Source: Sedimentibacter sp. SX930 (GTDB lineage Bacteria > Bacillota > Bacilli > Lactobacillales > Aerococcaceae). Taken from it: a stretch of DNA of 64,000 nt. The notes under the pieces were generated by a model. The model saw only the letters and a program-made list of their open reading frames with translations. It ran no database searches and had not been told where the DNA came from. Positions within the stretch are counted from its first letter, which is position 1. Each line of letters starts with the position of its first letter. Both the position numbers and the translations under genes were made by a program. Positions 1-64,000 of this stretch are shown in pieces. Location: assembly GCA_002155105.1 (NCBI GenBank), contig MUZD01000003.1, forward strand, positions 124,001-188,000. The letters are read 5' to 3'.

Positions 1-201
1 TCCAAAATCCAAAACAGCCACGTTTTTCGGGTTTTTGGGCACTTCTATGGAGCCGCGTGCATCCTCGATGGTCACCGTTGCTTCGGATTCCGCAGTCGCT
101 GTTGTTGAATCTGCCGCATCGGCAGCCCCTTCTTGGGCGCCGCAAGCCGCCAGGGTGAAAATCGAAGCCAAACTTAAGATTGTCTTTTGCCATTTTTTCA
201 T
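1..201 (-). CDS. Ferric-siderophore ABC transporter substrate-binding lipoprotein, N-terminal part
   Basis: The gene starts at 201 and runs off the left edge of the window, so only the first 67 residues are present. The start follows an AGAGGAGAA ribosome site. The N-terminus has two Lys, a hydrophobic stretch and a lipobox (LAAC, Cys20), so it should be a lipid-anchored exported protein. A Ser/Thr/Ala/Glu linker follows, then the VTIEDARGSIEVPKNPKNVA stretch that opens periplasmic-binding-protein folds of the FatB/FepB type. It lies 18 nt behind the ATPase gene as the last gene of a permease-permease-ATPase-binding protein operon, the same order as B. subtilis yclNOPQ. It should deliver an iron-chelate to the permeases; the exact siderophore cannot be read from this fragment. 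Confidence 0.85.
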   Translation of the reverse strand, partial: MKKWQKTILSLASIFTLAACGAQEGAADAADSTTATAESEATVTIEDARGSIEVPKNPKNVAVLDFG

Positions 202-219
202 TTTCCATTCTCCTCTATG

Positions 220-981
220 TCAAATTGCTTGGTAGGTGCAATGTTTTTTTCCATCCGCAGTCATGATGACTTCCAATGGCACTTCATATAATTCCTGCAA
301 AACTTGTGTCCGGATGACTTCCTCGACCGTGCCGCTCCGGAACACTTTTCCGTTTTTCATGGCGATGATGTTGTCCGAAAAAACGGATGCGAAGTTGACA
401 TCGTGGATGACGATCAGAATCGTTTTACCCAATTCGTCAGCCAAATTCCGGATGGTCTGCATCGTCACGATGCTTTGTTTCAGGTCGAGATTGTTCAGTG
501 GTTCATCCAACAAGATGTACTCGGTGTCCTGCACCAAGATCATCGCGATGGCCGCCCGCTGGAGTTGCCCCCCAGACAAAGTATCCAAATAGCGGTTGGA
601 GAATTCCATCAGGTTCAGATAGCCCAAAACCTTGTCGATCATTGCAAGATCCTCTTCATTCAGCCGGCCCTTCGTATAGGGAAACCTGCCGAACGAGACC
701 AGTTCACGGACCGTCATGCGCACTTGGTAGGCATTCTGCTGTTTCAGGATCGAAAGCTCCTTCGCCAGTTCATCGGATTGCCAAGCCTCGATTTCTTTCC
801 CGTGTATCGTCAATATGCCCTCGTCCTTTGTCAAAAGACGGCTGATGACCGAAAGTAGCGTGCTTTTGCCTGCCCCATTCGGACCGATGAAAGCTGTGAT
901 TTTTCCTTTCTCGATTGCCAAAGAGATGTCATCCAATACTTTTTCATCCTCATAGGCTTTGCTGACGTTAGAGATTTTCAT
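220..981 (-). CDS. Iron-chelate ABC transporter ATP-binding protein
   Basis: This 253-residue ABC ATPase should power siderophore import at the inner face of the membrane. Walker A GPNGAGKST lies at residues 33-41, the ABC signature LSGGQ near 135 and Walker B ILLDEP about 20 residues later, followed by the switch His region (VIHDVNFA). It belongs to the FecE/CeuD/YclP type. I chose the ATG at 981 because it has a GGAAAGGGG ribosome site and because the upstream permease stops at 978, giving an ATGA overlap typical of coupled translation. A longer reading from 1002 has no ribosome site. Confidence 0.95.
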   Translation of the reverse strand: MKISNVSKAYEDEKVLDDISLAIEKGKITAFIGPNGAGKSTLLSVISRLLTKDEGILTIHGKEIEAWQSDELAKELSILKQQNAYQVRMTVRELVSFGRFPYTKGRLNEEDLAMIDKVLGYLNLMEFSNRYLDTLSGGQLQRAAIAMILVQDTEYILLDEPLNNLDLKQSIVTMQTIRNLADELGKTILIVIHDVNFASVFSDNIIAMKNGKVFRSGTVEEVIRTQVLQELYEVPLEVIMTADGKKHCTYQAI

Positions 982-1940
982 AGTTTGCCCCTTTCCTTCC
1001 ATAATAGCCAAAAGAAGTAGATTCCCCCGAACAGTTCGACCAGAATGCTCAAATTCGTCTGCAGCTTGAAGACTTCTTCTGCCACGAATTGTCCGGCCAC
1101 GACCATCACGAAACTGAGCAGACTCGCCCCAGGCAACAGGTAGTTCAGGCAATACGTCCTGAATAGCCGATAAGCGATGTTCGCCGCCACAAAACCCAGA
1201 AACATCATCGGTCCGACGAGCGCTGCTGAGACTGTCATCAACAGGATGACATGCATGAAGGCGAGCTTCGTCTCCTTTTCGACGGCGACCCCTAAATTTT
1301 TGGCCGTTTGTGTACCCAGCCCCAAAACTTCCAACACCTTACGCTTGCGCCACAAACTGATGATCGAAAACAAGGCGATCGGAACAGCCAACACAAGCAC
1401 GGAATCATTGATGTTCTGAAAACTGGCATACAGCTTCGTCTGCAGTTTGTCGTACTCATTCGGGTCCATCAGCACTTGCATGAAGGAACTGATGCTGTTG
1501 AAGAAGGTCCCCATGACGAGCCCGATCATCAGGATGACCTGCATCTCGTAATTTTTCCGGTTCCAGGAAAGCCGGTACAGCAAAAAGTAACTGCCGAGCA
1601 TCAGGAACAGCAGCCAACTGAACTGCCATTCCGCATTCAGTTGGCTGCCCAACAGCGAGAAACTGAAATACATCAACACTGTCTGCAGAAGCCTGTAGAA
1701 GGATTCGACCCCAAGAATGCTGGGGGTCAAAAAATTGCTGTGCACGACAGTCTGAAAGCTGACAGTCGCAAAGGCAGTGCTGATGCTGATGACTGCAAAT
1801 GTCAAAAGCTTCGTGCTCCGCAACTTCATAATGAACAAATTACCGTTGCCTTGGTTCCAGAAAAAATAAAGGAAAGCCACAGCCACTGCAATCACGGCCA
1901 ACCGTTTCATGATGATGCGGTTTTTCAACACGTTTTTCAT
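978..1940 (-). CDS. Iron-chelate ABC transporter permease (second FecCD subunit)
   Basis: A 320-residue, highly hydrophobic FecCD-family permease with about nine membrane segments. It should form the heterodimeric import channel with the product of the preceding gene. The ATG at 1940 overlaps the stop of that gene by ATGA, and its own stop overlaps the ATPase start in the same way, so all three are translationally coupled. The sequence resembles YclO/FatC more than FhuG, judged by its short length and the SILGVESFYRLLQT stretch. The substrate is inferred only from family and the upstream Fur box. Confidence 0.93.
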   Translation of the reverse strand: MKNVLKNRIIMKRLAVIAVAVAFLYFFWNQGNGNLFIMKLRSTKLLTFAVISISTAFATVSFQTVVHSNFLTPSILGVESFYRLLQTVLMYFSFSLLGSQLNAEWQFSWLLFLMLGSYFLLYRLSWNRKNYEMQVILMIGLVMGTFFNSISSFMQVLMDPNEYDKLQTKLYASFQNINDSVLVLAVPIALFSIISLWRKRKVLEVLGLGTQTAKNLGVAVEKETKLAFMHVILLMTVSAALVGPMMFLGFVAANIAYRLFRTYCLNYLLPGASLLSFVMVVAGQFVAEEVFKLQTNLSILVELFGGIYFFWLLWKERGKL

Positions 1941-2890
1941 GCCGTCCGCCCTCCCTTCATCAACAGCCACAAGAACAGGCCGCCGCCGAAAACACCAAGC
2001 ACCGTTTCCACCGGAATTTCGTACGGTGGGATGACCGAACGCGCAAAGACGTCGCACAGCAACAAGAAAATCGCTCCGAACAGTGCAACCTTGCCGTGGG
2101 TATTGCGGATGTTATCACCAAAGCGCAACGAGACGAGGTTCGGGATGATGACTCCCAAAAACGGCAGATTTCCTACTGTGCTCAGGATGACCGCCACAGC
2201 CAAGGAGACGAACAGTGTCCCGATGAACAGGACCGCTTCAAAAGGCAGGCCGAGGTTTTTGGCCGCGTCTTTCCCGAAGCGCGCAATCGTGAAATGATCG
2301 GCAAAATAAAAAAGTGCCAAAAATAACAGGAAAATGAGGTACATCCCCTCATATTGTCCTTTGATGACCAATGAAAAATCGCCTTGCATCCAGGCGGAAA
2401 GATTTTGTGTGACGTTGAAGCGGAATGCAAAAAAATTGGCGATCCCTCCCAAAATATTTCCGTACATCAGGCCCAGTAAAGGGATCGTCATCTGGCTCTT
2501 GAAAGGCAAGCGATTCACGACCACCAAAAACAGGAACGTCCCCGCCGCCGCAAAGAGGAAGGAAAGAGTCATCTTCCCCACAACCGATAAGCCCGGAAAG
2601 AAAACCATCCCGCACAGCATGCCCACCCTTGCCGCATCCACCGTGCCGACTGTATCAGGAGCGGCAAACCGGTTCTGCGTCAATGATTGCATGATCAGGC
2701 CGGATAAGGACAAGCCCGCTCCAGCCAAGAGAACCGTAATCGTCCTCGGCAGCCGTGACGACAACAGTATCAGACGATCCGTGTTGCTCCCGACCAGAAA
2801 CTGTTCCACCGAAAAAGCAGCAGTCCCTACTCCCAGGGAAAGCATAATCACTCCTGCCAAAGCCAGAACAAGCAGTAATTTCTTCAACAT
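1937..2890 (-). CDS. Iron-chelate ABC transporter permease (first FecCD subunit)
   Basis: First gene of the iron-uptake operon, 317 residues, FecCD family. It shows the family's RLPRTITVLLAGAGLSLSG block near residue 45-65 and then the QNRFAAPDTVGT loop, which is closest to the YclN/FatD subgroup. About nine transmembrane helices are visible. Translation starts at 2890 behind GGTGA. A perfect 19-bp Fur-type palindrome lies 48 nt upstream of the start, so repression by Fur in iron-replete cells is the expected control. Confidence 0.93.
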   Translation of the reverse strand: MLKKLLLVLALAGVIMLSLGVGTAAFSVEQFLVGSNTDRLILLSSRLPRTITVLLAGAGLSLSGLIMQSLTQNRFAAPDTVGTVDAARVGMLCGMVFFPGLSVVGKMTLSFLFAAAGTFLFLVVVNRLPFKSQMTIPLLGLMYGNILGGIANFFAFRFNVTQNLSAWMQGDFSLVIKGQYEGMYLIFLLFLALFYFADHFTIARFGKDAAKNLGLPFEAVLFIGTLFVSLAVAVILSTVGNLPFLGVIIPNLVSLRFGDNIRNTHGKVALFGAIFLLLCDVFARSVIPPYEIPVETVLGVFGGGLFLWLLMKGGRTA

Positions 2891-2937
2891 CTATTCACCA
2901 TCTTCCAAAAGCAACTCCTTAATGATAACGATTCTAA

Positions 2938-2956
2938 TTGAGAATCATTCTCAATT
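2938..2956. promoter_or_regulatory. Fur box
   Basis: Perfect 9-1-9 palindrome ATTGAGAATCATTCTCAAT, 47 nt upstream of the first permease start. It matches the Fur consensus, with GAGAAT/ATTCTC arms and an overlapping extra half-site (GATAACGATTCT) on the gene-proximal side. Regulation by Fur is inferred from the match and from the operon's function. Confidence 0.85.
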
Positions 2957-3051
2957 AATGGTATAGGTGCTATTCTACTGGATGCGGAAATAAAACACAA
3001 TACCAAATATGAGATTTTCATGAAAAAAAGTAAGCAAAAAAAGAAAAGCGG

Positions 3052-3157
3052 AACGGGTTCGCTCAGCCCTGAAAGAAATTTAGGAAATCTGGCCCTGAAT
3101 GAGCATCGTAGAGCGCAATGGGTCAGATTTATCTAATTTCCGAAGGGCTAACCCGTG
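3052..3157. repeat. Long multi-tier imperfect hairpin in intergenic DNA
   Basis: In the 400-bp gap between the iron operon and the HerA-like gene, four successive inverted-repeat tiers are nested. They are ACGGGTT/AACCCGT, AGCCCT/AGGGCT, GAAATTTAG/CTAATTTC and AAATCTGGCC/GGGTCAGATTT, separated by small interior loops. The central loop of about 24 nt holds GAGC and GAGCGC. No gene is visible. The architecture resembles the repeats at 38289 and 56922, but the sequence does not, and there is no second copy in the window. Confidence 0.6.
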
Positions 3158-3250
3158 AAGCTAGCCATCGCTATTGGATACATGGAACACTTTGCAAACG
3201 TGTTAAACACCAACGGTGATGCACTTTCGCTTCATCCAAAAAAAGAAACC

Positions 3251-3282
3251 AAAAAGACCAGCCCTTGTGGACTGGTCTTTTC
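3251..3282 (-). terminator. Rho-independent terminator of the HerA-like gene
   Basis: AAAAGACCAG/CTGGTCTTTT stem with a 10-nt loop, followed on the minus strand by TTTTT. It lies just behind the stop at 3292. Confidence 0.85.
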
Positions 3283-3291
3283 GGTCTGTCT

Positions 3292-4800
3292 TCATTTTTT
3301 CAGGATGCCCAAAATACCGCGGGAGATGACCCGTCCGACTTCCCGGCCTACTTGCGACATCAAATTTTTGGTGAATCTGTCCATCGTCGAATCGCGGGAA
3401 CTGCTCGCACGTTTTTGCTGGACTTGTTCTTTTTGCCTTTCTTTTTCCAGTTGCTTCAGCTGTTCGGCTTTTTCCCTGTCCCTTGCGGCAAGCTCTTCAT
3501 TTTCCTCCAACTCAATCGCCTTGATTTCCGACAGTCGCTGCAGTTGCTCGTAGGAGGATTCCCTGTCGATTGCCTCGCTGTATTTGTAGTACAGCAAGGA
3601 ACGGTTGATTTTTTCTTCTTTGACTAGCGGATCCAGGATGCCCATTTTGCTCTCAGGAGGATAAATCATGACTTGCTGAACATAACCGGGAATCCCTTCC
3701 GGATCGAGAAAGGAAACCAGCGCTTCACCGACCTTCAGTTCCGTCAACTTTCTATCCAATTCTTCCCCATCCAGCTGCCTGAACGTTTCGGCAACCGCTT
3801 TGACGGTCTTCTGCTCCTTTGGTGTGAAGGCACGCAAAGCATGTTGAATTTTGTTGCCCAATTGGCTCAGAATAGCATTCGGCAGGTCGGTGGGATTTTG
3901 CGTCACGAAATAAACCCCGACTCCCTTGGAACGGATCAGCCGGACAATCAGTTCGATTTTTTCCTCAAGCACATTCGGAACGTCCTGGAAAAGAACATGC
4001 GCTTCATCAAAAAAGAACACTATCTTTGGTTTTTCAAGGTCACCGACTTCCGGCAATTGCTCATATAGCTCCGAAAGGAACCACAGCAGGAAAGTCGAGT
4101 AGAGTTTTGGCGACATGAACAGGCGGTTCGCCATCAGAATGTTCACATAGCCGCGTCCCTCTGCATCTGTTTTCAATAAATCCTGGATATCGAACATCGG
4201 CTCCCCGAAGAAAAGATTGCCGCCCTGTTCCTCAATAACCAATAAACCTCTTAAGATCGCACCGATCGATTGCTTTGAGATATTCCCGTATTCGCGGCGC
4301 AGCTCTGTGGCGTTGTCTCCAACGAAATTCAGGATCGCCCGCAAATCTTTGATGTCGATGAGCAGGAGTTGTTTCTCATCCGCAACTTTGAACGCGATGT
4401 TCATGATCCCTTCTTGGGTTTCATTGAGTCCCAACAGCCGCGACAACAGGATCGGACCCATATCGGAAATGGTCGTCCGCACCGGCACACCGTTCGATCC
4501 GAAAATATCCAAGAGTTCAACGGGGTATGCGCGCGCCTCAAAATCCTCCGGCTGCAACTTCGTTACCCTGTCCATTATTTTTTCGCTCAACTCACCCGGT
4601 TCCGCAATGCTCGCCAAGTCCCCTTTGACGTCCGCAAGGAATACCGGAATACCCGCTTTGCTCAACTGTTCCGCAATCACTTTCAAAGTCACCGTTTTCC
4701 CCGTACCGGTCGCTCCGGCGATTAAGCCGTGGCGATTCAGCTTATCCAGATGGATGATTGCCGGTTTGTCCCCTTTCCCGATCACCAGTTCTTGGCGCAT
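3292..4800 (-). CDS. HerA-like helicase/ATPase (DUF853, YjgR type)
   Basis: A 502-residue single-gene unit. The N-terminus opens with a GKGDKPAIIHLDKLNRHG region and the Walker A motif GATGTGKT at about residue 30. A Walker B VFFFDEAHVL and a sensor-like FVTQNP lie in the middle. The C-terminal 100 residues are charged and coiled-coil-like, ending in an amphipathic stretch. This is the bacterial DUF853 relative of archaeal HerA. The family may act as a hexameric DNA-dependent ATPase, but its physiological role is not established. The start at 4800 has a TAAGGAGGGG ribosome site; in-frame codons further upstream lack one. Confidence 0.9.
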   Translation of the reverse strand: MRQELVIGKGDKPAIIHLDKLNRHGLIAGATGTGKTVTLKVIAEQLSKAGIPVFLADVKGDLASIAEPGELSEKIMDRVTKLQPEDFEARAYPVELLDIFGSNGVPVRTTISDMGPILLSRLLGLNETQEGIMNIAFKVADEKQLLLIDIKDLRAILNFVGDNATELRREYGNISKQSIGAILRGLLVIEEQGGNLFFGEPMFDIQDLLKTDAEGRGYVNILMANRLFMSPKLYSTFLLWFLSELYEQLPEVGDLEKPKIVFFFDEAHVLFQDVPNVLEEKIELIVRLIRSKGVGVYFVTQNPTDLPNAILSQLGNKIQHALRAFTPKEQKTVKAVAETFRQLDGEELDRKLTELKVGEALVSFLDPEGIPGYVQQVMIYPPESKMGILDPLVKEEKINRSLLYYKYSEAIDRESSYEQLQRLSEIKAIELEENEELAARDREKAEQLKQLEKERQKEQVQQKRASSSRDSTMDRFTKNLMSQVGREVGRVISRGILGILKK

Positions 4801-4915
4801 CCAAAACCCCTCCTTAGCCTGACATTTCATTCTTATTGTACAATATTTTGAAAAGCCCTTACAACAGTAAGCACTTTCTTTTGAAAAGTAATAGTGCCCG
4901 AAAGTCCCGCAGACA

Positions 4916-4951
4916 GCAAAAACCACTCAACCATTTTCGGTTGAGTGGTTC
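4916..4951 (-). terminator. Terminator of the nudF-mtnN operon
   Basis: Perfect 12-bp stem AACCACTCAACC/GGTTGAGTGGTT with a 6-nt loop and a T run on the minus strand, downstream of mtnN. Confidence 0.85.
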
Positions 4952-5009
4952 AGGCTTGCTTAATTGCTGATTTCAGCTTTCAAAGAACCGGCAAAATGCC
5001 GCAAGGCTT

Positions 5010-5702
5010 CTATTCTTCGCTAGTTTTCAATAATTCGATGACCATTTCTGCGGATTTTTTTCCGGCTTCGACGATGAACTCGTCGAACGTCAGCGCCGCG
5101 CCATCGCTTGCTCCGTCCGAAATGGCGCGGATGATTGCGAAGGGTGTGCCCAATACGTAACAAGCTTGGGCGATTGATGCGCCCTCCATTTCAGTCGCAT
5201 AGGCATCAGGGAAATGTTCCTTGATGCGGCTTGTGCCGCTTTCGGAAGCGATGAAAGAATCGCTTGAAACAATCGTCCCTTGGACAGCATGCAAACCGAC
5301 TTTTTCTGCTGCCCGCGTTATTTGTTCAACGATTTTTTTGTCGGCTGTATAATAATGCGGCATCTGCGGCACTTGTCCCACCGAATAACCGAATGCCGTA
5401 GCGTCCACATCATGGTATGCAACCTTATCGGCTACGACGACGTCCCCCACATGCAAGGCTGCGTTTAATCCCCCCGCCGAACCGGTATTGATGACGAAAT
5501 CGGGACGGTATCGATCGATGATGAAGGCGGTGGCTATGGCCGAGTTGACTTTACCGATGCCTGACTGCACCAATACTACATCCTGATTTTCGATTTTCCC
5601 TCTTGTAAAAACGAGGTGGAAATGTGTTTCTTCTATCTTTTCTGTCATATTTTCCAACAAAATACGGTTTTCTTCTTCCATTGCTCCAATAATCCCGATC
5701 AT
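5010..5702 (-). CDS. mtnN: 5'-methylthioadenosine/S-adenosylhomocysteine nucleosidase
   Basis: A 230-residue cytosolic enzyme that hydrolyses MTA and SAH to adenine plus the thioribose sugar, feeding methionine salvage and the LuxS route. Family marks are the IGAMEEE N-terminus (catalytic Glu), INTGSAGG, ATEMEGA (ribose-binding Met/Glu) and AISDGA with the general-acid Asp. Length is typical. The ATG at 5702 follows AAGGAAGGA. It is the last gene of a three-gene operon behind nudF and a small membrane protein, a common order in lactic acid bacteria. Confidence 0.96.
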   Translation of the reverse strand: MIGIIGAMEEENRILLENMTEKIEETHFHLVFTRGKIENQDVVLVQSGIGKVNSAIATAFIIDRYRPDFVINTGSAGGLNAALHVGDVVVADKVAYHDVDATAFGYSVGQVPQMPHYYTADKKIVEQITRAAEKVGLHAVQGTIVSSDSFIASESGTSRIKEHFPDAYATEMEGASIAQACYVLGTPFAIIRAISDGASDGAALTFDEFIVEAGKKSAEMVIELLKTSEE

Positions 5703-5735
5703 GAGTGTTTCCTTCCTTGTAGCTGCATTGTTAGG

Positions 5736-6143
5736 TCATAGGACGAAAGCTATCGCAAAAACCAAAATGATCAACAAAATGACGATCAGGATGGCTTTGT
5801 TCAGGTAGCTGTCCAGTTTTCTGCCTCTTTCTTTATCAGTCAGACGCTCCACCTTTGCCGAAGTTGCGGATTTGTCAACCTTCCGGAACAGGTTCGCTTT
5901 TGGCTTGGCAGTTTTGGCTTTGTTGCCGTTCTCCGACCTTTTCTTTTCGGTCGGAATACTGCTTTTCTCGCCCGCGGAAGCAGTTGATTGCTTGTTGTTC
6001 TTTTCTGTTTCCGGAGCAGAACGCTCGGCAACTTTTGCCTTCGGAGCGACTTTCTTTTCTGCTGTCCCCGGTTTTGTCGTTTGGTCCCTTTTATACTGAC
6101 GGTAACGTTCCCGGGTGATCAGCGGTTTTTTTGGTTCTGACAT
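5736..6143 (-). CDS. Small hypothetical protein with C-terminal membrane anchor
   Basis: 135 residues that I cannot assign to a named family. The first 110 are very polar and rich in Lys, Ala, Ser and Glu, with RERYRQYKRDQ near the start. They end in a single hydrophobic segment of about 22 residues (AILIVILLIILVFAIAFVL) at the extreme C-terminus, so it looks like a tail-anchored protein with a disordered cytoplasmic part. It starts one nucleotide after the nudF stop and ends 33 nt before mtnN, so it is co-transcribed with both. Confidence 0.8.
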   Translation of the reverse strand: MSEPKKPLITRERYRQYKRDQTTKPGTAEKKVAPKAKVAERSAPETEKNNKQSTASAGEKSSIPTEKKRSENGNKAKTAKPKANLFRKVDKSATSAKVERLTDKERGRKLDSYLNKAILIVILLIILVFAIAFVL

Positions 6144-6144
6144 G

Positions 6145-6705
6145 CTATCCCTCTATTCTTTCCCGCAAAAGACGCATCTCCCAATACAGCATGGCATAGA
6201 TTGTTTTCGAATCGCAAATTTCTCCGGATTCCTGCAAAGCTTTCGCTTCGTCGTATGTCAATTCCAAGATTTCGATGAATTCATCCTCATCCATCGGTAA
6301 AGAATTTTCGACTTTCGTCAAACCTTCCGCCAAATAGATTGTAATCTTTTCATCCAAATAAGCCGGGGTCGGATAAAAAACCGTCAATTCGGACCAATGC
6401 TCCGCACGGTAATCCGTCTCTTCCTCGAGCTCACGGATTGCTGCCAGCAAAGGTTCCGCATCGGATGTCTCCAATTTGCCTGCCGGGATTTCGACAACTG
6501 TCCGATCCAAAGGTTTCCGGAACTGTCTGACCATGACCATTTTCCCGTCGGAAGTGAAAGGTATCATCGCTACAGCTCCAGGATGCCTGATCATCTCCCT
6601 GACTGAAGTTTTCCCGTTCGGCAGCAGCACTTCTTCCCTCACCAAATGCAGCAAGACGCCGTCGAATATTTTTTCGCTTTTCAGTGTTTTTTCTTCAAAT
6701 TCCAT
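6145..6705 (-). CDS. nudF: Nudix hydrolase, ADP-ribose pyrophosphatase family
   Basis: A 186-residue Nudix protein expected to cleave ADP-ribose to AMP and ribose-5-phosphate. The order of conserved blocks (PGAVAMIPF, RQFRKPLD, EIPAGKLE, RELEEET) is that of NudF. The Nudix box is slightly off consensus: one extra residue stands between GKLE and RELEEE, the first box Glu reads Asp/Ala, and the usual Gly after EET is Asp (EETDY). The three metal-binding Glu of RELEEE are present, so it may still be active. The start at 6705 has GGGAGG eight bases upstream; an in-frame codon at 6738 lacks a site. Confidence 0.9.
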   Translation of the reverse strand: MEFEEKTLKSEKIFDGVLLHLVREEVLLPNGKTSVREMIRHPGAVAMIPFTSDGKMVMVRQFRKPLDRTVVEIPAGKLETSDAEPLLAAIRELEEETDYRAEHWSELTVFYPTPAYLDEKITIYLAEGLTKVENSLPMDEDEFIEILELTYDEAKALQESGEICDSKTIYAMLYWEMRLLRERIEG

Positions 6706-6743
6706 TTTATGTTCCTCCCAATCTACTGTCCTGATCATGTATT

Positions 6744-6773
6744 ATCATAACCTATCTTTTCGGCTATTTACAA
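6744..6773 (-). promoter_or_regulatory. Promoter of the nudF-mtnN operon
   Basis: On the minus strand, -35 TTGTAA (6768-6773) and -10 TATGAT (6744-6749) are 18 bp apart, 38 bp upstream of the nudF start. Confidence 0.55.
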
Positions 6774-6850
6774 GAGCCGCGTGAGAATCGGCCCAAACGG
6801 GAGTTGGCGATGAAAATCATCCTTTCGGCCGATAGGTGTCCCTAATGCTT

Positions 6851-6872
6851 TTATGCTAGAATAATAGCATAA
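6851..6872. promoter_or_regulatory. Dyad in front of xpaC
   Basis: TTATGCTA/TAGCATAA, an 8-bp inverted repeat with a 6-bp spacer that contains the -10-like TAGAAT. It sits 45 bp upstream of the xpaC start and could be an operator overlapping the promoter. No known regulator motif is recognised. Confidence 0.4.
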
Positions 6873-6916
6873 GCACAGACAAAGTGAACAGCATGTTATC
6901 AAAGGAGGAAAAATTT

Positions 6917-7636
6917 ATGTGGAGCAACATCAAGGATATATTGAAATATACGTTTTCCAGCGTCATCAGCCTGATTGCATTAGTGGTATTCTTTTTCATA
7001 TTCGATTTCGATTTCTGGACTTCAATCGGCCTGACCATCGGCTTGGGCGCCTTCCTATACTACATCCAAGCCGGAGGAAGGATGCAATGGTCGCTTAAGG
7101 CAAAAAAACAACGAGGCACATTGGGAAAAGTGAGCGCCGACAAAGAAGCCTTCTACCATTCTAAAGGGATGACCAAGGAACAGATCGCCTATTTCCGCAG
7201 CACAATGGATCAAGCCAAGAATACGATCCAAGACATCGAATCGAATCTGCAGCAGCGATCAAAATTAAAAGCTATCGCGGCACGCAATGATACGGTGGAC
7301 ATACTGAAGGATTTCTTCAAAAATATCGTCAATCAGCCTAACCGATTGCACGAAGTCGATAAATTCCTGTACACCAATCTACCCAACCTGAAAGAGCTGA
7401 CAGACAAATACATCGCAATCGATGGCCACGTTTCCAAGACGAAAGAAACCTACACAGCCTTGGATAACTGCTCCAAAACAATCGATGATATGTGTCGTCT
7501 GATCGCTGAAGACTACGTGCGCTTCATGTCCAATGATATCGAGGATATGGATATCGAGTTGGAACTTGCAAAGCAAGTTTTGAAAAGGGATAATGAAGGA
7601 AAGAGTAACGAAAATGCTTTAGACGAAGAGCTATAG
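6917..7636 (+). CDS. xpaC: XpaC-like membrane protein (5-bromo-4-chloroindolyl phosphate hydrolysis family)
   Basis: 239 residues. Two transmembrane segments at about 8-26 and 30-48 are followed by a long helical cytoplasmic domain with [11 protein letters not shown] and [14 protein letters not shown]. That is the pattern of B. subtilis XpaC, which is always paired with TelA. Its biochemical function is not established. The start at 6917 follows AAAGGAGGA with ideal spacing; the ATG 33 bp upstream has none. It is separated from telA by 11 nt, so the two form an operon. Confidence 0.85.
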
Positions 7637-7647
7637 GGGGAATACTG

Positions 7648-8871
7648 ATGGACCAATTTGATGCTACCGGAAAAAATGGACAAACAGACAGCAAGGATGT
7701 CAATCAAGAATTGGACGATTTACTGGCCAATCCTTTTTCAGATCCGTTTGCTCAACCAGCAGTGATTGCTGATAATACCACAGTCGCCAACGAGGTGATC
7801 AACCCGGATCGGCTGATCGACCGGTTGCCGGAAGAAAGACAAAAACAAGCACTGGCATTAGCCGGCCAAATCGATGAGAACAACATGCAAGCCATCATCA
7901 GCTACGGCGCTGCAGCTCAAAAACAATTGGGGGAATTCTCCCATTCGATGCTGGACCATGTCCAGAACCAGGACACCGGCGAAATCGGCGATTCCCTGAA
8001 CGATCTGATGTATCGCCTCAACGAAGCCAAACCGGAAGACTTGCGGGCAGAAGACAACAATGTCTTCCGCAAAATCTTCGGCAAGGTAAAACAATCCGCC
8101 TATGAGATGACGGCAAAATATCAGAAGATCGGCGCCCAAATCGACAAGATTGCGATCAAATTGGATAAAGAAAAGAATGGCCTGCTCAACGACAACGTAA
8201 CGCTGGAACAGCTTTACCAAAAAAACAAGGATTATTTTGAGGCCTTGAACATCTACATCGCCGCCGGTGAAGTGAAAATGGAAGATCTTCAGAAAAATGC
8301 CATCCCGAAAGCGATCCAGACCGCTGAAGTTTCCCAAAGCCAAATGGATGTGCAGATCGTCAACGATCTGAAACAGTTCCTTGACCGTCTCGAAAAACGC
8401 ACCCATGATTTGCGCTTGACAAGACAGATGACGATCCAACAGGCGCCACAGATTCGCTTGATCCAAAACACGAACCAGGCATTGGCAGAAAAAATCCAAT
8501 CCTCCATCCACACCGCCATTCCCTTATGGAAAAATCAAGTGGCCATCGCCCTTACGCTTCTGCGCCAAAAGGATGCAGTGACAGCGCAAAGGCAAGTATC
8601 CCAGACCACGAATGATCTGATGCGCAAGAATTCGGAAATGTTGAAAATATCAGCCATCGAAACCGCTAAAGAAAATGAACGGGGTGTGATCGATATCGAA
8701 ACGCTCAAACAGACACAACAGGATCTGATCGAAACATTGGAAGAGACGCTGAAGATTCAGCAAGAAGGCCGAATCAAACGCAGAGAAGCCGAAAAGGAAC
8801 TGTCTCTGATGGAGAACGACCTGAAGGTCAAACTGTTGAATATCCATCAGCAGGAACAACAAATCCACTAA
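7648..8871 (+). CDS. telA: TelA/KlaA family toxic anion resistance protein
   Basis: 407 residues, almost wholly alpha-helical, with the TelA family blocks ([20 protein letters not shown] near 140 and [19 protein letters not shown] near 255). The family was named for plasmid-borne tellurite resistance; chromosomal copies are linked to envelope and stress tolerance. It has no membrane segment and probably works with the membrane-bound XpaC encoded just upstream. The GGGGGA ribosome site stands 6 nt before the ATG. Confidence 0.9.
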
Positions 8872-8875
8872 TATC

Positions 8876-8910
8876 AAAGGGCTGCCTCATTCGGGGCAGC
8901 CTTTGGTTTT
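8876..8910 (+). terminator. Terminator of xpaC-telA
   Basis: AAAGGGCTGCC/GGCAGCCTTT stem, 8-nt loop, then GGTTTT, beginning 4 nt after the telA stop. Confidence 0.8.
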
Positions 8911-9020
8911 GCCCACTTATCCGATTATTGTTCGTTCCCTAAACAGTCCCCCTCCGCGGAGCGGCAAGAGGATTTCTTCTCCACATTTTCAGAAAGCCTC
9001 TCGTCTCGAGGGCATATTAT

Positions 9021-9048
9021 TTGTAATGTGACTCATTTTATATATAAT
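9021..9048 (+). promoter_or_regulatory. Promoter of the GlsB/YeaQ gene
   Basis: -35 TTGTAA (9021-9026) and perfect -10 TATAAT (9043-9048), 16 bp apart. The transcript would have a leader of about 65 nt. Confidence 0.7.
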
Positions 9049-9117
9049 AAGAGTATAGTTAATAGGAAATAACTATATTGTTACTGCATTTGTATTTGAA
9101 AAAAAGGAGGAAAAGAA

Positions 9118-9366
9118 ATGGGCTTTATTTGGTCTTTAATTGTCGGTGGTATCTTAGGCGCATTAGCAGGATCGTTCATGGGTAAAGATATTCCGGGTGG
9201 CATTATCGGCAATATCATTGCTGGTTTCGTCGGTTCGTGGTTAGGAACAACTTTATTCGGAGCATGGGGCCCTGAAATCGGAGGATTCTATATCGTTCCT
9301 GCACTAGTGGGAGCAGTCATCCTGATTTTCATCGTATCCTTTGCTATGAGAAGCATGAAAAAGTAA
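9118..9366 (+). CDS. GlsB/YeaQ/YmgE family stress membrane protein
   Basis: 82 residues, glycine-rich, with three membrane segments. The pattern GGILGALAGSFMGK and IIGNIIAGFVGSWLG is typical of the transglycosylase-associated (YeaQ/GlsB) family. Members are stress-induced in lactic acid bacteria and enterococci, often together with Gls24 proteins, though none is next to this copy. It is preceded by a strong AAAGGAGGA site and its own sigma-A promoter, and followed by its own terminator, so it is monocistronic. Confidence 0.9.
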   Translation: MGFIWSLIVGGILGALAGSFMGKDIPGGIIGNIIAGFVGSWLGTTLFGAWGPEIGGFYIVPALVGAVILIFIVSFAMRSMKK

Positions 9367-9411
9367 CCTCTCCATACCGAACATAAGCGGACTATTGTCT
9401 GCTTTCTGATA

Positions 9412-9465
9412 AAAGCGTTGTTTTGCGATCCTGACAGGGATTGCCTAAACAACGCTTTTTTTTGC
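9412..9465 (+). terminator. Terminator of the GlsB/YeaQ gene
   Basis: AAAGCGTTGTTT/AAACAACGCTTT stem with a long loop, followed by a run of eight T. Confidence 0.85.
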
Positions 9466-9470
9466 ATGTA

Positions 9471-9505
9471 AAAAGCGCACTGGGAGTTACTCCCGGTGCG
9501 CTTTG
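9471..9505 (-). terminator. Terminator of the cold-shock gene
   Basis: AAAGCGCACCGGGAG/CTCCCAGTGCGCTTT hairpin read on the minus strand with a TTTTTA tail. It lies back to back with the plus-strand terminator before it. Confidence 0.85.
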
Positions 9506-9532
9506 AATTCGCTAATGTTAAAAAGAATAGGA

Positions 9533-9733
9533 TTATAATTTTACAACGTTAGCTGCTTGAGGACCACGGTTGCCGTCAACGATTTCGAATTCAACCTCTT
9601 GGCCTTCTTCTAAAGATTTGAAGCCTTCGCCTTGGATAGCTGAGAAATGTACGAATACATCGTCTTTTCCGTCAACTTCGATAAATCCAAAACCTTTTTC
9701 GCCATTAAACCATTTTACTTTTCCTTGTTCCAT
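9533..9733 (-). CDS. Cold-shock protein, CspA family
   Basis: 66 residues forming one OB-fold cold-shock domain. RNP1 KGFGFIE is at about 13-19 and RNP2 VFVHF at about 27-31. It should bind single-stranded RNA and DNA as a chaperone. GGAGG lies 12 nt from the ATG. The gene has its own strong promoter, an 80-nt leader with a dyad, and its own terminator. Which Csp paralogue it is cannot be told from one copy. Confidence 0.96.
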
Positions 9734-9793
9734 AATCGTGTAATACCTCCAAAATTTTCATTGGTAAAATGCTAATACAAATATTTACTATCA

Positions 9794-9819
9794 TATATTA
9801 GTACAAGTTACTAATATAA
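9794..9819 (-). promoter_or_regulatory. Stem-loop in the cold-shock mRNA leader
   Basis: ATATTAGTAA/TTGTACTAATAT-type dyad (arms about 8 bp) just after the transcription start. Leader structures of this sort are usual in csp mRNAs, which switch fold with temperature; that role is inferred here. Confidence 0.4.
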
Positions 9820-9847
9820 TTATAACGAATATCTCACACGATTTCAA
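9819..9847 (-). promoter_or_regulatory. Promoter of the cold-shock gene
   Basis: On the minus strand, -35 TTGAAA (9842-9847) and -10 TATAAT (9819-9824) with exactly 17 bp between them. Confidence 0.8.
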
Positions 9848-9922
9848 GAGGAAGTTATGCGCTTTCTTTGGAAATTTTATCTGCAACGGATAAAACCTAC
9901 CATTTCAACCTAAAACAAACAG

Positions 9923-9964
9923 AAGCACGCAAGAATGACTTCAGAAGCCATCCGTTTGCGTGCT
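9923..9964 (-). terminator. Terminator-like hairpin after ileS
   Basis: AGCACGCAA/TTGCGTGCT stem with a GGATGGCTTC-containing loop. The minus-strand tail is TTCTGTTTG, so termination strength is moderate. Confidence 0.55.
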
Positions 9965-10015
9965 CTATATTTATTATTTACATGGTTTTAACAATTCTCT
10001 TTAAAGTGGTGCGAA

Positions 10016-12796
10016 TTATGCTTCTTCCTGTACGAGTGCTTCCGGATATTCAGATCTTACAATATCCGCACAACGTTCGCATAAGGATGTTGCATCCTCG
10101 ATTGTTCCGACCTCTTCTTTGATGGCACGGCATCTTTCGCAAGTTTCCCCATGTGCGTGTTCCACCAGGATCGCAAGATTATCGAACTGCATCGCTTCAG
10201 CTGGAGCGGCCGCCAATTCTTTGATGTCAAGCTGTGAAACGATGAATAATTGTTCCAGGTTTGCATCAAGGGCCGCGAACAATGCTTTTGTATCTTCATC
10301 AACAAACAAGGTCAGATGCGCTTCGAAAGATTTTCCGATCGTCTTTTCATTACGCGCAACTTCCAATGCTTTCAAGGCCGCATCGCGGATGTCCAGGAAT
10401 TTTTCCCATTGGCCTAAAATCTCTGCTTGGTCTTCACGGACGCTGCTTTCCGGCAATTCAGCCAGTTGGGCGTATTGTTCCTCTTCCTTCAGGAAACTCC
10501 AGATTTCTTCTGTTGTATGTGGGATGATTGGCGTCAAAAGTTTAGCCAATTTAACCAATACTTCGTAAAATACGGTCTGCATAGCGCGTCTCTCTAGATT
10601 ATCCTCTTTTTCGATATAGACAACATCTTTCGCAAAATCAAGATAGAATGCCGACAAATCAACTGTACAGAAGTTCATGATTGTTTGGTAGATGGTCGAG
10701 AACTCGTACTCCTTATAGGCTGTCACACATGTTTCAACTACCTGATCCAAGCGCGCCATCATGTATTGATCGACACTGCGCAGCCCTTCGTATGCCACTG
10801 AATGTTCTTTCGGTTGGAAATCTTCCGTATTCCCGATCAGGAAACGCATAGTATTGCGGATCTTGCGGTACGTTTCGGAAACTTGTTTCAGGATGTCATC
10901 GCTGATTCTGACGTCGGATTCGTAGTCGACACTGGACACCCATAGACGGACGATGTCTGCGCCCATGTTCTTGACGACTTTTTCCGGCAGGACAGTATTG
11001 CCCAATGATTTGCTCATTTTGCGGCCTTCCCCATCCAAAACGAAACCTTGGGAAAGGACTGTTTTGTATGGTGCAACCCCATTGATCGCAACGCTGGTCG
11101 TGATGCTTGAGTTGAACCAACCACGGTATTGATCGGAACCCTCCAAGTACATATCAGCAGGGAATGTCAGATCTTCCCTTGCGCGCAGCACAGCCTCATG
11201 CGAAGAGCCGGAATCGAACCACACGTCCATGATGTCCATTTCCTTCGTGAATTCACCATTCGGGCTACCTGGGTGCGTGAATCCTTCAGGAAGCAGGTCT
11301 TTCGCTTCTCTTTCGAACCAGACATTCGATCCGAACTCGCCGATCAATGTCGCAGCGTGGTCGATCGTTTCCGGCGTGATGACAGGTTCTCCGTTTTCCG
11401 CATAGAAGATCGGCAATGGAACGCCCCAAACGCGTTGACGGGAGATGACCCAATCGCCGCGGTCGCGGATCATGTTGAACAAGCGGACTTTTCCGGATGG
11501 ATGCAGCCACTCAACATTTTCGATTTCGTCCAGGATGTCCTGACGGAATTTATCGATGGATGCGAACCATTGCGGCGTTGCGCGATAGATGACCGGTTTC
11601 TTTGTGCGCCAGTCATGCGGATAGCTGTGGACGAAGAAATCCAGTTTCAGCAATGCGCCTTTTTCAGCCAACAATTCGGTGATCAGTTTATTGGCTTTAT
11701 CGTAGAACACGCCCTCGAAACCTGGTGCTTCAGCCGTATAGCACCCTTTGTTGTCAACCGGTGATAACACTTCCAAACCATATTTTTTGCTGACAAGGTA
11801 ATCATCCTCACCGTGTCCTGGAGCGGTATGGACCAACCCGGTACCTGCTTCAAGCGTTACATGCTCCCCTACCATGACCAAAGACTCGCGATCATAGAAC
11901 GGATGCTGAACCGTCATGTACTCCAACTCAGAGCCTTTCAGTTCCTTCAGGATTTCAACAGATTCCCATCCGATGGCTTCCTTGACCGTGTCCAGCAATT
12001 CTTTTGCGACAACAAATTTTCTGCCGTCAGCGGAAACAACCACATATTCGAAATCAGCGTTAGCGGAAATGCCTAAGTTTGCCGGCAAAGTCCAAGGCGT
12101 AGTCGTCCAAATGACCATTGCAGTATCGTTATCCAATAAGCCTTTGCCGTCTTTGATCTGGAAAGCCACATAGATGGAAGCAGACTTCACATCTTTATAT
12201 TCGATTTCGGCTTCCGCCAGCGAAGATTCACTTGATGGCGACCAATAGATCGGCTTCAGGCCCTTATAGATGTAGCCTTTTTCCGCCATTTTTCCGAAAA
12301 CGCGGATTTCGGCTTCTTCATATTTCGGCAACAAGGTCACGTATGGATTTTCCCAGTCGCCTGCGATACCCAAACGTTTGAAGACGGTTCTTTGACCGTC
12401 GATCTGATTCCAAGCATAATCTTCACACAATTTGCGGAAATCGGCCAAGCTCATCGCTTTGCGGTTCACGCCTGTATTCGTTAAGGCTTGTTCAATCGGC
12501 AGACCATGCGTATCCCAACCCGGGACAAAAGGGGATCGGAAACCGGACATGGATTTCGAGCGGACGATGATGTCCTTGCTGATCTTGTTCAAGGCGTGGC
12601 CCATGTGGACAGCACCATTGGCATATGGAGGGCCATCATGAAGGACAAATGTCGGTTTATCCGCATTTTTTTCTTGTCGTTTGGCATAGATATCTTTTTC
12701 TTCCCAATCCTTTTGCCATTCCAATTCACGGACAGGCAGGTTGGCTTTCATAGGAAAAGCCGTTTTCCCTAGGTGCAGCGTTTCTTTCATTTTCAT
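10016..12796 (-). CDS. ileS: Isoleucyl-tRNA synthetase
   Basis: 926 residues, class I synthetase charging tRNA-Ile. The HIGH motif reads HMGH at 64-67 and the second signature is KMSKS ([10 protein letters not shown]). The editing domain carries [13 protein letters not shown]. The C-terminus ends in a CERC...CERC zinc knuckle, so this is the bacterial (IleS1) form, the mupirocin-sensitive type by family. The start at 12796 ([15 protein letters not shown]) matches enterococcal enzymes and has GGGAG. It closes the dcw cluster behind divIVA and is controlled by a T-box leader. Confidence 0.98.
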
Positions 12797-12830
12797 TGTC
12801 GGAAGCTCCCTTATCATTAATTTTTTCTAC

Positions 12831-13075
12831 AAAAAAAGACCCGTCTCCAAAAGGGACGAAGTCTTCGTGGTACCACCCAAATTTAAAGCGACAACGGCCG
12901 GAACAGGCTGTCATGCTTCCTCATTCAAACCGTTAACGCTGTTCAGGCGACCTTTTTTACTTATGTTTGTTCAAAAAGATTCTCATGGAGGATCCTTAAA
13001 ATAGAGGGACTTATTGGCCTTTCACCATTCGCCAATTCGCTGGAAGTTTCTTTTTTTCGGGTGTTCCATTCTTCA
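12831..13075 (-). promoter_or_regulatory. T-box riboswitch leader of ileS
   Basis: The minus-strand leader shows the T-box core GGGTGGTACCACG (12866-12878) inside the antiterminator region. A GC-rich terminator with a run of seven T follows at 12831-12864 (AAGACttCGTC/GACGggTCTT). Stem I is visible upstream with the distal-loop elements GCGAATTGG and GAATGGTGAAAGGCC. ATC (Ile) triplets occur in the expected 3' side of stem I at about 12990 and 12980; I cannot tell which is the specifier. Uncharged tRNA-Ile should stabilise the antiterminator. Confidence 0.93.
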
Positions 13076-13086
13076 ATATCTAGATT

Positions 13087-13749
13087 TTACTTGTTTTCTG
13101 CCGGAATTTCAATAGCTTCCACAGCAGCTTGCGCAAGTTTCTCTTCAGCTCTGGCTTCTTCAGCCAATCTTCCGCCGACTTCGAATTCGGCAGCATCTTC
13201 AGAATTGGCGACCAATTCGTCGATGATGCGTGTACGGTTGGATAACACTTCATTCAAAGTAGGAGTCGAAACTTGACCTTCCGGTGAAGCATTCAACAAG
13301 TTATTCCATTCATCATTCATGATGAGGTTCAACTGTGACTCAACCAAAAGTTGCAGCTTCTGTTTGAAGTTACGGCTTTCCTTGCGGACGCCGTCAGTCT
13401 CTTCATTGATTTTTGTTGCTTTCCCAGCCGCTTCATGCAATAAGCGATCCGCACTCTTTTCCGCCTCGAATAAAATGATTTCAGCTTCTTTGCGCGCATT
13501 TTCTTTCAGTCTGTCGGCAGCATCCTGTGCCACTACGATCGACTTATTCAAAGCATCCTGCAGGTTGCTGAAATACTGAAGTTTTTCTTCGGCAAATTTC
13601 AGTTGCTTTTGCAGGTCTTTATTTTGTTTGATGACTTCTTCAAATTCTTTAGTGACATTATCCAAAAAGTCATTGACTTGTTCTTTATCGTACCCTTTTA
13701 TTTTGACAGGGAATTCCTTGTGTTGAATATCTAATGGAGTCAAGCTCAT
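13087..13749 (-). CDS. divIVA: Cell-division protein DivIVA
   Basis: 220 residues. The conserved N-terminal membrane-binding domain (LTPLDIQHKEFPVKIKGY then DKEQVNDFLD) is followed by two long coiled-coil stretches and an acidic/Ala-rich tail. DivIVA senses negative membrane curvature at septa and poles. The start at 13749 follows AAAGGTG; an upstream in-frame reading to 13812 lacks one and overlaps ylmH. It lies 29 nt behind ylmH, at its usual place near the end of the dcw cluster. Confidence 0.96.
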   Translation of the reverse strand: MSLTPLDIQHKEFPVKIKGYDKEQVNDFLDNVTKEFEEVIKQNKDLQKQLKFAEEKLQYFSNLQDALNKSIVVAQDAADRLKENARKEAEIILFEAEKSADRLLHEAAGKATKINEETDGVRKESRNFKQKLQLLVESQLNLIMNDEWNNLLNASPEGQVSTPTLNEVLSNRTRIIDELVANSEDAAEFEVGGRLAEEARAEEKLAQAAVEAIEIPAENK

Positions 13750-13778
13750 CTTATACACACCTTTCGTTCTTGTCATTC

Positions 13779-14558
13779 TTATTTGTACAATACGCCGAAT
13801 TCGACGCGCCATTTGTCTTTCTTGGACTTTCCTTCTATAGCCTTAATCTGGATCCGTCCATAACCGCGGATGGAAACGATGTCCAGCAAGCCCAATTCGA
13901 AATCGGGGCGTTCAAATGCGGCCCAGTTCAATTTCACTTTTCCGCTGGTCACCAATTCTTTTGCGCGTTGTCTCGATATGTTGTAGATGGCAGCGATCAC
14001 AGTGTCCAACCGCAGCGAGCTGACAGTGTCATGAACAATCGTCCAATCATCGATAGGTGTGATCAGATCAGTGTAGGTCCGTTTTTCCAGGCGGACACTG
14101 ACCTTGCCTATCTTAGTGACCTGCGAATGCACATAGCTTGCTATATTCGACGCCAACAGAAACTGCCAGCGTGTGCCATCAGACAGGATATCGCCGAAAA
14201 GTTCCCTTTTCATGCCGGTTCCGATCAACGTCCCCAGTATTTTCCCATGGGTCAGACTGGCAAATTTCGATGGGTACACTACTTCGGTAAGCTCCATTTC
14301 AAAATCGCTTTGCGTCGGACTGAAATATTCAGGGCAAATGATTGCCCGCTTGCGTTCCGCCGCTTCGTATCCCCCATAGAATTGGACATGGATTTCACCT
14401 TTTTTCCCGACCATCATCTCAAGGATGTATTGCTGTCTCGGATCCAAGAAATCCGTCAAATACGGTGAATAGGTTTCCTCCGCTTGCGTAATCCAGGATT
14501 GGGCGCTGTCAATGAATGGCTGCTCTTCCTTGCGGAAATGTTGATAAACTTCTTGCAT
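13779..14558 (-). CDS. ylmH: S4-domain RNA-binding protein YlmH
   Basis: 259 residues. The N-terminal two thirds is the YlmH-specific domain (FLDPRQQYILEMM, RAIICPEYF, GTLIGTGMKRELFGDI). The C-terminal S4 RNA-binding domain begins at about residue 182 (SSLRLDTVIAAIYNISRQRA, then GKVKLNW). It is a conserved partner of the dcw cluster in Gram-positives, and the family has been linked to rescue of stalled large ribosomal subunits. The GAGGG site and the spacing to yggT (39 nt) support this start. Confidence 0.94.
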   Translation of the reverse strand: MQEVYQHFRKEEQPFIDSAQSWITQAEETYSPYLTDFLDPRQQYILEMMVGKKGEIHVQFYGGYEAAERKRAIICPEYFSPTQSDFEMELTEVVYPSKFASLTHGKILGTLIGTGMKRELFGDILSDGTRWQFLLASNIASYVHSQVTKIGKVSVRLEKRTYTDLITPIDDWTIVHDTVSSLRLDTVIAAIYNISRQRAKELVTSGKVKLNWAAFERPDFELGLLDIVSIRGYGRIQIKAIEGKSKKDKWRVEFGVLYK

Positions 14559-14597
14559 ACGAATCCCTCACTTTTTCGTTTGATGAAAAAATGTCCG

Positions 14598-14885
14598 TCA
14601 ATTCAGCAATCTGATCAGGAACAGGATAACGACCTGCGCTCCATACTCCACCAAATTCAGGAACAGGATGCCCGCCACTACACTGAAGCTCATCATGCCT
14701 ACAGATGGGATCAATCTTCTGAAAATGTCCAGGTAAGGCTCCACAATGCTGGAGATAAAATAGCCGAATTTGGAACTTCTTGCACCAGGCAACCAACTCA
14801 TCAATGCGTATACCAGCAGGACGGTTGAATAGGCCGATATGCCCCAACGGATAATCTGTAAAAGCCAAATCAATATTTGTGTCAT
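14598..14885 (-). CDS. ylmG: YggT/YlmG family membrane protein
   Basis: 95 residues with two YggT hydrophobic segments separated by the signature LMSWLPGARSSKFG and IVEPYLDIFRRLIP. A small integral membrane protein between sepF and ylmH, with no enzymatic role known. An AAAGGAAA site lies just before the ATG, and the gene begins 12 nt after the sepF stop. Confidence 0.93.
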   Translation of the reverse strand: MTQILIWLLQIIRWGISAYSTVLLVYALMSWLPGARSSKFGYFISSIVEPYLDIFRRLIPSVGMMSFSVVAGILFLNLVEYGAQVVILFLIRLLN

Positions 14886-14897
14886 TTTGTTTCCTTT

Positions 14898-15371
14898 CTA
14901 GTAGAACGAACGCTCTTCCTCCAGTGTTTCGTCCAGTGCGCCTTCGACTCCGACTGAAGCGGGGGTGCATAAAAAGATTTCATCGCCAACGCGTTGGATT
15001 TCTCCCCCGATCGCATATACCGTTCCGGTCAGAAAATCCACGATCCGTTTTGCTTGTTCCGCATCTATCCTTTTGAAATTAAGGAGGACTGCTTGATTCT
15101 TCAGCAGATTATCGGCAATCTTCTCCACCTCGGAATAGACTCTCGGCTCCACGACATGGATACTGGCTTTTTCGGTCATTGCTTGTTGATTCATAGGAAT
15201 TACCTTTGCTTTCGTCGATCTCTTTTGGGTGCTCCGTTGAGTTGGAGCCCCTTCTTCATTGCGCTCGGACCTGCGGACTGGAACGACTGTCGATGGTTCC
15301 TCGACTTCCTCAAATCCGTCTTCCTCGTCTTCAATGACAAAGTACTTTCGGAATAAATCTTTCAGACCCAT
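14898..15371 (-). CDS. sepF: Cell-division protein SepF
   Basis: 157 residues. An amphipathic N-terminal membrane-targeting helix (MGLKDLFRKYFV) is followed by a variable acidic linker and the compact SepF domain (VVEPRVYSEVEKIADNLLKN, VLLNFKRIDAEQAKRIVDFL, GEIQRVGDEIFLCTP). SepF ties FtsZ filaments to the membrane and can substitute for FtsA. The ribosome site is GAGGGG, and ylmE ends 23 nt upstream. Confidence 0.96.
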   Translation of the reverse strand: MGLKDLFRKYFVIEDEEDGFEEVEEPSTVVPVRRSERNEEGAPTQRSTQKRSTKAKVIPMNQQAMTEKASIHVVEPRVYSEVEKIADNLLKNQAVLLNFKRIDAEQAKRIVDFLTGTVYAIGGEIQRVGDEIFLCTPASVGVEGALDETLEEERSFY

Positions 15372-15394
15372 AAGACCCCTCGCTTCTTCTTCGT

Positions 15395-16078
15395 CTATGC
15401 TTCAGTTTCAGCAAAGAACGCCGATCCGACGCGTACGAAGGTCGCACCTTCGGCAATCGCTACCGGATAATCTTGGCTCATGCCCATGCTCGTCTCCGTG
15501 CATGGGGCATAGGCCAAGTTCAACGCCGCTACTTGCTCTTGCATTATTTTCAGATCTTTAAAGCATTGACGCAACTCCACGTCTGTCGCATCAATGGGTG
15601 CCATCGTCATCAATCCGACAACGATGATATTCGGAAAACTTTCCAGACTCTGGATGAAAGGCACTGCCTCGGATGCGGAAAGCCCATGTTTTGAACTTTC
15701 ACCTGTAACGTTGACCTGCACGAAGCAAGAAACAGGCTGCTCCGCCCGCTCATTGATTTCCTTTGCCAATGAGGGACGATCCAATGCGTGGAAGTAGGCG
15801 ATGCGATTGATCACCTGCTTCACTTTCCTTGTCTGTAAGGTACCGATGTAATGCCAGCTGATATCTTCTTGCGGAAGAGCTTCTTGCTTTTCGAGCAGAC
15901 CTTCGAGGCGATTTTCTGCAAAGTGGCGGTAGCCCAAGCGGTACAATTCTTCCACTTGCTCTGCAGGTTTTGTCTTCGTGACGGCGATGACCGTCACATC
16001 TTCCCGTTTGCGTCCGGCTGCCAAGCAGGCTGCTTCCACAGTTGACTCCACTTTCCGGCAATTTTGCTCAATATTCAT
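15395..16078 (-). CDS. ylmE: PLP homeostasis protein, YggS/YlmE family
   Basis: 227 residues forming a TIM-barrel PLP-binding protein without racemase activity. The PLP lysine is in VIAVTKTKPAEQ (about residue 37); HYIGTLQTRK and GLSMGMSQDYPVAI-type blocks (TETSMGMSQDY) are present. It regulates free PLP and amino-acid balance in homologous species. It starts 2 nt after the ftsZ stop with only a weak AAGAGA site, so it probably relies on coupling. Confidence 0.95.
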   Translation of the reverse strand: MNIEQNCRKVESTVEAACLAAGRKREDVTVIAVTKTKPAEQVEELYRLGYRHFAENRLEGLLEKQEALPQEDISWHYIGTLQTRKVKQVINRIAYFHALDRPSLAKEINERAEQPVSCFVQVNVTGESSKHGLSASEAVPFIQSLESFPNIIVVGLMTMAPIDATDVELRQCFKDLKIMQEQVAALNLAYAPCTETSMGMSQDYPVAIAEGATFVRVGSAFFAETEA

Positions 16079-16080
16079 TC

Positions 16081-17370
16081 TTATCTGCGTCTCTTGCGGA
16101 AGAAAGGTGGTGTATCCAATGAATCCTCTCCACCGTTTCTATCCTCTTTATTTTCGTGATAACGTGGATAATTATCTTCTGTTTGTTTGACAGGGTACTC
16201 TTCTGGCTCAGGTTGAACCGATTGGGGCGCCTGTTCCCTTACGTTTGTGTCTCTACGGATATCCCAGTCGCCGAACAGGTCTTTGGCTGGTTTTTCTTCT
16301 GCTCTTTCAGTCGGAAGTTGTTTCTCCGGGTACGAAACAGGTGCGTTCCCTACTTCTTTACGCCCCTTAAAAGCACTGCCTCCGCGATTAGCGGTTTTTT
16401 TTTCATCTTTTTTTTTGTCGTCGATCCCTGTAGCGATTACTGTAACGATAACTTCGTCGCCCAAGTTTTCGTTGATTGAAGTACCGAAGATGATGTTCAC
16501 TTCGGATGATGAAGCTTGTGCTACGATATCACTTGCATCTTGTGCTTCGAACAACGTCAAATCTGAACCACCCGTGATGTTCAACAAAATCTGCTCAGCG
16601 CCATCGATGGAAACTTCCAACAGTGGGGAAGAAATAGCTTTTTTGGTTGCTTCTGCTGTACGGTTTTCACCTGAAGCGATACCGATCCCCATCAAAGCAG
16701 AACCTTGGTCTTTCATGACAGTCTTCACATCAGCAAAGTCCAAGTTGACATATCCTGGAGCAGTGATCAAGTCTGAGATCCCTTGAACACCTTGACGCAA
16801 TACATTATCGGCTTCACGGAAGGCTTCCAGCATAGGCGTCTTTTTGTCGACGATTTCCAAAAGACGGTTATTTGAGATGATGACCAATGTATCGACGTTT
16901 GCTTTTAAATCAGCGATGCCTTCTGCAGCATAACGGCCTCTTTTAGGCCCTTCAAAAGTGAACGGACGCGTCACAACACCGACAGTCAACGCACCAAGAT
17001 CTTTAGCGATTCTGGCTACGATAGGAGCTGCACCAGTACCTGTGCCGCCACCCATTCCGCATGTGACAAAGATCATGTCTGCACCAGCCAAGGCTTCAGA
17101 GATTTGTTGTTCGCTCTCTTCTGCAGCTTTTCGGCCAACTTCAGGAACTGAGCCTGCGCCCAATCCTTTCGTCAATTTAGGCCCGAGTTGGATTCTAGTT
17201 TCCGCACTTGATGCATTCAAGGCTTGTGTGTCCGTATTGGCCACGATGAATTCAACACCTTTAACGCCTTCTTCGATCATACGGTTAACGGCATTGCTTC
17301 CTGCCCCACCGACACCGATAACTTTAATTTTTGCTCCATCACTCATGCTTGAATCGAATTCCAATTCCAT
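16081..17370 (-). CDS. ftsZ: Tubulin-like division GTPase FtsZ
   Basis: 429 residues. GTP-binding G-box [10 protein letters not shown] at about 107-116, [13 protein letters not shown] at the N-terminus and the T7-loop region [11 protein letters not shown] are intact. A 100-residue disordered linker precedes the conserved C-terminal peptide [11 protein letters not shown], which binds FtsA, SepF and other partners. The start at 17370 has AGGAGGAAAT. FtsZ polymerises at midcell to organise the septum. Its position after ftsA is canonical. Confidence 0.98.
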
Positions 17371-17415
17371 TTCATTTCCTCCTATTTCATACCATTCTTT
17401 TTATGTTCAGCGTGA

Positions 17416-18732
17416 TTATTCAAACAGATTATTGAACCAACGTTTTAATTTCCCGACTAAGCTTTCTTCGTAATGATCTTCATCGGCATAAGTCTCATTT
17501 TCATAGACAGGTTCTTCGATGATCGCAGGTTGTTTCGCAACTTTCGATTGCAAAGGGATCACTTTGCCTGTCGCCTGCACTTTTCCTTTGGCAACACGGT
17601 AAATATCATCCAGACCCGCCGCATACTTGATCAGGCCGATGCTCGTTGCATAGATCGGATTGCGCATCCCCATCTGCTCCGGAATATACAGCTTAACGTT
17701 GATTTCGAAGATTTCTTTTGCCAAATCGACGACGCCCGGCAATGCCGCTGCGCCTCCGGTCAGAACGATACCGCCGGGTAGGTCGCGGGCCTCCACTTTA
17801 TCCAAGGCACGTTTGATGTTTTCGAAGATCTGCACAAAGCGCGCTTCGATGATTTCGGCCAGATATTTCTCATCCACTTTCACTGGTTCTTCTTTTCCGA
17901 TCGTTTCGACAGGGAAAAATTCTTCATCGGACGTGTCTTCGGAAATGGCATAACCATATTCGCGTTTCACGCGCTCTGCATTTTCCAATGTCGTATTCAA
18001 AATGATGGAAATGTCCTTGGTCACAAGGTCGCCGCCCTCGGGATCAACAAAGGAAAATTTCAGTTGATCGTCGTGCATGACAGAGGCGCTTGTTTGGCCG
18101 CCACCCATGTCGATAAGGATGGTCCCGAAATCCCGCTCGCCCTTATTCATGGCTACGCTTGAAATGGCCAATGGCTGTACAACCATATCTTCGATTTGAA
18201 GACCTGCTTTTTCTACACAACGTTTGATGTTATGGATGATTGTTTTCGGACCAGTGATCATGCTTGCGTACAATTCAAGACGGACGCCGATCATGCCTCT
18301 CGGGTCTCTGATGCCGTCGAACCCATCTACGATGAACTCTTCAGGGATAACGGAAATGATTTCTCTTTCTGGCGGAACGGAACGGACTTTTGCGGCAGCA
18401 AAGACGTTCTGGACATCCTTGTCTGTGATTTCTTTGTTTTCGCTTGCGACTGCATACATCCCGTGGCAAGGTTCGATGCTGATTTGATTGCTTGGTATGC
18501 CTACGATGACGTTTGATATCTGAATATTCGCTTTTCTTTCAGCTTGACTGACTGCACTGCGGATCGATTCGACCGTTTCATCGATATCAACGATGACGCC
18601 ACGGCTAAGACCTTTGGAAATTTCATTACCGACTCCAATAATGTTCATTTGATCTTTCACATATTCTGCGACTACGACTTTTATTGAAGTGGTTCCAATA
18701 TCTAGACTGACGTATATTCCTGAATTCTTCAT
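17416..18732 (-). CDS. ftsA: Actin-like division protein FtsA
   Basis: 438 residues in the actin/Hsp70 fold: phosphate-1 LDIGTTSIKVVV, phosphate-2 ILIDMGGGQTS and adenosine motif IVLTGGAAALPG. The C-terminal amphipathic helix KLKRWFNNLFE anchors FtsZ to the membrane. The ATG at 18732 has GGAGG 13 nt away, which is long, but no better start lies closer. It is separated from divIB by 254 bp holding two hairpins, so ftsA-ftsZ may also have its own transcript. Confidence 0.97.
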   Translation of the reverse strand: MKNSGIYVSLDIGTTSIKVVVAEYVKDQMNIIGVGNEISKGLSRGVIVDIDETVESIRSAVSQAERKANIQISNVIVGIPSNQISIEPCHGMYAVASENKEITDKDVQNVFAAAKVRSVPPEREIISVIPEEFIVDGFDGIRDPRGMIGVRLELYASMITGPKTIIHNIKRCVEKAGLQIEDMVVQPLAISSVAMNKGERDFGTILIDMGGGQTSASVMHDDQLKFSFVDPEGGDLVTKDISIILNTTLENAERVKREYGYAISEDTSDEEFFPVETIGKEEPVKVDEKYLAEIIEARFVQIFENIKRALDKVEARDLPGGIVLTGGAAALPGVVDLAKEIFEINVKLYIPEQMGMRNPIYATSIGLIKYAAGLDDIYRVAKGKVQATGKVIPLQSKVAKQPAIIEEPVYENETYADEDHYEESLVGKLKRWFNNLFE

Positions 18733-18926
18733 GGTTTTATTGAAACCTCCGTTTGACATAATGGCTTGTGTAAACATCCGTATTGTTCCGAAAAAAATTG
18801 TCGGTTACTGATACGTGATGCCAGAAAGCTATACCTTATCATTTTATCATAATAATTCTTCATTTACGAAGATTTTTACAAATAATTCTATCAGAAGGAA
18901 GTCTGACAAAAGTTCTTCAATCCCTC

Positions 18927-18973
18927 AACAATGACTGGAATCATTGTTCAAGGATTGACTGCAAGTCAATCCT
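18927..18973. repeat. Two adjacent hairpins between divIB and ftsA
   Basis: Hairpin 1 has arms AACAATGA (18927) and TCATTGTT (18941). Hairpin 2 has perfect 10-bp arms AGGATTGACT and AGTCAATCCT at 18951-18973 with a 3-nt loop. Neither is followed by a clean T run on the minus strand. They may be mRNA-processing or partial-attenuation structures in the longest gap inside the dcw cluster. Confidence 0.6.
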
Positions 18974-18986
18974 AATCTCTTTCAGC

Positions 18987-19928
18987 TCATTCGGCTGGCG
19001 TGGCGGAATCTGCCGAAGCGGCCGCTGCCTCTTCCGTTGTTTGCGCAAAGGGCGTAAAGTAGACACCCACTTCAAGATCGATGGTCCCTTTCGTCTCGCC
19101 CAATTGGCTCACGATGTCAGGGTAGTATAAGATCTTCTCGGCTAGTGACGGCAAAATCGCCTTCACTTCATTCCCATCATTCATGTACACCGTGATTGCA
19201 TATGGATTTTCTTCGGTTCCGGTATATTTGATTTCAGAGATGCTGTTCTGGACACTGTCCGTCAATTGCATGTATTGTTCGAGCAGGTCCTCCAAATTCT
19301 GGTTCATTTCAAAGCTTGTGATGATCGGGTTATTCCCGATCGGAACCTTCAATTCCGTGTCTGCCACAGTTCCGTTTTCCAGGACATTATAATAGCTGCC
19401 TCCCGAATAAACATAGGCAATGGTTTCATGTTCCGTTACATGAATTGTGACATCGTTCATGCCGCGCAGCGTCACTTCCGCTGTTTTGACTTGGGGCAAA
19501 GTAGTAGTGATGTAAGCATCGATTTTTTCGTCATTCCAGACGGCGCCCAAAGCAGTCAGTTTCCCGGTGATGTGGCTGGCATCAATGATGCTTTGCTCCG
19601 GAACAGCCTCGGCCCCTTCCACATAGATGTCCTTGACTTTCCCGTATGGAGAGATCAGAAAACTGCTGCCGATGGCCCCAACCAAGAAAATGCTGTACCA
19701 GCCAAAGTACCCTTGTCGTTTGCCGGTTTTCGCGGCTTTGGAAAGGTGTTTTCTTGGTTTCAACTTCGCTTTTTTCTCATCCACCAAACGCTGCAGGTTG
19801 GAATTTTTTGTGGTCTGCTGCTTTGTCTGCGCCTTTTGCCTTTCCGATTCAGCAGTCGCGCGCTGCCAGGGAGTCCCTTCCGACGAACTCTTACTGTTCA
19901 GTTTCTGCCGGATTTTTCCGAAAACCAT
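18987..19928 (-). CDS. divIB: Cell-division protein DivIB/FtsQ
   Basis: 313 residues. A basic cytoplasmic N-terminus of about 70 residues, one membrane segment (FGWYSIFLVGAIGSSFLI), then an extracellular POTRA domain (KVKDIYVEGAEAVPEQSIID) and the FtsQ/DivIB domain. The tail is Ala/Glu-rich. It forms the divisome subcomplex with FtsL and DivIC outside the membrane. The start has GGGAGGGAG and lies 18 nt after murG. Confidence 0.95.
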   Translation of the reverse strand: MVFGKIRQKLNSKSSSEGTPWQRATAESERQKAQTKQQTTKNSNLQRLVDEKKAKLKPRKHLSKAAKTGKRQGYFGWYSIFLVGAIGSSFLISPYGKVKDIYVEGAEAVPEQSIIDASHITGKLTALGAVWNDEKIDAYITTTLPQVKTAEVTLRGMNDVTIHVTEHETIAYVYSGGSYYNVLENGTVADTELKVPIGNNPIITSFEMNQNLEDLLEQYMQLTDSVQNSISEIKYTGTEENPYAITVYMNDGNEVKAILPSLAEKILYYPDIVSQLGETKGTIDLEVGVYFTPFAQTTEEAAAASADSATPAE

Positions 19929-19946
19929 CTGGTCTCCCTCCCTTTC

Positions 19947-21047
19947 TCACTTTTTCAAAGCCAGGATGACATCGATGATCCGGTCTGATGCATCCGTTAT
20001 GCCCATCTGTTTGGCTTGGAAAGCCATTTCTTTACGTCCCATTTCATCTGTCATCAGCTTGTTGATGGCGTCAAACAAAGATTGTGCCTGCAGATCCTTC
20101 TCGAGGATCATTTCGGCTGCCCCGTTTTTCACTAGGCTTTCCGCATTTTTTTGTTGATGGTTGTTTGTGACATAAGGACTTGGGATCAGGATACTCGGCA
20201 AGCCCAAAGCCATAACTTCCGTCAATGTGGTCGCACCGCTGCGCGATACAATCAAGTCGGTACGCTTGAACAATTTCGGCATATCATGGATGTACGGCAC
20301 AATACGGACGTTGTCCAAATGGTCCGCAAGCGCACTGATCTCTTGCTCCACCGCATTGAAGTGGACGTCTCCTGTAGCCAACAGAACTTGATACGGTTTG
20401 TCTTTGAAGAACGGGTAGGCGGCTACAAAAGATTCATTCAACTTTCTGGCTCCGCGGCTGCCGCCAAAAATCAAAACGGTCGGCACTTCATCCTTCAATC
20501 CGTATTCCTTCAGGTCGGCACTTTCCTTCAATGAAGCTACTTCCTGCGCCCGGGGATTCCCGGTGAAAACAATCTTTTCTGGATAAGCGGAGAAATCATC
20601 ACGGGCATCCTCAAAACAAATGCAGATGCGGTCCACAACTCTGCTCAAAAATTTATTGGTGACGCCTGCGACTGAATTTTGCTCGTGGATGATGGTCGGC
20701 ACGCCCAATTTGGATGCAGCATACAGGACGGGGGCACAAACATAGCCACCCGTCCCGATGACGACATCCGGCTGGAACGCTTTGATGATTTTCTTAGAGT
20801 CAGAAATGCTCTTGATCATCAGGTAGACCGTCTTCAGATTCTGAAGCGATAAACTCCGGCGCAGCCCCTGAATCTTGATGGATTTGAAGGCCACACCAGC
20901 TTTCGGTACGATTGTGCTTTCCAAACCACGGTCCGTTCCCACATAAAGGAATTCGCTGTCCGGATATTTTTCTTTGATACGGTTCATCAGGGCTAACGCC
21001 GGGTAGATGTGCCCGCCTGTCCCCCCGCCGGATAATACTATTTTCAT
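19947..21047 (-). CDS. murG: UDP-GlcNAc:lipid I N-acetylglucosaminyltransferase MurG
   Basis: 366 residues, GT28 family, converting lipid I to lipid II on the inner membrane face. Glycine-rich loops [15 protein letters not shown] (N-terminus) and [11 protein letters not shown], the [12 protein letters not shown] stretch and [22 protein letters not shown] (UDP-GlcNAc pocket) are all present. The ATG at 21047 lacks a strong ribosome site and is 16 nt after murD, so translation may depend on coupling. Confidence 0.97.
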
Positions 21048-21063
21048 AAGCACATTAGGTTCT

Positions 21064-22452
21064 TTAGAAAGAACCATCCTCCTCACTCGTGGCTTTGACC
21101 AAGGACTGGACAGCATCCGTGAATGTTTTGCCGCGCACTTCAAAATTTTTGTACTGATCCCAGCTCGCGCAGGCCGGAGACAACAGGATCGTATCGCCTT
21201 CATCGCTGTACTGGTAACCGATCGGAACCGCACTGGCAACATCATCCGTCACGACGATTTCTTTGATGCCGGCTTGCTCGCCTGCATCCTTCAGTTTCTC
21301 GGCAGTTTCCCCGAAGACGATCAACGTCTTCACATTTCCAAGAAAGGGAACGAGCTCTTCGAAGGTATTGCCACGGTCCAATCCTCCCGCCAACAGGATG
21401 ATCGGCGTCCGGAAGCTGCTAAGGGCTGTTTTGGTTGCGAGAATATTCGTTGCTTTCGAGTCATTGTAGAATTTTCTTCCGTTGAGTTCGGCTACGAATT
21501 GGATCCGGTGCTCAACGCCATAAAAGAGATGGAAAGCTGATGCGATAGCCTCATTGGCTACACCGGACAGTTTCGCCACAGCGATTGCAGCCAGTGCATT
21601 TTCGATGTTGTGTTCGCCAGGAACCCTCAAATCGGAAATAGCCATCACTTTTTCGCCCTTGAAATACAGTGAACCTTCTGATGCATAGGCGCCATCTTCC
21701 AGAACCTGTGTGCGTGAAAAAGGAATGATTTGTGCTTTTGAGAGCTGCGACATTTCACGCAATTCGGCTTGATCCCAATTCAAAACAAGATAATCATCCG
21801 CGGTTTGATTCTCGGTTATGCGCCATTTTGCTTTGACGTATTCCTTGCGGTCTCCATGATAATCCAGATGGGCTTCCGTAATGTTCGTGATGACAGCGAT
21901 GGCAGGCCGCATCGCTTCGATACCCATCAATTGAAAGCTGGACAACTCCATTACGACATCATCATCCTCTGTCGCCACACGCGCCACTGCCGATGCAGGC
22001 ACGCCAATGTTGCCTGCTTTATAGGCTTTCCCTATTTTTCTGCCCGCATTCAACAGGTCAGTGATCATCGTCGTGGTCGTGGTCTTTCCGTTCGTGCCTG
22101 TCACACCGATCAGGCGACCTTCAAGAATCTCTGCCGCCAACTCTACCTCTGTCAATACTGGGATTCCCAATTCAAGGGCACGTTTGACCATCGGATTGTT
22201 GTAAGGAATACCCGGGTTCTTCACCATGAACGAGAAAGATTCATCCAGCAGTTCGATCGGATGGGATCCAGCGATCACTTTGATGCCGGATGAAATCAAC
22301 TCCTTCGCATCCGGATTGTCTTTCAATTCCTTTGCGTCATTGACCGTGACCATTGCGCCGAGTTCCAGGAGTAGTTTGGCCGCATTCATACCGCTGAGCG
22401 CCAAGCCCAGCACCAATACTTTTTTATTTTCGAATCGATTATTTGTTTTCAT
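21064..22452 (-). CDS. murD: UDP-N-acetylmuramoyl-L-alanine:D-glutamate ligase MurD
   Basis: 462 residues. Domain 1 has the Rossmann-like [17 protein letters not shown], the ATP-binding loop [11 protein letters not shown] is near 115, and the central domain has [18 protein letters not shown] with the carbamylated-lysine site. The C-terminal domain includes [19 protein letters not shown]. It adds D-Glu to UDP-MurNAc-L-Ala in the cytoplasm. The ribosome site is AAAGGAGAA. Confidence 0.98.
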
Positions 22453-22470
22453 GTCTTTTTCTCCTTTCGC

Positions 22471-23436
22471 TTAGACAAGCAGCCACAAGGCTAAGATTGC
22501 AGAAACCAGACCGACAGCCCAGAAAGTCAGGACGACGCGCCATTCGCTCCACCCACTCATTTCAAAATGATGATGGATCGGAGACATCTTGAAGATGCGT
22601 TTGCCGCGCAATTTGAAGGACCCTACCTGCAGCATGACGCTGGCCGTTTCGATGACGAAAACAAGGCCGATCAGCAGCAAGGACCATTCCAGATGCAAGG
22701 CCAACGAAACAACGGCGAGTCCTGCTCCCAATGCCAACGAGCCGACGTCGCCCATAAAGATCTTAGCCGGCTTTTTGTTGAAAAAGAAAAAACCGATCAG
22801 GCCTCCGACGATTGCGATACAAAACAGCAATACTTCCAATTGTCCTTGACGGTACGCCAATATGCCGTAAGCAGTATAGGCGATGCCTGCCGTGCCGGCA
22901 ACCAATCCGTCCAAGCCATCGGTCAGATTCACAGCATTCGAAAAACCTGTGATCCAGATGATCGTAAATACAGCGAACAGCAACCAATTGTGGATCTGTC
23001 CAAAGAAGGGGATCGTGATCAAAGGATCCGAACCCGACAAGAAGAACAATGCGACAAATACGAAAGACCCGACCAATTGCGAAAGGAACTTTTGCTTGGA
23101 AGTCAGCCCTTCATTCTGTTTTTTGAATATTTTCAGGAAATCATCCAAAAAGCCGATTGCAGCAAAAAACAACAGCACGAACAGCAACATAGCCAGTTTT
23201 ACGGTGAGGACATCCTTCCAGATCGCTGTCCCGATAACGGTAAGGATCGCAGCGATGATGAAGACGACTCCGCCCATCGTCGGTGTGCCGCTTTTGACTT
23301 GATGCCATTTCGGTCCTTCTTCCCTTGTGATCTGTCCGAATTGTTTCACTTTAAAATAGCCGATGAAAATTGGCATCATGCTGATTGTAATGGCAAAGCT
23401 GATCGATAAAGGCAACAGCATTTCTGTCCAATGCAT
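22471..23436 (-). CDS. mraY: Phospho-N-acetylmuramoyl-pentapeptide transferase MraY
   Basis: 321 residues with about ten membrane helices. It transfers phospho-MurNAc-pentapeptide to undecaprenyl phosphate, making lipid I. Catalytic and family motifs include GTPTMGGVVFI, FLDDFLK (metal-binding Asp pair), NAVNLTDGLDGLVAG and the SPIHHHFE histidine loop near the C-terminus. A strong AGGAGGAAAT site precedes the ATG. Confidence 0.98.
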   Translation of the reverse strand: MHWTEMLLPLSISFAITISMMPIFIGYFKVKQFGQITREEGPKWHQVKSGTPTMGGVVFIIAAILTVIGTAIWKDVLTVKLAMLLFVLLFFAAIGFLDDFLKIFKKQNEGLTSKQKFLSQLVGSFVFVALFFLSGSDPLITIPFFGQIHNWLLFAVFTIIWITGFSNAVNLTDGLDGLVAGTAGIAYTAYGILAYRQGQLEVLLFCIAIVGGLIGFFFFNKKPAKIFMGDVGSLALGAGLAVVSLALHLEWSLLLIGLVFVIETASVMLQVGSFKLRGKRIFKMSPIHHHFEMSGWSEWRVVLTFWAVGLVSAILALWLLV

Positions 23437-23505
23437 ATGATTTCCTCCTAATAGGTGTTTTACATTTTTTTATTGATAGATTGCATGAAGGGTGCTGCTG
23501 GATGC

Positions 23506-25665
23506 TTACTCCAAAATGATCTTGACTTCCGTAGCAGCGTTCAGGATGGATCCTGTCTCCAGACTCTGGAAAACCACATAGCCTTCCCCTTCAAAAGTGA
23601 AGTTTATCCCTGCGATTTCTGACACTTTCAGGACATCGTCTTTTGACCAACCGTAAACATCAGGCATCGTCATCGCACCTTCCGTCATGAGGATCGCCTT
23701 CTGATTCGTGATCGTCTGTGTTCCCGCATATGGGTATTGTTGGACGATTCGGCTGCCGCTGCCGATGATTGCTGTATCATTATAGCCGACAGCAGTCAGT
23801 GCCGCCAATGCCTCATCCTTGGATAAAGTTGTCACTTCAGGCATCGAGGCCTGGTTGACGTCCCCGGTCACTTCCGTGTTCAGATTGTCATACTCGATTG
23901 CCCTTGTCATGAATGGATTGAATATTTCCGACAGATACTTGGAACCATTCAGACTGTCCAGGTTTGCGGGCCGTTTCATTGTCAAATACAGGATATAGCT
24001 TGGATCATCCGCTGGCGCGAACCCGACTACCGAGTAAAGATAATTGGAATAGCCAGTGTAATATCCGCCTGTTGAGGAATTGACCACTTCCGCCGTACCC
24101 GTTTTTGCAGCAATCTCTGTCCCTTCGATCTGGTACGCCTTACCGGACCCATTCTCATTGTAGACGACTTCCTTCAGGTAGGTCAGGACCGTCTGTGCGG
24201 TTTCCGCTGTGATCGGTGATCCTGCTTCTTTCGGCTCGCTAACGGTGATTTCGCCCGTATTCGGATTTTCTGTGCGATCCAGATAGTTCAGCTTCATCAT
24301 GGTGCCTTCATTTGCGATTGCCGTAAATGCTTGCATCAATTGGAAAGGCGTAACGGTTACCCCTTGTCCGAATGCCGTGTTCGCCTTTTCCAGCGGATAC
24401 GTATAGCTGTAATTCCCAGTTGCTTCATTTTCCAGTCCCGAATCGGTTGATTGGCCGATTCCGAAAGCTTTCATGTAGGACTCCCAAACGTCGTAACCCA
24501 TCGATTGCACCAGTTTCACGAAGGCCACATTGCTTGAGCGGGCCAATCCCTCAAGATAGGTTATATTGCCCCAACCATCCTTATTGTAGTCACGGATGGT
24601 TCCGCCTTCCACTTCCACACTGCCGGAAGTGTATGTCGCAAACGGGCTGAATACTCCCTCGTTCACGGCTGCCGCCAAAGTCAAAATCTTGAAAGTGGAG
24701 CCCGGTTCATAGGTATCTTCAACCAACAGATTTTGCCATTGCGAATCAATGCCATCTTTGGTCGTGGCGTTGAATGTAGGCCGTTGGGAAGCCGCCAGGA
24801 TCGCGCCTGTCTCCGGATCGACCAACATTGCGGTCATCGATTCCGGTTCGGCTTCCGCATACACTTGCGACATCAGGCTTTCCATATAAATCTGAAGGCG
24901 ACTGTCGAGCGTCAGATAAAGATCGTCCCCTTCGACAGGTTCCTTTTCCTGAATCTGCGTTCCTGGAATCCGGTAGCCATTGGAATCTTCTTGATAGGTG
25001 ACTTCACCATCGCTGCCATCCAACTCATCATCGTACAGGGATTCTATCCCCATCATGCCGACCAATTTCTTTTCTTCGTTCGTGTCTGCTTCCTGTTCGC
25101 TGGCTGAACTTTGCGCAAAGCCAACTAGATGGGAAGCAAAAATCCCGTTCGGATAAAGCCTGGATGGCGTTTCTTCGAATGTGATCCCTGGAAGTTCTTC
25201 CGCTTCAATGCTGGATTTGGTCGCATAATTCAGGTTCGTTCCTGCGCTTCCGAATTCTACCTGCTTCAAATCCTCTTGATTCAGGATGGTCAGAATCTCT
25301 TCTTTGCTCATGCTGATGTATTGTGCCAGTGCTTCGGCTGTTTTTTCCTTGTCGACGATATGTTTCGGATTTTCTGTATCCTCACTCCATTCATCGGTCA
25401 AAACGGCCACCAACGAATAAGAAGTAGCATCCAAGGCAATGGGACTACCACCTATGTCATAGATGGTACCTCTTTTTGCGGCAAGGATACTACTTCTGGT
25501 ATATAAGTTATTAACATGCTCGCTTAGATTCTCGCCATTTACCTTCTTGGTGATCATGATCATAGAAAAACGAAAAATAAATACAAGAAATAGTAAACCT
25601 GTCAACCCAACCATGATACGAGTCATTTTTTTTCGGTTTTTTTGAGGATTAGCTGTTTTTTTCAT
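23506..25665 (-). CDS. pbpX: Class B penicillin-binding protein, PBP2x type
   Basis: 719 residues. Short cytoplasmic tail, one membrane anchor at about 17-36, dimerisation domain, then the transpeptidase domain with GSTFK (active Ser), SSN and KTGTAE. Two PASTA domains follow (TMPDVYGWSKDDVLKVSEIA is the second). This is the septal transpeptidase of Streptococcus/Enterococcus type and partner of FtsW and FtsL. Its ATG overlaps the ftsL stop as ATGA. Confidence 0.96.
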   Translation of the reverse strand: MKKTANPQKNRKKMTRIMVGLTGLLFLVFIFRFSMIMITKKVNGENLSEHVNNLYTRSSILAAKRGTIYDIGGSPIALDATSYSLVAVLTDEWSEDTENPKHIVDKEKTAEALAQYISMSKEEILTILNQEDLKQVEFGSAGTNLNYATKSSIEAEELPGITFEETPSRLYPNGIFASHLVGFAQSSASEQEADTNEEKKLVGMMGIESLYDDELDGSDGEVTYQEDSNGYRIPGTQIQEKEPVEGDDLYLTLDSRLQIYMESLMSQVYAEAEPESMTAMLVDPETGAILAASQRPTFNATTKDGIDSQWQNLLVEDTYEPGSTFKILTLAAAVNEGVFSPFATYTSGSVEVEGGTIRDYNKDGWGNITYLEGLARSSNVAFVKLVQSMGYDVWESYMKAFGIGQSTDSGLENEATGNYSYTYPLEKANTAFGQGVTVTPFQLMQAFTAIANEGTMMKLNYLDRTENPNTGEITVSEPKEAGSPITAETAQTVLTYLKEVVYNENGSGKAYQIEGTEIAAKTGTAEVVNSSTGGYYTGYSNYLYSVVGFAPADDPSYILYLTMKRPANLDSLNGSKYLSEIFNPFMTRAIEYDNLNTEVTGDVNQASMPEVTTLSKDEALAALTAVGYNDTAIIGSGSRIVQQYPYAGTQTITNQKAILMTEGAMTMPDVYGWSKDDVLKVSEIAGINFTFEGEGYVVFQSLETGSILNAATEVKIILE

Positions 25666-26042
25666 CGCGTAACATTCCTAACGTTTGCTTCATTCATTTC
25701 CAGACCAAGTTCTTTTGCTATCTCGATGATGCGGTCGTATCTTGAAAGTTCTTGGACTTCCTGCTCCAAGTTTTGATTTTCTAAACTGATCGCAACGCTA
25801 TCGTTTTGTAAGTCCTGCAACGCTCTGTTCTGATTGGAGAGGGTCACTTGTGTAGCCAGTGATAACAGCAATACGACTAATGCGCTGAACAGCGTGATGG
25901 TGATGGCAAATTTTTCAAGTTTTACATATTTATCTCTAACGACCTTGTAGCCTATCGGTTCAGGCTGGCCTTTTTTAGGTTCTGCCAGTTTTTTCGGCAG
26001 CGTCGGTTCTGCTATCGCCGCCCTGTATTCAGGTAATGCCAC
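25662..26042 (-). CDS. ftsL: Cell-division protein FtsL
   Basis: 126 residues. Polar N-terminus, one membrane segment at about 47-67 (FAITITLFSALVVLLLSLAT), then a short extracellular leucine-zipper-like coiled coil (NRALQDLQNDSVAISLENQN). It bridges DivIB and DivIC and activates septal synthesis. The start is GTG at 26042 behind a very strong GGGGGAGGAGAGG site. A hairpin at 26064-26092 sits directly upstream of that site. Confidence 0.93.
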   Translation of the reverse strand: MALPEYRAAIAEPTLPKKLAEPKKGQPEPIGYKVVRDKYVKLEKFAITITLFSALVVLLLSLATQVTLSNQNRALQDLQNDSVAISLENQNLEQEVQELSRYDRIIEIAKELGLEMNEANVRNVTR

Positions 26043-26063
26043 TTAATCCTCTCCTCCCCCGCA

Positions 26064-26092
26064 ATAAATTGTGCAACTCAGGCACAATTTAT
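26064..26092. repeat. Hairpin immediately upstream of the ftsL ribosome site
   Basis: Perfect 11-bp stem ATAAATTGTGC/GCACAATTTAT with a 7-nt loop, in the 95-bp gap between rsmH and ftsL. There is no T tail, so it is not a classical terminator. It could serve for mRNA processing or initiation control. Confidence 0.6.
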
Positions 26093-26137
26093 CGTTTCCG
26101 GCTGATGATCTTTAGTTACAGAGCTGTTGTGCTCCTG

Positions 26138-27088
26138 TTATATCTTGACTCTTTCGATGACACGCAATTTTGCACTTTGAGAACGCGAATTTTCACTTAA
26201 TTCCGCCTCGTTGGGCATGATTGGTTTTCGGCTGATCAACTTGTAGTCCGCCTCATATTCCTCGGGAAGAATAGGCAACAGCGGCAAGGTGTCCTCTTTC
26301 GAACTGGCTTCTTTGAAAAGAACTTTAACGATCCGATCCTCCAAGGATTGGAAGGAAATGACGCTCATCCGCCCTCCTACGTTCAGCATCTTCAAGCCAT
26401 CTTCTATCGAATCTTCAATAGCGGATAATTCATCGTTGACGGCGATACGCAAAGCTTGGAAAATGCGCTTAGCCGGGTGTCCGCCTTTTCTTCTGGCAGG
26501 TGCAGGGATGCAGTCCTTGATGATTTCGACCAGTTCGCCGGTCGTCTCGATCGGTTGGGTTTCCCTGATTTTTTCGATTTTGCGGGCAATCTGTTTTGAG
26601 AATTTTTCCTCGCCATAACGATAAAAAATCTTCACTAATTCACCAAAAGGCCACTCATTCACAATAACTCGGGCCGTCAATTCCTGTTCTTGGTCCATGC
26701 GCATGTCGAGTGGTGCATCATAGCGGTAACTGAACCCTCGTTCTGCTTGGTCCAATTGTGGGGAAGACACTCCCAAATCGTACAGGATGCCGTCTACGCC
26801 AAATACATCACGGTCTTCCAGTTCTTCTTTGATATTCCGAAAATTAGCCTTGATGAGTGTCACCATGCCTTTTTCGATATAAATCGCCAACGTTGCCTCA
26901 GCATTTTCGATAGCGATACGGTCTTGGTCAAAGGCATACAGATGCCCATTTTCATTTAATTTTGATAAAATCACGCTGCTGTGTCCGGCACCACCTAAAG
27001 TGCAATCGACATAGATGCCATCTGGTTTGATGTTCAAACCATCGATGGACTCTTTTAACAACACGCTATAATGTTCAAATTTTTCCAT
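26138..27088 (-). CDS. rsmH: 16S rRNA (cytosine1402-N4)-methyltransferase RsmH
   Basis: 316 residues, formerly MraW. SAM-binding block [15 protein letters not shown] at about 28-42, then [18 protein letters not shown] and [16 protein letters not shown], with [12 protein letters not shown] near the C-terminus. It methylates C1402 in the ribosomal P site. The AGGTG site is a few bases before the ATG, and mraZ ends 8 nt upstream. Confidence 0.98.
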
Positions 27089-27096
27089 TTTTACAC

Positions 27097-27528
27097 CTAC
27101 AATCCAAAGTCGATCATCGTTTCGGCAATATCTTCGAAGTTTTCGGCAGCCTCATCAGCAAATTCTTCCCACTTCTCGTTGCTCCATATTTCAATACGGT
27201 CGGCTACTCCGACAATACGACATTCTTTTTCAATTTTCGCATAATCCAATAATGTTTGAGGGATGTTGATGCGCCCTTGTTTATCCAATTCGGCTTCCAT
27301 AGCGGCTGAATAGAAGAAACGGGTAAAAGCACGCGCATCTTTTTTGGCAAGGGGCAGCTGTTTCAATTTTTCTTGGAGCAGCTCCCATTGGCTTAACGGA
27401 TAGCCGAACAAACAGCCGTCCAATCCACGGGTGATGATGAACGTTTCGCCTAATTCCTCACGGAATTTTGCGGGCATGATCAATCTGCCTTTAGCATCTA
27501 TATTGTGTTTGAATTCGCCCATCAACAT
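27097..27528 (-). CDS. mraZ: Transcriptional regulator MraZ
   Basis: 143 residues, exactly the usual length when started at 27528 ([16 protein letters not shown]). Two SpoVT-AbrB-like repeats are visible, each with a DAKGRL or DKQGRI core and an R-x-FYSA stretch between. It is the first gene of the dcw cluster and typically represses its own operon; three GTGG boxes with a 10-bp period lie just upstream. A longer in-frame reading to 27582 would run through those boxes and is not used. Confidence 0.96.
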
Positions 27529-27568
27529 AAAGACACTCGCCCCCACCTTCAAATATGTTTTCAGTCTA

Positions 27569-27592
27569 CCACATCCCCCCACTTTCTACCAC
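27569..27592 (-). promoter_or_regulatory. Candidate MraZ operator, three GTGG repeats
   Basis: CCAC (GTGG on the coding strand) occurs at 27569, 27579 and 27589, an exact 10-bp period, about 40-65 bp before the mraZ start. MraZ is known to bind short G-rich direct repeats one helical turn apart in the promoter of its own operon. The match in position and spacing supports autorepression. Confidence 0.65.
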
Positions 27593-27610
27593 ATTTTCCC
27601 GAACAATTCA

Positions 27611-27660
27611 TAAAAAAAACAAATTGATTTCGATAAATAATCGAAATCAATTTGTTTTCA
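27611..27660 (-). terminator. Terminator between the glycosyltransferase gene and mraZ
   Basis: Perfect 19-bp stem (27616-27634 with 27640-27658) and a 5-nt loop, followed on the minus strand by eight T. It insulates the dcw cluster from the upstream gene. Confidence 0.85.
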
Positions 27661-27784
27661 GTTATCATCTATCTTTTTGCCCGGCGCAAGGATGGGATAT
27701 CACAAGCGTCACGCAGATAAAGCTTGGTTTGGTCTAGCCGTTTTCGACAAATTTATCGAAAGTGGGGATTTCTCCCACAAAAAA

Positions 27785-28828
27785 TCATTTTGTTTGTGGG
27801 ACCGAGATTTGGCTTTTGTCGGACTTATGCAACTGGATGGCAGTTTCGTAAGCACTCCTCAATTCCGAACCGATGTAGCTGAGGTCCTTCTGGCGTATGC
27901 GATCTTGGCCGGCAGCCTTCAAAGAAGGCAGGTCACCTTCCAGAATGCCGCTGATCAACCTTCGGAAATCGTCATTCGTCTTGCCTTTGTAGACGTGCTT
28001 GCCATCGACCAGATCATCTTCATAGATCGGTATATCCCGGACCAGGATCTCCTGTCCCATGGCAAGAGCCTCCAGAAGGACGATTCCTTCCGTTTCTTCG
28101 TAGGTTGGGAAGAAAAACAAATCAGCACCGCAGTATGCATTCCGTAGCTCACCAGGAGCCACATAACCGGCAAATTGCAGATTGGGCAATTTTGTCTCCA
28201 CCGCTTCACGGATTTCCCGCGGAACTTGATGGAGGTTCAAGTACCCGAACCAGATGAACTGGTAAGCGGGCATCGCTTTGGCTAAGGCGACAAAATCAAG
28301 GATCCCTTTCCGTTTGATGTAAAGCCCGACAGACATGACGACCTTGTCTGTTGCTTTATATCCATATTTCTGCCGGAAGGACGCACCCATTTCCGCAGTC
28401 GCTTGGTAAAACGACAAATCGATTCCGTTCGAAATCGGTATGATCGGTTGTTGCAGCCCAGCCTGCTGCAGCAATTGTTTGGAATAAGGGGTCGGCGTCA
28501 AGACCACATCCCCGTGGCTGTAGCAGTGCAGAATCCACTTGCTGAAAAGCGGCGCAGCCGCGTTGGAGAAGATAAAAGAATTCTGGAAGTCCTCCTTTGT
28601 GGAGTGGGCATGATAAACGATCGGTTTCCCCTGCTTTTTGACTTTATGCAGCAGACGATAAGATTGCCCGAAGTAGGTATTGATGTGCATCAGATCAAAA
28701 TCATCTCTGTAATCTGTCGTAAAAGATATCCCTTCCAGTGTGAGAGCTTTTTTCTGGTGCTCGATGGCTCTGCCTAAACCGGATTTCCCGATGTATTTCA
28801 TGCCTTCAGAGTACAATAATACTTTCAT
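27785..28828 (-). CDS. Glycosyltransferase family 4, CpoA/BgsA-like diglycosyl-diacylglycerol synthase
   Basis: 347 residues. The N-terminus MKVLLYSEG...SGLGRAIEHQKKAL, the HINTY block, YHAHSTKEDFQNSF and the TPTPYSKQLLQ and PISNGIDLSFY stretches follow pneumococcal CpoA and enterococcal BgsA closely. The GT4 donor motif is EETEGIVLLEALAMG. Those enzymes add the second hexose to monoglycosyl-diacylglycerol, giving the lipoteichoic-acid anchor glycolipid. The ATG at 28828 has GAGGTGG. The enzyme for the first sugar is not adjacent; it is at 42645. Confidence 0.85.
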   Translation of the reverse strand: MKVLLYSEGMKYIGKSGLGRAIEHQKKALTLEGISFTTDYRDDFDLMHINTYFGQSYRLLHKVKKQGKPIVYHAHSTKEDFQNSFIFSNAAAPLFSKWILHCYSHGDVVLTPTPYSKQLLQQAGLQQPIIPISNGIDLSFYQATAEMGASFRQKYGYKATDKVVMSVGLYIKRKGILDFVALAKAMPAYQFIWFGYLNLHQVPREIREAVETKLPNLQFAGYVAPGELRNAYCGADLFFFPTYEETEGIVLLEALAMGQEILVRDIPIYEDDLVDGKHVYKGKTNDDFRRLISGILEGDLPSLKAAGQDRIRQKDLSYIGSELRSAYETAIQLHKSDKSQISVPQTK

Positions 28829-28861
28829 GTTTTCGTGCCACCTCATTCTTCAATTTTCGGA

Positions 28862-29239
28862 CTATCCCCTTACAAGGAAATAAATGCGCAACAGCACCAA
28901 CAGATAATAAAAAAGCAATGCCAGCAGAAACAGTATTTTTATGAAATAACGATAGAACCGCTTCGGCCGATGGATCTTTTTGCGTTTGTCAAAATACAAC
29001 GTCTGCAACAGACCGACGACGCAAGCCGCCAGCAGAAAGTGCGGCAAGAGTGAATAAGTCAAACTGTAGACACTCAGCAGATGGATGCCTACGAACAAAA
29101 ACGGCAACACGACGTCCGCAACCGTCACTTGGATAATTTGTTTATACCTGAGATACGGCCTAAAAAATTTATTGATCAGAATGATTTCTAAAATCGGAAA
29201 AACATACAACAGAATTTCAAAATAGTGGAAGTTTTGCAT
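28862..29239 (-). CDS. DUF3397 family membrane protein
   Basis: 125 residues with four predicted membrane segments and a basic tail (FDKRKKIHRPKRFYRYF between the last two). It fits the DUF3397 family that stands just upstream of mraZ in many lactobacilli and enterococci. Its function is unknown. The ATG at 29239 has a good AAGGAG site at 7 nt. A longer in-frame reading to 29383 would cross the rpmF terminator and is rejected. Confidence 0.75.
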   Translation of the reverse strand: MQNFHYFEILLYVFPILEIILINKFFRPYLRYKQIIQVTVADVVLPFLFVGIHLLSVYSLTYSLLPHFLLAACVVGLLQTLYFDKRKKIHRPKRFYRYFIKILFLLALLFYYLLVLLRIYFLVRG

Positions 29240-29331
29240 CCCAACGCTCCTTAACAAAAATATGGCGTATATGCCCGCATACATACATTTTACATCATTC
29301 CGGAAAATTATGCCTCCTTGAAAAATGAGAA

Positions 29332-29368
29332 CAAAAAAAGCCAGCAGAAAATTCATTCTGCTGACTGG
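29332..29368 (-). terminator. Terminator of the DUF177-rpmF operon
   Basis: AGTCAGCAGAA/TTCTGCTGGCT hairpin on the minus strand followed by TTTTTTTG, 22 nt after the rpmF stop. Confidence 0.8.
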
Positions 29369-29390
29369 AATTGCGGATGGCATTTCAGGA

Positions 29391-29570
29391 TTAGCTTTGT
29401 TTTTCGATAACTACTTCTCCGTCATAGTGACCGCATGATGCACAAACGTGGTGGCTCTTTTTCAATTCGCCACAGTTAGGGCATGCGTTCAAGCCTGGAA
29501 TTGATAACTTGAAGTGCGTACGTCTTTTTGCTTTTCTTGCTTTAGATGTTCTTCTTTTAGGTACTGCCAT
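29391..29570 (-). CDS. rpmF: 50S ribosomal protein L32
   Basis: 59 residues beginning [19 protein letters not shown], the invariant start of L32. Two CxxC pairs (Cys30/33 and 43/46) form a zinc ribbon, so this is the zinc-binding (C+) version. The ribosome site GGGAGG...GGAA precedes the ATG. It follows the DUF177 gene, the near-universal bacterial pairing. Confidence 0.97.
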
Positions 29571-29628
29571 TTCCTTACACCTCCCTGTACTAATCGCTGT
29601 ATTTAGTTAAAAATCAGCGTCAAAAATT

Positions 29629-30186
29629 TCACTCTGTTTTTTCTTCGTCTTCTAACAGGGCCTTCAGACCAGCTAATCGCGGATCGATCTGATCGGTTTT
29701 TTCCTCTTGTCTCTTTCTTGCGAAAGATTCTTCGGAAACAACTTCCCATTCAGCGCCACTAGGCATTTCATCGGACACCATCTCTTCCGGCGTGAACACT
29801 TGTAGAGGCAGATTCAGCAGAATGTTGTCCTCGATAGCGGGGACCAGATTCACTTCATCACCTTCAAGCGGCAACACGACTTCCGCAGGATTGTCCTGCT
29901 CGAGATAGAGTGATTCACTTTCAGTGTACACTTCTTCGATTGCTAATTGCAAGGGTACATCAACTAATTCCAACGACCTTGACGAAGGCAGGGTAATCGT
30001 TAAATCGATTCGGAAATTGGCAAGCACAGAATGATTTTCGTATAATAAGAAACCTTCCGCCTTAATCGGCGACACTGCTTTGATTTCATTATTTCTTTGC
30101 ATCAATGAACTTTCCCGGTCTATCATCCGAGAGAAATAGTACGGTTCACCACGATGTTCTTGTAATTCTTTTAATGGCCACTTCAT
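29629..30186 (-). CDS. DUF177 family protein (YceD-like)
   Basis: 185 residues starting at MKWPLKELQEH, with FRIDLTITLPSSRSLELVDVP in the middle and the acidic C-terminal DPRLAGLKALLEDEE typical of the family. It is required for 23S rRNA accumulation in plants and probably has a related role in bacteria. The usual C-x-x-C of many family members is replaced by Ser. The start at 30186 has AGGGGTG at 6 nt; it is co-transcribed with rpmF from a near-consensus promoter. Confidence 0.9.
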   Translation of the reverse strand: MKWPLKELQEHRGEPYYFSRMIDRESSLMQRNNEIKAVSPIKAEGFLLYENHSVLANFRIDLTITLPSSRSLELVDVPLQLAIEEVYTESESLYLEQDNPAEVVLPLEGDEVNLVPAIEDNILLNLPLQVFTPEEMVSDEMPSGAEWEVVSEESFARKRQEEKTDQIDPRLAGLKALLEDEEKTE

Positions 30187-30214
30187 TTCCATCACCCCTA
30201 AAATAACAAATTGA

Positions 30215-30243
30215 ATTATACTAGTGAAAAAAAACTTTGTCAA
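30215..30243 (-). promoter_or_regulatory. Consensus promoter of the DUF177-rpmF operon
   Basis: On the minus strand, perfect TTGACA (30238-30243) and perfect TATAAT (30215-30220) are 17 bp apart, 28 bp before the start. It is the strongest sigma-A promoter I found here. Confidence 0.9.
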
Positions 30244-30280
30244 TGTATTTTCCTTTACATCAAAAAAGGAAAACGTTTTT

Positions 30281-30985
30281 TTATGCTTTTAATTCTTTGG
30301 CCAACGCGATTGTTTTGTCCAAAAGCACCTTTTCCGCGTCGACGATCGGATAGCGTTGCTCTTCATCTTCACTGTTCATCAAGGAAACTTCCGTGCAACC
30401 CAGCAGCACAATGTCCGCACCGAAATTTTTGAAATCTTCCAAAATTTCGTAATACAAAGGAAAAAATAAATGAGATCTCTCTTTGATGTAATAATAAATC
30501 ATTTTATTGATCTTGTCTTGTAATTCTCTGTCCGGCAATACCACTTGGTAGCCTTTCTCAACAAGCCGATTTTCGTAAATGCGGCTCTGATGCGTTCCCT
30601 CTGTGGCAAATAATCCGACTTTTTTTGCGCCCTCATAATGTTCCGCAATATAGTCGACCGTAAGATCGATCATATTCAGAATCGGAATATCCGTCTCCTT
30701 TTGAATATCATCGAAGAAATAATGGATAGTATTGCAGGGCATGATGATGAATTCTGGCTGAAGAATATTCAACATATGAACATCTTCTATCACTGCTTCC
30801 ACCGGATTCGGCTTGGTCGGATCCAAAATATATTCCGTACGATCGGGAATATCTGCGTGATTCATCAGAATGTAATTGAAATAATCTTGGTCGTTTTCAG
30901 GGAAATGACGCTTGTTCATTTCAACGAGAAAATTGGTCGTCGCCAGCGTTCCCATTCCTCCAAGAATACCAAAAAATTTTTTCAT
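30281..30985 (-). CDS. racD: Aspartate/glutamate racemase family protein, probable aspartate racemase
   Basis: 234 residues. The two catalytic cysteines lie in MPCNTIHYF (about 83) and LGCTEVSLM (about 194). The N-terminus is FFGILGGMGTLATTNFL. It should interconvert L- and D-aspartate without cofactor. It lies directly behind an ATP-grasp gene of the D-aspartate ligase type, in the same order and strand as the enterococcal and lactococcal pairs, so it probably supplies D-Asp for the peptidoglycan cross-bridge. The ribosome site is GAGGGA. Confidence 0.9.
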   Translation of the reverse strand: MKKFFGILGGMGTLATTNFLVEMNKRHFPENDQDYFNYILMNHADIPDRTEYILDPTKPNPVEAVIEDVHMLNILQPEFIIMPCNTIHYFFDDIQKETDIPILNMIDLTVDYIAEHYEGAKKVGLFATEGTHQSRIYENRLVEKGYQVVLPDRELQDKINKMIYYYIKERSHLFFPLYYEILEDFKNFGADIVLLGCTEVSLMNSEDEEQRYPIVDAEKVLLDKTIALAKELKA

Positions 30986-31026
30986 ACTTTCGCATCCCTC
31001 GTTTCCCGTTTGTTTCTTTATTCAGA

Positions 31027-32244
31027 TCATTCCTCTGGCGGATGCTCTCTGAATTTTTTGTAATAGTTGAATTTAGAAGCCAGCACATAGAATTTTCTTT
31101 TCGGGCTGACTTCAAAAGGCGCATCCAAAGGGTGCACTACTTTCCCATCTTTGTACAGCTCTTTTACTTTTTTCCGCAACACATCGGACTTGACATACTT
31201 CAGCAAAAGATTCTTTGGTGTCATAGTGAACAAGGCTTCATTCGTGTTGATCGTGACCCCAAGTTTTTTCTTGGCTATGTAATCTTCAATATAGTATTTC
31301 GCTACATTATTCCCGCTGGCGGTGACATAATAGTTGCTGACGCCCAGACGCCCGTTCAGTTCAAAGAAAACATAGTCATCTTTGCGCTCATCGTACTTCA
31401 CGTCAAAATTGGAGAAACCATAAAACTCGGTTTCCGCAATCAGTTTTTGGACGGAAGCAACGATTTTCTGCTCTTCCCTTGCCCAGATCGTCAGATGGTT
31501 TCCGATGGCGGATGGTGTATGGTCTTCCAAAAGGATGTGGCCGAACGCAATCAGCTTGATTTCCTTGTCCCTTGGAGATGTGTAGACCGTTACGACACCA
31601 AGGTAAGTGTCATCACCGGGCACGTACTCCTGCAGGATCAGGTTGTCTGTATAGCCGTTGTCGCGCACTAAATGATAGATGCGTTCAAGATCTTTTTCAT
31701 CGCGGCCGATGAAGACTTTTTCTTTGCCTTCAAAATGCAGCCCCTGATACAGGATGGCATTCGATGGCTTGATGATGATCGGAAATTCAAACGGCAATTC
31801 CAGTGAAAATTCATCCATGACTACAGTCTTCGGATAAGGAACACCTGCTTTTTCACAGATGGCGTAGAAACTTTCTTTATTGGTCGCCCGCAGGAATACA
31901 TCTTCATCCACATACGGAATGATCCAATCATCACTGAAGCGGTCCTTCGTTCGGATCAACAGTTCTGCATAGCGATCGTCTGCCCCGAAGATGATTTTTT
32001 TCATATTCGGATAGTCACGGCCGATTTGTTGAATGGTCTCAAAAAAATGATCCAGGTCATCGATTCCCGGTTGGATGTAATGCTTGATGATACGGGAATT
32101 GCCGATAGGGCCTATGATCATCGGGCTGATGAGATTCGTTTTAACTTGGTACGCTTCATAGAAAGCTCTGGCCAAACTATAGGCTCCTCTGTTTCCCCCT
32201 ACGATTACGGGAACGAAACTGACGGAGTTGGCTTCTTCGCTCAT
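31027..32244 (-). CDS. aslA: ATP-grasp D-aspartate ligase (peptidoglycan cross-bridge)
   Basis: 405 residues. The N-terminal domain begins FVPVIVGGNRGAYSLARAF; ATP-grasp features follow with PIIIKPSNAI, LILQEYVPGDDTY and the metal-binding FFELNGRLGVSNY. This matches Aslfm of E. faecium and AslA of L. lactis, which attach D-Asp to the Lys side chain of UDP-MurNAc-pentapeptide. A strong promoter and an AAGGAGG site precede it, and the aspartate racemase gene follows 41 nt downstream. An L-Lys-D-Asp bridge is predicted for the host wall. Confidence 0.88.
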   Translation of the reverse strand: MSEEANSVSFVPVIVGGNRGAYSLARAFYEAYQVKTNLISPMIIGPIGNSRIIKHYIQPGIDDLDHFFETIQQIGRDYPNMKKIIFGADDRYAELLIRTKDRFSDDWIIPYVDEDVFLRATNKESFYAICEKAGVPYPKTVVMDEFSLELPFEFPIIIKPSNAILYQGLHFEGKEKVFIGRDEKDLERIYHLVRDNGYTDNLILQEYVPGDDTYLGVVTVYTSPRDKEIKLIAFGHILLEDHTPSAIGNHLTIWAREEQKIVASVQKLIAETEFYGFSNFDVKYDERKDDYVFFELNGRLGVSNYYVTASGNNVAKYYIEDYIAKKKLGVTINTNEALFTMTPKNLLLKYVKSDVLRKKVKELYKDGKVVHPLDAPFEVSPKRKFYVLASKFNYYKKFREHPPEE

Positions 32245-32307
32245 TTGATTGTCCTCCTTAGTGCCTAAAACCGAACATTAACGGTTCTAGCATCTATTAA
32301 CCTATCC

Positions 32308-32336
32308 ATTATATTTCTTTGGTTGTAGTCAGTCAA
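32308..32336 (-). promoter_or_regulatory. Promoter of aslA-racD
   Basis: On the minus strand, TTGACT (32331-32336) and TATAAT (32308-32313), 17 bp apart. A small AACCG/CGGTT hairpin (32267-32284) lies in the leader. Confidence 0.8.
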
Positions 32337-32386
32337 ACGCTTCTTGCGATTTTTCATTAAAGTTTTCATTAATTTTATCAAAAAAA

Positions 32387-33604
32387 TTAGAACGGATTCC
32401 TCGGCTCATTGCGGATGTAAATGGGCGACCGGGTGAAATTCTGCTCCTCCAAAACCGGAAGCCCCCCCAAACGATAGATGCGGTCGCTCCTGATTTCCAG
32501 TTGCAAGTCCGCTGTATGGGGCTCACGCAATTTCGTGACGATCGGAGTATCCGTGTTTTTTTTCAAGCTGTTCAGATAGCGTCTTCCGGCCTCTGTAAAC
32601 CCGAGCAAGCGGATTGTGTCCGCTTTTTTCTGGAAAGAATCCGCTTCGTCCTTGGTTATCCCCAACAAAATATAGGAACAAACCCGCTGCAGCCGAGCCC
32701 ACGTCCAACGCTTGTTCTTCATGCGCCGAATGAAGGCCATAAAATCAGCTGCATCCTCGGCCTCCTTTTTCAGTCTGTACTCCAGGCCTTCTTCCACCTG
32801 ATAGATGTTCCGGAGTTCCGTGTGTGAAAGCAGCATGAGCTGATATTGCAGCATCGCCCAGTAAGAGGCCCAATCAAGCAGAGGGCGCCTCTCCAGCGCC
32901 TCTAAGGTCTCTTGCGGCACAAACCTGCCCATGTCCTCCCTTCCGGTTTCTTTCCCGTGGTGGAGGGACCATTCGCGAATGGCAGTACCACTTGCAAATT
33001 CTTGTCCAAAAGCTTCACTGTCGTTGTGCCCGGCACCTCGCCTGAGCACGATGGCCGTTTCCATCGGTTCGGGGAATTGTTCATTTTCTTTGACATACGC
33101 CAATCCGAGCTGATTATTGGGCGTTGAAAAGGAAATAGCAGAACCTTGTGGGCGCAAGACGTCGGCAATGGCCGTTTCCAGTTGCGCAGCATAGGTTCTG
33201 CCATCATTTCGGTAAGTCTGAAAAATCCGATCGATTTCCGCTTCGTGTTCGCGCAAGAAGCGGCTGTGAGAAACGAAATCTTCTGCTGTTCCTTCTTCAG
33301 CCCCGAATGCAAAGGCATCGCACTGCATCGCCTGCAATAAGCGGATGCCTGCTTTTGCGAACAGATCAGCGGCTTGCACACTTCCCAATACGGGCATCTC
33401 CACGACAATATCCGCGCCATTCCGCAATGCGATTTCCGCACGCGTCCATTTATCCAATAAAGCTGGAGCGCCCCTTTGGACAAAATTGCCGCTCATTGCG
33501 ACAACCATGACATCACTTTTGGTCATCCGTCTGGCTTCCGACAGTTGATAGCGGTGACCGTTATGGAAAGGATTGTATTCTGCGATTACACCACAAGCTT
33601 TCAT
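32387..33604 (-). CDS. tmcAL: tRNA(Met) cytidine acetate ligase TmcAL (YlbM family)
   Basis: 405 residues. The nucleotidyltransferase HxGH motif is in GVIAEYNPFHNGHRYQL at the N-terminus, followed by VVAMSGNFVQRGAPALLDKW and ALRNGADIVVEMP. It should make N4-acetylcytidine at the wobble base of elongator tRNA-Met using acetate and ATP. The start at 33604 has GGGGGCG. Its place behind the rsfS-methyltransferase block (56 nt) is the one seen in other Firmicutes. Confidence 0.94.
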   Translation of the reverse strand: MKACGVIAEYNPFHNGHRYQLSEARRMTKSDVMVVAMSGNFVQRGAPALLDKWTRAEIALRNGADIVVEMPVLGSVQAADLFAKAGIRLLQAMQCDAFAFGAEEGTAEDFVSHSRFLREHEAEIDRIFQTYRNDGRTYAAQLETAIADVLRPQGSAISFSTPNNQLGLAYVKENEQFPEPMETAIVLRRGAGHNDSEAFGQEFASGTAIREWSLHHGKETGREDMGRFVPQETLEALERRPLLDWASYWAMLQYQLMLLSHTELRNIYQVEEGLEYRLKKEAEDAADFMAFIRRMKNKRWTWARLQRVCSYILLGITKDEADSFQKKADTIRLLGFTEAGRRYLNSLKKNTDTPIVTKLREPHTADLQLEIRSDRIYRLGGLPVLEEQNFTRSPIYIRNEPRNPF

Positions 33605-33660
33605 CGAAGCGCCCCCTTTGGTTTCATTGTATGGTTGCGCGGTTTTTTGCCTTGGTTTGC

Positions 33661-34404
33661 TTAAGCTTTTTTGCAGGTAAAAAACCAGCGCGGACTGTCA
33701 GCGTGCACGTCAGCTTCACCAAATTCGGCTGTAGCCGTCACATCGGTGAAGCCGGCTTCTTCAAGGAGCCGTTTATAGACTTCCAGCGGATACGTGCGTT
33801 CGCGATGGTATTCCGAATGGCGTTCGAACAATTCCGGATTACTCTGGGATCCCACGAAGAAAGTCAAATCATGCTCGACACTGTTCGGAGCATCGCCGGC
33901 AAAACTTTCCCATAGGAAGGCTCCCGCTTCATCCTGATAGATGTATTGATATCCCGGAAAAACGTCATTGACTTGATGCATCGAATGGACGTCGAACAAA
34001 AAAACACCATCAGGAGCGAGATTCCGCATGACGCTTTGAAAGACTTCCGCCACTTCAGCTTCATCAGTCATGTAGCAAAGCGAATCAGAGAAGCACGTCA
34101 CGACGTCAAAATCCCCCATCGGCTCCAAAGAACGCATGTCCCCCACAGCCAACGAAAGCGTAACGCCTTCTTCCTGCATCCGATTGTATGCAAGTGAAAG
34201 CATTTCGTCGGAGAGATCTACCCCTGTTACCCGATGGCCTTTTTTCGCCAGTTCCACTGCAATCTTTCCTGTTCCGCATGCCAATTCCATGATGTCCAGA
34301 CCGGATTTCCCGGCTGTATATTTTTCAACATAAAGAAGCCAGCTGTCGTAGACAGACTGGTCCATTATTTCATCATAGTAATGGGCAAAGATGTCGTAAC
34401 TCAT
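33661..34404 (-). CDS. SAM-dependent methyltransferase (YqeM-like)
   Basis: 247 residues. SAM-binding motif I is LDIMELACGTGKIAVELAKK at about 36-54, then VTGVDLSDEML and VTCFSDSLCYM. It is a class I small-molecule-type methyltransferase, commonly found after rsfS in Firmicutes, with unknown substrate. Its ATG overlaps the rsfS stop (ATGA), so it is translationally coupled to it. Confidence 0.9.
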   Translation of the reverse strand: MSYDIFAHYYDEIMDQSVYDSWLLYVEKYTAGKSGLDIMELACGTGKIAVELAKKGHRVTGVDLSDEMLSLAYNRMQEEGVTLSLAVGDMRSLEPMGDFDVVTCFSDSLCYMTDEAEVAEVFQSVMRNLAPDGVFLFDVHSMHQVNDVFPGYQYIYQDEAGAFLWESFAGDAPNSVEHDLTFFVGSQSNPELFERHSEYHRERTYPLEVYKRLLEEAGFTDVTATAEFGEADVHADSPRWFFTCKKA

Positions 34405-34766
34405 TGCTCAGTGACCATCCCCGAGATGTCGACCATTGGCGCATCACTCCATAATTTTTCGATGTTGTAATAGCCACGTTCCTCATGGTTGAATACATGC
34501 ACGATGACGTCGTTCAAATCGATCAATGTCCATTTACCTGAATCTTTGCCTTCAACATTTTTGACTTCGCCTTTGTTTTTGTGCACGTTCTCTACGATCG
34601 CTTCCACGATTGCAGCGACTTGCTTTTCATTACGGCCGTTCATGACGACAAAGTAATCACCGATAGATGTCAAACCGCGTACATCCAATGCCATGATATC
34701 CTGAGCCAATTTGTCATCTGCTGCTTTAACCACTACTTCCAATAATTCTTCACTTGTTAATTTCAT
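34401..34766 (-). CDS. rsfS: Ribosome silencing factor RsfS
   Basis: 121 residues from MKLTSEELLEVVVKAADDK. The family blocks DYFVVMNGRNEKQVAAIVEAI, DSGKWTLIDLNDVIVHVF and ERGYYNIEKLWSD are complete. It binds L14 and blocks joining of the subunits during starvation. The start overlaps the yqeK stop as ATGA and has GTGGGGA. Confidence 0.96.
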   Translation of the reverse strand: MKLTSEELLEVVVKAADDKLAQDIMALDVRGLTSIGDYFVVMNGRNEKQVAAIVEAIVENVHKNKGEVKNVEGKDSGKWTLIDLNDVIVHVFNHEERGYYNIEKLWSDAPMVDISGMVTEQ

Positions 34767-35380
34767 TCTGATTTCCCCACTTTTCTTTGGATCCAACTGT
34801 TGTAGACATAGATTGTGCCGGGATAAATCGGCAGTTCTTTCTTCACCAGATGGATGATTGTTTTTTCTATTTTAAAATATGCTGCCTCATCCAGGCTGTC
34901 CTCAGCCAGTCTTCTGGCTTCGTCCACACCCTTGAAGGCGCGTCCTGATTCGATGTAATCGGCGATGAAGAGGACTTTCCCGATCAGGGTCATCGTCTCG
35001 CCACCGATTGTATGCTGGCGGATTGCGCCAAGGATAGCCTCGTCCGTGATTCCGAATAGCGTTTTGGCATAATAAGCGCCGACAGGGCCATGCATGATTT
35101 CGCTGCCGTAACCGGTCATTTCGCTGTCCATCCCTTCGGACAGGACGATTGCCTTCATGCTTTCCGGGTCATGCTCTTTGGAAAAGTCGTGCAGGAGAGC
35201 GGCCAAAGAACAGGCTTCCACAGCTGCGCCGTATTTTTCCGCCAATTGGATGGAACAGGCTTCGACCCGCAGCACATGCTGAAAACGCGATGGCTTCATC
35301 TGTTTTTCCACTTCCGCCAAAATGGCTTCCCGCGTCCAATCCGTATAGATCCCTGTGTATGCAAGCTCAGTCTTCGTCAT
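34763..35380 (-). CDS. yqeK: HD-domain diadenosine tetraphosphatase YqeK
   Basis: 205 residues. The HD metal centre is visible: H in RFQHVLRVEACS, LLHDFSKEHDP, then HGPVGAYYA and RQHTIGGETMTLIGKVLFIADYIE. Family members split Ap4A symmetrically. It overlaps nadD by 14 nt and rsfS by 4 nt, within the tightly packed yqeG-to-methyltransferase operon. Confidence 0.94.
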   Translation of the reverse strand: MTKTELAYTGIYTDWTREAILAEVEKQMKPSRFQHVLRVEACSIQLAEKYGAAVEACSLAALLHDFSKEHDPESMKAIVLSEGMDSEMTGYGSEIMHGPVGAYYAKTLFGITDEAILGAIRQHTIGGETMTLIGKVLFIADYIESGRAFKGVDEARRLAEDSLDEAAYFKIEKTIIHLVKKELPIYPGTIYVYNSWIQRKVGKSE

Positions 35381-36032
35381 CGAGATAGAGTCCTTCTTTC
35401 AAAATGTAATCTTTGACGTCCTCTTTCACCAAATAACGGATCGAGCGGCCGGTTTTGACCATCTTGCGGATTTCCGTCGAACTGATGTCGATCAACGGCG
35501 CATCAACCCAAATGATCGGATAGATGCTTTCCCTTCCGTATCCTGGCCTGGCGACGCCGACGAACTGCACAAGTTGCACCAATTCATCGATGCGTTCCCA
35601 CTTCGGCAAGTATTCCACCATGTCCCCGCCGATGATGAAATAATAATCGGTGTCCGGATGCATGGCAGTCAATAATTTCATCGTCTCGATCGTGAAACTC
35701 TTGCCGCCCCGCTCCAACTCGATCGTTTCGATATCGAACAGCGGATTGCCCGCAATGGACAACCGCACCATCGACTCGCGATGTTTCGCCGGGATCGATT
35801 CTTTTTCGTCGACATGAGGGGGTTCGGCATCGGGCATGAAATAGATCTTATCCAAGCCGAGTTGTTCCCCAACCTGCTGCGCGACGATCAGATGGCCTAA
35901 ATGGGGCGGACTGAAGGTCCCTCCCATGATGCCGATGCGTTTCCGGTCCTGGAAAGCGATCTGTGTCTCGACCTCGGTTTCTTCGATGATCATATAATCC
36001 GTTTGTCCGATCAAATTTAAAGTTGTGATCAA
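35367..36032 (-). CDS. nadD: Nicotinate-nucleotide adenylyltransferase NadD
   Basis: 221 residues with an N-terminal extension of about 30, as in other lactic acid bacteria. GIMGGTFSPPHLGHL holds the HxGH nucleotidyltransferase motif, and SSTEIRKM is the second signature. It makes deamido-NAD. The start is a TTG at 36032 with GAGGTGAG nine bases upstream; no ATG before the catalytic core has a comparable site, except one 39 nt downstream without it. Confidence 0.94.
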   Translation of the reverse strand: MITTLNLIGQTDYMIIEETEVETQIAFQDRKRIGIMGGTFSPPHLGHLIVAQQVGEQLGLDKIYFMPDAEPPHVDEKESIPAKHRESMVRLSIAGNPLFDIETIELERGGKSFTIETMKLLTAMHPDTDYYFIIGGDMVEYLPKWERIDELVQLVQFVGVARPGYGRESIYPIIWVDAPLIDISSTEIRKMVKTGRSIRYLVKEDVKDYILKEGLYLDDED

Positions 36033-36070
36033 TTTTTTCTCACCTCAATAAAATAGGGATTGGCCTGCCT

Positions 36071-36382
36071 TTAGATTTTTTCAACGACAGTCGAATAACG
36101 ACGATTCTTTTCTTTGGTTGAGGGTTTGAACAACACAAGCGTGCGTCCGATCTGTTGGACGACTTTCGCTTGCAGTTTTTCTTCGATCACTGCAGCGACA
36201 TCTTCCGTTTCTTCATCCGTGTTCTGCAGAAGAGCGATTTTCAGCAATTCCCTTTTCTCCAATGCTTCCCCGATTTGGTAAAGCATCTCTTCGTTCAATC
36301 CACCTTTACCCACTTGGAAGAGCGGATTCATATGGTGCGCTTCTTTTTTCAGATATTGTTTTTGTTTGCCTCTTAATTCCAT
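36071..36382 (-). CDS. yhbY: CRM-domain RNA-binding protein YhbY
   Basis: 103 residues beginning ELRGKQKQYLKKEAHHMNPL, followed by FQVGKGGLNEEML with the family's GxxG-type loop, and the end of the CRM domain QQIGRTLVLFKPS. It associates with pre-50S particles. It is the usual neighbour of yqeH and nadD. Confidence 0.95.
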   Translation of the reverse strand: MELRGKQKQYLKKEAHHMNPLFQVGKGGLNEEMLYQIGEALEKRELLKIALLQNTDEETEDVAAVIEEKLQAKVVQQIGRTLVLFKPSTKEKNRRYSTVVEKI

Positions 36383-36403
36383 TTGACACCTCAGTCTTTT
36401 TTA

Positions 36404-37531
36404 TTAAATAATCGGTTTGCGCATGACAGCGTCCACGCCTTGCGGGACCCATGCTGCGACTTTACCCGGTTTGCGGACAGTAATCCATCCCAATCCGGAA
36501 AATACGATATCGGACGGTACTTTGACATTGAATTCACGTCTGACCAACGGCGGGAAATTTTCAGCGTCTTCCGCAGACGGCGGCTGAAGAAGGGTCCCCA
36601 GATGTTTTGCATAGAATTCATCCGCTTTTTCCAATTTGGTGCGGTGAATGTTCAAGTCATTCGAGAAATAGCAAGTGAAGGATGATTTTTCTCCACTGAT
36701 GAAATCAAAGCGCGATGCGCCGCCCAAGAACAGTGTCTGTTCCGGGTTCAATTGATAAGTGATCGGTTTGATTTCGTGTTGCGGCGCTACGAGCTTCAAT
36801 TCTTTCGGGCTCAGCACATGCGCCATCTGATGATGATGGATGATCCCCGGCGTATCGATGAGGAAATGCCCATCGTCCAAAGGAATACGGATCTGATCCA
36901 ACGTTGTGCCAGGGAATTGGGAAGTCGTGATGACATCTTCCTTGTTGCCTGTCGCCGCACGGATGATCTGGTTCATGACAGTGGATTTACCTACGTTCGT
37001 AACGCCCACGACATAAACATCTCTGCCATCCCGGTGTTCTTCGATGGTTTCCAACAGATCATCGATGGACGTCGCTTTCTTGCCGCTTACCAGCATGACA
37101 TCAACCGGACGCAAGCCTACTGACTGCACCTGTTCCGTCAACCATTGCTTCACACGGGACAGTTTGACCGACTTCGGCAAAACATCCACTTTATTTCCGA
37201 CAACCAACACTTTGTTTTTGCCCGCAAAGCGATGCAAGCCGGGGATCATGCTGCCGTATACATCAAACAGATCGATGACGTTGACGATCAAGGCATCTTC
37301 CATCGAGATGGTATTCAGCATAGCCAAAAACTCATCATCCGTGACGGACACTTTTTCCATCTGATTGTAGTGGCGCAATCTGAAACAGCGTTGGCAGTAT
37401 AATTGCCCGGAATCCAATCCCTTTTGCAGAGCGGCCGCCGGGGTATACCCTCGTTCGGTCGGATCATCGGTCTGGATTTTCGCCCCACAGCCGATGCAAT
37501 AGAGATCTTCTGTTAATTCTTCTTTAGTCAA
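36404..37531 (-). CDS. yqeH: Circularly permuted GTPase YqeH
   Basis: 375 residues. An N-terminal zinc finger (CIGCGAKIQ and CQRCF) precedes permuted G motifs: NKVD (G4) at about 107, then SGKKA (G5), then GVTNVGKST (G1) and DTPG (G3). It is required for 30S assembly in B. subtilis. It overlaps the yqeG end by 8 nt. Confidence 0.96.
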   Translation of the reverse strand: MTKEELTEDLYCIGCGAKIQTDDPTERGYTPAAALQKGLDSGQLYCQRCFRLRHYNQMEKVSVTDDEFLAMLNTISMEDALIVNVIDLFDVYGSMIPGLHRFAGKNKVLVVGNKVDVLPKSVKLSRVKQWLTEQVQSVGLRPVDVMLVSGKKATSIDDLLETIEEHRDGRDVYVVGVTNVGKSTVMNQIIRAATGNKEDVITTSQFPGTTLDQIRIPLDDGHFLIDTPGIIHHHQMAHVLSPKELKLVAPQHEIKPITYQLNPEQTLFLGGASRFDFISGEKSSFTCYFSNDLNIHRTKLEKADEFYAKHLGTLLQPPSAEDAENFPPLVRREFNVKVPSDIVFSGLGWITVRKPGKVAAWVPQGVDAVMRKPII

Positions 37532-38051
37532 GTGATTTCCTCCATATCATTCCTGGATCATTTTTCAACAAACGTTTCAGCAGTTTTCTTTCAAAGAATC
37601 GATTTATGCGCGTATTCCATCCGTCCGAATTGATGATCGGCATTACCCACACACTCTTGACTCCCGCTCGATTTGCACCAAAAACATCCGTAAGCAATTG
37701 GTCCCCAACCATCAGGCACTGGTCCAACGGAAGCTGCAGCTGTTCAGCTGCCTTGATGTACCCACGGCGGGAAGGCTTCATGGACCTTGGCACATAAGTC
37801 AATTGCAGTTTATCCGCGATTATCTTGATGCGCTTATCACTGTTGTTGGAGATGATGACGACAGGTATCGCATTTTCTTTCATCAAAGCGATCCAATCCT
37901 TCAATTCCTGTGTCCCTTCCGGATTATTCCAGGCGATCAAGGTATTGTCCAGATCGGTCAGTACACCTTTGATGTTGTTCTTTTCAAGTTGTTCCGGAGT
38001 GATGTGATAGATGGACTCCACCATCCATGTCGGTTTGAATTTATTTAACAT
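37524..38051 (-). CDS. yqeG: YqeG family HAD-type phosphatase
   Basis: 175 residues, HAD IIIA type. Motif 1 LTDLDNTLIAWN, motif 2 VIISNNS and motif 3/4 MVGDQLLTDVFGANRAG are intact. The substrate is uncertain, with phosphatidylglycerophosphate considered for distant relatives. First gene of the ribosome/NAD operon; the ribosome site is GAGGAGA. Confidence 0.93.
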   Translation of the reverse strand: MLNKFKPTWMVESIYHITPEQLEKNNIKGVLTDLDNTLIAWNNPEGTQELKDWIALMKENAIPVVIISNNSDKRIKIIADKLQLTYVPRSMKPSRRGYIKAAEQLQLPLDQCLMVGDQLLTDVFGANRAGVKSVWVMPIINSDGWNTRINRFFERKLLKRLLKNDPGMIWRKSLD

Positions 38052-38260
38052 AATGTCTCCTCATCAAAAAAATAAGAGGACGGGAAAAAGCAACAACGTC
38101 ACTTTTCAAGCAGAACCCGAGAGAACTCCCCCAAGTCGCGCCCCAAAACCGAAAAACTGCACGGCACACAATCCGAAAAAAAACATCCTGTACCCCACAA
38201 AAAAGTTTTGACCCAGCCTCACTACTATCCAATTGTATATTATAACCCCATTCCAGTAAC

Positions 38261-38288
38261 ATTATAAAGCATAAACCAAAAAATACAA
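38261..38288 (-). promoter_or_regulatory. Promoter of the yqeG operon
   Basis: On the minus strand, TTGTAT (38283-38288) and TATAAT (38261-38266) with 16 bp between. It gives a leader of about 200 nt before yqeG. The -35 box abuts hairpin element A, which begins at 38289. The leader carries GGCTGGGTCAAAAC and a T-rich stretch, and I see no gene in it. Confidence 0.7.
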
Positions 38289-38405
38289 GAGCGCGATGCT
38301 ATGCGGTAGGGGGCGAGCACTAAACGGATTAGCCGCAATGGGCTGCTTTTTGCCCATGTAGGCTAATCAGATTAGGCGGAACCCCCTGCATAGCAGAGCG
38401 CGTCT
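38289..38405. repeat. Multi-tier hairpin repeat element, copy A
   Basis: About 117 bp that folds almost end to end. Tiers from outside: GCGCgaTGCTATGC/GCATAGCAgaGCGC, AGGGGG/CCCCCT, CTAA/TTAG, GATTAGCC/GGCTAATC, ATGGGC/GCCCAT, with loop TGCTTTTT. No coding potential. It shares terminal GAGCGcGATG, the internal GAGCACTAA and the GCTTTTT loop with copies B and C. It is not a recognised insertion sequence. Strand is arbitrary. Confidence 0.8.
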
Positions 38406-38410
38406 AAGAG

Positions 38411-38548
38411 GAGCGCGATGCTATGCGGAGAGTGTGATGGATCCCGGGTAGAAATCGAGCACTAAGAGGACTAACACTAAACGGGCGCTTTTTGTCCGTG
38501 TGTGGTAGTCAGCTTAGGCACAGATTTCTGGGATTCAGAACACGTTTG
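38411..38548. repeat. Hairpin repeat element, copy B with an extra 5' terminus
   Basis: 38411-38428 repeats the first 18 bases of copy A, then a full element runs 38430-38548. Its tiers are GTGT/ACAC, GGATCCC/GGGAT, AGAAATC/GATTTCT, CTAAG/CTTAG, GACTAaC/GgTAGTC, ACGGGC/GTCCGT, with loop GCTTTTT. The stems differ from copy A but the pairing is kept. The arrangement suggests one element landed just inside another. Confidence 0.75.
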
Positions 38549-38581
38549 ATATGGCGCTAGGCTCCTCGGCAACTTAAGAGC

Positions 38582-38670
38582 ATTAAGCGGAATCCCCTGC
38601 AGGCCCGAGCGCGTCTAGGATGAGCGCGATGATTCGCGCTCATACATCCGGACGCTTGCGCTCGGGCCTG
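38582..38670. repeat. Repeat remnants and a nested palindrome (copy E)
   Basis: 38582-38599 looks like the 3' half of an element (TTAAGCGGAATCCCCTGC). From 38600, CAGGCCCGAGCGCGTC pairs with GACGCttGCGCTCGGGCCTG (38651-38670). Nested inside is ATGAGCGCG/CGCGCTCAT around an ATGATT loop (38620-38643). The sequence between copies (38549-38581) shows no feature. Confidence 0.6.
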
Positions 38671-38675
38671 GAAAG

Positions 38676-38827
38676 ATGGATAACTTTCCGTTATTCATCT
38701 TTTCTGCTCGCATCCGGCCCAAAGACATGGATAACTTTCCGATATCCATCTTTTCTTCCCGCATTCGGCCTAAATACATGGATAACTTTCTGTTATTCAT
38801 CTTTTCTGCTCGCTTTCGCCCCTAATC
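38676..38827. repeat. Tandem array of three 51-bp hairpin units
   Basis: Copies start at 38676, 38727 and 38778, each with ATGGATAACTTTC, a short hairpin (ATGGATAAC...GTTATTCAT or a variant) and then CTTTTCT plus a GC-rich spacer. In copy 2 the stem has changed on both arms to ATGGATA/TATCCAT, keeping the pair. A truncated fourth spacer follows to about 38830. The period is 17 codons, so both strands stay open by chance; I do not call a gene. Confidence 0.8.
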
Positions 38828-38851
38828 TTGCGGGCGCCCCCCCAAAAATAC

Positions 38852-38881
38852 AAAAAACCCGAGGATTTTACTCCTCGGGCC
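38852..38881 (-). terminator. Terminator of hom-thrB
   Basis: CCCGAGGA/TCCTCGGG stem with a 6-nt loop, followed on the minus strand by TTTTTTG, just after the thrB stop. Confidence 0.85.
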
Positions 38882-38886
38882 CACTA

Positions 38887-39756
38887 TTATTTGATTACTT
38901 GCACGCCATTTTTTTCAACATGCAGCAACTTGACTTCACTGTCTTTGACAGCTGCTTTTGCCGCAGCTACGAATGCTGCTGCCTTTTCAGGATGGATCAT
39001 CGTGAGTATCGTCGTGCCGGCACCACTCAGGTAAGTACCGTACGCGCCCATCTCATGCCCCAATTCCCGGACTTGACTCAATTCCGGAACCAAGGCGCCG
39101 CGATAAGGCTCATGGAAGACATCCCGCTCCATCAATGCGCCCGCTTTTTCGATGTCACCCGAGAAAACAGCCGCCACCAGCATATTCGAGATGCTGCTGC
39201 CTTTGATAGCTTCCTTGAACGGAAGCGCATCCGGCAAAACAGCCCTGCTCTCTTTCGTCAACAATTCCTTTTCCGGAATCGTCACTACCAAAGCAGTTTC
39301 AGGGAAACTCGCTTTCGTCCAGTATACTTTGGAATCCAAAACGGCTCCGACCGTAAAATCTCCCGTGATGGCAGGCGTCACATTGTCAGGATGGCCTTCA
39401 ATGCGTGTTGCGATTTGAATTTTATCATCAATGCTCAATTGCAGATCTGCGCATTGATTGGCCAACTCAATCCCTGCAACGATGGCAGCCGAACTGCTGC
39501 CCAAACCTCTGGCAGCAGGCACTTCACTCGTCATCGTGATTTTCCTTGGTGCCATGTCCGGCGCCAAAGACAATGCGGTTTCAATAATCAGATTCGTTTT
39601 ATCAGTCGGAATCCCCGCTCCCAAATCATGGAGGATTTCCCACTCGTCGGCCTCTTCTTTTACAGTCAAGGTCAAATATAATGATACAGCCAATCCAAGG
39701 GAATCGAACCCTGGCCCCAAATTGGCGGAAGTTGCCGGTACACGGATATCAAACAT
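38887..39756 (-). CDS. thrB: Homoserine kinase
   Basis: 289 residues, GHMP kinase family. Motif 1 VPATSANLGPGFDSLGLAV at the N-terminus, ATP-binding RGLGSSSAAIVAG near 90, and motif 3 AYGTYLSGAGTTILTM near 250. It phosphorylates L-homoserine in threonine synthesis. The ATG at 39756 is chosen; a TTG 12 nt upstream sits on the AAAGGA site itself. It follows hom, but thrC is not in the window. Confidence 0.95.
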   Translation of the reverse strand: MFDIRVPATSANLGPGFDSLGLAVSLYLTLTVKEEADEWEILHDLGAGIPTDKTNLIIETALSLAPDMAPRKITMTSEVPAARGLGSSSAAIVAGIELANQCADLQLSIDDKIQIATRIEGHPDNVTPAITGDFTVGAVLDSKVYWTKASFPETALVVTIPEKELLTKESRAVLPDALPFKEAIKGSSISNMLVAAVFSGDIEKAGALMERDVFHEPYRGALVPELSQVRELGHEMGAYGTYLSGAGTTILTMIHPEKAAAFVAAAKAAVKDSEVKLLHVEKNGVQVIK

Positions 39757-39838
39757 CCTACTAATCAATCCTTTCCAAAAGAACGATGGTTCATCATTTC
39801 TTACTCTTTAGTGTGTTCGAAATACGAAAGAAATCCGA

Positions 39839-41128
39839 TCAGTGTTCCAACACTTTGAAATGGACTTTCAATTTCATATCATCATTATCTTCCATCGCCT
39901 GGATGATTTCATTTTCTTGCGCTTTCGACATCGGATGCGTAACGATGACAATGATCGCTTTGCCGTTTGCCAATGGCTCTTGGATGATTTTATCGAAGCT
40001 GACTTCCGCAGTGGCGAAGATTTTCGCCAATTCCAAAAACTGTCCAGCACGATCGGTAACTTCCAAACGCATGAATACAGGATTGATAACCTGCTCAGGC
40101 TTCGCGATTCGGGTCTCTACCTCATATTCGTTAAAGATGTTCCCGGTGGTTCCCATAAGGATATTTTTAGCGATATTCATCACATCACTGACGACGGCTG
40201 TTGCGGTAGGCAACTCGCCAGCTCCAGCACCGTAGAACATCGTCTCCCCAAGGGCTTCCCCAGCCACAAAGACAGCATTCATTTCATTGTTGACGCTAGC
40301 CAAAGGATGTGATTCCGGAACAAATACCGGTCCGACTTCCACATTGACGCTGTCGTCGATTTTTTCGGCAGTACCGATCAGCTTGATTTTGTAGCCTAAA
40401 CGATTCGCCAATTTGATGTCGTTGATGGAAACGTTGCGGATACCCGTCACTGCTACATCATCCAAAGTCACATCATTCGTTCCGAAGGCAAGACGAGCCA
40501 AAATGACCATTTTGCGCGCTGCATCCAACCCATCGACATCGCTTGTCGGATTTTTTTCGGCGAAGCCCAATTCCTGTGCCAATGCCAAGGCTTCATCGTA
40601 AGAGTAGCCTTCTTTGTCCATTTTCGTCATCATGAAGTTGGTCGTACCGTTCACGATTCCCATGACTTTTTGGATGTTGTCGGAAGCGAAACTTTCCGTG
40701 ATCGCACGCAAGATCGGCACACCGCCAGCAACAGCTGCTTCATACAAGAAATCGCATTTGTTCGCTTTCGCCAGAGTGACCAATTCTTTTCCATGCAAAG
40801 CCACAAGATCTTTATTCGCTGAAACGACATGCTTTCCAGCAGCCAAAGCTTTGGAGATGTAGTCTTTTGCTGCCGGAACATATCCGATCAATTCTACTAT
40901 GATCGAAATTTCTTCGTCATTCAAAATCTCATCAAAATTATCTGTGCAATGAACAGCATCGCCAAAGAACGTTTTGCATTTTTCGATATCGCGGTCCAGA
41001 ACCGTTTTGATGACTACTTCCTGTCCGACGACTTGATTGATTTTATTTTGGTGGCCGCCGATGATGCGGGCAACGCCAGTCCCTATCGTTCCTAGTCCTA
41101 ATAAACCTACGTAAATCTTGTTTGCCAT
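39839..41128 (-). CDS. hom: Homoserine dehydrogenase
   Basis: 429 residues. NAD(P)-binding GLLGLGTIGTGVARII at 8-23, catalytic block GIVNGTTNFMMTKM, and the KNPTSDVDGLDAARK stretch are intact. A C-terminal ACT domain (LEVTDRAGQFLELAKIFATA) implies feedback control by threonine. It reduces aspartate semialdehyde to homoserine. The ribosome site is GAGGTGG, with a -10-like TATACT about 36 bp upstream of the start. Confidence 0.96.
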   Translation of the reverse strand: MANKIYVGLLGLGTIGTGVARIIGGHQNKINQVVGQEVVIKTVLDRDIEKCKTFFGDAVHCTDNFDEILNDEEISIIVELIGYVPAAKDYISKALAAGKHVVSANKDLVALHGKELVTLAKANKCDFLYEAAVAGGVPILRAITESFASDNIQKVMGIVNGTTNFMMTKMDKEGYSYDEALALAQELGFAEKNPTSDVDGLDAARKMVILARLAFGTNDVTLDDVAVTGIRNVSINDIKLANRLGYKIKLIGTAEKIDDSVNVEVGPVFVPESHPLASVNNEMNAVFVAGEALGETMFYGAGAGELPTATAVVSDVMNIAKNILMGTTGNIFNEYEVETRIAKPEQVINPVFMRLEVTDRAGQFLELAKIFATAEVSFDKIIQEPLANGKAIIVIVTHPMSKAQENEIIQAMEDNDDMKLKVHFKVLEH

Positions 41129-41247
41129 TATTCCACCTCTTCAATTATTTCCTTATTACACAGTATACTGAATGTTGCGGAATTACTCTACATAAAAATT
41201 AAAAAATTTTAATGATTGCCACTTTATTCCCATGAAAATGGAAAATA

Positions 41248-41296
41248 CAAAAAAAGGCAGCGGGAAAATGAGCCGACTCATTTTCCCGCTGCCTTA
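41248..41296 (-). terminator. Terminator of the ykuJ-like gene
   Basis: Perfect 19-bp stem (41254-41272 with 41277-41295), 4-nt loop, then TTTTTTTG on the minus strand. Confidence 0.9.
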
Positions 41297-41317
41297 GTTC
41301 ATGCAAGGATGGATGAA

Positions 41318-41548
41318 TTAATCTTGTAATAATTCGTAAATTTCGATGGCAACTAAATCAAGATCATCAAATTGATAAGTTTGGTTTGAATCGTGTTCTT
41401 CCAATTCAAAACTTTCCGTATCGCGGTTGTATTTAACGACGCAACGTTCTACGCCTGCTTTTTCAAAACGACGGATTTCGACATCACCATTGTCTTCCAT
41501 CATTACTTCTAGGCGACGAAGGATCGCTGAGAGCTGTGAAGGTTTCAT
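41318..41548 (-). CDS. ykuJ: YkuJ family protein (DUF1797)
   Basis: 76 residues of acidic small protein ending FDDLDLVAIEIYELLQ, as in B. subtilis YkuJ (FDNIDMVSIEIFELLQ). The SQLSAILRRLE start and VVKYNRDTESFEL middle also align. Function unknown. AAAGGGGA ribosome site; monocistronic with a strong terminator. Confidence 0.88.
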   Translation of the reverse strand: MKPSQLSAILRRLEVMMEDNGDVEIRRFEKAGVERCVVKYNRDTESFELEEHDSNQTYQFDDLDLVAIEIYELLQD

Positions 41549-41658
41549 GATATTTCCCCTTTCAAGACTAACTTCTTATTTATTCTAGCATTTTTTTTCT
41601 GAGTGCGCATCAATTTACTGTAATTTACCCAAGAAAATCAATATTTGAGCAGTGCGCC

Positions 41659-42525
41659 TTATTCGCCCCACCAAAGCTTCACCAACGCTTGCGTACCATC
41701 ATCAGCGAAACCTTTGTCCGCTAATTGTTCGTAAAGGAGCGACGCCTGTCTTGTAGCCGGCAAATCGATGCCCATCTTCTCCGCTTCATCCAGCGCAATT
41801 TTAAGGTCTTTGACAAAATGTTTGACGAAGAACCCTGCTGTGTAATCTTCCTTCAGGATTCGAGGACCATAGTTCGTCAAAGACCAGTTCGCGGCGCTGC
41901 CGGAACCGACTTGTTCGATTACGCGTTCCAGATCCAATCCGGCAGCTTTAGAATAAACAAGCAACTCGGTCATACCGGTCATCGTGCCTGCAACCATGAT
42001 CTGGTTGGCCATTTTAGTGTGTTGGCCACTGCCGGCTGGTCCTTGCAGCATTACTTTGCTCGAAAAAACCGACAAGACATCTTTTGCGGCATCAAATGTT
42101 TCTTCATCTCCGCCTACCATCGTTGTGAGCGTTCCGTTCTGCGCACCCTTGTCTCCGCCTGATACCGGGGCATCCAGAGTCCGAATCCCTTTTTCTTTCC
42201 CAAAAGCATATATTTTTTCCGCCAATGTCGGCGTACTCGTCGTCATATCAATGAGAATATGGTGGTCATCCGCTTGCGAGAAGATTCCGGCATCACCAAA
42301 ATAGGTCTCTTCAACGTCTGTCGGATAGCCTACTATCGTGATGATGATATCTGCTTGCGCCGTCACATCGGCCGGCGTATCGCACCATTTTGCCCCCTCT
42401 GCGATGACCGCATCAGCCCTGCTCTTCGTTCGATTATAGACATGGACAGGATAGTCCGCATTCAAAAGATGTCTGATCATGGATGAGCCCATGACACCCG
42501 TTCCTATAAAACCAATTTTTTCCAT
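41659..42525 (-). CDS. NAD(P)-dependent beta-hydroxyacid dehydrogenase family protein
   Basis: 288 residues. Rossmann loop IGFIGTGVMGSSMIRHLLNA, substrate-binding DAPVSGGDKGAQNGTLTTMV, catalytic lysine region GSGQHTKMANQIMV and the C-terminal GIDLPATRQASLLYEQLADKG are those of 3-hydroxyisobutyrate/tartronate-semialdehyde reductases and the GLYR family. The substrate cannot be decided from sequence alone. It lacks close neighbours on the same transcript. Confidence 0.9.
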   Translation of the reverse strand: MEKIGFIGTGVMGSSMIRHLLNADYPVHVYNRTKSRADAVIAEGAKWCDTPADVTAQADIIITIVGYPTDVEETYFGDAGIFSQADDHHILIDMTTSTPTLAEKIYAFGKEKGIRTLDAPVSGGDKGAQNGTLTTMVGGDEETFDAAKDVLSVFSSKVMLQGPAGSGQHTKMANQIMVAGTMTGMTELLVYSKAAGLDLERVIEQVGSGSAANWSLTNYGPRILKEDYTAGFFVKHFVKDLKIALDEAEKMGIDLPATRQASLLYEQLADKGFADDGTQALVKLWWGE

Positions 42526-42589
42526 TTGTACAACCGTCCCTTCTAAACGCTATGTTAACAGTATACCTTACGCCTAGCGCAGATAAAAA

Positions 42590-42640
42590 CAAAAAAGCGC
42601 CGGGAAACAGATTATCCAAGCAATCTGCTTCCCGGCGTTC
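42590..42640 (-). terminator. Terminator of the monoglucosyl-lipid synthase gene
   Basis: Minus-strand stem ACGCCGGGAAGCAGATT/AATCTGTTTCCCGGCGC with an 8-nt loop and a TTTTTTG tail. Confidence 0.85.
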
Positions 42641-42644
42641 AGGC

Positions 42645-43850
42645 TCAACGTTTGATTTTTTCCAGGAGATTCACTCTCAATTTCAATTCTTCGCGCGGCT
42701 GCGATTCATAAATGTCGATACTTGTTTGATAATAGCTCAATACGGCACCCGCAAATGCTTTTGAAGAAATTTCCTGCATCAGTTCATCCCATACTTCTTG
42801 GTTGATCGCAACATCGGAACTATGAAAAAAGTCCGCATAGGCGATGATTGTCTTGCCGATTTTGTCATCCTCTTCGAACAACATCCCTAAGCTATCCTCT
42901 GTTATCAGACCGGATAAATAGTCATTCCGTTTCGCGATGACCGGACACCCGTTCACGATTGATTCCAAGTAGGTCAAGCCTTGCGTCTCAGATTCTGAAG
43001 CATTGATATAAATATCCGCCATCTGGTAATATTCGCTCACATCTTCATTTCTCACTTCGCCGACGAAAATCACGTTTCGGGTCAAATCCATTTCCGACAC
43101 CAGCGCTTCCAATTCATGGCGCATCGGCCCATCCCCGACAAACACAAGCTTCGCGGACGGGTAGGCTTCGACAACCTCAGGAAAGGCATGAACAAGCTTG
43201 TCCAGATTTTTTTCTGAGGACAACCTGCTGAGGGAGAGCAGCACCAATTCGGAATCCGAAATGCCCAACTCTTTGCGCTTGCTGGTTTTGATGCCGGCAA
43301 TCCGTTCTGGTATCTTGACACCCGTTGGGATGACGCGGATTTCCTTGTAGATGTTGTAAGATGCCAATTTCTCCTTCATTTGCTCGCTTGGAGCAATGAT
43401 GCCCATCGTACTGTTGCAGAAATAACGGGAGGCTATCTTAACAGCCCGGGGCTTCACAACTTTCCCTTTAGCGATGTAGTGCAGATATTTTTCGTACATG
43501 GTGTGGTAGGTATGCACTGTCGGAATCTGCAGCATATAGCCAACAAATTTGCCCGTCAATCCCAAACTGAACTCCGTATGCGTATGCACGATATCGATAT
43601 TCTGTTTCTTCGCTTCCTTCAACGCTTTGTTCATCCCTTTCACCGCAACCCGACGATCTTTGAAAGACAAGAACGGGATACTGGTCAAACGGATTATATT
43701 TTCTTCAGCTTCGTCAGCTTTCGGGTCGGTTGTGGTAAAAATGATGACCTCATGACCTTCTGCCTCCAATTCCTCTTTCAAGGTGCGGATTGAAGTGGAT
43801 ACCCCGCTCACTTGAGGAAAATACGAATCTGTAAACATGCCTATTCTCAT
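42645..43850 (-). CDS. Glycosyltransferase family 4, probable alpha-monoglucosyldiacylglycerol synthase
   Basis: 401 residues. MRIGMFTDSYFPQVSGVSTS, HTHTEFSLGLTGKFVGY, VHTYHTMYEKYLHYIAKG and VIPTGVKIP match the enterococcal BgsB and pneumococcal Spr0982 type. That enzyme transfers glucose from UDP-glucose to diacylglycerol at the membrane. The donor-site motif ESETQGLTYLESIVNG is present. Ribosome site GAGGTGA. The gene is alone on its transcript, unlike in streptococci and enterococci, where the next enzyme follows it. Confidence 0.88.
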   Translation of the reverse strand: MRIGMFTDSYFPQVSGVSTSIRTLKEELEAEGHEVIIFTTTDPKADEAEENIIRLTSIPFLSFKDRRVAVKGMNKALKEAKKQNIDIVHTHTEFSLGLTGKFVGYMLQIPTVHTYHTMYEKYLHYIAKGKVVKPRAVKIASRYFCNSTMGIIAPSEQMKEKLASYNIYKEIRVIPTGVKIPERIAGIKTSKRKELGISDSELVLLSLSRLSSEKNLDKLVHAFPEVVEAYPSAKLVFVGDGPMRHELEALVSEMDLTRNVIFVGEVRNEDVSEYYQMADIYINASESETQGLTYLESIVNGCPVIAKRNDYLSGLITEDSLGMLFEEDDKIGKTIIAYADFFHSSDVAINQEVWDELMQEISSKAFAGAVLSYYQTSIDIYESQPREELKLRVNLLEKIKR

Positions 43851-43901
43851 GATTTCACCTCGAAAAAAATCCCATCAAATTTATAATTGCTCAATATATT
43901 C

Positions 43902-43930
43902 AGTATATAGAACATTCTGATATTTGTCAC
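43902..43930 (-). promoter_or_regulatory. Promoter of the monoglucosyl-lipid synthase gene
   Basis: On the minus strand, GTGACA (43925-43930) and TATACT (43902-43907), 17 bp apart, 52 bp before the start. Confidence 0.6.
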
Positions 43931-44027
43931 TCATCCCGCAGACCTACTTTTCAAAATATATCCGCCCGAAACGGGATGCGCATATAACGGACTGTATATC
44001 CATGATCGGTTTGAAATCGCAGGCACA

Positions 44028-44065
44028 CAAAAAGGCCAGGCATGCAAGCATGCCCGGCCTTTTTA
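44028..44065 (-). terminator. Terminator of ptsHI
   Basis: AAAAAGGCC/GGCCTTTTT outer and GGCATG/CATGCC inner stem around CAAG, with T runs on both sides, so it can act in both directions. Confidence 0.85.
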
Positions 44066-44077
44066 ACCTGAATCGGC

Positions 44078-45811
44078 TTAGTCTACTAATTTAGCTTTCA
44101 TTTCTTCAACCAATGCAATGACTTCTTCAACAGTCGTACATTCATTGATCGCTTTGTCCGCTAGTTTTTCCATTTCTTTGGAATCCAAGCGTTTCATCAA
44201 GCTGCGTGTTTTCAGGACGCTGGATGCGCTCATGGAGAACTCATCCAAACCAAGACCTACCAACAACGGAACCGCTGTTTGATCGCCGGCCATCTCGCCA
44301 CACATACCAGTCCATTTGCCTTCAGCATGAGAAGCATCGATAACATGCTTGATCAGCGTAAGGATAGCTGGGTTGTATGGTTGATACAAGTACGAAACTT
44401 GTTGGTTCATGCGGTCTGCCGCCATTGTGTATTGGATCAAGTCATTTGTTCCGATACTGAAGAAATCTACTTCTTTAGCGAATTGATGAGCTAAAACAGC
44501 TGCTGCTGGGATTTCGATCATGATACCTACTTGGATATCATCAGCGACTTCTACGCCATCGGCTAATAGATTCGCTTTTTCTTCATCCAACATCGCTTTT
44601 GCAGCTCTGAATTCGTTCAGAGTCGAAATCATCGGGAACATGATGCGCAATTTACCGTAAACGGAAGCACGCAACAATGCACGCAATTGTGTACGGAACA
44701 TTTCTGGCTCAGCCAAACAAATACGGATTGCACGGTAACCCAAGAATGGATTCATTTCTTTCGGCAATTCCAAATAAGGCAATTCTTTGTCCCCACCGAT
44801 GTCCATTGTACGAACTACGACAGGTTTGCCTTCCATGCCTTCCAAAACAGTTTTATAAGCATCGAATTGCTCATCTTCTGTCGGGAAGTCCGAAGAATCC
44901 ATGTACAGGAATTCAGTACGATATAGACCTACTGCTTCAGCGCCGTTGGCGATAACGCCTTCCAAATCTTTAGGCGTTCCGATATTGGCTGCCAATTCGA
45001 TGTGTTTACCGTCTGCTGTCACTGTATCTGCATTCTTCAGTTTGTGCCATTCAGCTTGCATCGCAGAGAACTCTTCAGCTTTCTTCTTGTATGCAGCTAA
45101 TGTTTCTTCATCAGGATTGATGAAGACTTCGCCGTCCAAACCATCCAAAATGATGATATCGCCATCTTTGACGATTTGTGTGATTTCTTTTGAACCTACG
45201 ATTGCAGGAATCTCCAAAGAACGGGCCATGATTGCGCTGTGGGATGTGCGTCCACCGATGTCGGTAACGAATCCTTTTACATAATCACGGTTCAATTGAG
45301 CAGTATCACTAGGAGTCAAATCTTTTGCAACGACGATCACTTCTTCAGTGATTGACGATGGGTTAGGGATTTTGACGCCCAACAAGTGGCTCAATACACG
45401 CTCCGTAACGTCGCGGATATCCGCAGCACGTTCTTGCATGTATGGATTGTCTTCCATCGCTTCGAACATACCGATGAACATGCCGGCAACATCAGAAAGT
45501 GCTGATTCAGCATTCACACCGTTGTCGCGGATGTTGGAGTTCATTGATCCAATCATTTCTGGATCGGATAATACCATTAAATGTGCATCAAAAACTTGTG
45601 CTTCTTCTTCGCCAAGTGACACTGCCGCTTTGTCTCTGATTGCACTTACCTCTGATTTAGCGGTTTCAAAGCTTTGCAAAAGGCGAGCAATTTCGCCTTC
45701 TGAATCTTCCACTTTACGCTTCTCAAAGGATAGATCCGGTTCAGTAAGCAAATACGCTTTCGCGATTGCAATACCGTCACTAGCTGCTATTCCTTGTAAG
45801 TGGTTTTTCAT
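44078..45811 (-). CDS. ptsI: Phosphoenolpyruvate-protein phosphotransferase (PTS enzyme I)
   Basis: 577 residues. The phospho-accepting His is in [13 protein letters not shown] (about 191). The PEP-binding C-terminal domain has [39 protein letters not shown] and the catalytic Cys in GMCGEMAGD. It passes phosphate from PEP to HPr, starting all PTS sugar uptake. It starts one nucleotide after the ptsH stop. Confidence 0.98.
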
Positions 45812-45812
45812 A

Positions 45813-46079
45813 TTACTCTGCTAGCCCTTCTTTTACCATTGTTTCAGTGATTCCAGCCATAGCGTCTGCTTCGTCCGGACCTTCTGCAGTGATGACAACA
45901 TCAGCGCCTTGGCCTACGCCTAATGACATTACACCCATGATGGATTTTAAGTTAACTGATTTACCTTTGTATTCTAAATTGATATCTGAATTAAATTTGC
46001 TTGCAGTTTGCACCAATAAAGTTGCTGGACGTGCGTGAATCCCTGTTTCTGCGATTACGTGATATTCTTTTCTTTCCAT
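45813..46079 (-). CDS. ptsH: Phosphocarrier protein HPr
   Basis: 88 residues. His15 in [12 protein letters not shown] is the catalytic phosphorylation site, and Ser46 in [10 protein letters not shown] is the HPr-kinase site used for CcpA-mediated catabolite control in Firmicutes. It is first in ptsHI with an AAAAGGGG site. A cre-like sequence overlaps the promoter. Confidence 0.98.
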
Positions 46080-46119
46080 GTCATAAACCCCTTTTGAGAT
46101 GTATTTATTTAAGGTATTT

Positions 46120-46138
46120 TTAATACGTTTCCATTATA
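46120..46138 (-). promoter_or_regulatory. ptsH promoter with overlapping cre-like site
   Basis: An extended -10 TGTTATAAT (TATAAT at 46133-46138) on the minus strand has no clear -35. Downstream and overlapping it, ATGGAAACGTATTAA (46120-46134) matches the CcpA cre consensus WTGNAANCGNWNNCW at all but the penultimate position. Confidence 0.45.
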
Positions 46139-46340
46139 ACAGAAAAATGGAAACACGGACTAAAAATAACCCTTTCATTGAATAAGATTACCATCTTTCG
46201 CTTTATACTACAACTGTTTTAACCAGATTCGTTCAAATTTTTGTCATAATTGCCGAAATGCCACTAATTTAATACAACCATTCCGTTAGGCTGAATGGCG
46301 TCCCGCTATAAAATTTTCGTTTCGTTTCAAGGCAAACTAC

Positions 46341-46369
46341 TTGAAAGTCAAAATAGGTCAATGTATAAT
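46341..46369 (+). promoter_or_regulatory. clpE promoter with CtsR box in its spacer
   Basis: -35 TTGAAA (46341-46346), 17-bp spacer and -10 TATAAT (46364-46369). The spacer is filled by AGTCAAAATAGGTCAAT (46346-46362), a heptad direct repeat matching the CtsR operator. A bound repressor would cover both promoter boxes. Confidence 0.85.
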
Positions 46370-46378
46370 GGGATCATA

Positions 46379-46395
46379 AGGTCAGAGTTGGTCAG
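46379..46395 (+). promoter_or_regulatory. Second CtsR box
   Basis: AGGTCAGAGTTGGTCAG, a second CtsR-type direct repeat 9 bp after the -10 box, near the start of transcription. Confidence 0.65.
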
Positions 46396-46476
46396 GATAC
46401 CTTCTCACGAGAATTCCTTAGCCGTTACTACTATAATATACATGTAGCTATGATCCACATAGAAAGGAAGATTGCC

Positions 46477-48681
46477 ATGCTTTGTCAAAATTGCGAAAAA
46501 AACCAAGCTTCCATTCATCTGTATGCCAGCGTGAATGGACAAAGACGCCAAATCGACTTATGCCAGAGTTGCTATCAAGAATTCAAAGCCGCTCAATCGC
46601 AACAAAACAATCCGAATCCAAGATCCCAAGGCCCTGTAGACCCTTTTTCTTTCGGTAATCTGGATTCCTTCTTCAAGAAAATGCAGCAAAACCAAGAACA
46701 GAATTTCCAACAGCCTCCTGCCCCTGAATCTGCCCGTGGAGGAAAAGGCGGCGGCAAAGGCGGCTTGCTGGACGAATACGGCATCAACCTGACGCAATTG
46801 GCCCGCGATGGCGGCATCGATCCTGTCATAGGAAGAGACAGTGAAATCGCACGCGTCATCGAAATCCTGAATCGCCGCACGAAAAACAATCCGGTACTCA
46901 CAGGCGAGGCTGGAGTCGGCAAAACAGCTGTGGTGGAAGGCCTTGCCCAAAAAATCGTGGACGGTGATGTTCCTCAGAAATTGCTGGACAAAGAAGTGAT
47001 CCGCTTGGATGTCGTCTCACTCGTCCAAGGAACCGGCATCCGCGGCCAATTCGAGGAACGGATGCAGAAATTGATGGATGAAATCCGTGCAAACAAACAA
47101 ATCATCCTCTTCATCGATGAAATCCATGAAATCGTCGGGGCAGGAAACGCTGAGGGAAGCATGGATGCAGGCAATATCCTGAAGCCCGCCCTTGCGAGAG
47201 GCGAACTGCAATTGGTCGGCGCCACGACGCTGAATGAGTACCGCAGAATCGAAAAAGACGCTGCTTTGGAACGCCGATTCCAGCCCGTCCGGGTGAATGA
47301 ACCGACACCTGAACAGACTTTGATCATTCTCCAAGGCATCCGTCCGAAATACGAAGATTATCATCACGTCAAATATTCGGATAAAGCACTGGAAGCGGCT
47401 GTCAAATTATCGCACCGCTATATCCAGGATCGCTTCCTTCCGGACAAAGCCATCGACTTGCTCGATGAGTCCGGATCCAAAAAGAACCTGACCATTAAGC
47501 CCATCGATCCGCAACAGATCGAGGAACGCATCGAAGCGGCGGAACAGGAAAAACAAGCAGCCCTGCATGCGGAAGATTACGAAAAAGCTGCCTATTATCG
47601 CGATCAGATCACCAATCTGAACAAGATGAAACAGAATCCGACGCCGGCCGATGGCGATCCCGTCGTCACGGAACAGGATATCCAAAAGATTATTGAGATC
47701 AAAACAAATATTCCGGTCGGTGAGTTGCTTGAAAAAGAACAAACGCAATTGAGGAATCTTGATAGCGATCTGAAGAAAAATGTCATCGGCCAGGACGAAG
47801 CCATCGACAAAGTATCCAAAGCGATCCGCAGAAACCGGATCGGATTAAGCCGCAAAAACCGCCCGATCGGCTCCTTCTTGTTTGTGGGACCTACCGGTGT
47901 CGGCAAGACCGAATTGGCCAAACAGTTGGCGATCGAAATGTTCGGGACCGAGGATGCGATTATCCGCTTCGATATGAGCGAATACATGGAAAAACACGCC
48001 GTCTCCAAATTGATCGGTTCGCCTCCTGGGTACATCGGCTACGACGAAGCCGGCCAATTGACCGAGCGTGTCCGCCGCAGTCCCTACAGCATTCTGCTTC
48101 TCGATGAAGTCGAAAAAGCCCACCCGGACGTGATGCATCTCTTCCTGCAGATCCTTGATGACGGCCGCCTGACGGACTCCCAAGGCAGAACCGTCAGCTT
48201 CAAGGACACCATCATCATCATGACCAGCAACGCCGGCACAGGCGTCCAGGAAGCAAGTGTAGGTTTCGGCGCAGCCATGAAAGGCAAGACGCATTCCATC
48301 CTGAATCGCTTGAGCGATTACTTCAAACCTGAATTCATCAACCGCTTCGATGCGATCGTCGAGTTCAACCAATTGTCCAAAGAGAATTTGAGCAGCATCG
48401 TCACGCTTATGTTGGATGACGTCAACGAATTGCTTAAGGATAAAGAAATCAGCGTTACTGTCTCACAGAAAGCAAAAGACCGCCTCATCGATCTGGGCTA
48501 TGACCCAAGCATGGGTGCACGTCCACTGCGCCGTGTCATCCAGGATCAGATTGAGGACCAGGTAGCCGAATTCTACTTGGATAATCCTAAAATCAAAGAT
48601 TTATTTGTCGACGCAGATGAAGAAGGCAATCTGATGGTCGTCAGCAAAGTCGAACGCACAGAAACAACGGTATCTGAATAA
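46477..48681 (+). CDS. clpE: ATP-dependent Clp protease ATP-binding subunit ClpE
   Basis: 734 residues. The N-terminal zinc finger (Cys3/6 and Cys29/32) that defines ClpE is followed by a Gln/Asn/Gly-rich linker and AAA1 ([18 protein letters not shown]). A UVR domain ([20 protein letters not shown]) and AAA2 ([21 protein letters not shown]) follow. It unfolds substrates for ClpP under heat stress and contributes to CtsR inactivation in other species. The ATG at 46477 has AAAGGAAG; the one at 46450 lacks a site and the zinc finger would be displaced. Confidence 0.97.
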
Positions 48682-48694
48682 GATACGCTTTCGC

Positions 48695-48732
48695 AAAGGC
48701 AAGAGTCCATTCATGAACTCTTGCCTTTTTCT
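48695..48732 (+). terminator. Terminator of clpE
   Basis: AAAGGCAAGAGT/ACTCTTGCCTTT stem with a 10-nt loop followed by TTCTTTT. Confidence 0.85.
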
Positions 48733-48841
48733 TTTGAAAGGCAATGAAAATTATTCATTTATTTCTTTACCCTTTAAATAAATCAACAGTTGTTATATAA
48801 TTATTCTATAAACAGCCAACCTAAGTTAGGGGTGTTCGTCC

Positions 48842-49117
48842 ATGAAATTGATCGATGTTACAAATAGCCACGCTGATCTTGTACGTGAGCAATTGGCCAA
48901 CACCGATGCTCAATTTGTCAAAGTGTATTCTTTGGGACAAACTACAGTCATCTTTACCGGTGCCGCAACACATGAGGATGTCATCATCCTCAACAAAAAT
49001 CGTCGCGTAAAACAAAGCGAAATCGACTTTGTGCTGACGAAATTGTTGCACCTTACCGTTGACGATGTGGAAGTTATGCCTGGTCATAACTTCGTGGAGC
49101 TATCTCATCTGAAATGA
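48842..49117 (+). CDS. DUF1827 family protein
   Basis: 91 residues, soluble alpha/beta: MKLIDVTNSHADLVREQL, FVKVYSLGQTTVIFTGA and the C-terminal HNFVELSHLK. This small family is restricted to Lactobacillales and commonly follows clpE. Function unknown. The ribosome site is weak (GGGGTG). Confidence 0.8.
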   Translation: MKLIDVTNSHADLVREQLANTDAQFVKVYSLGQTTVIFTGAATHEDVIILNKNRRVKQSEIDFVLTKLLHLTVDDVEVMPGHNFVELSHLK

Positions 49118-49151
49118 TTGACATTTTCTGCACTCGAAAAAAACTCTTCTT

Positions 49152-49196
49152 AACGCAAAATGCACACTGCTTTTTCGGCAATGTGCGTTTTTTGTT
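49152..49196 (+). terminator. Terminator after the DUF1827 gene
   Basis: GCACACTGC/GCAATGTGC stem (49162-49186) followed by GTTTTTTG. It may also serve the convergent prfC. Confidence 0.75.
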
Positions 49197-49216
49197 TTGT
49201 TTTTTTATTGTTCAAA

Positions 49217-50794
49217 TCAAAGCAAAGCTGTCAATTTGACTTCCGGATATTTATCCTCGAACCAGCGCATAGCAAATTGGTTTTCGAAAAGGAATACGGG
49301 GTTGCCGAAACGGTCGCGGCACAATAAATTACGGCTTGAGGACATGTTCGGATCCAGATCATCCGAATCGATCCAGCGGGCAATTTTGGAGCCCATCGGT
49401 GTCATTTCGACCTCCGCGTTGTATTCATGCAGCAAACGGTACTGGAACACTTCAAACTGCAATTGGCCGACCGCACCCAGAATGTAATCTTCTGTATGGT
49501 AGGTTTTGTACAATTGGATGGCTCCTTCTTGAACCAACTGTTGCACACCTTTATGGAAAGATTTCTGCTTCATGACATTTTTCGGAGTGACTTTCATGAA
49601 CAATTCCGGTGTAAATTGCGGCAACGCTTCGAACTGAAGGCCTTTTTTGCCTTCATAGATTGTATCGCCGATTTGGAAGTTACCGGTGTCGTACAGTCCG
49701 ATGATGTCGCCCGCTACAGCCGTTTGGACTTGCTCACGGGAATCGGCCATGAACTGCGTCGTATGCGCCAGTTTGATCTTTTTGCCGGTGCGGTGAACAA
49801 AAACGTCCATTCCGGGCTTGAATTCACCGGAGCAGACCCGCACGAAGGCAATCCTGTCTCGGTGAGCGGGATTCATATTTGCTTGGATCTTGAAGATGAA
49901 GCCGGTAAAGTTTTCGTCCGTAGGTTCCACAATCTCTTCCGCTACGGTCACATGCTCACTTGGGCTTGGAGCAAAATCCACAAAGGCATCTAAGAATGTC
50001 TGGACGCCGAATCCAGTCAAAGCTGATCCAAAGAAGACAGGCGTCAATTTCCCGGCTGCGATCGCTTCTTCCGAAAAGTCGTTGCCCGCCTCTTTCAACA
50101 ATTGAACATCTTCAACTGCTTGGGTATAGATGGTTGATTGCGTCACTTGGTAATCGCCTTCGATTTCGCCATCTTCATTCAGCGGCAGGAAATCGTTGTC
50201 TTCATTTTCTTCAGGATGAGTCAATTCCACGCGATTATTGTAGATGTCATACAGACCCAACAAATTTTTCCCCATGCCCATCGGCCAGTTCATCGGATAG
50301 GCCTCGATCCCCAAAACTTCTTCCAATTCCGCAATCAGATCCATCGGCTCGCGGCCATCACGGTCCATTTTATTGATGAAGGTAAAGATCGGAATCCCTC
50401 TCATGCTGCAGACTTTGAATAATTTCTTTGTCTGGGGCTCAATACCCTTCCCGCTGTCGATGACCATCACTGCGCTATCCACAGCCATCAGCGTACGGTA
50501 CGTATCTTCCGAGAAATCCTCGTGCCCGGGCGTATCCAAAATATTGATCTGTTTTCCGTCATAATCAACCTGCATGACCGAACTGGTTACCGAAATACCC
50601 CTTTGTTTTTCGATATCCATCCAATCCGATTTGGCAAATCTGCCTGATTTTTTCCCTTTTACCGTCCCTGCTTGGCGGATTGCGCCCCCGAACAACAACA
50701 ACTGCTCCGTGATGGTCGTTTTACCGGCATCCGGATGGGAAATGATGGCAAAAGTTCTTCTTGCTTTTACTTTATCTGCTAATGTTTGAGTCAT
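49217..50794 (-). CDS. prfC: Peptide chain release factor 3
   Basis: 525 residues, translational GTPase that recycles RF1/RF2. G1 SHPDAGKTT, the RF3-specific [19 protein letters not shown] switch region, G3 DTPGHEDF and G4 NKMDR are present. The RF3 C-terminal domain ([18 protein letters not shown]) follows. The start at 50794 has AAAGGGGA; the longer frame upstream has none and is Cys-rich non-family sequence. Confidence 0.97.
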
Positions 50795-50828
50795 ATTGTT
50801 CCCCTTTTTCCAAATATCTCCATCGTGA

Positions 50829-50852
50829 ACGCTATCTACACAAAAAGATAGC
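50829..50852 (-). promoter_or_regulatory. Hairpin in the prfC leader
   Basis: GCTATCT/AGATAGC stem with a loop of about 9 nt, about 40 nt upstream of the prfC start. Role unknown. Confidence 0.4.
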
Positions 50853-50894
50853 ATGAGCAATATGCACACGCTAACCCACGATAATACCTTTGTT

Positions 50895-50923
50895 ATTATA
50901 CAAGAAATCCGAGCATTCCACAA
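50895..50923 (-). promoter_or_regulatory. Promoter of prfC
   Basis: On the minus strand, TTGTGG (50918-50923) and perfect TATAAT (50895-50900), 17 bp apart. The leader is about 95 nt. Confidence 0.7.
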
Positions 50924-50995
50924 GATTGTCGTTGCATCAGCATGCAGCCCGCAGTTACGTGTTGCTATCTGTGTGCATGCCAAGGAGCCCTATTG

Positions 50996-51045
50996 CAAAA
51001 AACAGCCTCGCCCTGACCGACTTTTATCGATCCGGGCAAGACTGC
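50996..51045 (-). terminator. Terminator of the CorC-type gene
   Basis: Minus-strand CAGTCTTGCCCG/CAGGGCGAGGCTG stem with two mismatches, followed by TTTTTTG. Confidence 0.65.
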
Positions 51046-51052
51046 TCAGTAT

Positions 51053-52450
51053 TCATTTTGTTTCTTCTGTTAAATCAGCGGCTTCTTCAGCCTCTGCCGC
51101 TGCCTTGTCCTCTTTGAAACGTTCTTTTGCGGGGCGATCATTTTCGTTCATATAAGACACCCCGACTTTCAACAGGCGGCGATTGTCGAACTCCAACGTT
51201 TTGATGACCAATCCGTTCTCTTCGATGGATGCTTCCTCATTTTCTTCTGGAAACTCACCCAACTCCGTCAACAAATAACCGGCGATCGTATCGACATCCG
51301 CCGATTCAAATTGCGTGCCAAAATAGTCATTGAAACGATGCAAAGGCGTAGCCCCATCGGCTTCGTATACATTATCACCGATCCGCGCGATCAGCACATA
51401 ACTTTCATCGTATTCATCCTCGATATCGCCAACGATTTCTTCGAGAATGTCCTCCAAGGTCACAATCCCCACCATGCCGCCATATTCGTCATGTAGCAAC
51501 GCCAATTGGTTATGGCTTTTCTTCAGATAGGACATCAATTCATCCGTAAGGATTGTTTCCGGAACAAAAAGAGGCTCATTCATGATTTTTCGCAGATCAA
51601 TCTGATTTATAGGGGTATCCTTGGATTCCTTCAACAAATTCTTCAGATGCAACACACCAATGATATTGTCCTTGTCATCTTCATAAATCGGTATGCGGGT
51701 ATACGGGGAATCCAATGCGGCTTCTATGTTCTCCTCGACATCATCGTTCACATTCAGCATGAAGGTATCCGTCCGCGGCACCATAACCTCCCGGGCCATT
51801 TTGTTGTCCATGGAAAGCACCCCTTTCAGCATATTGAATTCCATCCTTTCGATGGTCCCTTCATCACTGCTCTTCTCCAGCAGCTCGCGCACTTCTTCGC
51901 GCGAAAACATATCGTTGCCGCTCGTGAACGTGATCGGCGTCATTTTTTCCAACACACTGGTGGAAAAGGATAGGAACCAAACGAAGGGTTTCATCAGCTT
52001 TTGAACGACAGTGATGAAGCCTGCACCTGCCCGCGCCACTTCTTCCGGGCGCTGCAACCCCAGTTGTTTCGGATACAGTTCACCGAATACCAAGGAAATA
52101 TAGGAGAGTACTAGCGTGACAATCAGAATGGCAGCCTGTTCAGCTCCGGGTATATTACTCAAATAGGGATCGAGTCTGGCTGCGAAAGTATTGGCAGCTG
52201 AAGCACTGGAAAGGAATCCCGCGAAAGTAATGGCAACTTGGATAGTCGCCAAAAAATCATCGGAATGGTCCAAAAGCGCCAAAATTTTTCGCGCTTTTTC
52301 ATCCCCTTTGATGGCCTGGTTCGCCACCCTATTTTTGTTCAATGAAACAAATGCGATTTCGGATGCCGCAAAAAATGCGTTCACCAATGTCAATACCGCA
52401 ATCAGCAGCAGTTGCCAAAGCAAGGTCTGATTACTGGGGTCTGTGGTCAT
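51053..52450 (-). CDS. Hemolysin/CorC family membrane protein (DUF21-CBS-CorC_HlyC)
   Basis: 465 residues. Four-helix DUF21/CNNM membrane domain (about 1-200), two CBS domains (about 210-335, with [15 protein letters not shown] and [20 protein letters not shown]) and a C-terminal CorC/HlyC domain. Homologues are linked to magnesium or cobalt export and resistance rather than haemolysis. The start at 52450 has AAGGAGAAA; an upstream ATG has no site. Confidence 0.92.
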
Positions 52451-52561
52451 AGATTGTTTCTCCTTCGTTTTAATATCTCTTTGAAAGTTCATTGTTACCT
52501 TTCATTATCTAATGACCCGGCAAAAAAAACAAGTGTTTTATCCGGAAACACCGTCCATCCC

Positions 52562-52610
52562 ATAAAGAACCCCTCCGTTAATCACCTGAGCGATTAACGG
52601 AGGGGTTCCA
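52562..52610 (-). terminator. Terminator of nox
   Basis: GAACCCCTCCGTTAATC/GATTAACGGAGGGGTTC, a perfect 17-bp stem with an 8-nt loop and TTTATG tail. Confidence 0.8.
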
Positions 52611-52626
52611 AATTTAAGGAATTGAA

Positions 52627-53985
52627 TTATTTAGCAGCTAATTCTGCTTCTTGTTCCAATGCTTTTTGAGCCAACAAGTTCAAGTAGTTCCAAGGACGGT
52701 CAAAATGAGGTTGGAAGAAGAAGTCCACAAGAGCCAAATCTTCAATCGTCATTTTGTTTTGGATAGCCAATGATAAGGTATTGGCTGATTGTGTGATGTC
52801 GTACTTGGACATCAACTGTCCGCCGACGATGCGGTTCGTACCTACTTCGTAGACAAGTTTCATCAACACTTTTTCATTTGATGGCATGAATTCCGGACGG
52901 TAGAAGTCTTCCAGAACTACGGAGCGTGTTTCAAGTCCGAAAGCTTCAGCACTTGCATCGTTCACACCGGTAGAACCGATAGTGAAGCCATTCAGGTACA
53001 ATCCGGAAGTGGATTGGGTTCCGCGGTATTTCATTTTAGGTCCGTTGATATTTTTACCAACCAACAATCCCATGCGCACAGCGTTTGTTGCCAATGGAAT
53101 ATATGCATGTCCGCCGTTCGGATTGTAGTTTACCGCACAGCTGTCGCCTGCTGCATAAACGTCAGGCAAGCTTGTTTGCATGTAGTCATTCACGATGATG
53201 GCACCGTTCTTCATCATGTCCACTTGGCCTTTGACAAGGTCAGTGTTCGGTCTGAAGCCTACGCATAAGATGACCATTTCAGCTTCGTATTCTCCGCCTG
53301 TCGTTACAACAGTTGTGATGTCTCCAGCTTCGTTATCTTTGAAGCCTTTAACCATTTCATTCAATTGTACTTTTACACCATGTGCGCGCAAGTCATCTTC
53401 AAGGATGTCCGTAAATTCAGAATCCAAATATTTATTTAAAATACGATCCAAACCATCGACCAACGTCACTTCTTTACCGTCGTTAGCAAAAGCTTCAACT
53501 AACTCGATACCGATGTAGCCGCCGCCGACAACGACGATTTTCTTTTTATCGTCTTTGCGTGCGATGATTTCTTTTGCTTGGTTATAGTTTTTGCAAAGCA
53601 AAACATTTTTGCTCTGGATGCCTTCGATTGGCGGGATGATTGGCCATGAGCCGATCGTTAAAACTAACTTGTCATATGTGTCTTGAAATTCTTCGCCGGT
53701 AACTAAGTTTTTCACAGAAACAGTTTTAGCTGCTGTATCAATGTTTGTTACATCATGTTGCATGTTTACGTTTGCGCCTAGTGAAGCAAGCTCCTCAGGG
53801 TTAGAGTAGAATAATCCTTGTGGATCTTTCACGACACCGCCGACGTAGAGCGCAATCCCGCATGACAAGAATGAAACGTTGTCGTTTCTTTCGTATACTG
53901 TTAATTCAGTACCTGGATTCTCCTTCAAAATTGTCTTCACTGCTGACGTTCCGGCATGTGTACATCCCACTACGATTACTTTCAT
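52627..53985 (-). CDS. nox: Water-forming NADH oxidase
   Basis: 452 residues, FAD-dependent pyridine nucleotide-disulfide oxidoreductase family. N-terminal FAD loop VGCTHAGTSAVKTIL, single redox cysteine in NVSFLSCGIALYVGG (Cys42), NAD loop VVVGGGYIGIELVEAF and FAD-binding VYAAGDSCAV are seen. One peroxidatic Cys and Nox-type length point to the H2O-forming oxidase that regenerates NAD and removes oxygen. A CoA-disulfide reductase is the main alternative. Start at 53985 behind TTAGGAGGAA. Confidence 0.88.
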   Translation of the reverse strand: MKVIVVGCTHAGTSAVKTILKENPGTELTVYERNDNVSFLSCGIALYVGGVVKDPQGLFYSNPEELASLGANVNMQHDVTNIDTAAKTVSVKNLVTGEEFQDTYDKLVLTIGSWPIIPPIEGIQSKNVLLCKNYNQAKEIIARKDDKKKIVVVGGGYIGIELVEAFANDGKEVTLVDGLDRILNKYLDSEFTDILEDDLRAHGVKVQLNEMVKGFKDNEAGDITTVVTTGGEYEAEMVILCVGFRPNTDLVKGQVDMMKNGAIIVNDYMQTSLPDVYAAGDSCAVNYNPNGGHAYIPLATNAVRMGLLVGKNINGPKMKYRGTQSTSGLYLNGFTIGSTGVNDASAEAFGLETRSVVLEDFYRPEFMPSNEKVLMKLVYEVGTNRIVGGQLMSKYDITQSANTLSLAIQNKMTIEDLALVDFFFQPHFDRPWNYLNLLAQKALEQEAELAAK

Positions 53986-54105
53986 TGTACTTCCTCCTAA
54001 AATTTCCGTATTAATATATTTTGCACAAACCAATTGCCGCCGTTCTCATAATTCATAATAAAAACTGCACAAATTGACTCGTTATGCCCTTAACACTTTT
54101 TACAT

Positions 54106-54156
54106 AATAAAGGATTCCAAAGGTAAAAAGCAATCAATAACCCTTGGAATCCACAT
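54106..54156 (-). terminator. Terminator of the AI-2E-family gene
   Basis: GGATTCCAAgGG/CCtTTGGAATCC stem (54112-54152) with a loop of about 17 nt, then TTTATTATG on the minus strand. Confidence 0.7.
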
Positions 54157-54165
54157 TAATTTTTA

Positions 54166-55269
54166 TTATTCTTTATATAACACTTTTTTCTTTCTGTTTT
54201 TGACGTAACGGTGGACATATTGGACGATGGTTTTCACGACTGCATACGCGGGAATCGCCAATATCATTCCCAGAACGCCGGATATTTTGCCTACAGCCAA
54301 CAGCAGAAACAGAATCGTCAGCGGATGCATATCCAACGTTTTCCCCAAGACGTTCGGTGAAATGATGTTCGATTCAACTTGCTGTACCACCAACACAACG
54401 ACACAGACCAACAGCGCTTTTGTCGGGGAGACTGTCAATCCGATTATCGCTGCCGGAATCAAGCCGATGTATGGCCCCAGGTATGGAATGATGTTCGTGA
54501 TGGCTGCCGTGACCCCCAGCAGGAAGGCGTACGGAAGTCCGATCAGCAGATACCCGATAAAGGTGAATGTCCCGACGAACAGACATACAAGTGCCTGCCC
54601 GCTGATGTATTTGGCGATGGTTTTATTGATTTCCTTGAACAACGCTAATACATCAGAGGAATATTCATGCGGCAGCAATTGAGCGACCGCTTCAGGAAAC
54701 TTATGTCCATCCTTCAGCATGTAGAAAAAAATCAACGGAATGATGATGACAAGCAACGCGATGTTGGCTACAGCTGAGAGCACGGAACCGATGCTGCCCG
54801 TCAAGCCGTTCAGGAAGGCGCTGATGCTGCTTTGGACATTTCCGCTCAACTGAGACAATTGGGTCGGGATATCCAGTCGCTGAACCCATTCCTGTTCAAT
54901 CACTTGTTGATAGAGTTTATTCAAGGAACGGACCACGCTAGGCAAATTAGTCAACAGTTCTCCGATTTGGCTTACGAGATTCGGAATGAGCCCCAAAAAA
55001 GAGAAGATGACGATGCCGATCAGCAGAACCATGACAATGAGGATGCCTATCGGCCGTTTGATGTTCAGCCTGTTCTCGAGCATTTCGATGAACGGAGTGA
55101 AAATATAATACAGAAACCCCGCCACAAGCACCGGCGTGAAGATCGTCGAGATGAAGGTGCCGATCGGATAAAAAATAAAGTCGATTTTGGTTGACACCCA
55201 TATCAGGCACGCCATCACTAAAAGCCAAACGCTCCAGTAGAGCAGATTTGTTTTCCTTAATTGTTCCAT
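54166..55269 (-). CDS. AI-2E family transporter (YdiK/PerM superfamily)
   Basis: 367 residues with seven to eight membrane segments in the typical pattern: two near the N-terminus, a periplasmic helical stretch, then IPLIFFYMLKDG, GQALVCLFVGTFTFIGYLLIG and the conserved NIIPYLGPYIG and ISPNVLGKTLDMHPLTI blocks. Family members export small molecules or Na+/H+ antiport; the substrate is not assignable. It overlaps the peptidase gene end by 13 nt and is co-transcribed with it. Confidence 0.93.
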   Translation of the reverse strand: MEQLRKTNLLYWSVWLLVMACLIWVSTKIDFIFYPIGTFISTIFTPVLVAGFLYYIFTPFIEMLENRLNIKRPIGILIVMVLLIGIVIFSFLGLIPNLVSQIGELLTNLPSVVRSLNKLYQQVIEQEWVQRLDIPTQLSQLSGNVQSSISAFLNGLTGSIGSVLSAVANIALLVIIIPLIFFYMLKDGHKFPEAVAQLLPHEYSSDVLALFKEINKTIAKYISGQALVCLFVGTFTFIGYLLIGLPYAFLLGVTAAITNIIPYLGPYIGLIPAAIIGLTVSPTKALLVCVVVLVVQQVESNIISPNVLGKTLDMHPLTILFLLLAVGKISGVLGMILAIPAYAVVKTIVQYVHRYVKNRKKKVLYKE

Positions 55270-56333
55270 TCAATATCCCCTTGTTTCTCAGGCAGTTTGC
55301 CGATCATCGGGGCGGACAGGTACGCTTCCAACAGTTTGGAGCAGGCTTCCAAGGACTTCCGATGGGTACGTTCATAAGCATGGCTTGCATCGATCCCCGG
55401 TCCGATCAACGCGTGGCGGACGTCCCAACCCGCTTTCATGGCTGCAGAAGCATCACTGCCGTAAAACGGATAGATATCCAGCTTATAAGGAATCTCCTGT
55501 GATTCGCATAATCCGACCAACTGCTGCCGAAGTCCGAAGTGATAAGGACCCGATCCATCTTTCACGCAGATGGACACGGTGTATTCGTCAGTCTGCTGGT
55601 CGTCGCCCATCGCGCCCATATCGACGGCCAAATATTCCACCGTGTGCGGCGGCATATTCGAGTTGCCCCCGTAGCCGATTTCCTCATTGTTCGAAAAGAA
55701 GAAACAAGTCGTGTAAGGCAGTGTCAATTTTTCGTCCGCGATGCGGTGCAGGAACTGCAGCAGGATAGCCGCGCTGGCTTTATCGTCCAGATGCCTTGAT
55801 TTGATGTAACCGGACGGGGTAATTTCTGTCCGAGGCGCAAAGCTGATGAAATCCCCTACTCTGATGCCAAGCGCAGAGACATCTTTGGCTGTGTGCACTT
55901 CTGCATCCAGCCGGATCTCCATATTGTCCTGGTTTCGCTCAGCCGTACGTGCATCCTTATAGACATGGACGCTCGTTTGGTGCAACAGTATTGTTCCCGT
56001 CCAATCTTTCCCTGTGGCCGCACTATGGACCGTACAATATTCCCCATCTATGGAATGGTAGGTAAAGCCGCCGATCAGGTCGATTTTCAGTCTTCCGTCC
56101 GGTTTGATTGCGCGCACCATCGCTCCTAGCGTATCGATATGCGCTGTCACGAATCGTCTGCTTTGATCTTCAGCGCCTTTAACCGTCACCATCAGACTGC
56201 CCTTATGATTCCTTTCAGGTTGGTACCCCTTCCGTTTCAGGTTTTCATCCAAAAAATCGATGATTTCCGCGGTATACCCAGTCGGCGATGGGATGTTTGT
56301 CAATTGTTGGATCGTTTCAATTATGTCTGGCAT
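55257..56333 (-). CDS. M42 family metallopeptidase (aminopeptidase)
   Basis: 358 residues. Co-catalytic zinc ligands appear in TAHIDTLGAMV, SRHLDDKASAAIL, NNEEIGYGGNSNMP, DMGAMGD and the late DASHAYERTH histidine. This is the tetrahedral aminopeptidase/glutamyl aminopeptidase fold that trims peptides in the cytoplasm. The ribosome site is GAGGAGGAAA. Confidence 0.92.
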   Translation of the reverse strand: MPDIIETIQQLTNIPSPTGYTAEIIDFLDENLKRKGYQPERNHKGSLMVTVKGAEDQSRRFVTAHIDTLGAMVRAIKPDGRLKIDLIGGFTYHSIDGEYCTVHSAATGKDWTGTILLHQTSVHVYKDARTAERNQDNMEIRLDAEVHTAKDVSALGIRVGDFISFAPRTEITPSGYIKSRHLDDKASAAILLQFLHRIADEKLTLPYTTCFFFSNNEEIGYGGNSNMPPHTVEYLAVDMGAMGDDQQTDEYTVSICVKDGSGPYHFGLRQQLVGLCESQEIPYKLDIYPFYGSDASAAMKAGWDVRHALIGPGIDASHAYERTHRKSLEACSKLLEAYLSAPMIGKLPEKQGDIEWNN

Positions 56334-56489
56334 AAATTATTTCCTCCTCTTGCTGATTATATAAGTATAGCAAAAGAACCCAACAAAATGAGGCAAAAGC
56401 AATTAATTCAGACAAAAAATGGCGATTCAGGTAAAATAAGAAAAGAGGTTCCAGCGAACCCAACAAATTTTGGAAGCGAGGAATACGCA

Positions 56490-56957
56490 TTGTTGCATTT
56501 TGAATGGACACAAGACTTAAAATCCAAAACCTACAGGGATGCCTTGGACATCCGTAAAGAAGTATTCGTGGAGGAGCAGCAGGTGCCGGTCTCCATAGAA
56601 ATCGACGATTTGGAAGATAAAACCTTGCACCTCGTCGGATATGAAGAATTCATTCCGGTTGCTACTGCCCGCATTTATCCGATGGAAAACGGAAAATACA
56701 AGGTGCAGCGCGTCGCCATCCGCAAAGCCGTAAGGGAAAAGAAATACGGCAGCATCCTGATGCAGGAAATCGAAAGGCACGTCCGCAAACTCGGCGGCAA
56801 GCGCCTGTTCCTCGGAGCCCAAAACCATGCCATCGGTTTTTACGAAAAAGTCGGCTACAAAATCTGCGGCGAAGAATACGAAGAAGCCGGCATCCAGCAC
56901 CATGATATGGATAAAATGTTAGAGCGTGATGATTCGCGTTTAGGGGATGAGCACTAA
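56490..56957 (+). CDS. GNAT family N-acetyltransferase with repeat-derived C-terminus
   Basis: 155 residues. The acetyl-CoA-binding core is QRVAIRKAVREKKYGSILMQ, and FLGAQNHAIGFYEKVGY completes the fold; the YjcF/ElaA-like IRKEVFVEEQQVP start is clear. I use the TTG at 56490, with GCGAGGAA seven bases upstream. An in-frame ATG further upstream at about 56381 has no site. The last residues (ERDDSRLGDEH) and the TAA stop lie inside hairpin element C, so the native tail seems to have been replaced. Substrate unknown. Confidence 0.85.
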   Translation: MLHFEWTQDLKSKTYRDALDIRKEVFVEEQQVPVSIEIDDLEDKTLHLVGYEEFIPVATARIYPMENGKYKVQRVAIRKAVREKKYGSILMQEIERHVRKLGGKRLFLGAQNHAIGFYEKVGYKICGEEYEEAGIQHHDMDKMLERDDSRLGDEH

Positions 56958-57037
56958 GAGGCTATTACGAGAACGGCCGCTTTTTGGCCGTGATGTAATA
57001 GCAGCTTAGGCGGAATCCCCTGCGAATCAGAACGCGT
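56922..57037. repeat. Multi-tier hairpin repeat element, copy C
   Basis: Near-continuous stem: GCGT/ACGC, GATTCGC/GCGAATC, AGGGGAT/ATCCCCT, CTAAG/CTTAG, GCTATTAC/GTAATAGC, ACGGCC/GGCCGT, with loop GCTTTTT. It shares the terminal GAGCGtGATG, GAGCACTAAG and TTAGGCGGAATCCCCTGC with the 38-kb copies, yet the stem sequences differ in a compensatory way. Its first 36 bp are read as the end of the GNAT gene. Confidence 0.85.
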
Positions 57038-57044
57038 TTGCGTA

Positions 57045-57106
57045 GAGCGTGATGATTCGCGTTTGGTAGAGCGTGACAAATCCCGGTAGAAATCGAACAC
57101 TGAGCC
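57045..57106. repeat. Hairpin element 5' remnants (copy D)
   Basis: 57045 repeats the first bases of copy C (GAGCGTGATGATTCGCG). 57069 then begins a 5' half like copy B (GAGCGTGACAAATCCCGG then AGAAATCGAACACTGAG). The 3' half is missing; the mgtE terminator follows. Confidence 0.7.
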
Positions 57107-57110
57107 AAAT

Positions 57111-57165
57111 AAAACAGGCAATGGACACAGCCAAAGCGGCTGCTTTTCCATTGCCTGTTTTTTTG
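57111..57165 (-). terminator. Terminator of rluA-mgtE
   Basis: AAACAGGCAATGGA/TCCATTGCCTGTTT stem with an inner AGCC/GGCT and T runs on both sides, 4 nt after the mgtE stop. Confidence 0.85.
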
Positions 57166-57168
57166 CAC

Positions 57169-58539
57169 CTACATGAGTGTGGTTATAAAATGTTTTGCGA
57201 TGTTGAAATAGATCAAAACTGAAGTCAAATCGCTGAATGTCGAGATGAACGGACCGCTTGCGACGGCAGGATCAAAGCCAAGGCGATCCATCAATACCGG
57301 AATCAAGCTACCGGCCAGATTCGCCACCGTGATGGCAACCAACATGGAAATACCGATGATCCCACCCAAAATGAAGTTCTGTTTCCAAACACCGATGACA
57401 AGCGCAATCGTTATACCAGTAACCAACCCGGAGATCAAACCGGTCGCCAACTCGGATAAAATGGTACGGAACAAATTTTTCTCCTCATCATCCTGCATGC
57501 CGATTTTCCGGACTGCGACGGCAAGTGATTGTGTCCCCGCATTACCGGATGTCCCAGTGATCAAGGTGACAAATACGGAAAGAATCGATGCATCCGAAAT
57601 CAACCCCTCATACTGACTGATCAAAGTGGAAGTACCCATACCCAAGAATAATAGCGTAATTAACCACGGCAAACGTTTGGATGCTGCCACAAAAGGGTTT
57701 TCTGATTGCTCCTCAACGTCGACCCCGGCCAAACCGGAGAAGTCGCTGACGGCTTCCTCGTCGATGACGTCGATGATGTCATCGACGGTGATGATACCCA
57801 GCAATACATTGTTTTCGTCGACTACCGGCACAGCCAGGAAGTCATAGTCCCTGATTTTATGGGCAACATCTTCTTGCCCTTCTTTTACATTCACCGATAC
57901 GATCCGCTCACTCATGATATCGCTGATCATCATATCTTCATCATTCACGATCAGATCCCTCAAGGAAATGACCCCGACCAGCACATTATCCACATTGACG
58001 ACGTAGATATAGTAGATCGTTTCCGCGTCAGGCGCTTTACTTTTAAGGATAGCCATCGCGGATCGGACCGTCTGGTTGGCTACGATAGAGACAAATTCCG
58101 GCGTCATGATGGCCCCGGCAGTCTCATCCTCATAACTCAATAAGGCACGGATCTCTTTCGCCGCCTCTGTAGGCATCAAGCGCAGATAAAGCCAAATTCG
58201 TTCATCCTTCAGTTGCTTCAGCATGTCCACTGCATTATCGGCATACATGTTTGCCAACATATCGGCCGCGTATTGATTGTTCATTTCCAAAAGATACTCT
58301 TCAATCGATTCCACATCTTCTTCGATGATTTCGAACATGTCCGCCATTTCGTTCGCGGAGAGATAATTGTACACCGTTATGCGTTCTTCAGGGGACAACG
58401 CCAGATAAATCTGGGCCTGATCATAGAGGTGATAGTCCAAAAAATCGGAACGGAATCTTTCGATATTCTCTCTCTGGAACGATTCGCGGATTTTTGCCAA
58501 CGCTTCGTCCAGTTCAAATTCATATTGTGGTTCCAACAT
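57169..58539 (-). CDS. mgtE: Magnesium transporter MgtE
   Basis: 456 residues. Cytoplasmic N domain (armadillo-like, MLEPQYEFELDEAL and LRLMPTEAAKEI), CBS pair (about 135-260), connecting helix and five C-terminal membrane helices with TGTSGNAGTQSLAVAVRKI and the FDPAVASGPFISTFSD pore region. It is a Mg2+-gated magnesium channel. The start at 58539 has AAGGAGG and overlaps the end of the pseudouridine synthase gene by 20 nt. Confidence 0.96.
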   Translation of the reverse strand: MLEPQYEFELDEALAKIRESFQRENIERFRSDFLDYHLYDQAQIYLALSPEERITVYNYLSANEMADMFEIIEEDVESIEEYLLEMNNQYAADMLANMYADNAVDMLKQLKDERIWLYLRLMPTEAAKEIRALLSYEDETAGAIMTPEFVSIVANQTVRSAMAILKSKAPDAETIYYIYVVNVDNVLVGVISLRDLIVNDEDMMISDIMSERIVSVNVKEGQEDVAHKIRDYDFLAVPVVDENNVLLGIITVDDIIDVIDEEAVSDFSGLAGVDVEEQSENPFVAASKRLPWLITLLFLGMGTSTLISQYEGLISDASILSVFVTLITGTSGNAGTQSLAVAVRKIGMQDDEEKNLFRTILSELATGLISGLVTGITIALVIGVWKQNFILGGIIGISMLVAITVANLAGSLIPVLMDRLGFDPAVASGPFISTFSDLTSVLIYFNIAKHFITTLM

Positions 58540-59449
58540 GGATATCAGCCTCCTTATCCCTCTGTCTGCTTTCCCATTTGATGAAATCATCCGGCATTGG
58601 TGCTTCTATCTTTAAAGCTTCTCCACTGATCGGATGCACAAATGCCAATGACTCGCAATGCAGGGCTTGCCGCAACATGTCTGGGTCAGCTTTCCCTCCA
58701 TAAAGGTCATCCCCAAGCAAAGGCGCACCGATTGAGGTGAAATGCACGCGAATTTGATGGGTCCTGCCCGTATGCAACTTGATTTTGACAGTCTGTCCAT
58801 CCGGATAGGACTTATCCAACCAGTATTCCGTCAGCGCTTGTTTCCCGTCTTCCCGCACCATTCGCGTTATAATCGAATCATCAGTCCTGCCGATAGGGGC
58901 ATCGATGAATCCATGCGTTTCCGTCAGCACGGGCTCGGATAAAACCGCACGGTATGTTTTGTCGACTTCTTTGTTGCGCAATAGCGTATCCATCAGAGCA
59001 TGCGCGTACCCATGCCTTGCAAAAAGCATGACGCCTGTCGTATCTCGATCCAGTCGCGTGACAATATGGATGACTTGGTCCACGTAGCCTTGACGCTGAT
59101 AGTAGCCTTTCACGCGATTCGCCATGGAAAGACGCGGGTGCACCTTCGATGGGATGGAAGCAGCGCCAAACGGTTTGTTCACAACCAAAAAGTGGTCGTC
59201 CTCAAATAAAATGTCCAAAGGCATGTCCACTCCGACAGTCGTTTCATGTTCCCCTTCATCCGGTATGCGGATCATCACTTTATCGCCTTTTTCCAAGGTC
59301 GCCAATACCGTTTTTTCCTTGCCGTTCAGCCAGATACAGCCACCATCGAATTTGATGGTGGCCAACAGACTTTTTGATACGCCCTTTGAACGTAAAAAAG
59401 TCTTCATCAGTGTCGTCTCTTCTTTTTCATATATCCAGCTAAAAATCAC
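58520..59449 (-). CDS. RluA/RluD family pseudouridine synthase
   Basis: 309 residues. N-terminal S4-like region (LMKTFLRSKGVSKSLLATIK), catalytic Asp in VTRLDRDTTGVMLFARH (about 140) and GRTHQIRVHFTSIGAPLLGD are present. It should pseudouridylate an rRNA or tRNA, target uncertain. The start is GTG at 59449 with AGGGG; homologues begin equally early. It stands immediately upstream of mgtE, as in enterococcal relQ-nadK-rluD-mgtE units. Confidence 0.93.
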   Translation of the reverse strand: MIFSWIYEKEETTLMKTFLRSKGVSKSLLATIKFDGGCIWLNGKEKTVLATLEKGDKVMIRIPDEGEHETTVGVDMPLDILFEDDHFLVVNKPFGAASIPSKVHPRLSMANRVKGYYQRQGYVDQVIHIVTRLDRDTTGVMLFARHGYAHALMDTLLRNKEVDKTYRAVLSEPVLTETHGFIDAPIGRTDDSIITRMVREDGKQALTEYWLDKSYPDGQTVKIKLHTGRTHQIRVHFTSIGAPLLGDDLYGGKADPDMLRQALHCESLAFVHPISGEALKIEAPMPDDFIKWESRQRDKEADIHVGTTI

Positions 59450-59658
59450 TTTACACTACCCCTACTCTATACCGAATCTCTGTGTGCGGGCCTGCCGCCT
59501 TAGTTTGTCCCGAGCTATTTCAAACTTGGAACAGGTTACCCAACAAACCCCATGGTCTTGGAACCTTCAGGATTCCGCTCGGCAACATACATTCCTATTC
59601 TAACCAAAATAAGGGCATTCCACAACTCATGCCCCGTCATCGCGAAAAAAAATGTCAA

Positions 59659-59700
59659 CAAAAAAGGACTGCACCATCTGAATCGCTGGTGCAGCCCTGC
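59659..59700 (-). terminator. Terminator after the 2-hydroxyacid dehydrogenase gene
   Basis: GGgCTGCACCA/TGGTGCAGtCC stem and TTTTTTG on the minus strand. It separates the relQ-nadK-dehydrogenase transcript from rluA-mgtE. The remaining 200 bp to 59449 hold no gene I can support. Confidence 0.8.
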
Positions 59701-59707
59701 TTTACTG

Positions 59708-60661
59708 TTAGTATTTTTTTTCAAAATCAATCAGGTTGCGGCTTGGTTTGCCGTCTTTTTTATAACTCTCTGCATTTTCTGAAACAACCTCAAACAGATT
59801 GTCGCGGAAATGCTCAACCACACCCGAAAAATGCGGGGTGATCAGTATCTTTTCATGATTCCACAAAGGACTGCCGGCAGGCAACGGTTCCTCATCGAAC
59901 ACATCCAACGCCGCAAAGGCCACTGTCCCGTTGTCCAAAGCCTTGATGAGGCTATCGCTGTCCACCGTGACGCCACGCCCAACGTTAACAAAGAGAACGC
60001 CTTTTTTCATGCGTGAAAAAAGAGCATCATCAAAAACACGGTAGGTTTCATCCGTTTGGGGGAGAATGTCCACGACAACATCTGCAAAGTCTATGACCGT
60101 GCCAATGTTATCCATTTTGACAGTCACATCCAAACCGGGTATCTCCTTGCCGCTGCGATTGACAGCGATGACCTTCATTCCGAAGGCTTTAGCCAATTCT
60201 CCCAAGCGATTGCCGATGTGGCCCGCTCCGACAATCATCATCGTTTTGCCTTTCAGCTCCTGGAGCTCCGTCGTCTGTTCCCATTTCCGTTTCGGCTGAT
60301 TCAAGATCGCAGTCCGCAATCCGCGCATATGCGAAAGCAATACGCCGATGACGTATTCAGCAATCGGTTCGCTGTGGATGCCGCTCGCATTCGTCAAATA
60401 GATTCCCTGTCTTTCAAAGGTTGCCAACGGAAGGCTGTTCACGCCGGCCGAAATCGCTTGGACCCATCTTAATGCAGGCAAATGCCCTTCCTCCAAAAGC
60501 GTGGTCAATCTGTCGTTCCAGCCGACAGTCCACTCGACTTCACTGAACGCTTCTGTTTCCGCGTCATCGGTAACCATCTCGTAATCGGGATAGAGTTTTT
60601 TTAGCTTTTCGATGTGCTGTTCCTTCAAACGTGTCTTCAGCAGCCACTTTTTAGTCGCCAT
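59708..60661 (-). CDS. D-isomer specific 2-hydroxyacid dehydrogenase
   Basis: 317 residues. NAD-binding loop VGAGHIGNRLGELAKAFG at about 140-157, catalytic Arg in NVGRGVTVDS, Glu in DVFDEEPLPAGSPLW and His in LITPHFSG are in place. The family includes phosphoglycerate, glyoxylate and D-lactate dehydrogenases; this member resembles the YoaD-like uncharacterised branch and no substrate can be stated. AAAGGAG site, 2 nt after the nadK stop. Confidence 0.9.
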   Translation of the reverse strand: MATKKWLLKTRLKEQHIEKLKKLYPDYEMVTDDAETEAFSEVEWTVGWNDRLTTLLEEGHLPALRWVQAISAGVNSLPLATFERQGIYLTNASGIHSEPIAEYVIGVLLSHMRGLRTAILNQPKRKWEQTTELQELKGKTMMIVGAGHIGNRLGELAKAFGMKVIAVNRSGKEIPGLDVTVKMDNIGTVIDFADVVVDILPQTDETYRVFDDALFSRMKKGVLFVNVGRGVTVDSDSLIKALDNGTVAFAALDVFDEEPLPAGSPLWNHEKILITPHFSGVVEHFRDNLFEVVSENAESYKKDGKPSRNLIDFEKKY

Positions 60662-60663
60662 AT

Positions 60664-61494
60664 TCACTGCTCCTTTGCCCGTTCGTTCCTGTCGTTTTTC
60701 TTTACGCCGATGAATGCATCTTCGACCCGATCCCAGAAATGCGTATGACGATAACGTGCGAAATGTACACGCTCTCGGGCAATCCGATAAACCAGTCTTT
60801 CGATGCTTCTTTTCTTGAATGTCAAGTGATCTACAGACAAAATCAAACGATCTTCCTTGTGCGGATAGATGACGATCCACTCGTCTTTCGCGATGATCAT
60901 AGGCGAGCTCAGCGTCCGATAGATGCGGTTATTCACCGAGGCCATCTCTGTCAGCTGGATGGCTTCTGTTCGTGGATGGATAACGGCTCCTCCCAGCGAC
61001 TTGCTGAACCCCGTCGAACCTGTTGGTGTGGAAACACAGAGACCATCGCCACGGAATGTCTCGAACAGTTCATCCTTCACGTAGATATCGCAAACCATCG
61101 TTCCGTCCATTTTCTTCAGACTAGCCTCATTCAAAGCGATGTAGCGGGTCTCTTCCTCTTCATCCGCATACTTGACGCGGACATCGAGCAAGGGATAGCT
61201 CACGCTTTCCCCTTTATCATGCTTTAGGCTTTCGATAAGCTCCGGCAGTTCGTAGGTCCGCCAATCTGTATAAAAGCCCAGGTGCCCGGTATGGATCCCC
61301 ACAAAACGCACTTGGCTCAATTGGTCTTCGTACTTATGGAAAGCTGACAGCAAGGTGCCGTCTCCCCCGATCGACACCACCAGATCCGGATGGTCCGTGA
61401 CAATCTCGATCTTTTCAGCGAGGCACATCTCTTTGAATTTCGCCGCAACCGATAAAGTCTCTGGCGTCTGGTTATGGACCAGTGCAATTTTCAT
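60664..61494 (-). CDS. nadK: NAD kinase
   Basis: 276 residues. The GGDGT nucleotide motif is in VVSIGGDGTLLSAFHKY, then HTGHLGFYTDWR and STPTGSTGFSKSLGGAV. It makes NADP. The start at 61494 has AGAGGAGA; the frame continues upstream to 61521 without a site. It overlaps nothing but follows relQ by 23 nt, an order conserved from Bacillus to Enterococcus. Confidence 0.96.
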   Translation of the reverse strand: MKIALVHNQTPETLSVAAKFKEMCLAEKIEIVTDHPDLVVSIGGDGTLLSAFHKYEDQLSQVRFVGIHTGHLGFYTDWRTYELPELIESLKHDKGESVSYPLLDVRVKYADEEEETRYIALNEASLKKMDGTMVCDIYVKDELFETFRGDGLCVSTPTGSTGFSKSLGGAVIHPRTEAIQLTEMASVNNRIYRTLSSPMIIAKDEWIVIYPHKEDRLILSVDHLTFKKRSIERLVYRIARERVHFARYRHTHFWDRVEDAFIGVKKNDRNERAKEQ

Positions 61495-61517
61495 ATCTGA
61501 TCTCCTCTCGACCGATC

Positions 61518-62159
61518 TCATCGGCTATCATCTCTTTTGTCAGAGAAATAGCGTTGAGCATCCTTGATTTCTTCGCGAATTTCCGACATCTCTTCGTCGA
61601 GACGGAAAGCGGCTTCTGCCGCACGTATCAGACGGTCATGCAGTTCTTCCGGATATTCGCCCCGATATTTGTAGTTCAATGAATGTTCGATCGTTGCCCA
61701 AAAATTCATGGCCAGAGTCCTGATCTGAATTTCGACCAGTATTTTCTTTTCTTCGTAAATACGCTGGACCGGATATTCAATCACCATATGGTAAGAGCGA
61801 TAACCGCTCTCTTTTTTATGTGTAACATAATCCCGTTCTATAATGATTTCAAAGTCATTTCTTGCGCGCAGAAGGCGCACAACCTCATGTATATCCTCTA
61901 CAAATTGGCACATGATCCGCAAGCCGGCAATATCCTGCACATCCTGTTCCAGTCTTGTCAGGTCAATATCCCGGACTTCCGCCTTTTCCAATATGCTTTC
62001 CTTCTTTTTGACCCGCCCAGTGATGAATTCAATGGGTGCATGCACATTCTCATCGCGATACTGCTTACGGATTCCCTTCAGCTTAACTTTTAATTCCTCT
62101 ACCGCTTGTTCGTACGGCGCTAAAAATGAATCCCAGTTTTCAACTTCCTTATTTTCCAT
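61518..62159 (-). CDS. relQ: Small alarmone synthetase RelQ
   Basis: 213 residues, RelA/SpoT synthetase domain only, with no hydrolase or regulatory domain. Pyrophosphate-transfer motifs IAGLRIMCQFVEDIHEV, KESGYRSYHMVIEYPV and VEIQIRTLAMNFWATIEHSLNYKY are complete, and the C-terminal tetramer helix follows. It makes (p)ppGpp or pGpp independently of the ribosome. ATG at 62159 behind AGGGTG. Confidence 0.96.
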   Translation of the reverse strand: MENKEVENWDSFLAPYEQAVEELKVKLKGIRKQYRDENVHAPIEFITGRVKKKESILEKAEVRDIDLTRLEQDVQDIAGLRIMCQFVEDIHEVVRLLRARNDFEIIIERDYVTHKKESGYRSYHMVIEYPVQRIYEEKKILVEIQIRTLAMNFWATIEHSLNYKYRGEYPEELHDRLIRAAEAAFRLDEEMSEIREEIKDAQRYFSDKRDDSR

Positions 62160-62321
62160 AGAACGACACCCTATCATATAGTATATGCTACTTTATTTTA
62201 TCACAATTATTTATGATTCTATACAATTCTTGTCGAAAAGGACCGAATTCATTTTTTCTTCATATTATTAGGCTGCGTTATCCGCGCCAGCATCTCCAAA
62301 TAATCAACTGCGCAAAACTTA

Positions 62322-62330
62322 TGATACAAT
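62322..62330 (+). promoter_or_regulatory. Extended -10 promoter of the CYTH gene
   Basis: TGATACAAT, an extended -10 with no clear -35, about 124 bp upstream of the CYTH start. Confidence 0.4.
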
Positions 62331-62453
62331 AAGAATAAGATTTCGCATCGCCTGCCAGTATATATGCTGATGAACGGCCCGCAACGAAGGCTCGAATTTT
62401 TGATCAGCGATCCCGACCAAAACGAACCTCATAACCGAAAGGAAGTAATGACC

Positions 62454-63047
62454 ATGAGCCAAAATATTGAAAAAGAATTCAAAAACCTATTGAATAAAGA
62501 AGAATACGAAGCGTTGCTTACTGCCTTCAACCTTGAAGCAACAGAACCCATCAAACAAACAAACGTCTATTTCGATACACCTGACTTTAAACTCAAGGGC
62601 CTGAACAGCGGACTGCGCATCCGTATGTATGAAGATAAAGGTGAAATCACACTGAAAACACCTATTCAGGAGAATGAAAAATTGGAAACGAACGATGATC
62701 TGACCCTTGATGAAGCAAAAGCATTGGTCGATTCCCACCGGATCAAAGCATCGGGAAATGTGGCCGATAAACTGAAGGAGTTGGGCATTGCGACAGAAGA
62801 CCTTAGGATCATCGGCCAGCTCTCTACCATCCGTTATGATTTCCCCGGGGACAAAGGGACCTACTTCTTGGATAAAAGCTTCTACCAAGATCAAATGGAT
62901 TACGAATTGGAATTCGAGTCCGAGTCTTTGGAAGAAGGGGCTCTCGCGTTCCAAAGTTTCCTGAAACTTCACGATATCAAAGTCCGAAAAGCGAAACAAA
63001 AAATCGAACGCATGCTGGCCTATCCCAATTCGACTACGCACCAATAA
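62454..63047 (+). CDS. CYTH domain protein (YjbK family)
   Basis: 197 residues. The ExExK signature reads EKEFKN at the N-terminus, followed by QTNVYFDTPDFKL, LRIRMYEDKGEITLKTP and YELEFESESLEEG, the beta-tunnel metal-triphosphate site. Activity on inorganic triphosphate or thiamine triphosphate is possible. Genes for this family flank relQ and spxH in Firmicutes, as here. I chose MSQNIE; ATG ACC just before (62448) is an alternative with shorter ribosome-site spacing. Confidence 0.9.
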   Translation: MSQNIEKEFKNLLNKEEYEALLTAFNLEATEPIKQTNVYFDTPDFKLKGLNSGLRIRMYEDKGEITLKTPIQENEKLETNDDLTLDEAKALVDSHRIKASGNVADKLKELGIATEDLRIIGQLSTIRYDFPGDKGTYFLDKSFYQDQMDYELEFESESLEEGALAFQSFLKLHDIKVRKAKQKIERMLAYPNSTTHQ

Positions 63048-63074
63048 TCGGTAACCGACAACGGTTCATACAGA

Positions 63075-63119
63075 TAGACCTACCCTCCGGAAGTCCAAGC
63101 GGAGAATGGGTCTTTTTGC
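63075..63119 (+). terminator. Terminator of the CYTH gene
   Basis: AGACCtACCCTCCG/CGGAGaATGGGTCT stem with a 10-nt loop then TTTTTG, 28 nt after the stop. Confidence 0.85.
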
Positions 63120-63212
63120 TTATTTCCTTGCGCGAAAACAGACAAAAACATGAAATCCTTCTATTTGAATCGGATTCTAGGCCATACAAGATAAAAAAAT
63201 CAGTCGATTTAG

Positions 63213-63241
63213 TTGCAATAATGTAAATTGTCTCGTAAAAT
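63213..63241 (+). promoter_or_regulatory. Promoter upstream of spxH
   Basis: TTGCAA (63213-63218) and TAAAAT (63236-63241), 17 bp apart, 166 bp before the spxH start. Confidence 0.6.
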
Positions 63242-63326
63242 ACACCTTGACAATAAAACAAGTGATACTGAACAAGAAAAATGAAGGGTGCACGGGAAAA
63301 TAGCCTGTCTTGAAAAGACTGTTCTT

Positions 63327-63363
63327 AGAAAAGCCTTATTGCTACTTGTTTAGGCTTTTTTTT
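63327..63363 (+). terminator. Terminator-like hairpin in the spxH leader
   Basis: AAAAGCCT/AGGCTTTT stem (63329-63359), 15-nt loop and a run of T to 63363, placed between the promoter and the gene. It would end a transcript of about 115 nt (a small RNA) or act as an attenuator. The loop CTTGTTTA can pair with GAACAAG near 63270, a possible antiterminator. Confidence 0.5.
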
Positions 63364-63406
63364 GGTAAACTAAAAGTAAGCAAAATAGGAAAGAGGGAGG
63401 GATAAA

Positions 63407-64000
63407 ATGTATAGGTCAAAACAGAATACAACTGATTCTATCTCTTCTCCTCAACAGATTTTTGAGCTTTATCTATTCGTGAATCCGATCGGCTACAAAT
63501 GCTACCGTACGGAACAAGAAGTCCTGAAATTCATGAGTTCTTTGGATGGACCTAAAGTCCACTTCCGTTTCATCACGTTCCATAATTTCAATACCGTCAC
63601 TCAGTACATGAAGCGCTTAAATTTACCGGAAAAGGATCTTACCTTACGTAATCAAATATATAGTTCAATCTATGATGCCTCATTGGCATACAAGGCTGCC
63701 TTGATGCAAGGTAAAAAACGCGGCCGCAACTTTTTGCTCCATCTGCAGAAATCACTTGCGGATGGCAAGACCATCTATTCAAATGAACTGTTGGCTGAAG
63801 TCGCCGTCAAAGCCAAACTGGACGTCGATATGTTCTTCGAGGATAAGGAATCACCTTTCGTAAAAAGCAGCTACGAAGCGGACCAGCACATCGCGCAAGA
63901 GATGAACATCAAAACGAATCCGTCTCTTGTCATCTTTGATAATCTGAATTATCAATACGGCCTTTTGTTGGAGGACAACATCACTGCCGAGGTACTTCAT
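63407..64000 (+). CDS. spxH: ClpXP adaptor protein SpxH (YjbH family), C-terminus cut by window
   Basis: 198 codons from the ATG at 63407 (GAGGGAGGG site) run off the right edge. The DsbA-like fold opens FELYLFVNPIGYKCYRTEQEV, and FRFITFHNFNTVTQYM and NIKTNPSLVIFDNLNYQYG follow the YjbH pattern. It delivers Spx to ClpXP. The Bacillus CxxC cluster is reduced to a single Cys (YKC), as often in Lactobacillales, so a redox role is less likely than adaptor function. Confidence 0.88.
   Translation, partial: MYRSKQNTTDSISSPQQIFELYLFVNPIGYKCYRTEQEVLKFMSSLDGPKVHFRFITFHNFNTVTQYMKRLNLPEKDLTLRNQIYSSIYDASLAYKAALMQGKKRGRNFLLHLQKSLADGKTIYSNELLAEVAVKAKLDVDMFFEDKESPFVKSSYEADQHIAQEMNIKTNPSLVIFDNLNYQYGLLLEDNITAEVLH

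Follow-up and report, generated by a model that had tools for sequence, protein, structure and literature searches.

A family of tiered hairpin repeats, apparently undescribed, in Trichococcus and other lactic acid bacteria

Integron attC sites are folded on one strand, keep structure over sequence and are seated behind stop codons, with the core-site consensus GTTRRRY at the 3' end, and EFAR repeats consist of two adjacent stem-loops, about 170 bp long. Efa-1 of Enterococcus faecalis is given in its source (PMC2267715) as 163 bp with a pair of adjacent stem-loops. A second source (PMC3733652) mentions EFAR, notes that the stop codon of a gene often comes from the end of a GTAG REP, and places the REPs of P. 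entomophila and S. wittichi near gene 3' ends and believes them to be transcribed. The BOX elements found in Streptococcus pneumoniae and S. suis figure in PMC3049150 as modular repeats that form stem-loops if transcribed and are suspected of being non-autonomous mobile elements, and the L17 downstream element, like other candidate RNAs of Lactobacillales, is presented in PMC2864571 as a structured element behind a gene.

Here we compare with these systems a set of hairpins found in a window of 64 kb, the whole stretch of DNA analysed. A first-pass annotation, made from the letters of the window, had noticed three copies (A, B and C) and offered three readings: a non-autonomous mobile element, a structured RNA or a transcript-end module. 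The copies belong to a family of structured repeats that is apparently undescribed and occurs in the genomes of Trichococcus and many other lactic acid bacteria. We establish the family, its architecture, its covariation, the asymmetry in favour of its sense strand, its head-to-tail arrays and, in most genomes examined, the anchoring of its 5' end at stop codons.

Copies in the window and distribution of the family

The three copies lie where the first-pass annotation had put them, and each folds as one long tiered stem with an energy (A -66.2, B -53.6 and C -65.2 kcal/mol) far below that of shuffled sequence: set against 200 dinucleotide shuffles, z is -7.1, -7.0 and -9.8, and not one shuffle is as stable. 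The paired stem changes that the annotation quoted (e.g. ATGGGC/GCCCAT, ACGGGC/GTCCGT and ACGGCC/GGCCGT) are real and can be confirmed in the sequence. Details of its description need adjusting. The pairs of its "closing stem" exist but sit beside the apical loop, and the loop GCTTTTT, common to A, B and C, is not family-wide (CAGTTTG, CGGTTTTG, GTTTTTTG and others occur).

Further copies were sought with two covariance models, R1 from 16 copies of the own genome and R2 from 27 copies of six genera; the E-values of such home-made models are rough. Run over the window with default filters, both return only A, B and C up to E = 10. Fragments of further copies stand close by (Table 1). Directly 3' of the A/B array (38665-38825), a unit of about 51 nt that contains a short inverted repeat (GATGGATAACTTTCCGTTATTCATCTTTTC...) also occurs three times in tandem.

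Table 1. Hairpin copies, fragments and neighbouring features in the window
Feature	Coordinates	Strand	Evidence
Copy A, full-length tiered hairpin	38289..38405	+	fold; R1 103.4 bits, R2 87.6 bits
Fragment, 5' end of a further copy, GAGCGCGATGCTATGCGG	38411..38428	+	repeat family D3
Copy B, full-length tiered hairpin	38430..38548	+	fold; R1 128.4 bits, R2 112.9 bits
Degenerate copy, fragment with its middle and 3' end, GAGCATTAAGCGGAATCCCCTG...GAGCGCGTCTA	38578..38617	+	family D2; motif found at 38578 with one mismatch
Fragment, 5' end of a copy, GAGCGCGATGATTCGCG...CATCCGGACG	38622..38654	+	sequence
GNAT acetyltransferase ORF; last 11 codons and stop TAA within copy C	56139..56957	+	
Copy C, full-length tiered hairpin, at the acetyltransferase gene end	56922..~57037/57038	+	fold; R1 128.1 bits, R2 112.4 bits
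Fragment, 5' end of a further copy	57045..57064	+	repeat search
Fragment, 5' end of a further copy, GAGCGTGACAAATCCCGGTAGAAATCGAACACT	57069..57101	+	family D1; sequence
Terminator-like inverted repeat, then T run, 3' of C and its fragments	57108..57164	+	inverted repeat I1

Beyond the window, DNA searches of the own genome gave about 20 copies in addition to A, B and C, and R1 gave 29 matches there at E <= 0.1; across the genus all 13 genomes, the own included, hold 8-45 R1 matches at E <= 0.01. When 84,980 named species were scanned for an exact pattern, 61 stretches came back, all of them in Trichococcus. At the level of the bacterial family, R1 matches occur in 18 of 76 genomes, five of which fall outside the genus, and copies outside the genus have their tiers and loops unchanged and their letters different. 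Over the order Lactobacillales, with nine candidates scored per genome, R2 matches 85 of 395 genomes at E <= 0.001 and, weak matches counted, 31 of the 80 genera sampled; 38 of the 85 positive genomes were searched again and 37 of them match at E <= 0.0001. Two genomes of one genus have at least 95 and 90 matches among 97 candidates scored. The former, G268, was taken as Lacticaseibacillus, and one of its copies matches 18 plasmid records of Lacticaseibacillus paracasei and rhamnosus, Pediococcus and Lactiplantibacillus (best match 86.6%, in L. paracasei). Copies were inspected letter by letter in about 20 genomes. That the hairpins form a real family, as the annotation had supposed, is thus borne out by the covariance-model search, the further copies, the covariation and the intergenic placement alike.

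A phage collection searched with one Lacticaseibacillus copy gave no match, nor did viral contigs searched with two exact patterns, which diverged copies would escape; a phage route of spread was rejected on these results. Rfam has no match at the gathering threshold over the window or at 12 loci of relatives, and the three matches from a permissive Rfam search of four loci (E 0.5-0.74) all lie away from the R1 match of the locus concerned and look like chance. The literature search, which covered open-licence papers, found no description of the hairpin family.

Architecture, covariation and the folded strand

From the outside inward, the hairpin begins with 4 bp, a tandem G.A loop, 8 bp and a bulge on the 5' side, usually of 4 nt; there follow 7-8 bp, usually opening with AG, then two purine loops with about 7 bp between them, and further in a variable stem and the apical stem-loop. 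A typical copy is about 111-124 nt long. GA stands at positions 7-8 in 111 of 113 and 130 of 140 copies. Most Trichococcus copies measure 116-122 nt and the others aligned 107-119 nt, with up to 124 nt listed, so that length is almost constant (112-122 nt in most aligned copies) while the stems change. Folds and letters read in other genera give the same architecture with different stem sequence. Among the 98 Trichococcus copies in which the second and third tiers are both paired we count 31 combinations of the two; tiers have therefore been mixed between copies.

Judged by eye, the ends are mostly GAGYGYGA or GGATACGA on one side and ACRCGTTT or TTCAACTA on the other, the 3' end reading either CGTTT and then variable bases or TCAACTA / CGACTA. 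The outer tiers pair and thus make terminal inverted repeats, although the very end pairs poorly in GGATAC-ended copies. Stops in all three frames are found in 61 of 113 and 46 of 140 copies, where shuffled sequence averages 18.1 and 14.6, a pattern weaker than it appears since three fixed stops hit three frames by chance in about 22% of cases.

Some copies are composite. In eight from Trichococcus (L011, L013, L014, L043, L060, L066, L075 and L088) the 3' outer arm is swapped for a short hairpin, ACTCAAACGTCACAGTGCGACGTTTGAGGTCTTT or a near variant, which recurs inside L293; it would seem that one repeat family has here become nested in another. In others (L045, L066, L071, L079, L084, and inside L026 and L031) the 5' arm or the interior is broken by a short repeat resembling CTCTAAGCGATTNAAATCGCAAGAGCCATGACA. 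The same genomes also hold a sister class with the same outer tiers and another interior, similar to GACACCCGTACGTTGGAG ... GCGAAACGTTAG (L009, L022, L023, L025, L027, L050 and L185).

Do the stems vary as a conserved fold would require? Three alignments bear on this question: A3; A4, with 132 rows (116 distinct, a few of them incomplete copies) from a search of 88 Trichococcus loci; and A5, which keeps the best 150 of the 162 matches (140 distinct) that 87 loci yielded. Most loci behind A4 and A5 are among the best-scoring, and pair counts in A3-A5 lean towards structure because these alignments were fitted to a model. Cells are paired at 90.0% in A3, 94.9% in A4 and 93.7% in A5, as against 58.3%, 71.4% and 54.2% in shuffles and about 42% or less when the structure is slid along the alignment (no more than 41% for A4 and A5). 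None of 500 shuffles reaches the observed paired cells, double-changed cells or covariation score in any of the three. Counting the pairs that show any double change (36, 37 and 37 of 39 in A3, A4 and A5, reached by 2, 0 and 15 of 500 shuffles) gives a poorer measure, which does not lift A5 clearly above shuffles and lifts A3 barely. In A1, a MAFFT alignment of 16 copies that was not model-fitted, 28 of 39 pairs carry double changes, the structure in this case being predicted from A1 itself.

The first-pass annotation took such paired changes as showing selection for structure. In A5, 2038 cells are altered on both sides and G.U occupies 126 of 5383 cells; GC-CG and AU-UA flips are frequent, with few intermediates at many pairs. 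Because one-sided intermediates are scarce, it follows that both arms often change together, something that arm-to-arm copying during replication, known as quasi-palindrome correction, could bring about. Paired changes alone are therefore no proof of selection for structure.

Better evidence for selection lies in the strand asymmetry of the mismatches, together with the constancy of the skeleton across genera. Keeping in mind that the mismatch counts are concentrated in few pairs and that the copies are related, G.A outnumbers T.C by 98 to 13 in A4 and by 200 to 10 in A5, and G.U outnumbers A.C by 125 to 50 and by 126 to 54. Taken pair by pair, G.A exceeds T.C at 20 pairs in A4 and 22 in A5, the reverse holding at 5 and 3 and the others being tied, while G.U exceeds A.C at 22 and 25 pairs (reverse at 5 and 6). 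The trend is the same in three separate groups of A5 and in the Lacticaseibacillus genome, and RNA folding makes the sense strand more stable than the antisense in 110 of 113 and 134 of 140 copies. A G.A mismatch on one strand is a C.T on the other, and because most of the mismatches that remain set purine against purine when read on the sense strand, it is this strand that is kept foldable. The folded sense strand, then, is conserved, which is compatible with RNA and with sense-strand DNA alike, and the claim of selection for structure stands on the asymmetry and the skeleton.

Placement at genes and turnover at sites

Gene context was taken from a simple longest-ORF caller, with orthologous sites in several species counted separately. 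The resulting counts lean low, because the caller scored copy C as not lying behind a codirectional gene, which it does. Of 80 Trichococcus arrays 59 have a codirectional upstream ORF (16 do not, and 5 have no ORF in reach), and 51 of these 59 start within 12 nt of the stop codon. The 65 arrays of the other genomes except G268 divide into 55 with a codirectional upstream ORF, 9 without and 1 with no ORF in reach; 48 of the 55 start within 12 nt of the stop. Restricting the comparison to scorable arrays, that is, those with a codirectional gene upstream and any gene downstream, we find starts at this distance in 50 of 58 Trichococcus arrays and in 46 of 59 from all others, where random placement between both genes leads one to expect 14.9 (maximum 23 in 2000 draws) and 10.2 (maximum 19 in 2000 draws). 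At single-copy sites the base preceding the element is A in 47 of 49 cases in Trichococcus and in 46 of 55 elsewhere. Arrays run head-to-tail: neighbours share their orientation in 88 of 90 cases, and the spacer between them measures 2-9 nt in 82 of 88.

Host ORFs also use stop codons of the element itself, in the class at offset -8 and in copy C. The acetyltransferase gene reads into C (56922-56957), and the element gives it its stop codon and an 11-residue tail. The first-pass annotation had seen no coding potential, which holds for the element as such but overlooks the 11 codons over which the upstream ORF runs into C. As for the genes behind which copies sit, the 18 upstream proteins scanned include those of gatB, hisIE, mnmE, an IclR-like regulator, a serA-like 2-hydroxyacid dehydrogenase, ychF, degV, groEL, gor, glnA, purH, mnmG and others, some names coming from matches below the curated cut-off. 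By these predicted products the host genes are unrelated housekeeping genes with no consistent function.

Placement at stops is not one rule, since it fails in the Lacticaseibacillus genome: among the 23 arrays of G268, 6 have a codirectional upstream ORF, 14 do not and 3 have no ORF in reach, and none of the 23 lies directly behind a codirectional stop. By loose motifs and with no control, 5 of the 23 follow a terminator-like T run, 7 stand beside a reversed RBS-like motif and 11 do neither. The strand asymmetry persists in this genome and so seems independent of any use in 3' untranslated regions. In the window, A and B are themselves exceptions to placement at stops, standing between opposite-strand genes for a HAD hydrolase and a GHMP kinase. 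A transcript-end module, as the annotation had offered, thus describes most Trichococcus copies but neither A and B nor the arrays of G268. In that genome, whose contig starts with dnaA-dnaN, 30 of 41 listed copies are oriented against the fork if the terminus is assumed to be opposite; some of the copies share an array. The contig of Trichococcus G012, judged by ORF sizes, has no such start at dnaA.

How stable are the sites? Behind glnA, an element or remnant lies within a few bases of the stop in all 11 genus genomes in which the gene was found; by eye, one or more full copies stand in 7 of the 11, belonging to several subtypes, and the other 4 have remnants only. Ten further sites in three relatives gave 27 matches, about 23 of which show, again by eye, another copy, another subtype or a remnant. 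We conclude from these comparisons that sites last while their content turns over fast, and that presence is not fixed. Even two genomes of one species differ at an orthologous site (L183, L184), and internal deletions, as far as the eye can tell, run from a short match in one arm to its counterpart in the other. Where orthologous sites differ, the copy has mostly been exchanged or shortened by deletion in place, and fresh insertions do not account for the difference.

Empty sites are few. One is good: G008 (L303) has no element behind the IclR-like regulator where the own genome is occupied (L104), with flanks 93% identical, although loss could account for it as an alternative to a pre-insertion state. 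In the more distant G006 the L104 site gave three matches without recognisable element, in flanks that have diverged to 77-79% identity. The loci already collected contain no true empty site among the matches listed, showing differing subtypes at the same places instead; plasmid pairs yield deletion derivatives and shorter arrays but no empty sites, and the flanks of five Lacticaseibacillus loci are too diverged for an insertion to be placed. Flanking repeats of 5 nt occur at 10 of 49 single Trichococcus sites (shuffles: mean 2.2, maximum 7), where neighbouring fragments may explain them, and at 4 of 55 sites elsewhere (mean 1.6, maximum 5), counts that show no clean target duplication.

Candidate explanations and comparison with known systems

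We favour, with moderate confidence, the view that A, B and C belong to an undescribed non-autonomous family of interspersed elements of Lactobacillales whose recognised unit is the folded sense strand, and hence the first of the three readings offered at the outset. A putative trans-acting machinery would recognise that strand, as RNA or as single-stranded DNA, and would seat copies so that the 5' end falls where a gene ends. A copy in this position would lie in the 3' untranslated region or past the terminator and cause little harm, with stop codons at fixed positions near the 5' end limiting the extension of proteins. Recombination and slippage, acting between repeats and between arms, would then multiply, exchange and shorten the seated copies. 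In an mRNA the hairpin may also form a barrier to 3'-5' decay as a side effect. The search for Y1 transposases found no mobilising enzyme.

Anchoring at stop codons in the sense orientation also fits a function in mRNA. The main rival is accordingly a structured RNA at the mRNA 3' end that benefits the host, by blocking 3'-5' exonucleases or slowing terminating ribosomes and so acting on the mRNA life or the output of the upstream gene, a reading that we consider possible if on the unlikely side. It would account for the tight spacing behind stops in both sets of scorable arrays, for the identity of the sense strand with the folding strand and its excess of G.U over A.C, and for a glnA site kept across the genus despite exchange of copies; the REPs of P. 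entomophila and S. wittichi, near gene 3' ends and thought to be transcribed according to PMC3733652, point the same way. If a benefit to particular mRNAs were the whole story, however, we would not expect host genes without common function, a glnA site reduced to a remnant in 4 of 11 genomes, or a Lacticaseibacillus genome with 0 of 23 arrays behind a codirectional stop, where at the T-run (5 of 23) and reversed-RBS (7 of 23) sites, as far as loose motifs without a control define them, sense transcription is unexpected and both fold and asymmetry are unchanged. The failure of anchoring in G268 weighs alike against this rival and against a single placement rule.

An attC-type recombination site in single-stranded DNA, folded on one strand and used by a site-specific enzyme, would yield arrays and exchanges at fixed places. 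We think it improbable, even though the imperfect hairpin with conserved unpaired bases, a variable inner stem and one favoured strand, the frequent seat behind stops, the co-oriented and closely spaced array neighbours and the exchange of copies at fixed sites would all suit it: the ends, by eye, lack the core consensus GTTRRRY, and the arrays carry no gene cassettes. A REP/BIME-like system moved by a Y1 (HUH) transposase would likewise explain dispersed palindromes near gene 3' ends, mosaic composition and element stops used by host ORFs. It is nevertheless very improbable, since PF01797, found in 14 of 26 genomes, was not found in eight of the carriers searched (G268, with its at least 95 matches, G213, G219, G371, G019, G020, G033 and G053), and since the unit is about 111-124 nt in several tiers, not 20-40 bp. 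No GTAG or CGTC tag was seen by eye at either end of the copies compared, and a REP with RAYT was rejected on Y1 distribution, unit size and tag. Hardly credible, finally, is the absence of any selection on structure, with old insertions whose paired changes stem from arm-to-arm copying: it accommodates the excess of double changes over G.U intermediates in A5 (2038 cells against 126 of 5383) and the frequent flips with few intermediates, but leaves unexplained both the constant loop and length skeleton across genera and the purine-rich mismatches of the sense strand.

A bolder version of the favoured reading, in which a non-autonomous element is recognised by its folded sense strand, strikes us as quite doubtful. 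Here the family would be a new class of Lactobacillales mobile element in which the folded sense strand replicates and is placed at translation stops by a machinery that takes its cue from mRNA or nascent single strands and not from a target sequence in DNA, the stems being free to change wholesale and the skeleton alone being read.

Whatever its origin, the family is widespread in an industrially important order, yet has no Rfam match at threshold, and it provides a natural set of hundreds of hairpins, many at stop codons, in which shape is kept and sequence is free. Two questions thereby become testable in bacteria that are harmless to grow in the laboratory: by what route small structured repeats multiply when no transposase is known for them, and how termination and mRNA decay respond to a strong hairpin immediately 3' of a stop codon. 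There is also a warning, namely that paired changes in repeats can stem from arm-copying and not from selection alone.

Among known systems, the family shares with integron attC sites a single folding strand, a structure that outlasts sequence and a seat behind stops, and differs in its ends (by eye, without GTTRRRY) and in having no gene cassettes between units. The L17 downstream element is tied to one gene, whereas the hairpins here stand behind unrelated genes. As in a cis-regulatory structured RNA there is covariation for a conserved fold, but no consistent association with gene function; as in a classical MITE there are terminal inverted repeats, formed by the paired outer tiers. EFAR and Efa-1 are, like the hairpins, small interspersed palindromic repeats of a related bacterial family and are set apart, by description, by their two stem-loops as against one long stem in the copies folded here. 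BOX elements are likewise interspersed repeats of Lactobacillales that form stem-loops, though, compared by description, they vary in the presence and number of boxB between boxA and boxC, where the present elements have near-fixed length and variable stems. REP/BIME repeats of the GTAG and CGTC families are also interspersed palindromes with many copies near gene 3' ends; they differ from the hairpins in their short unit, and the arrays here run head-to-tail in one orientation. Although not a REP by size, tag or transposase, the family works like REP or BOX repeats.
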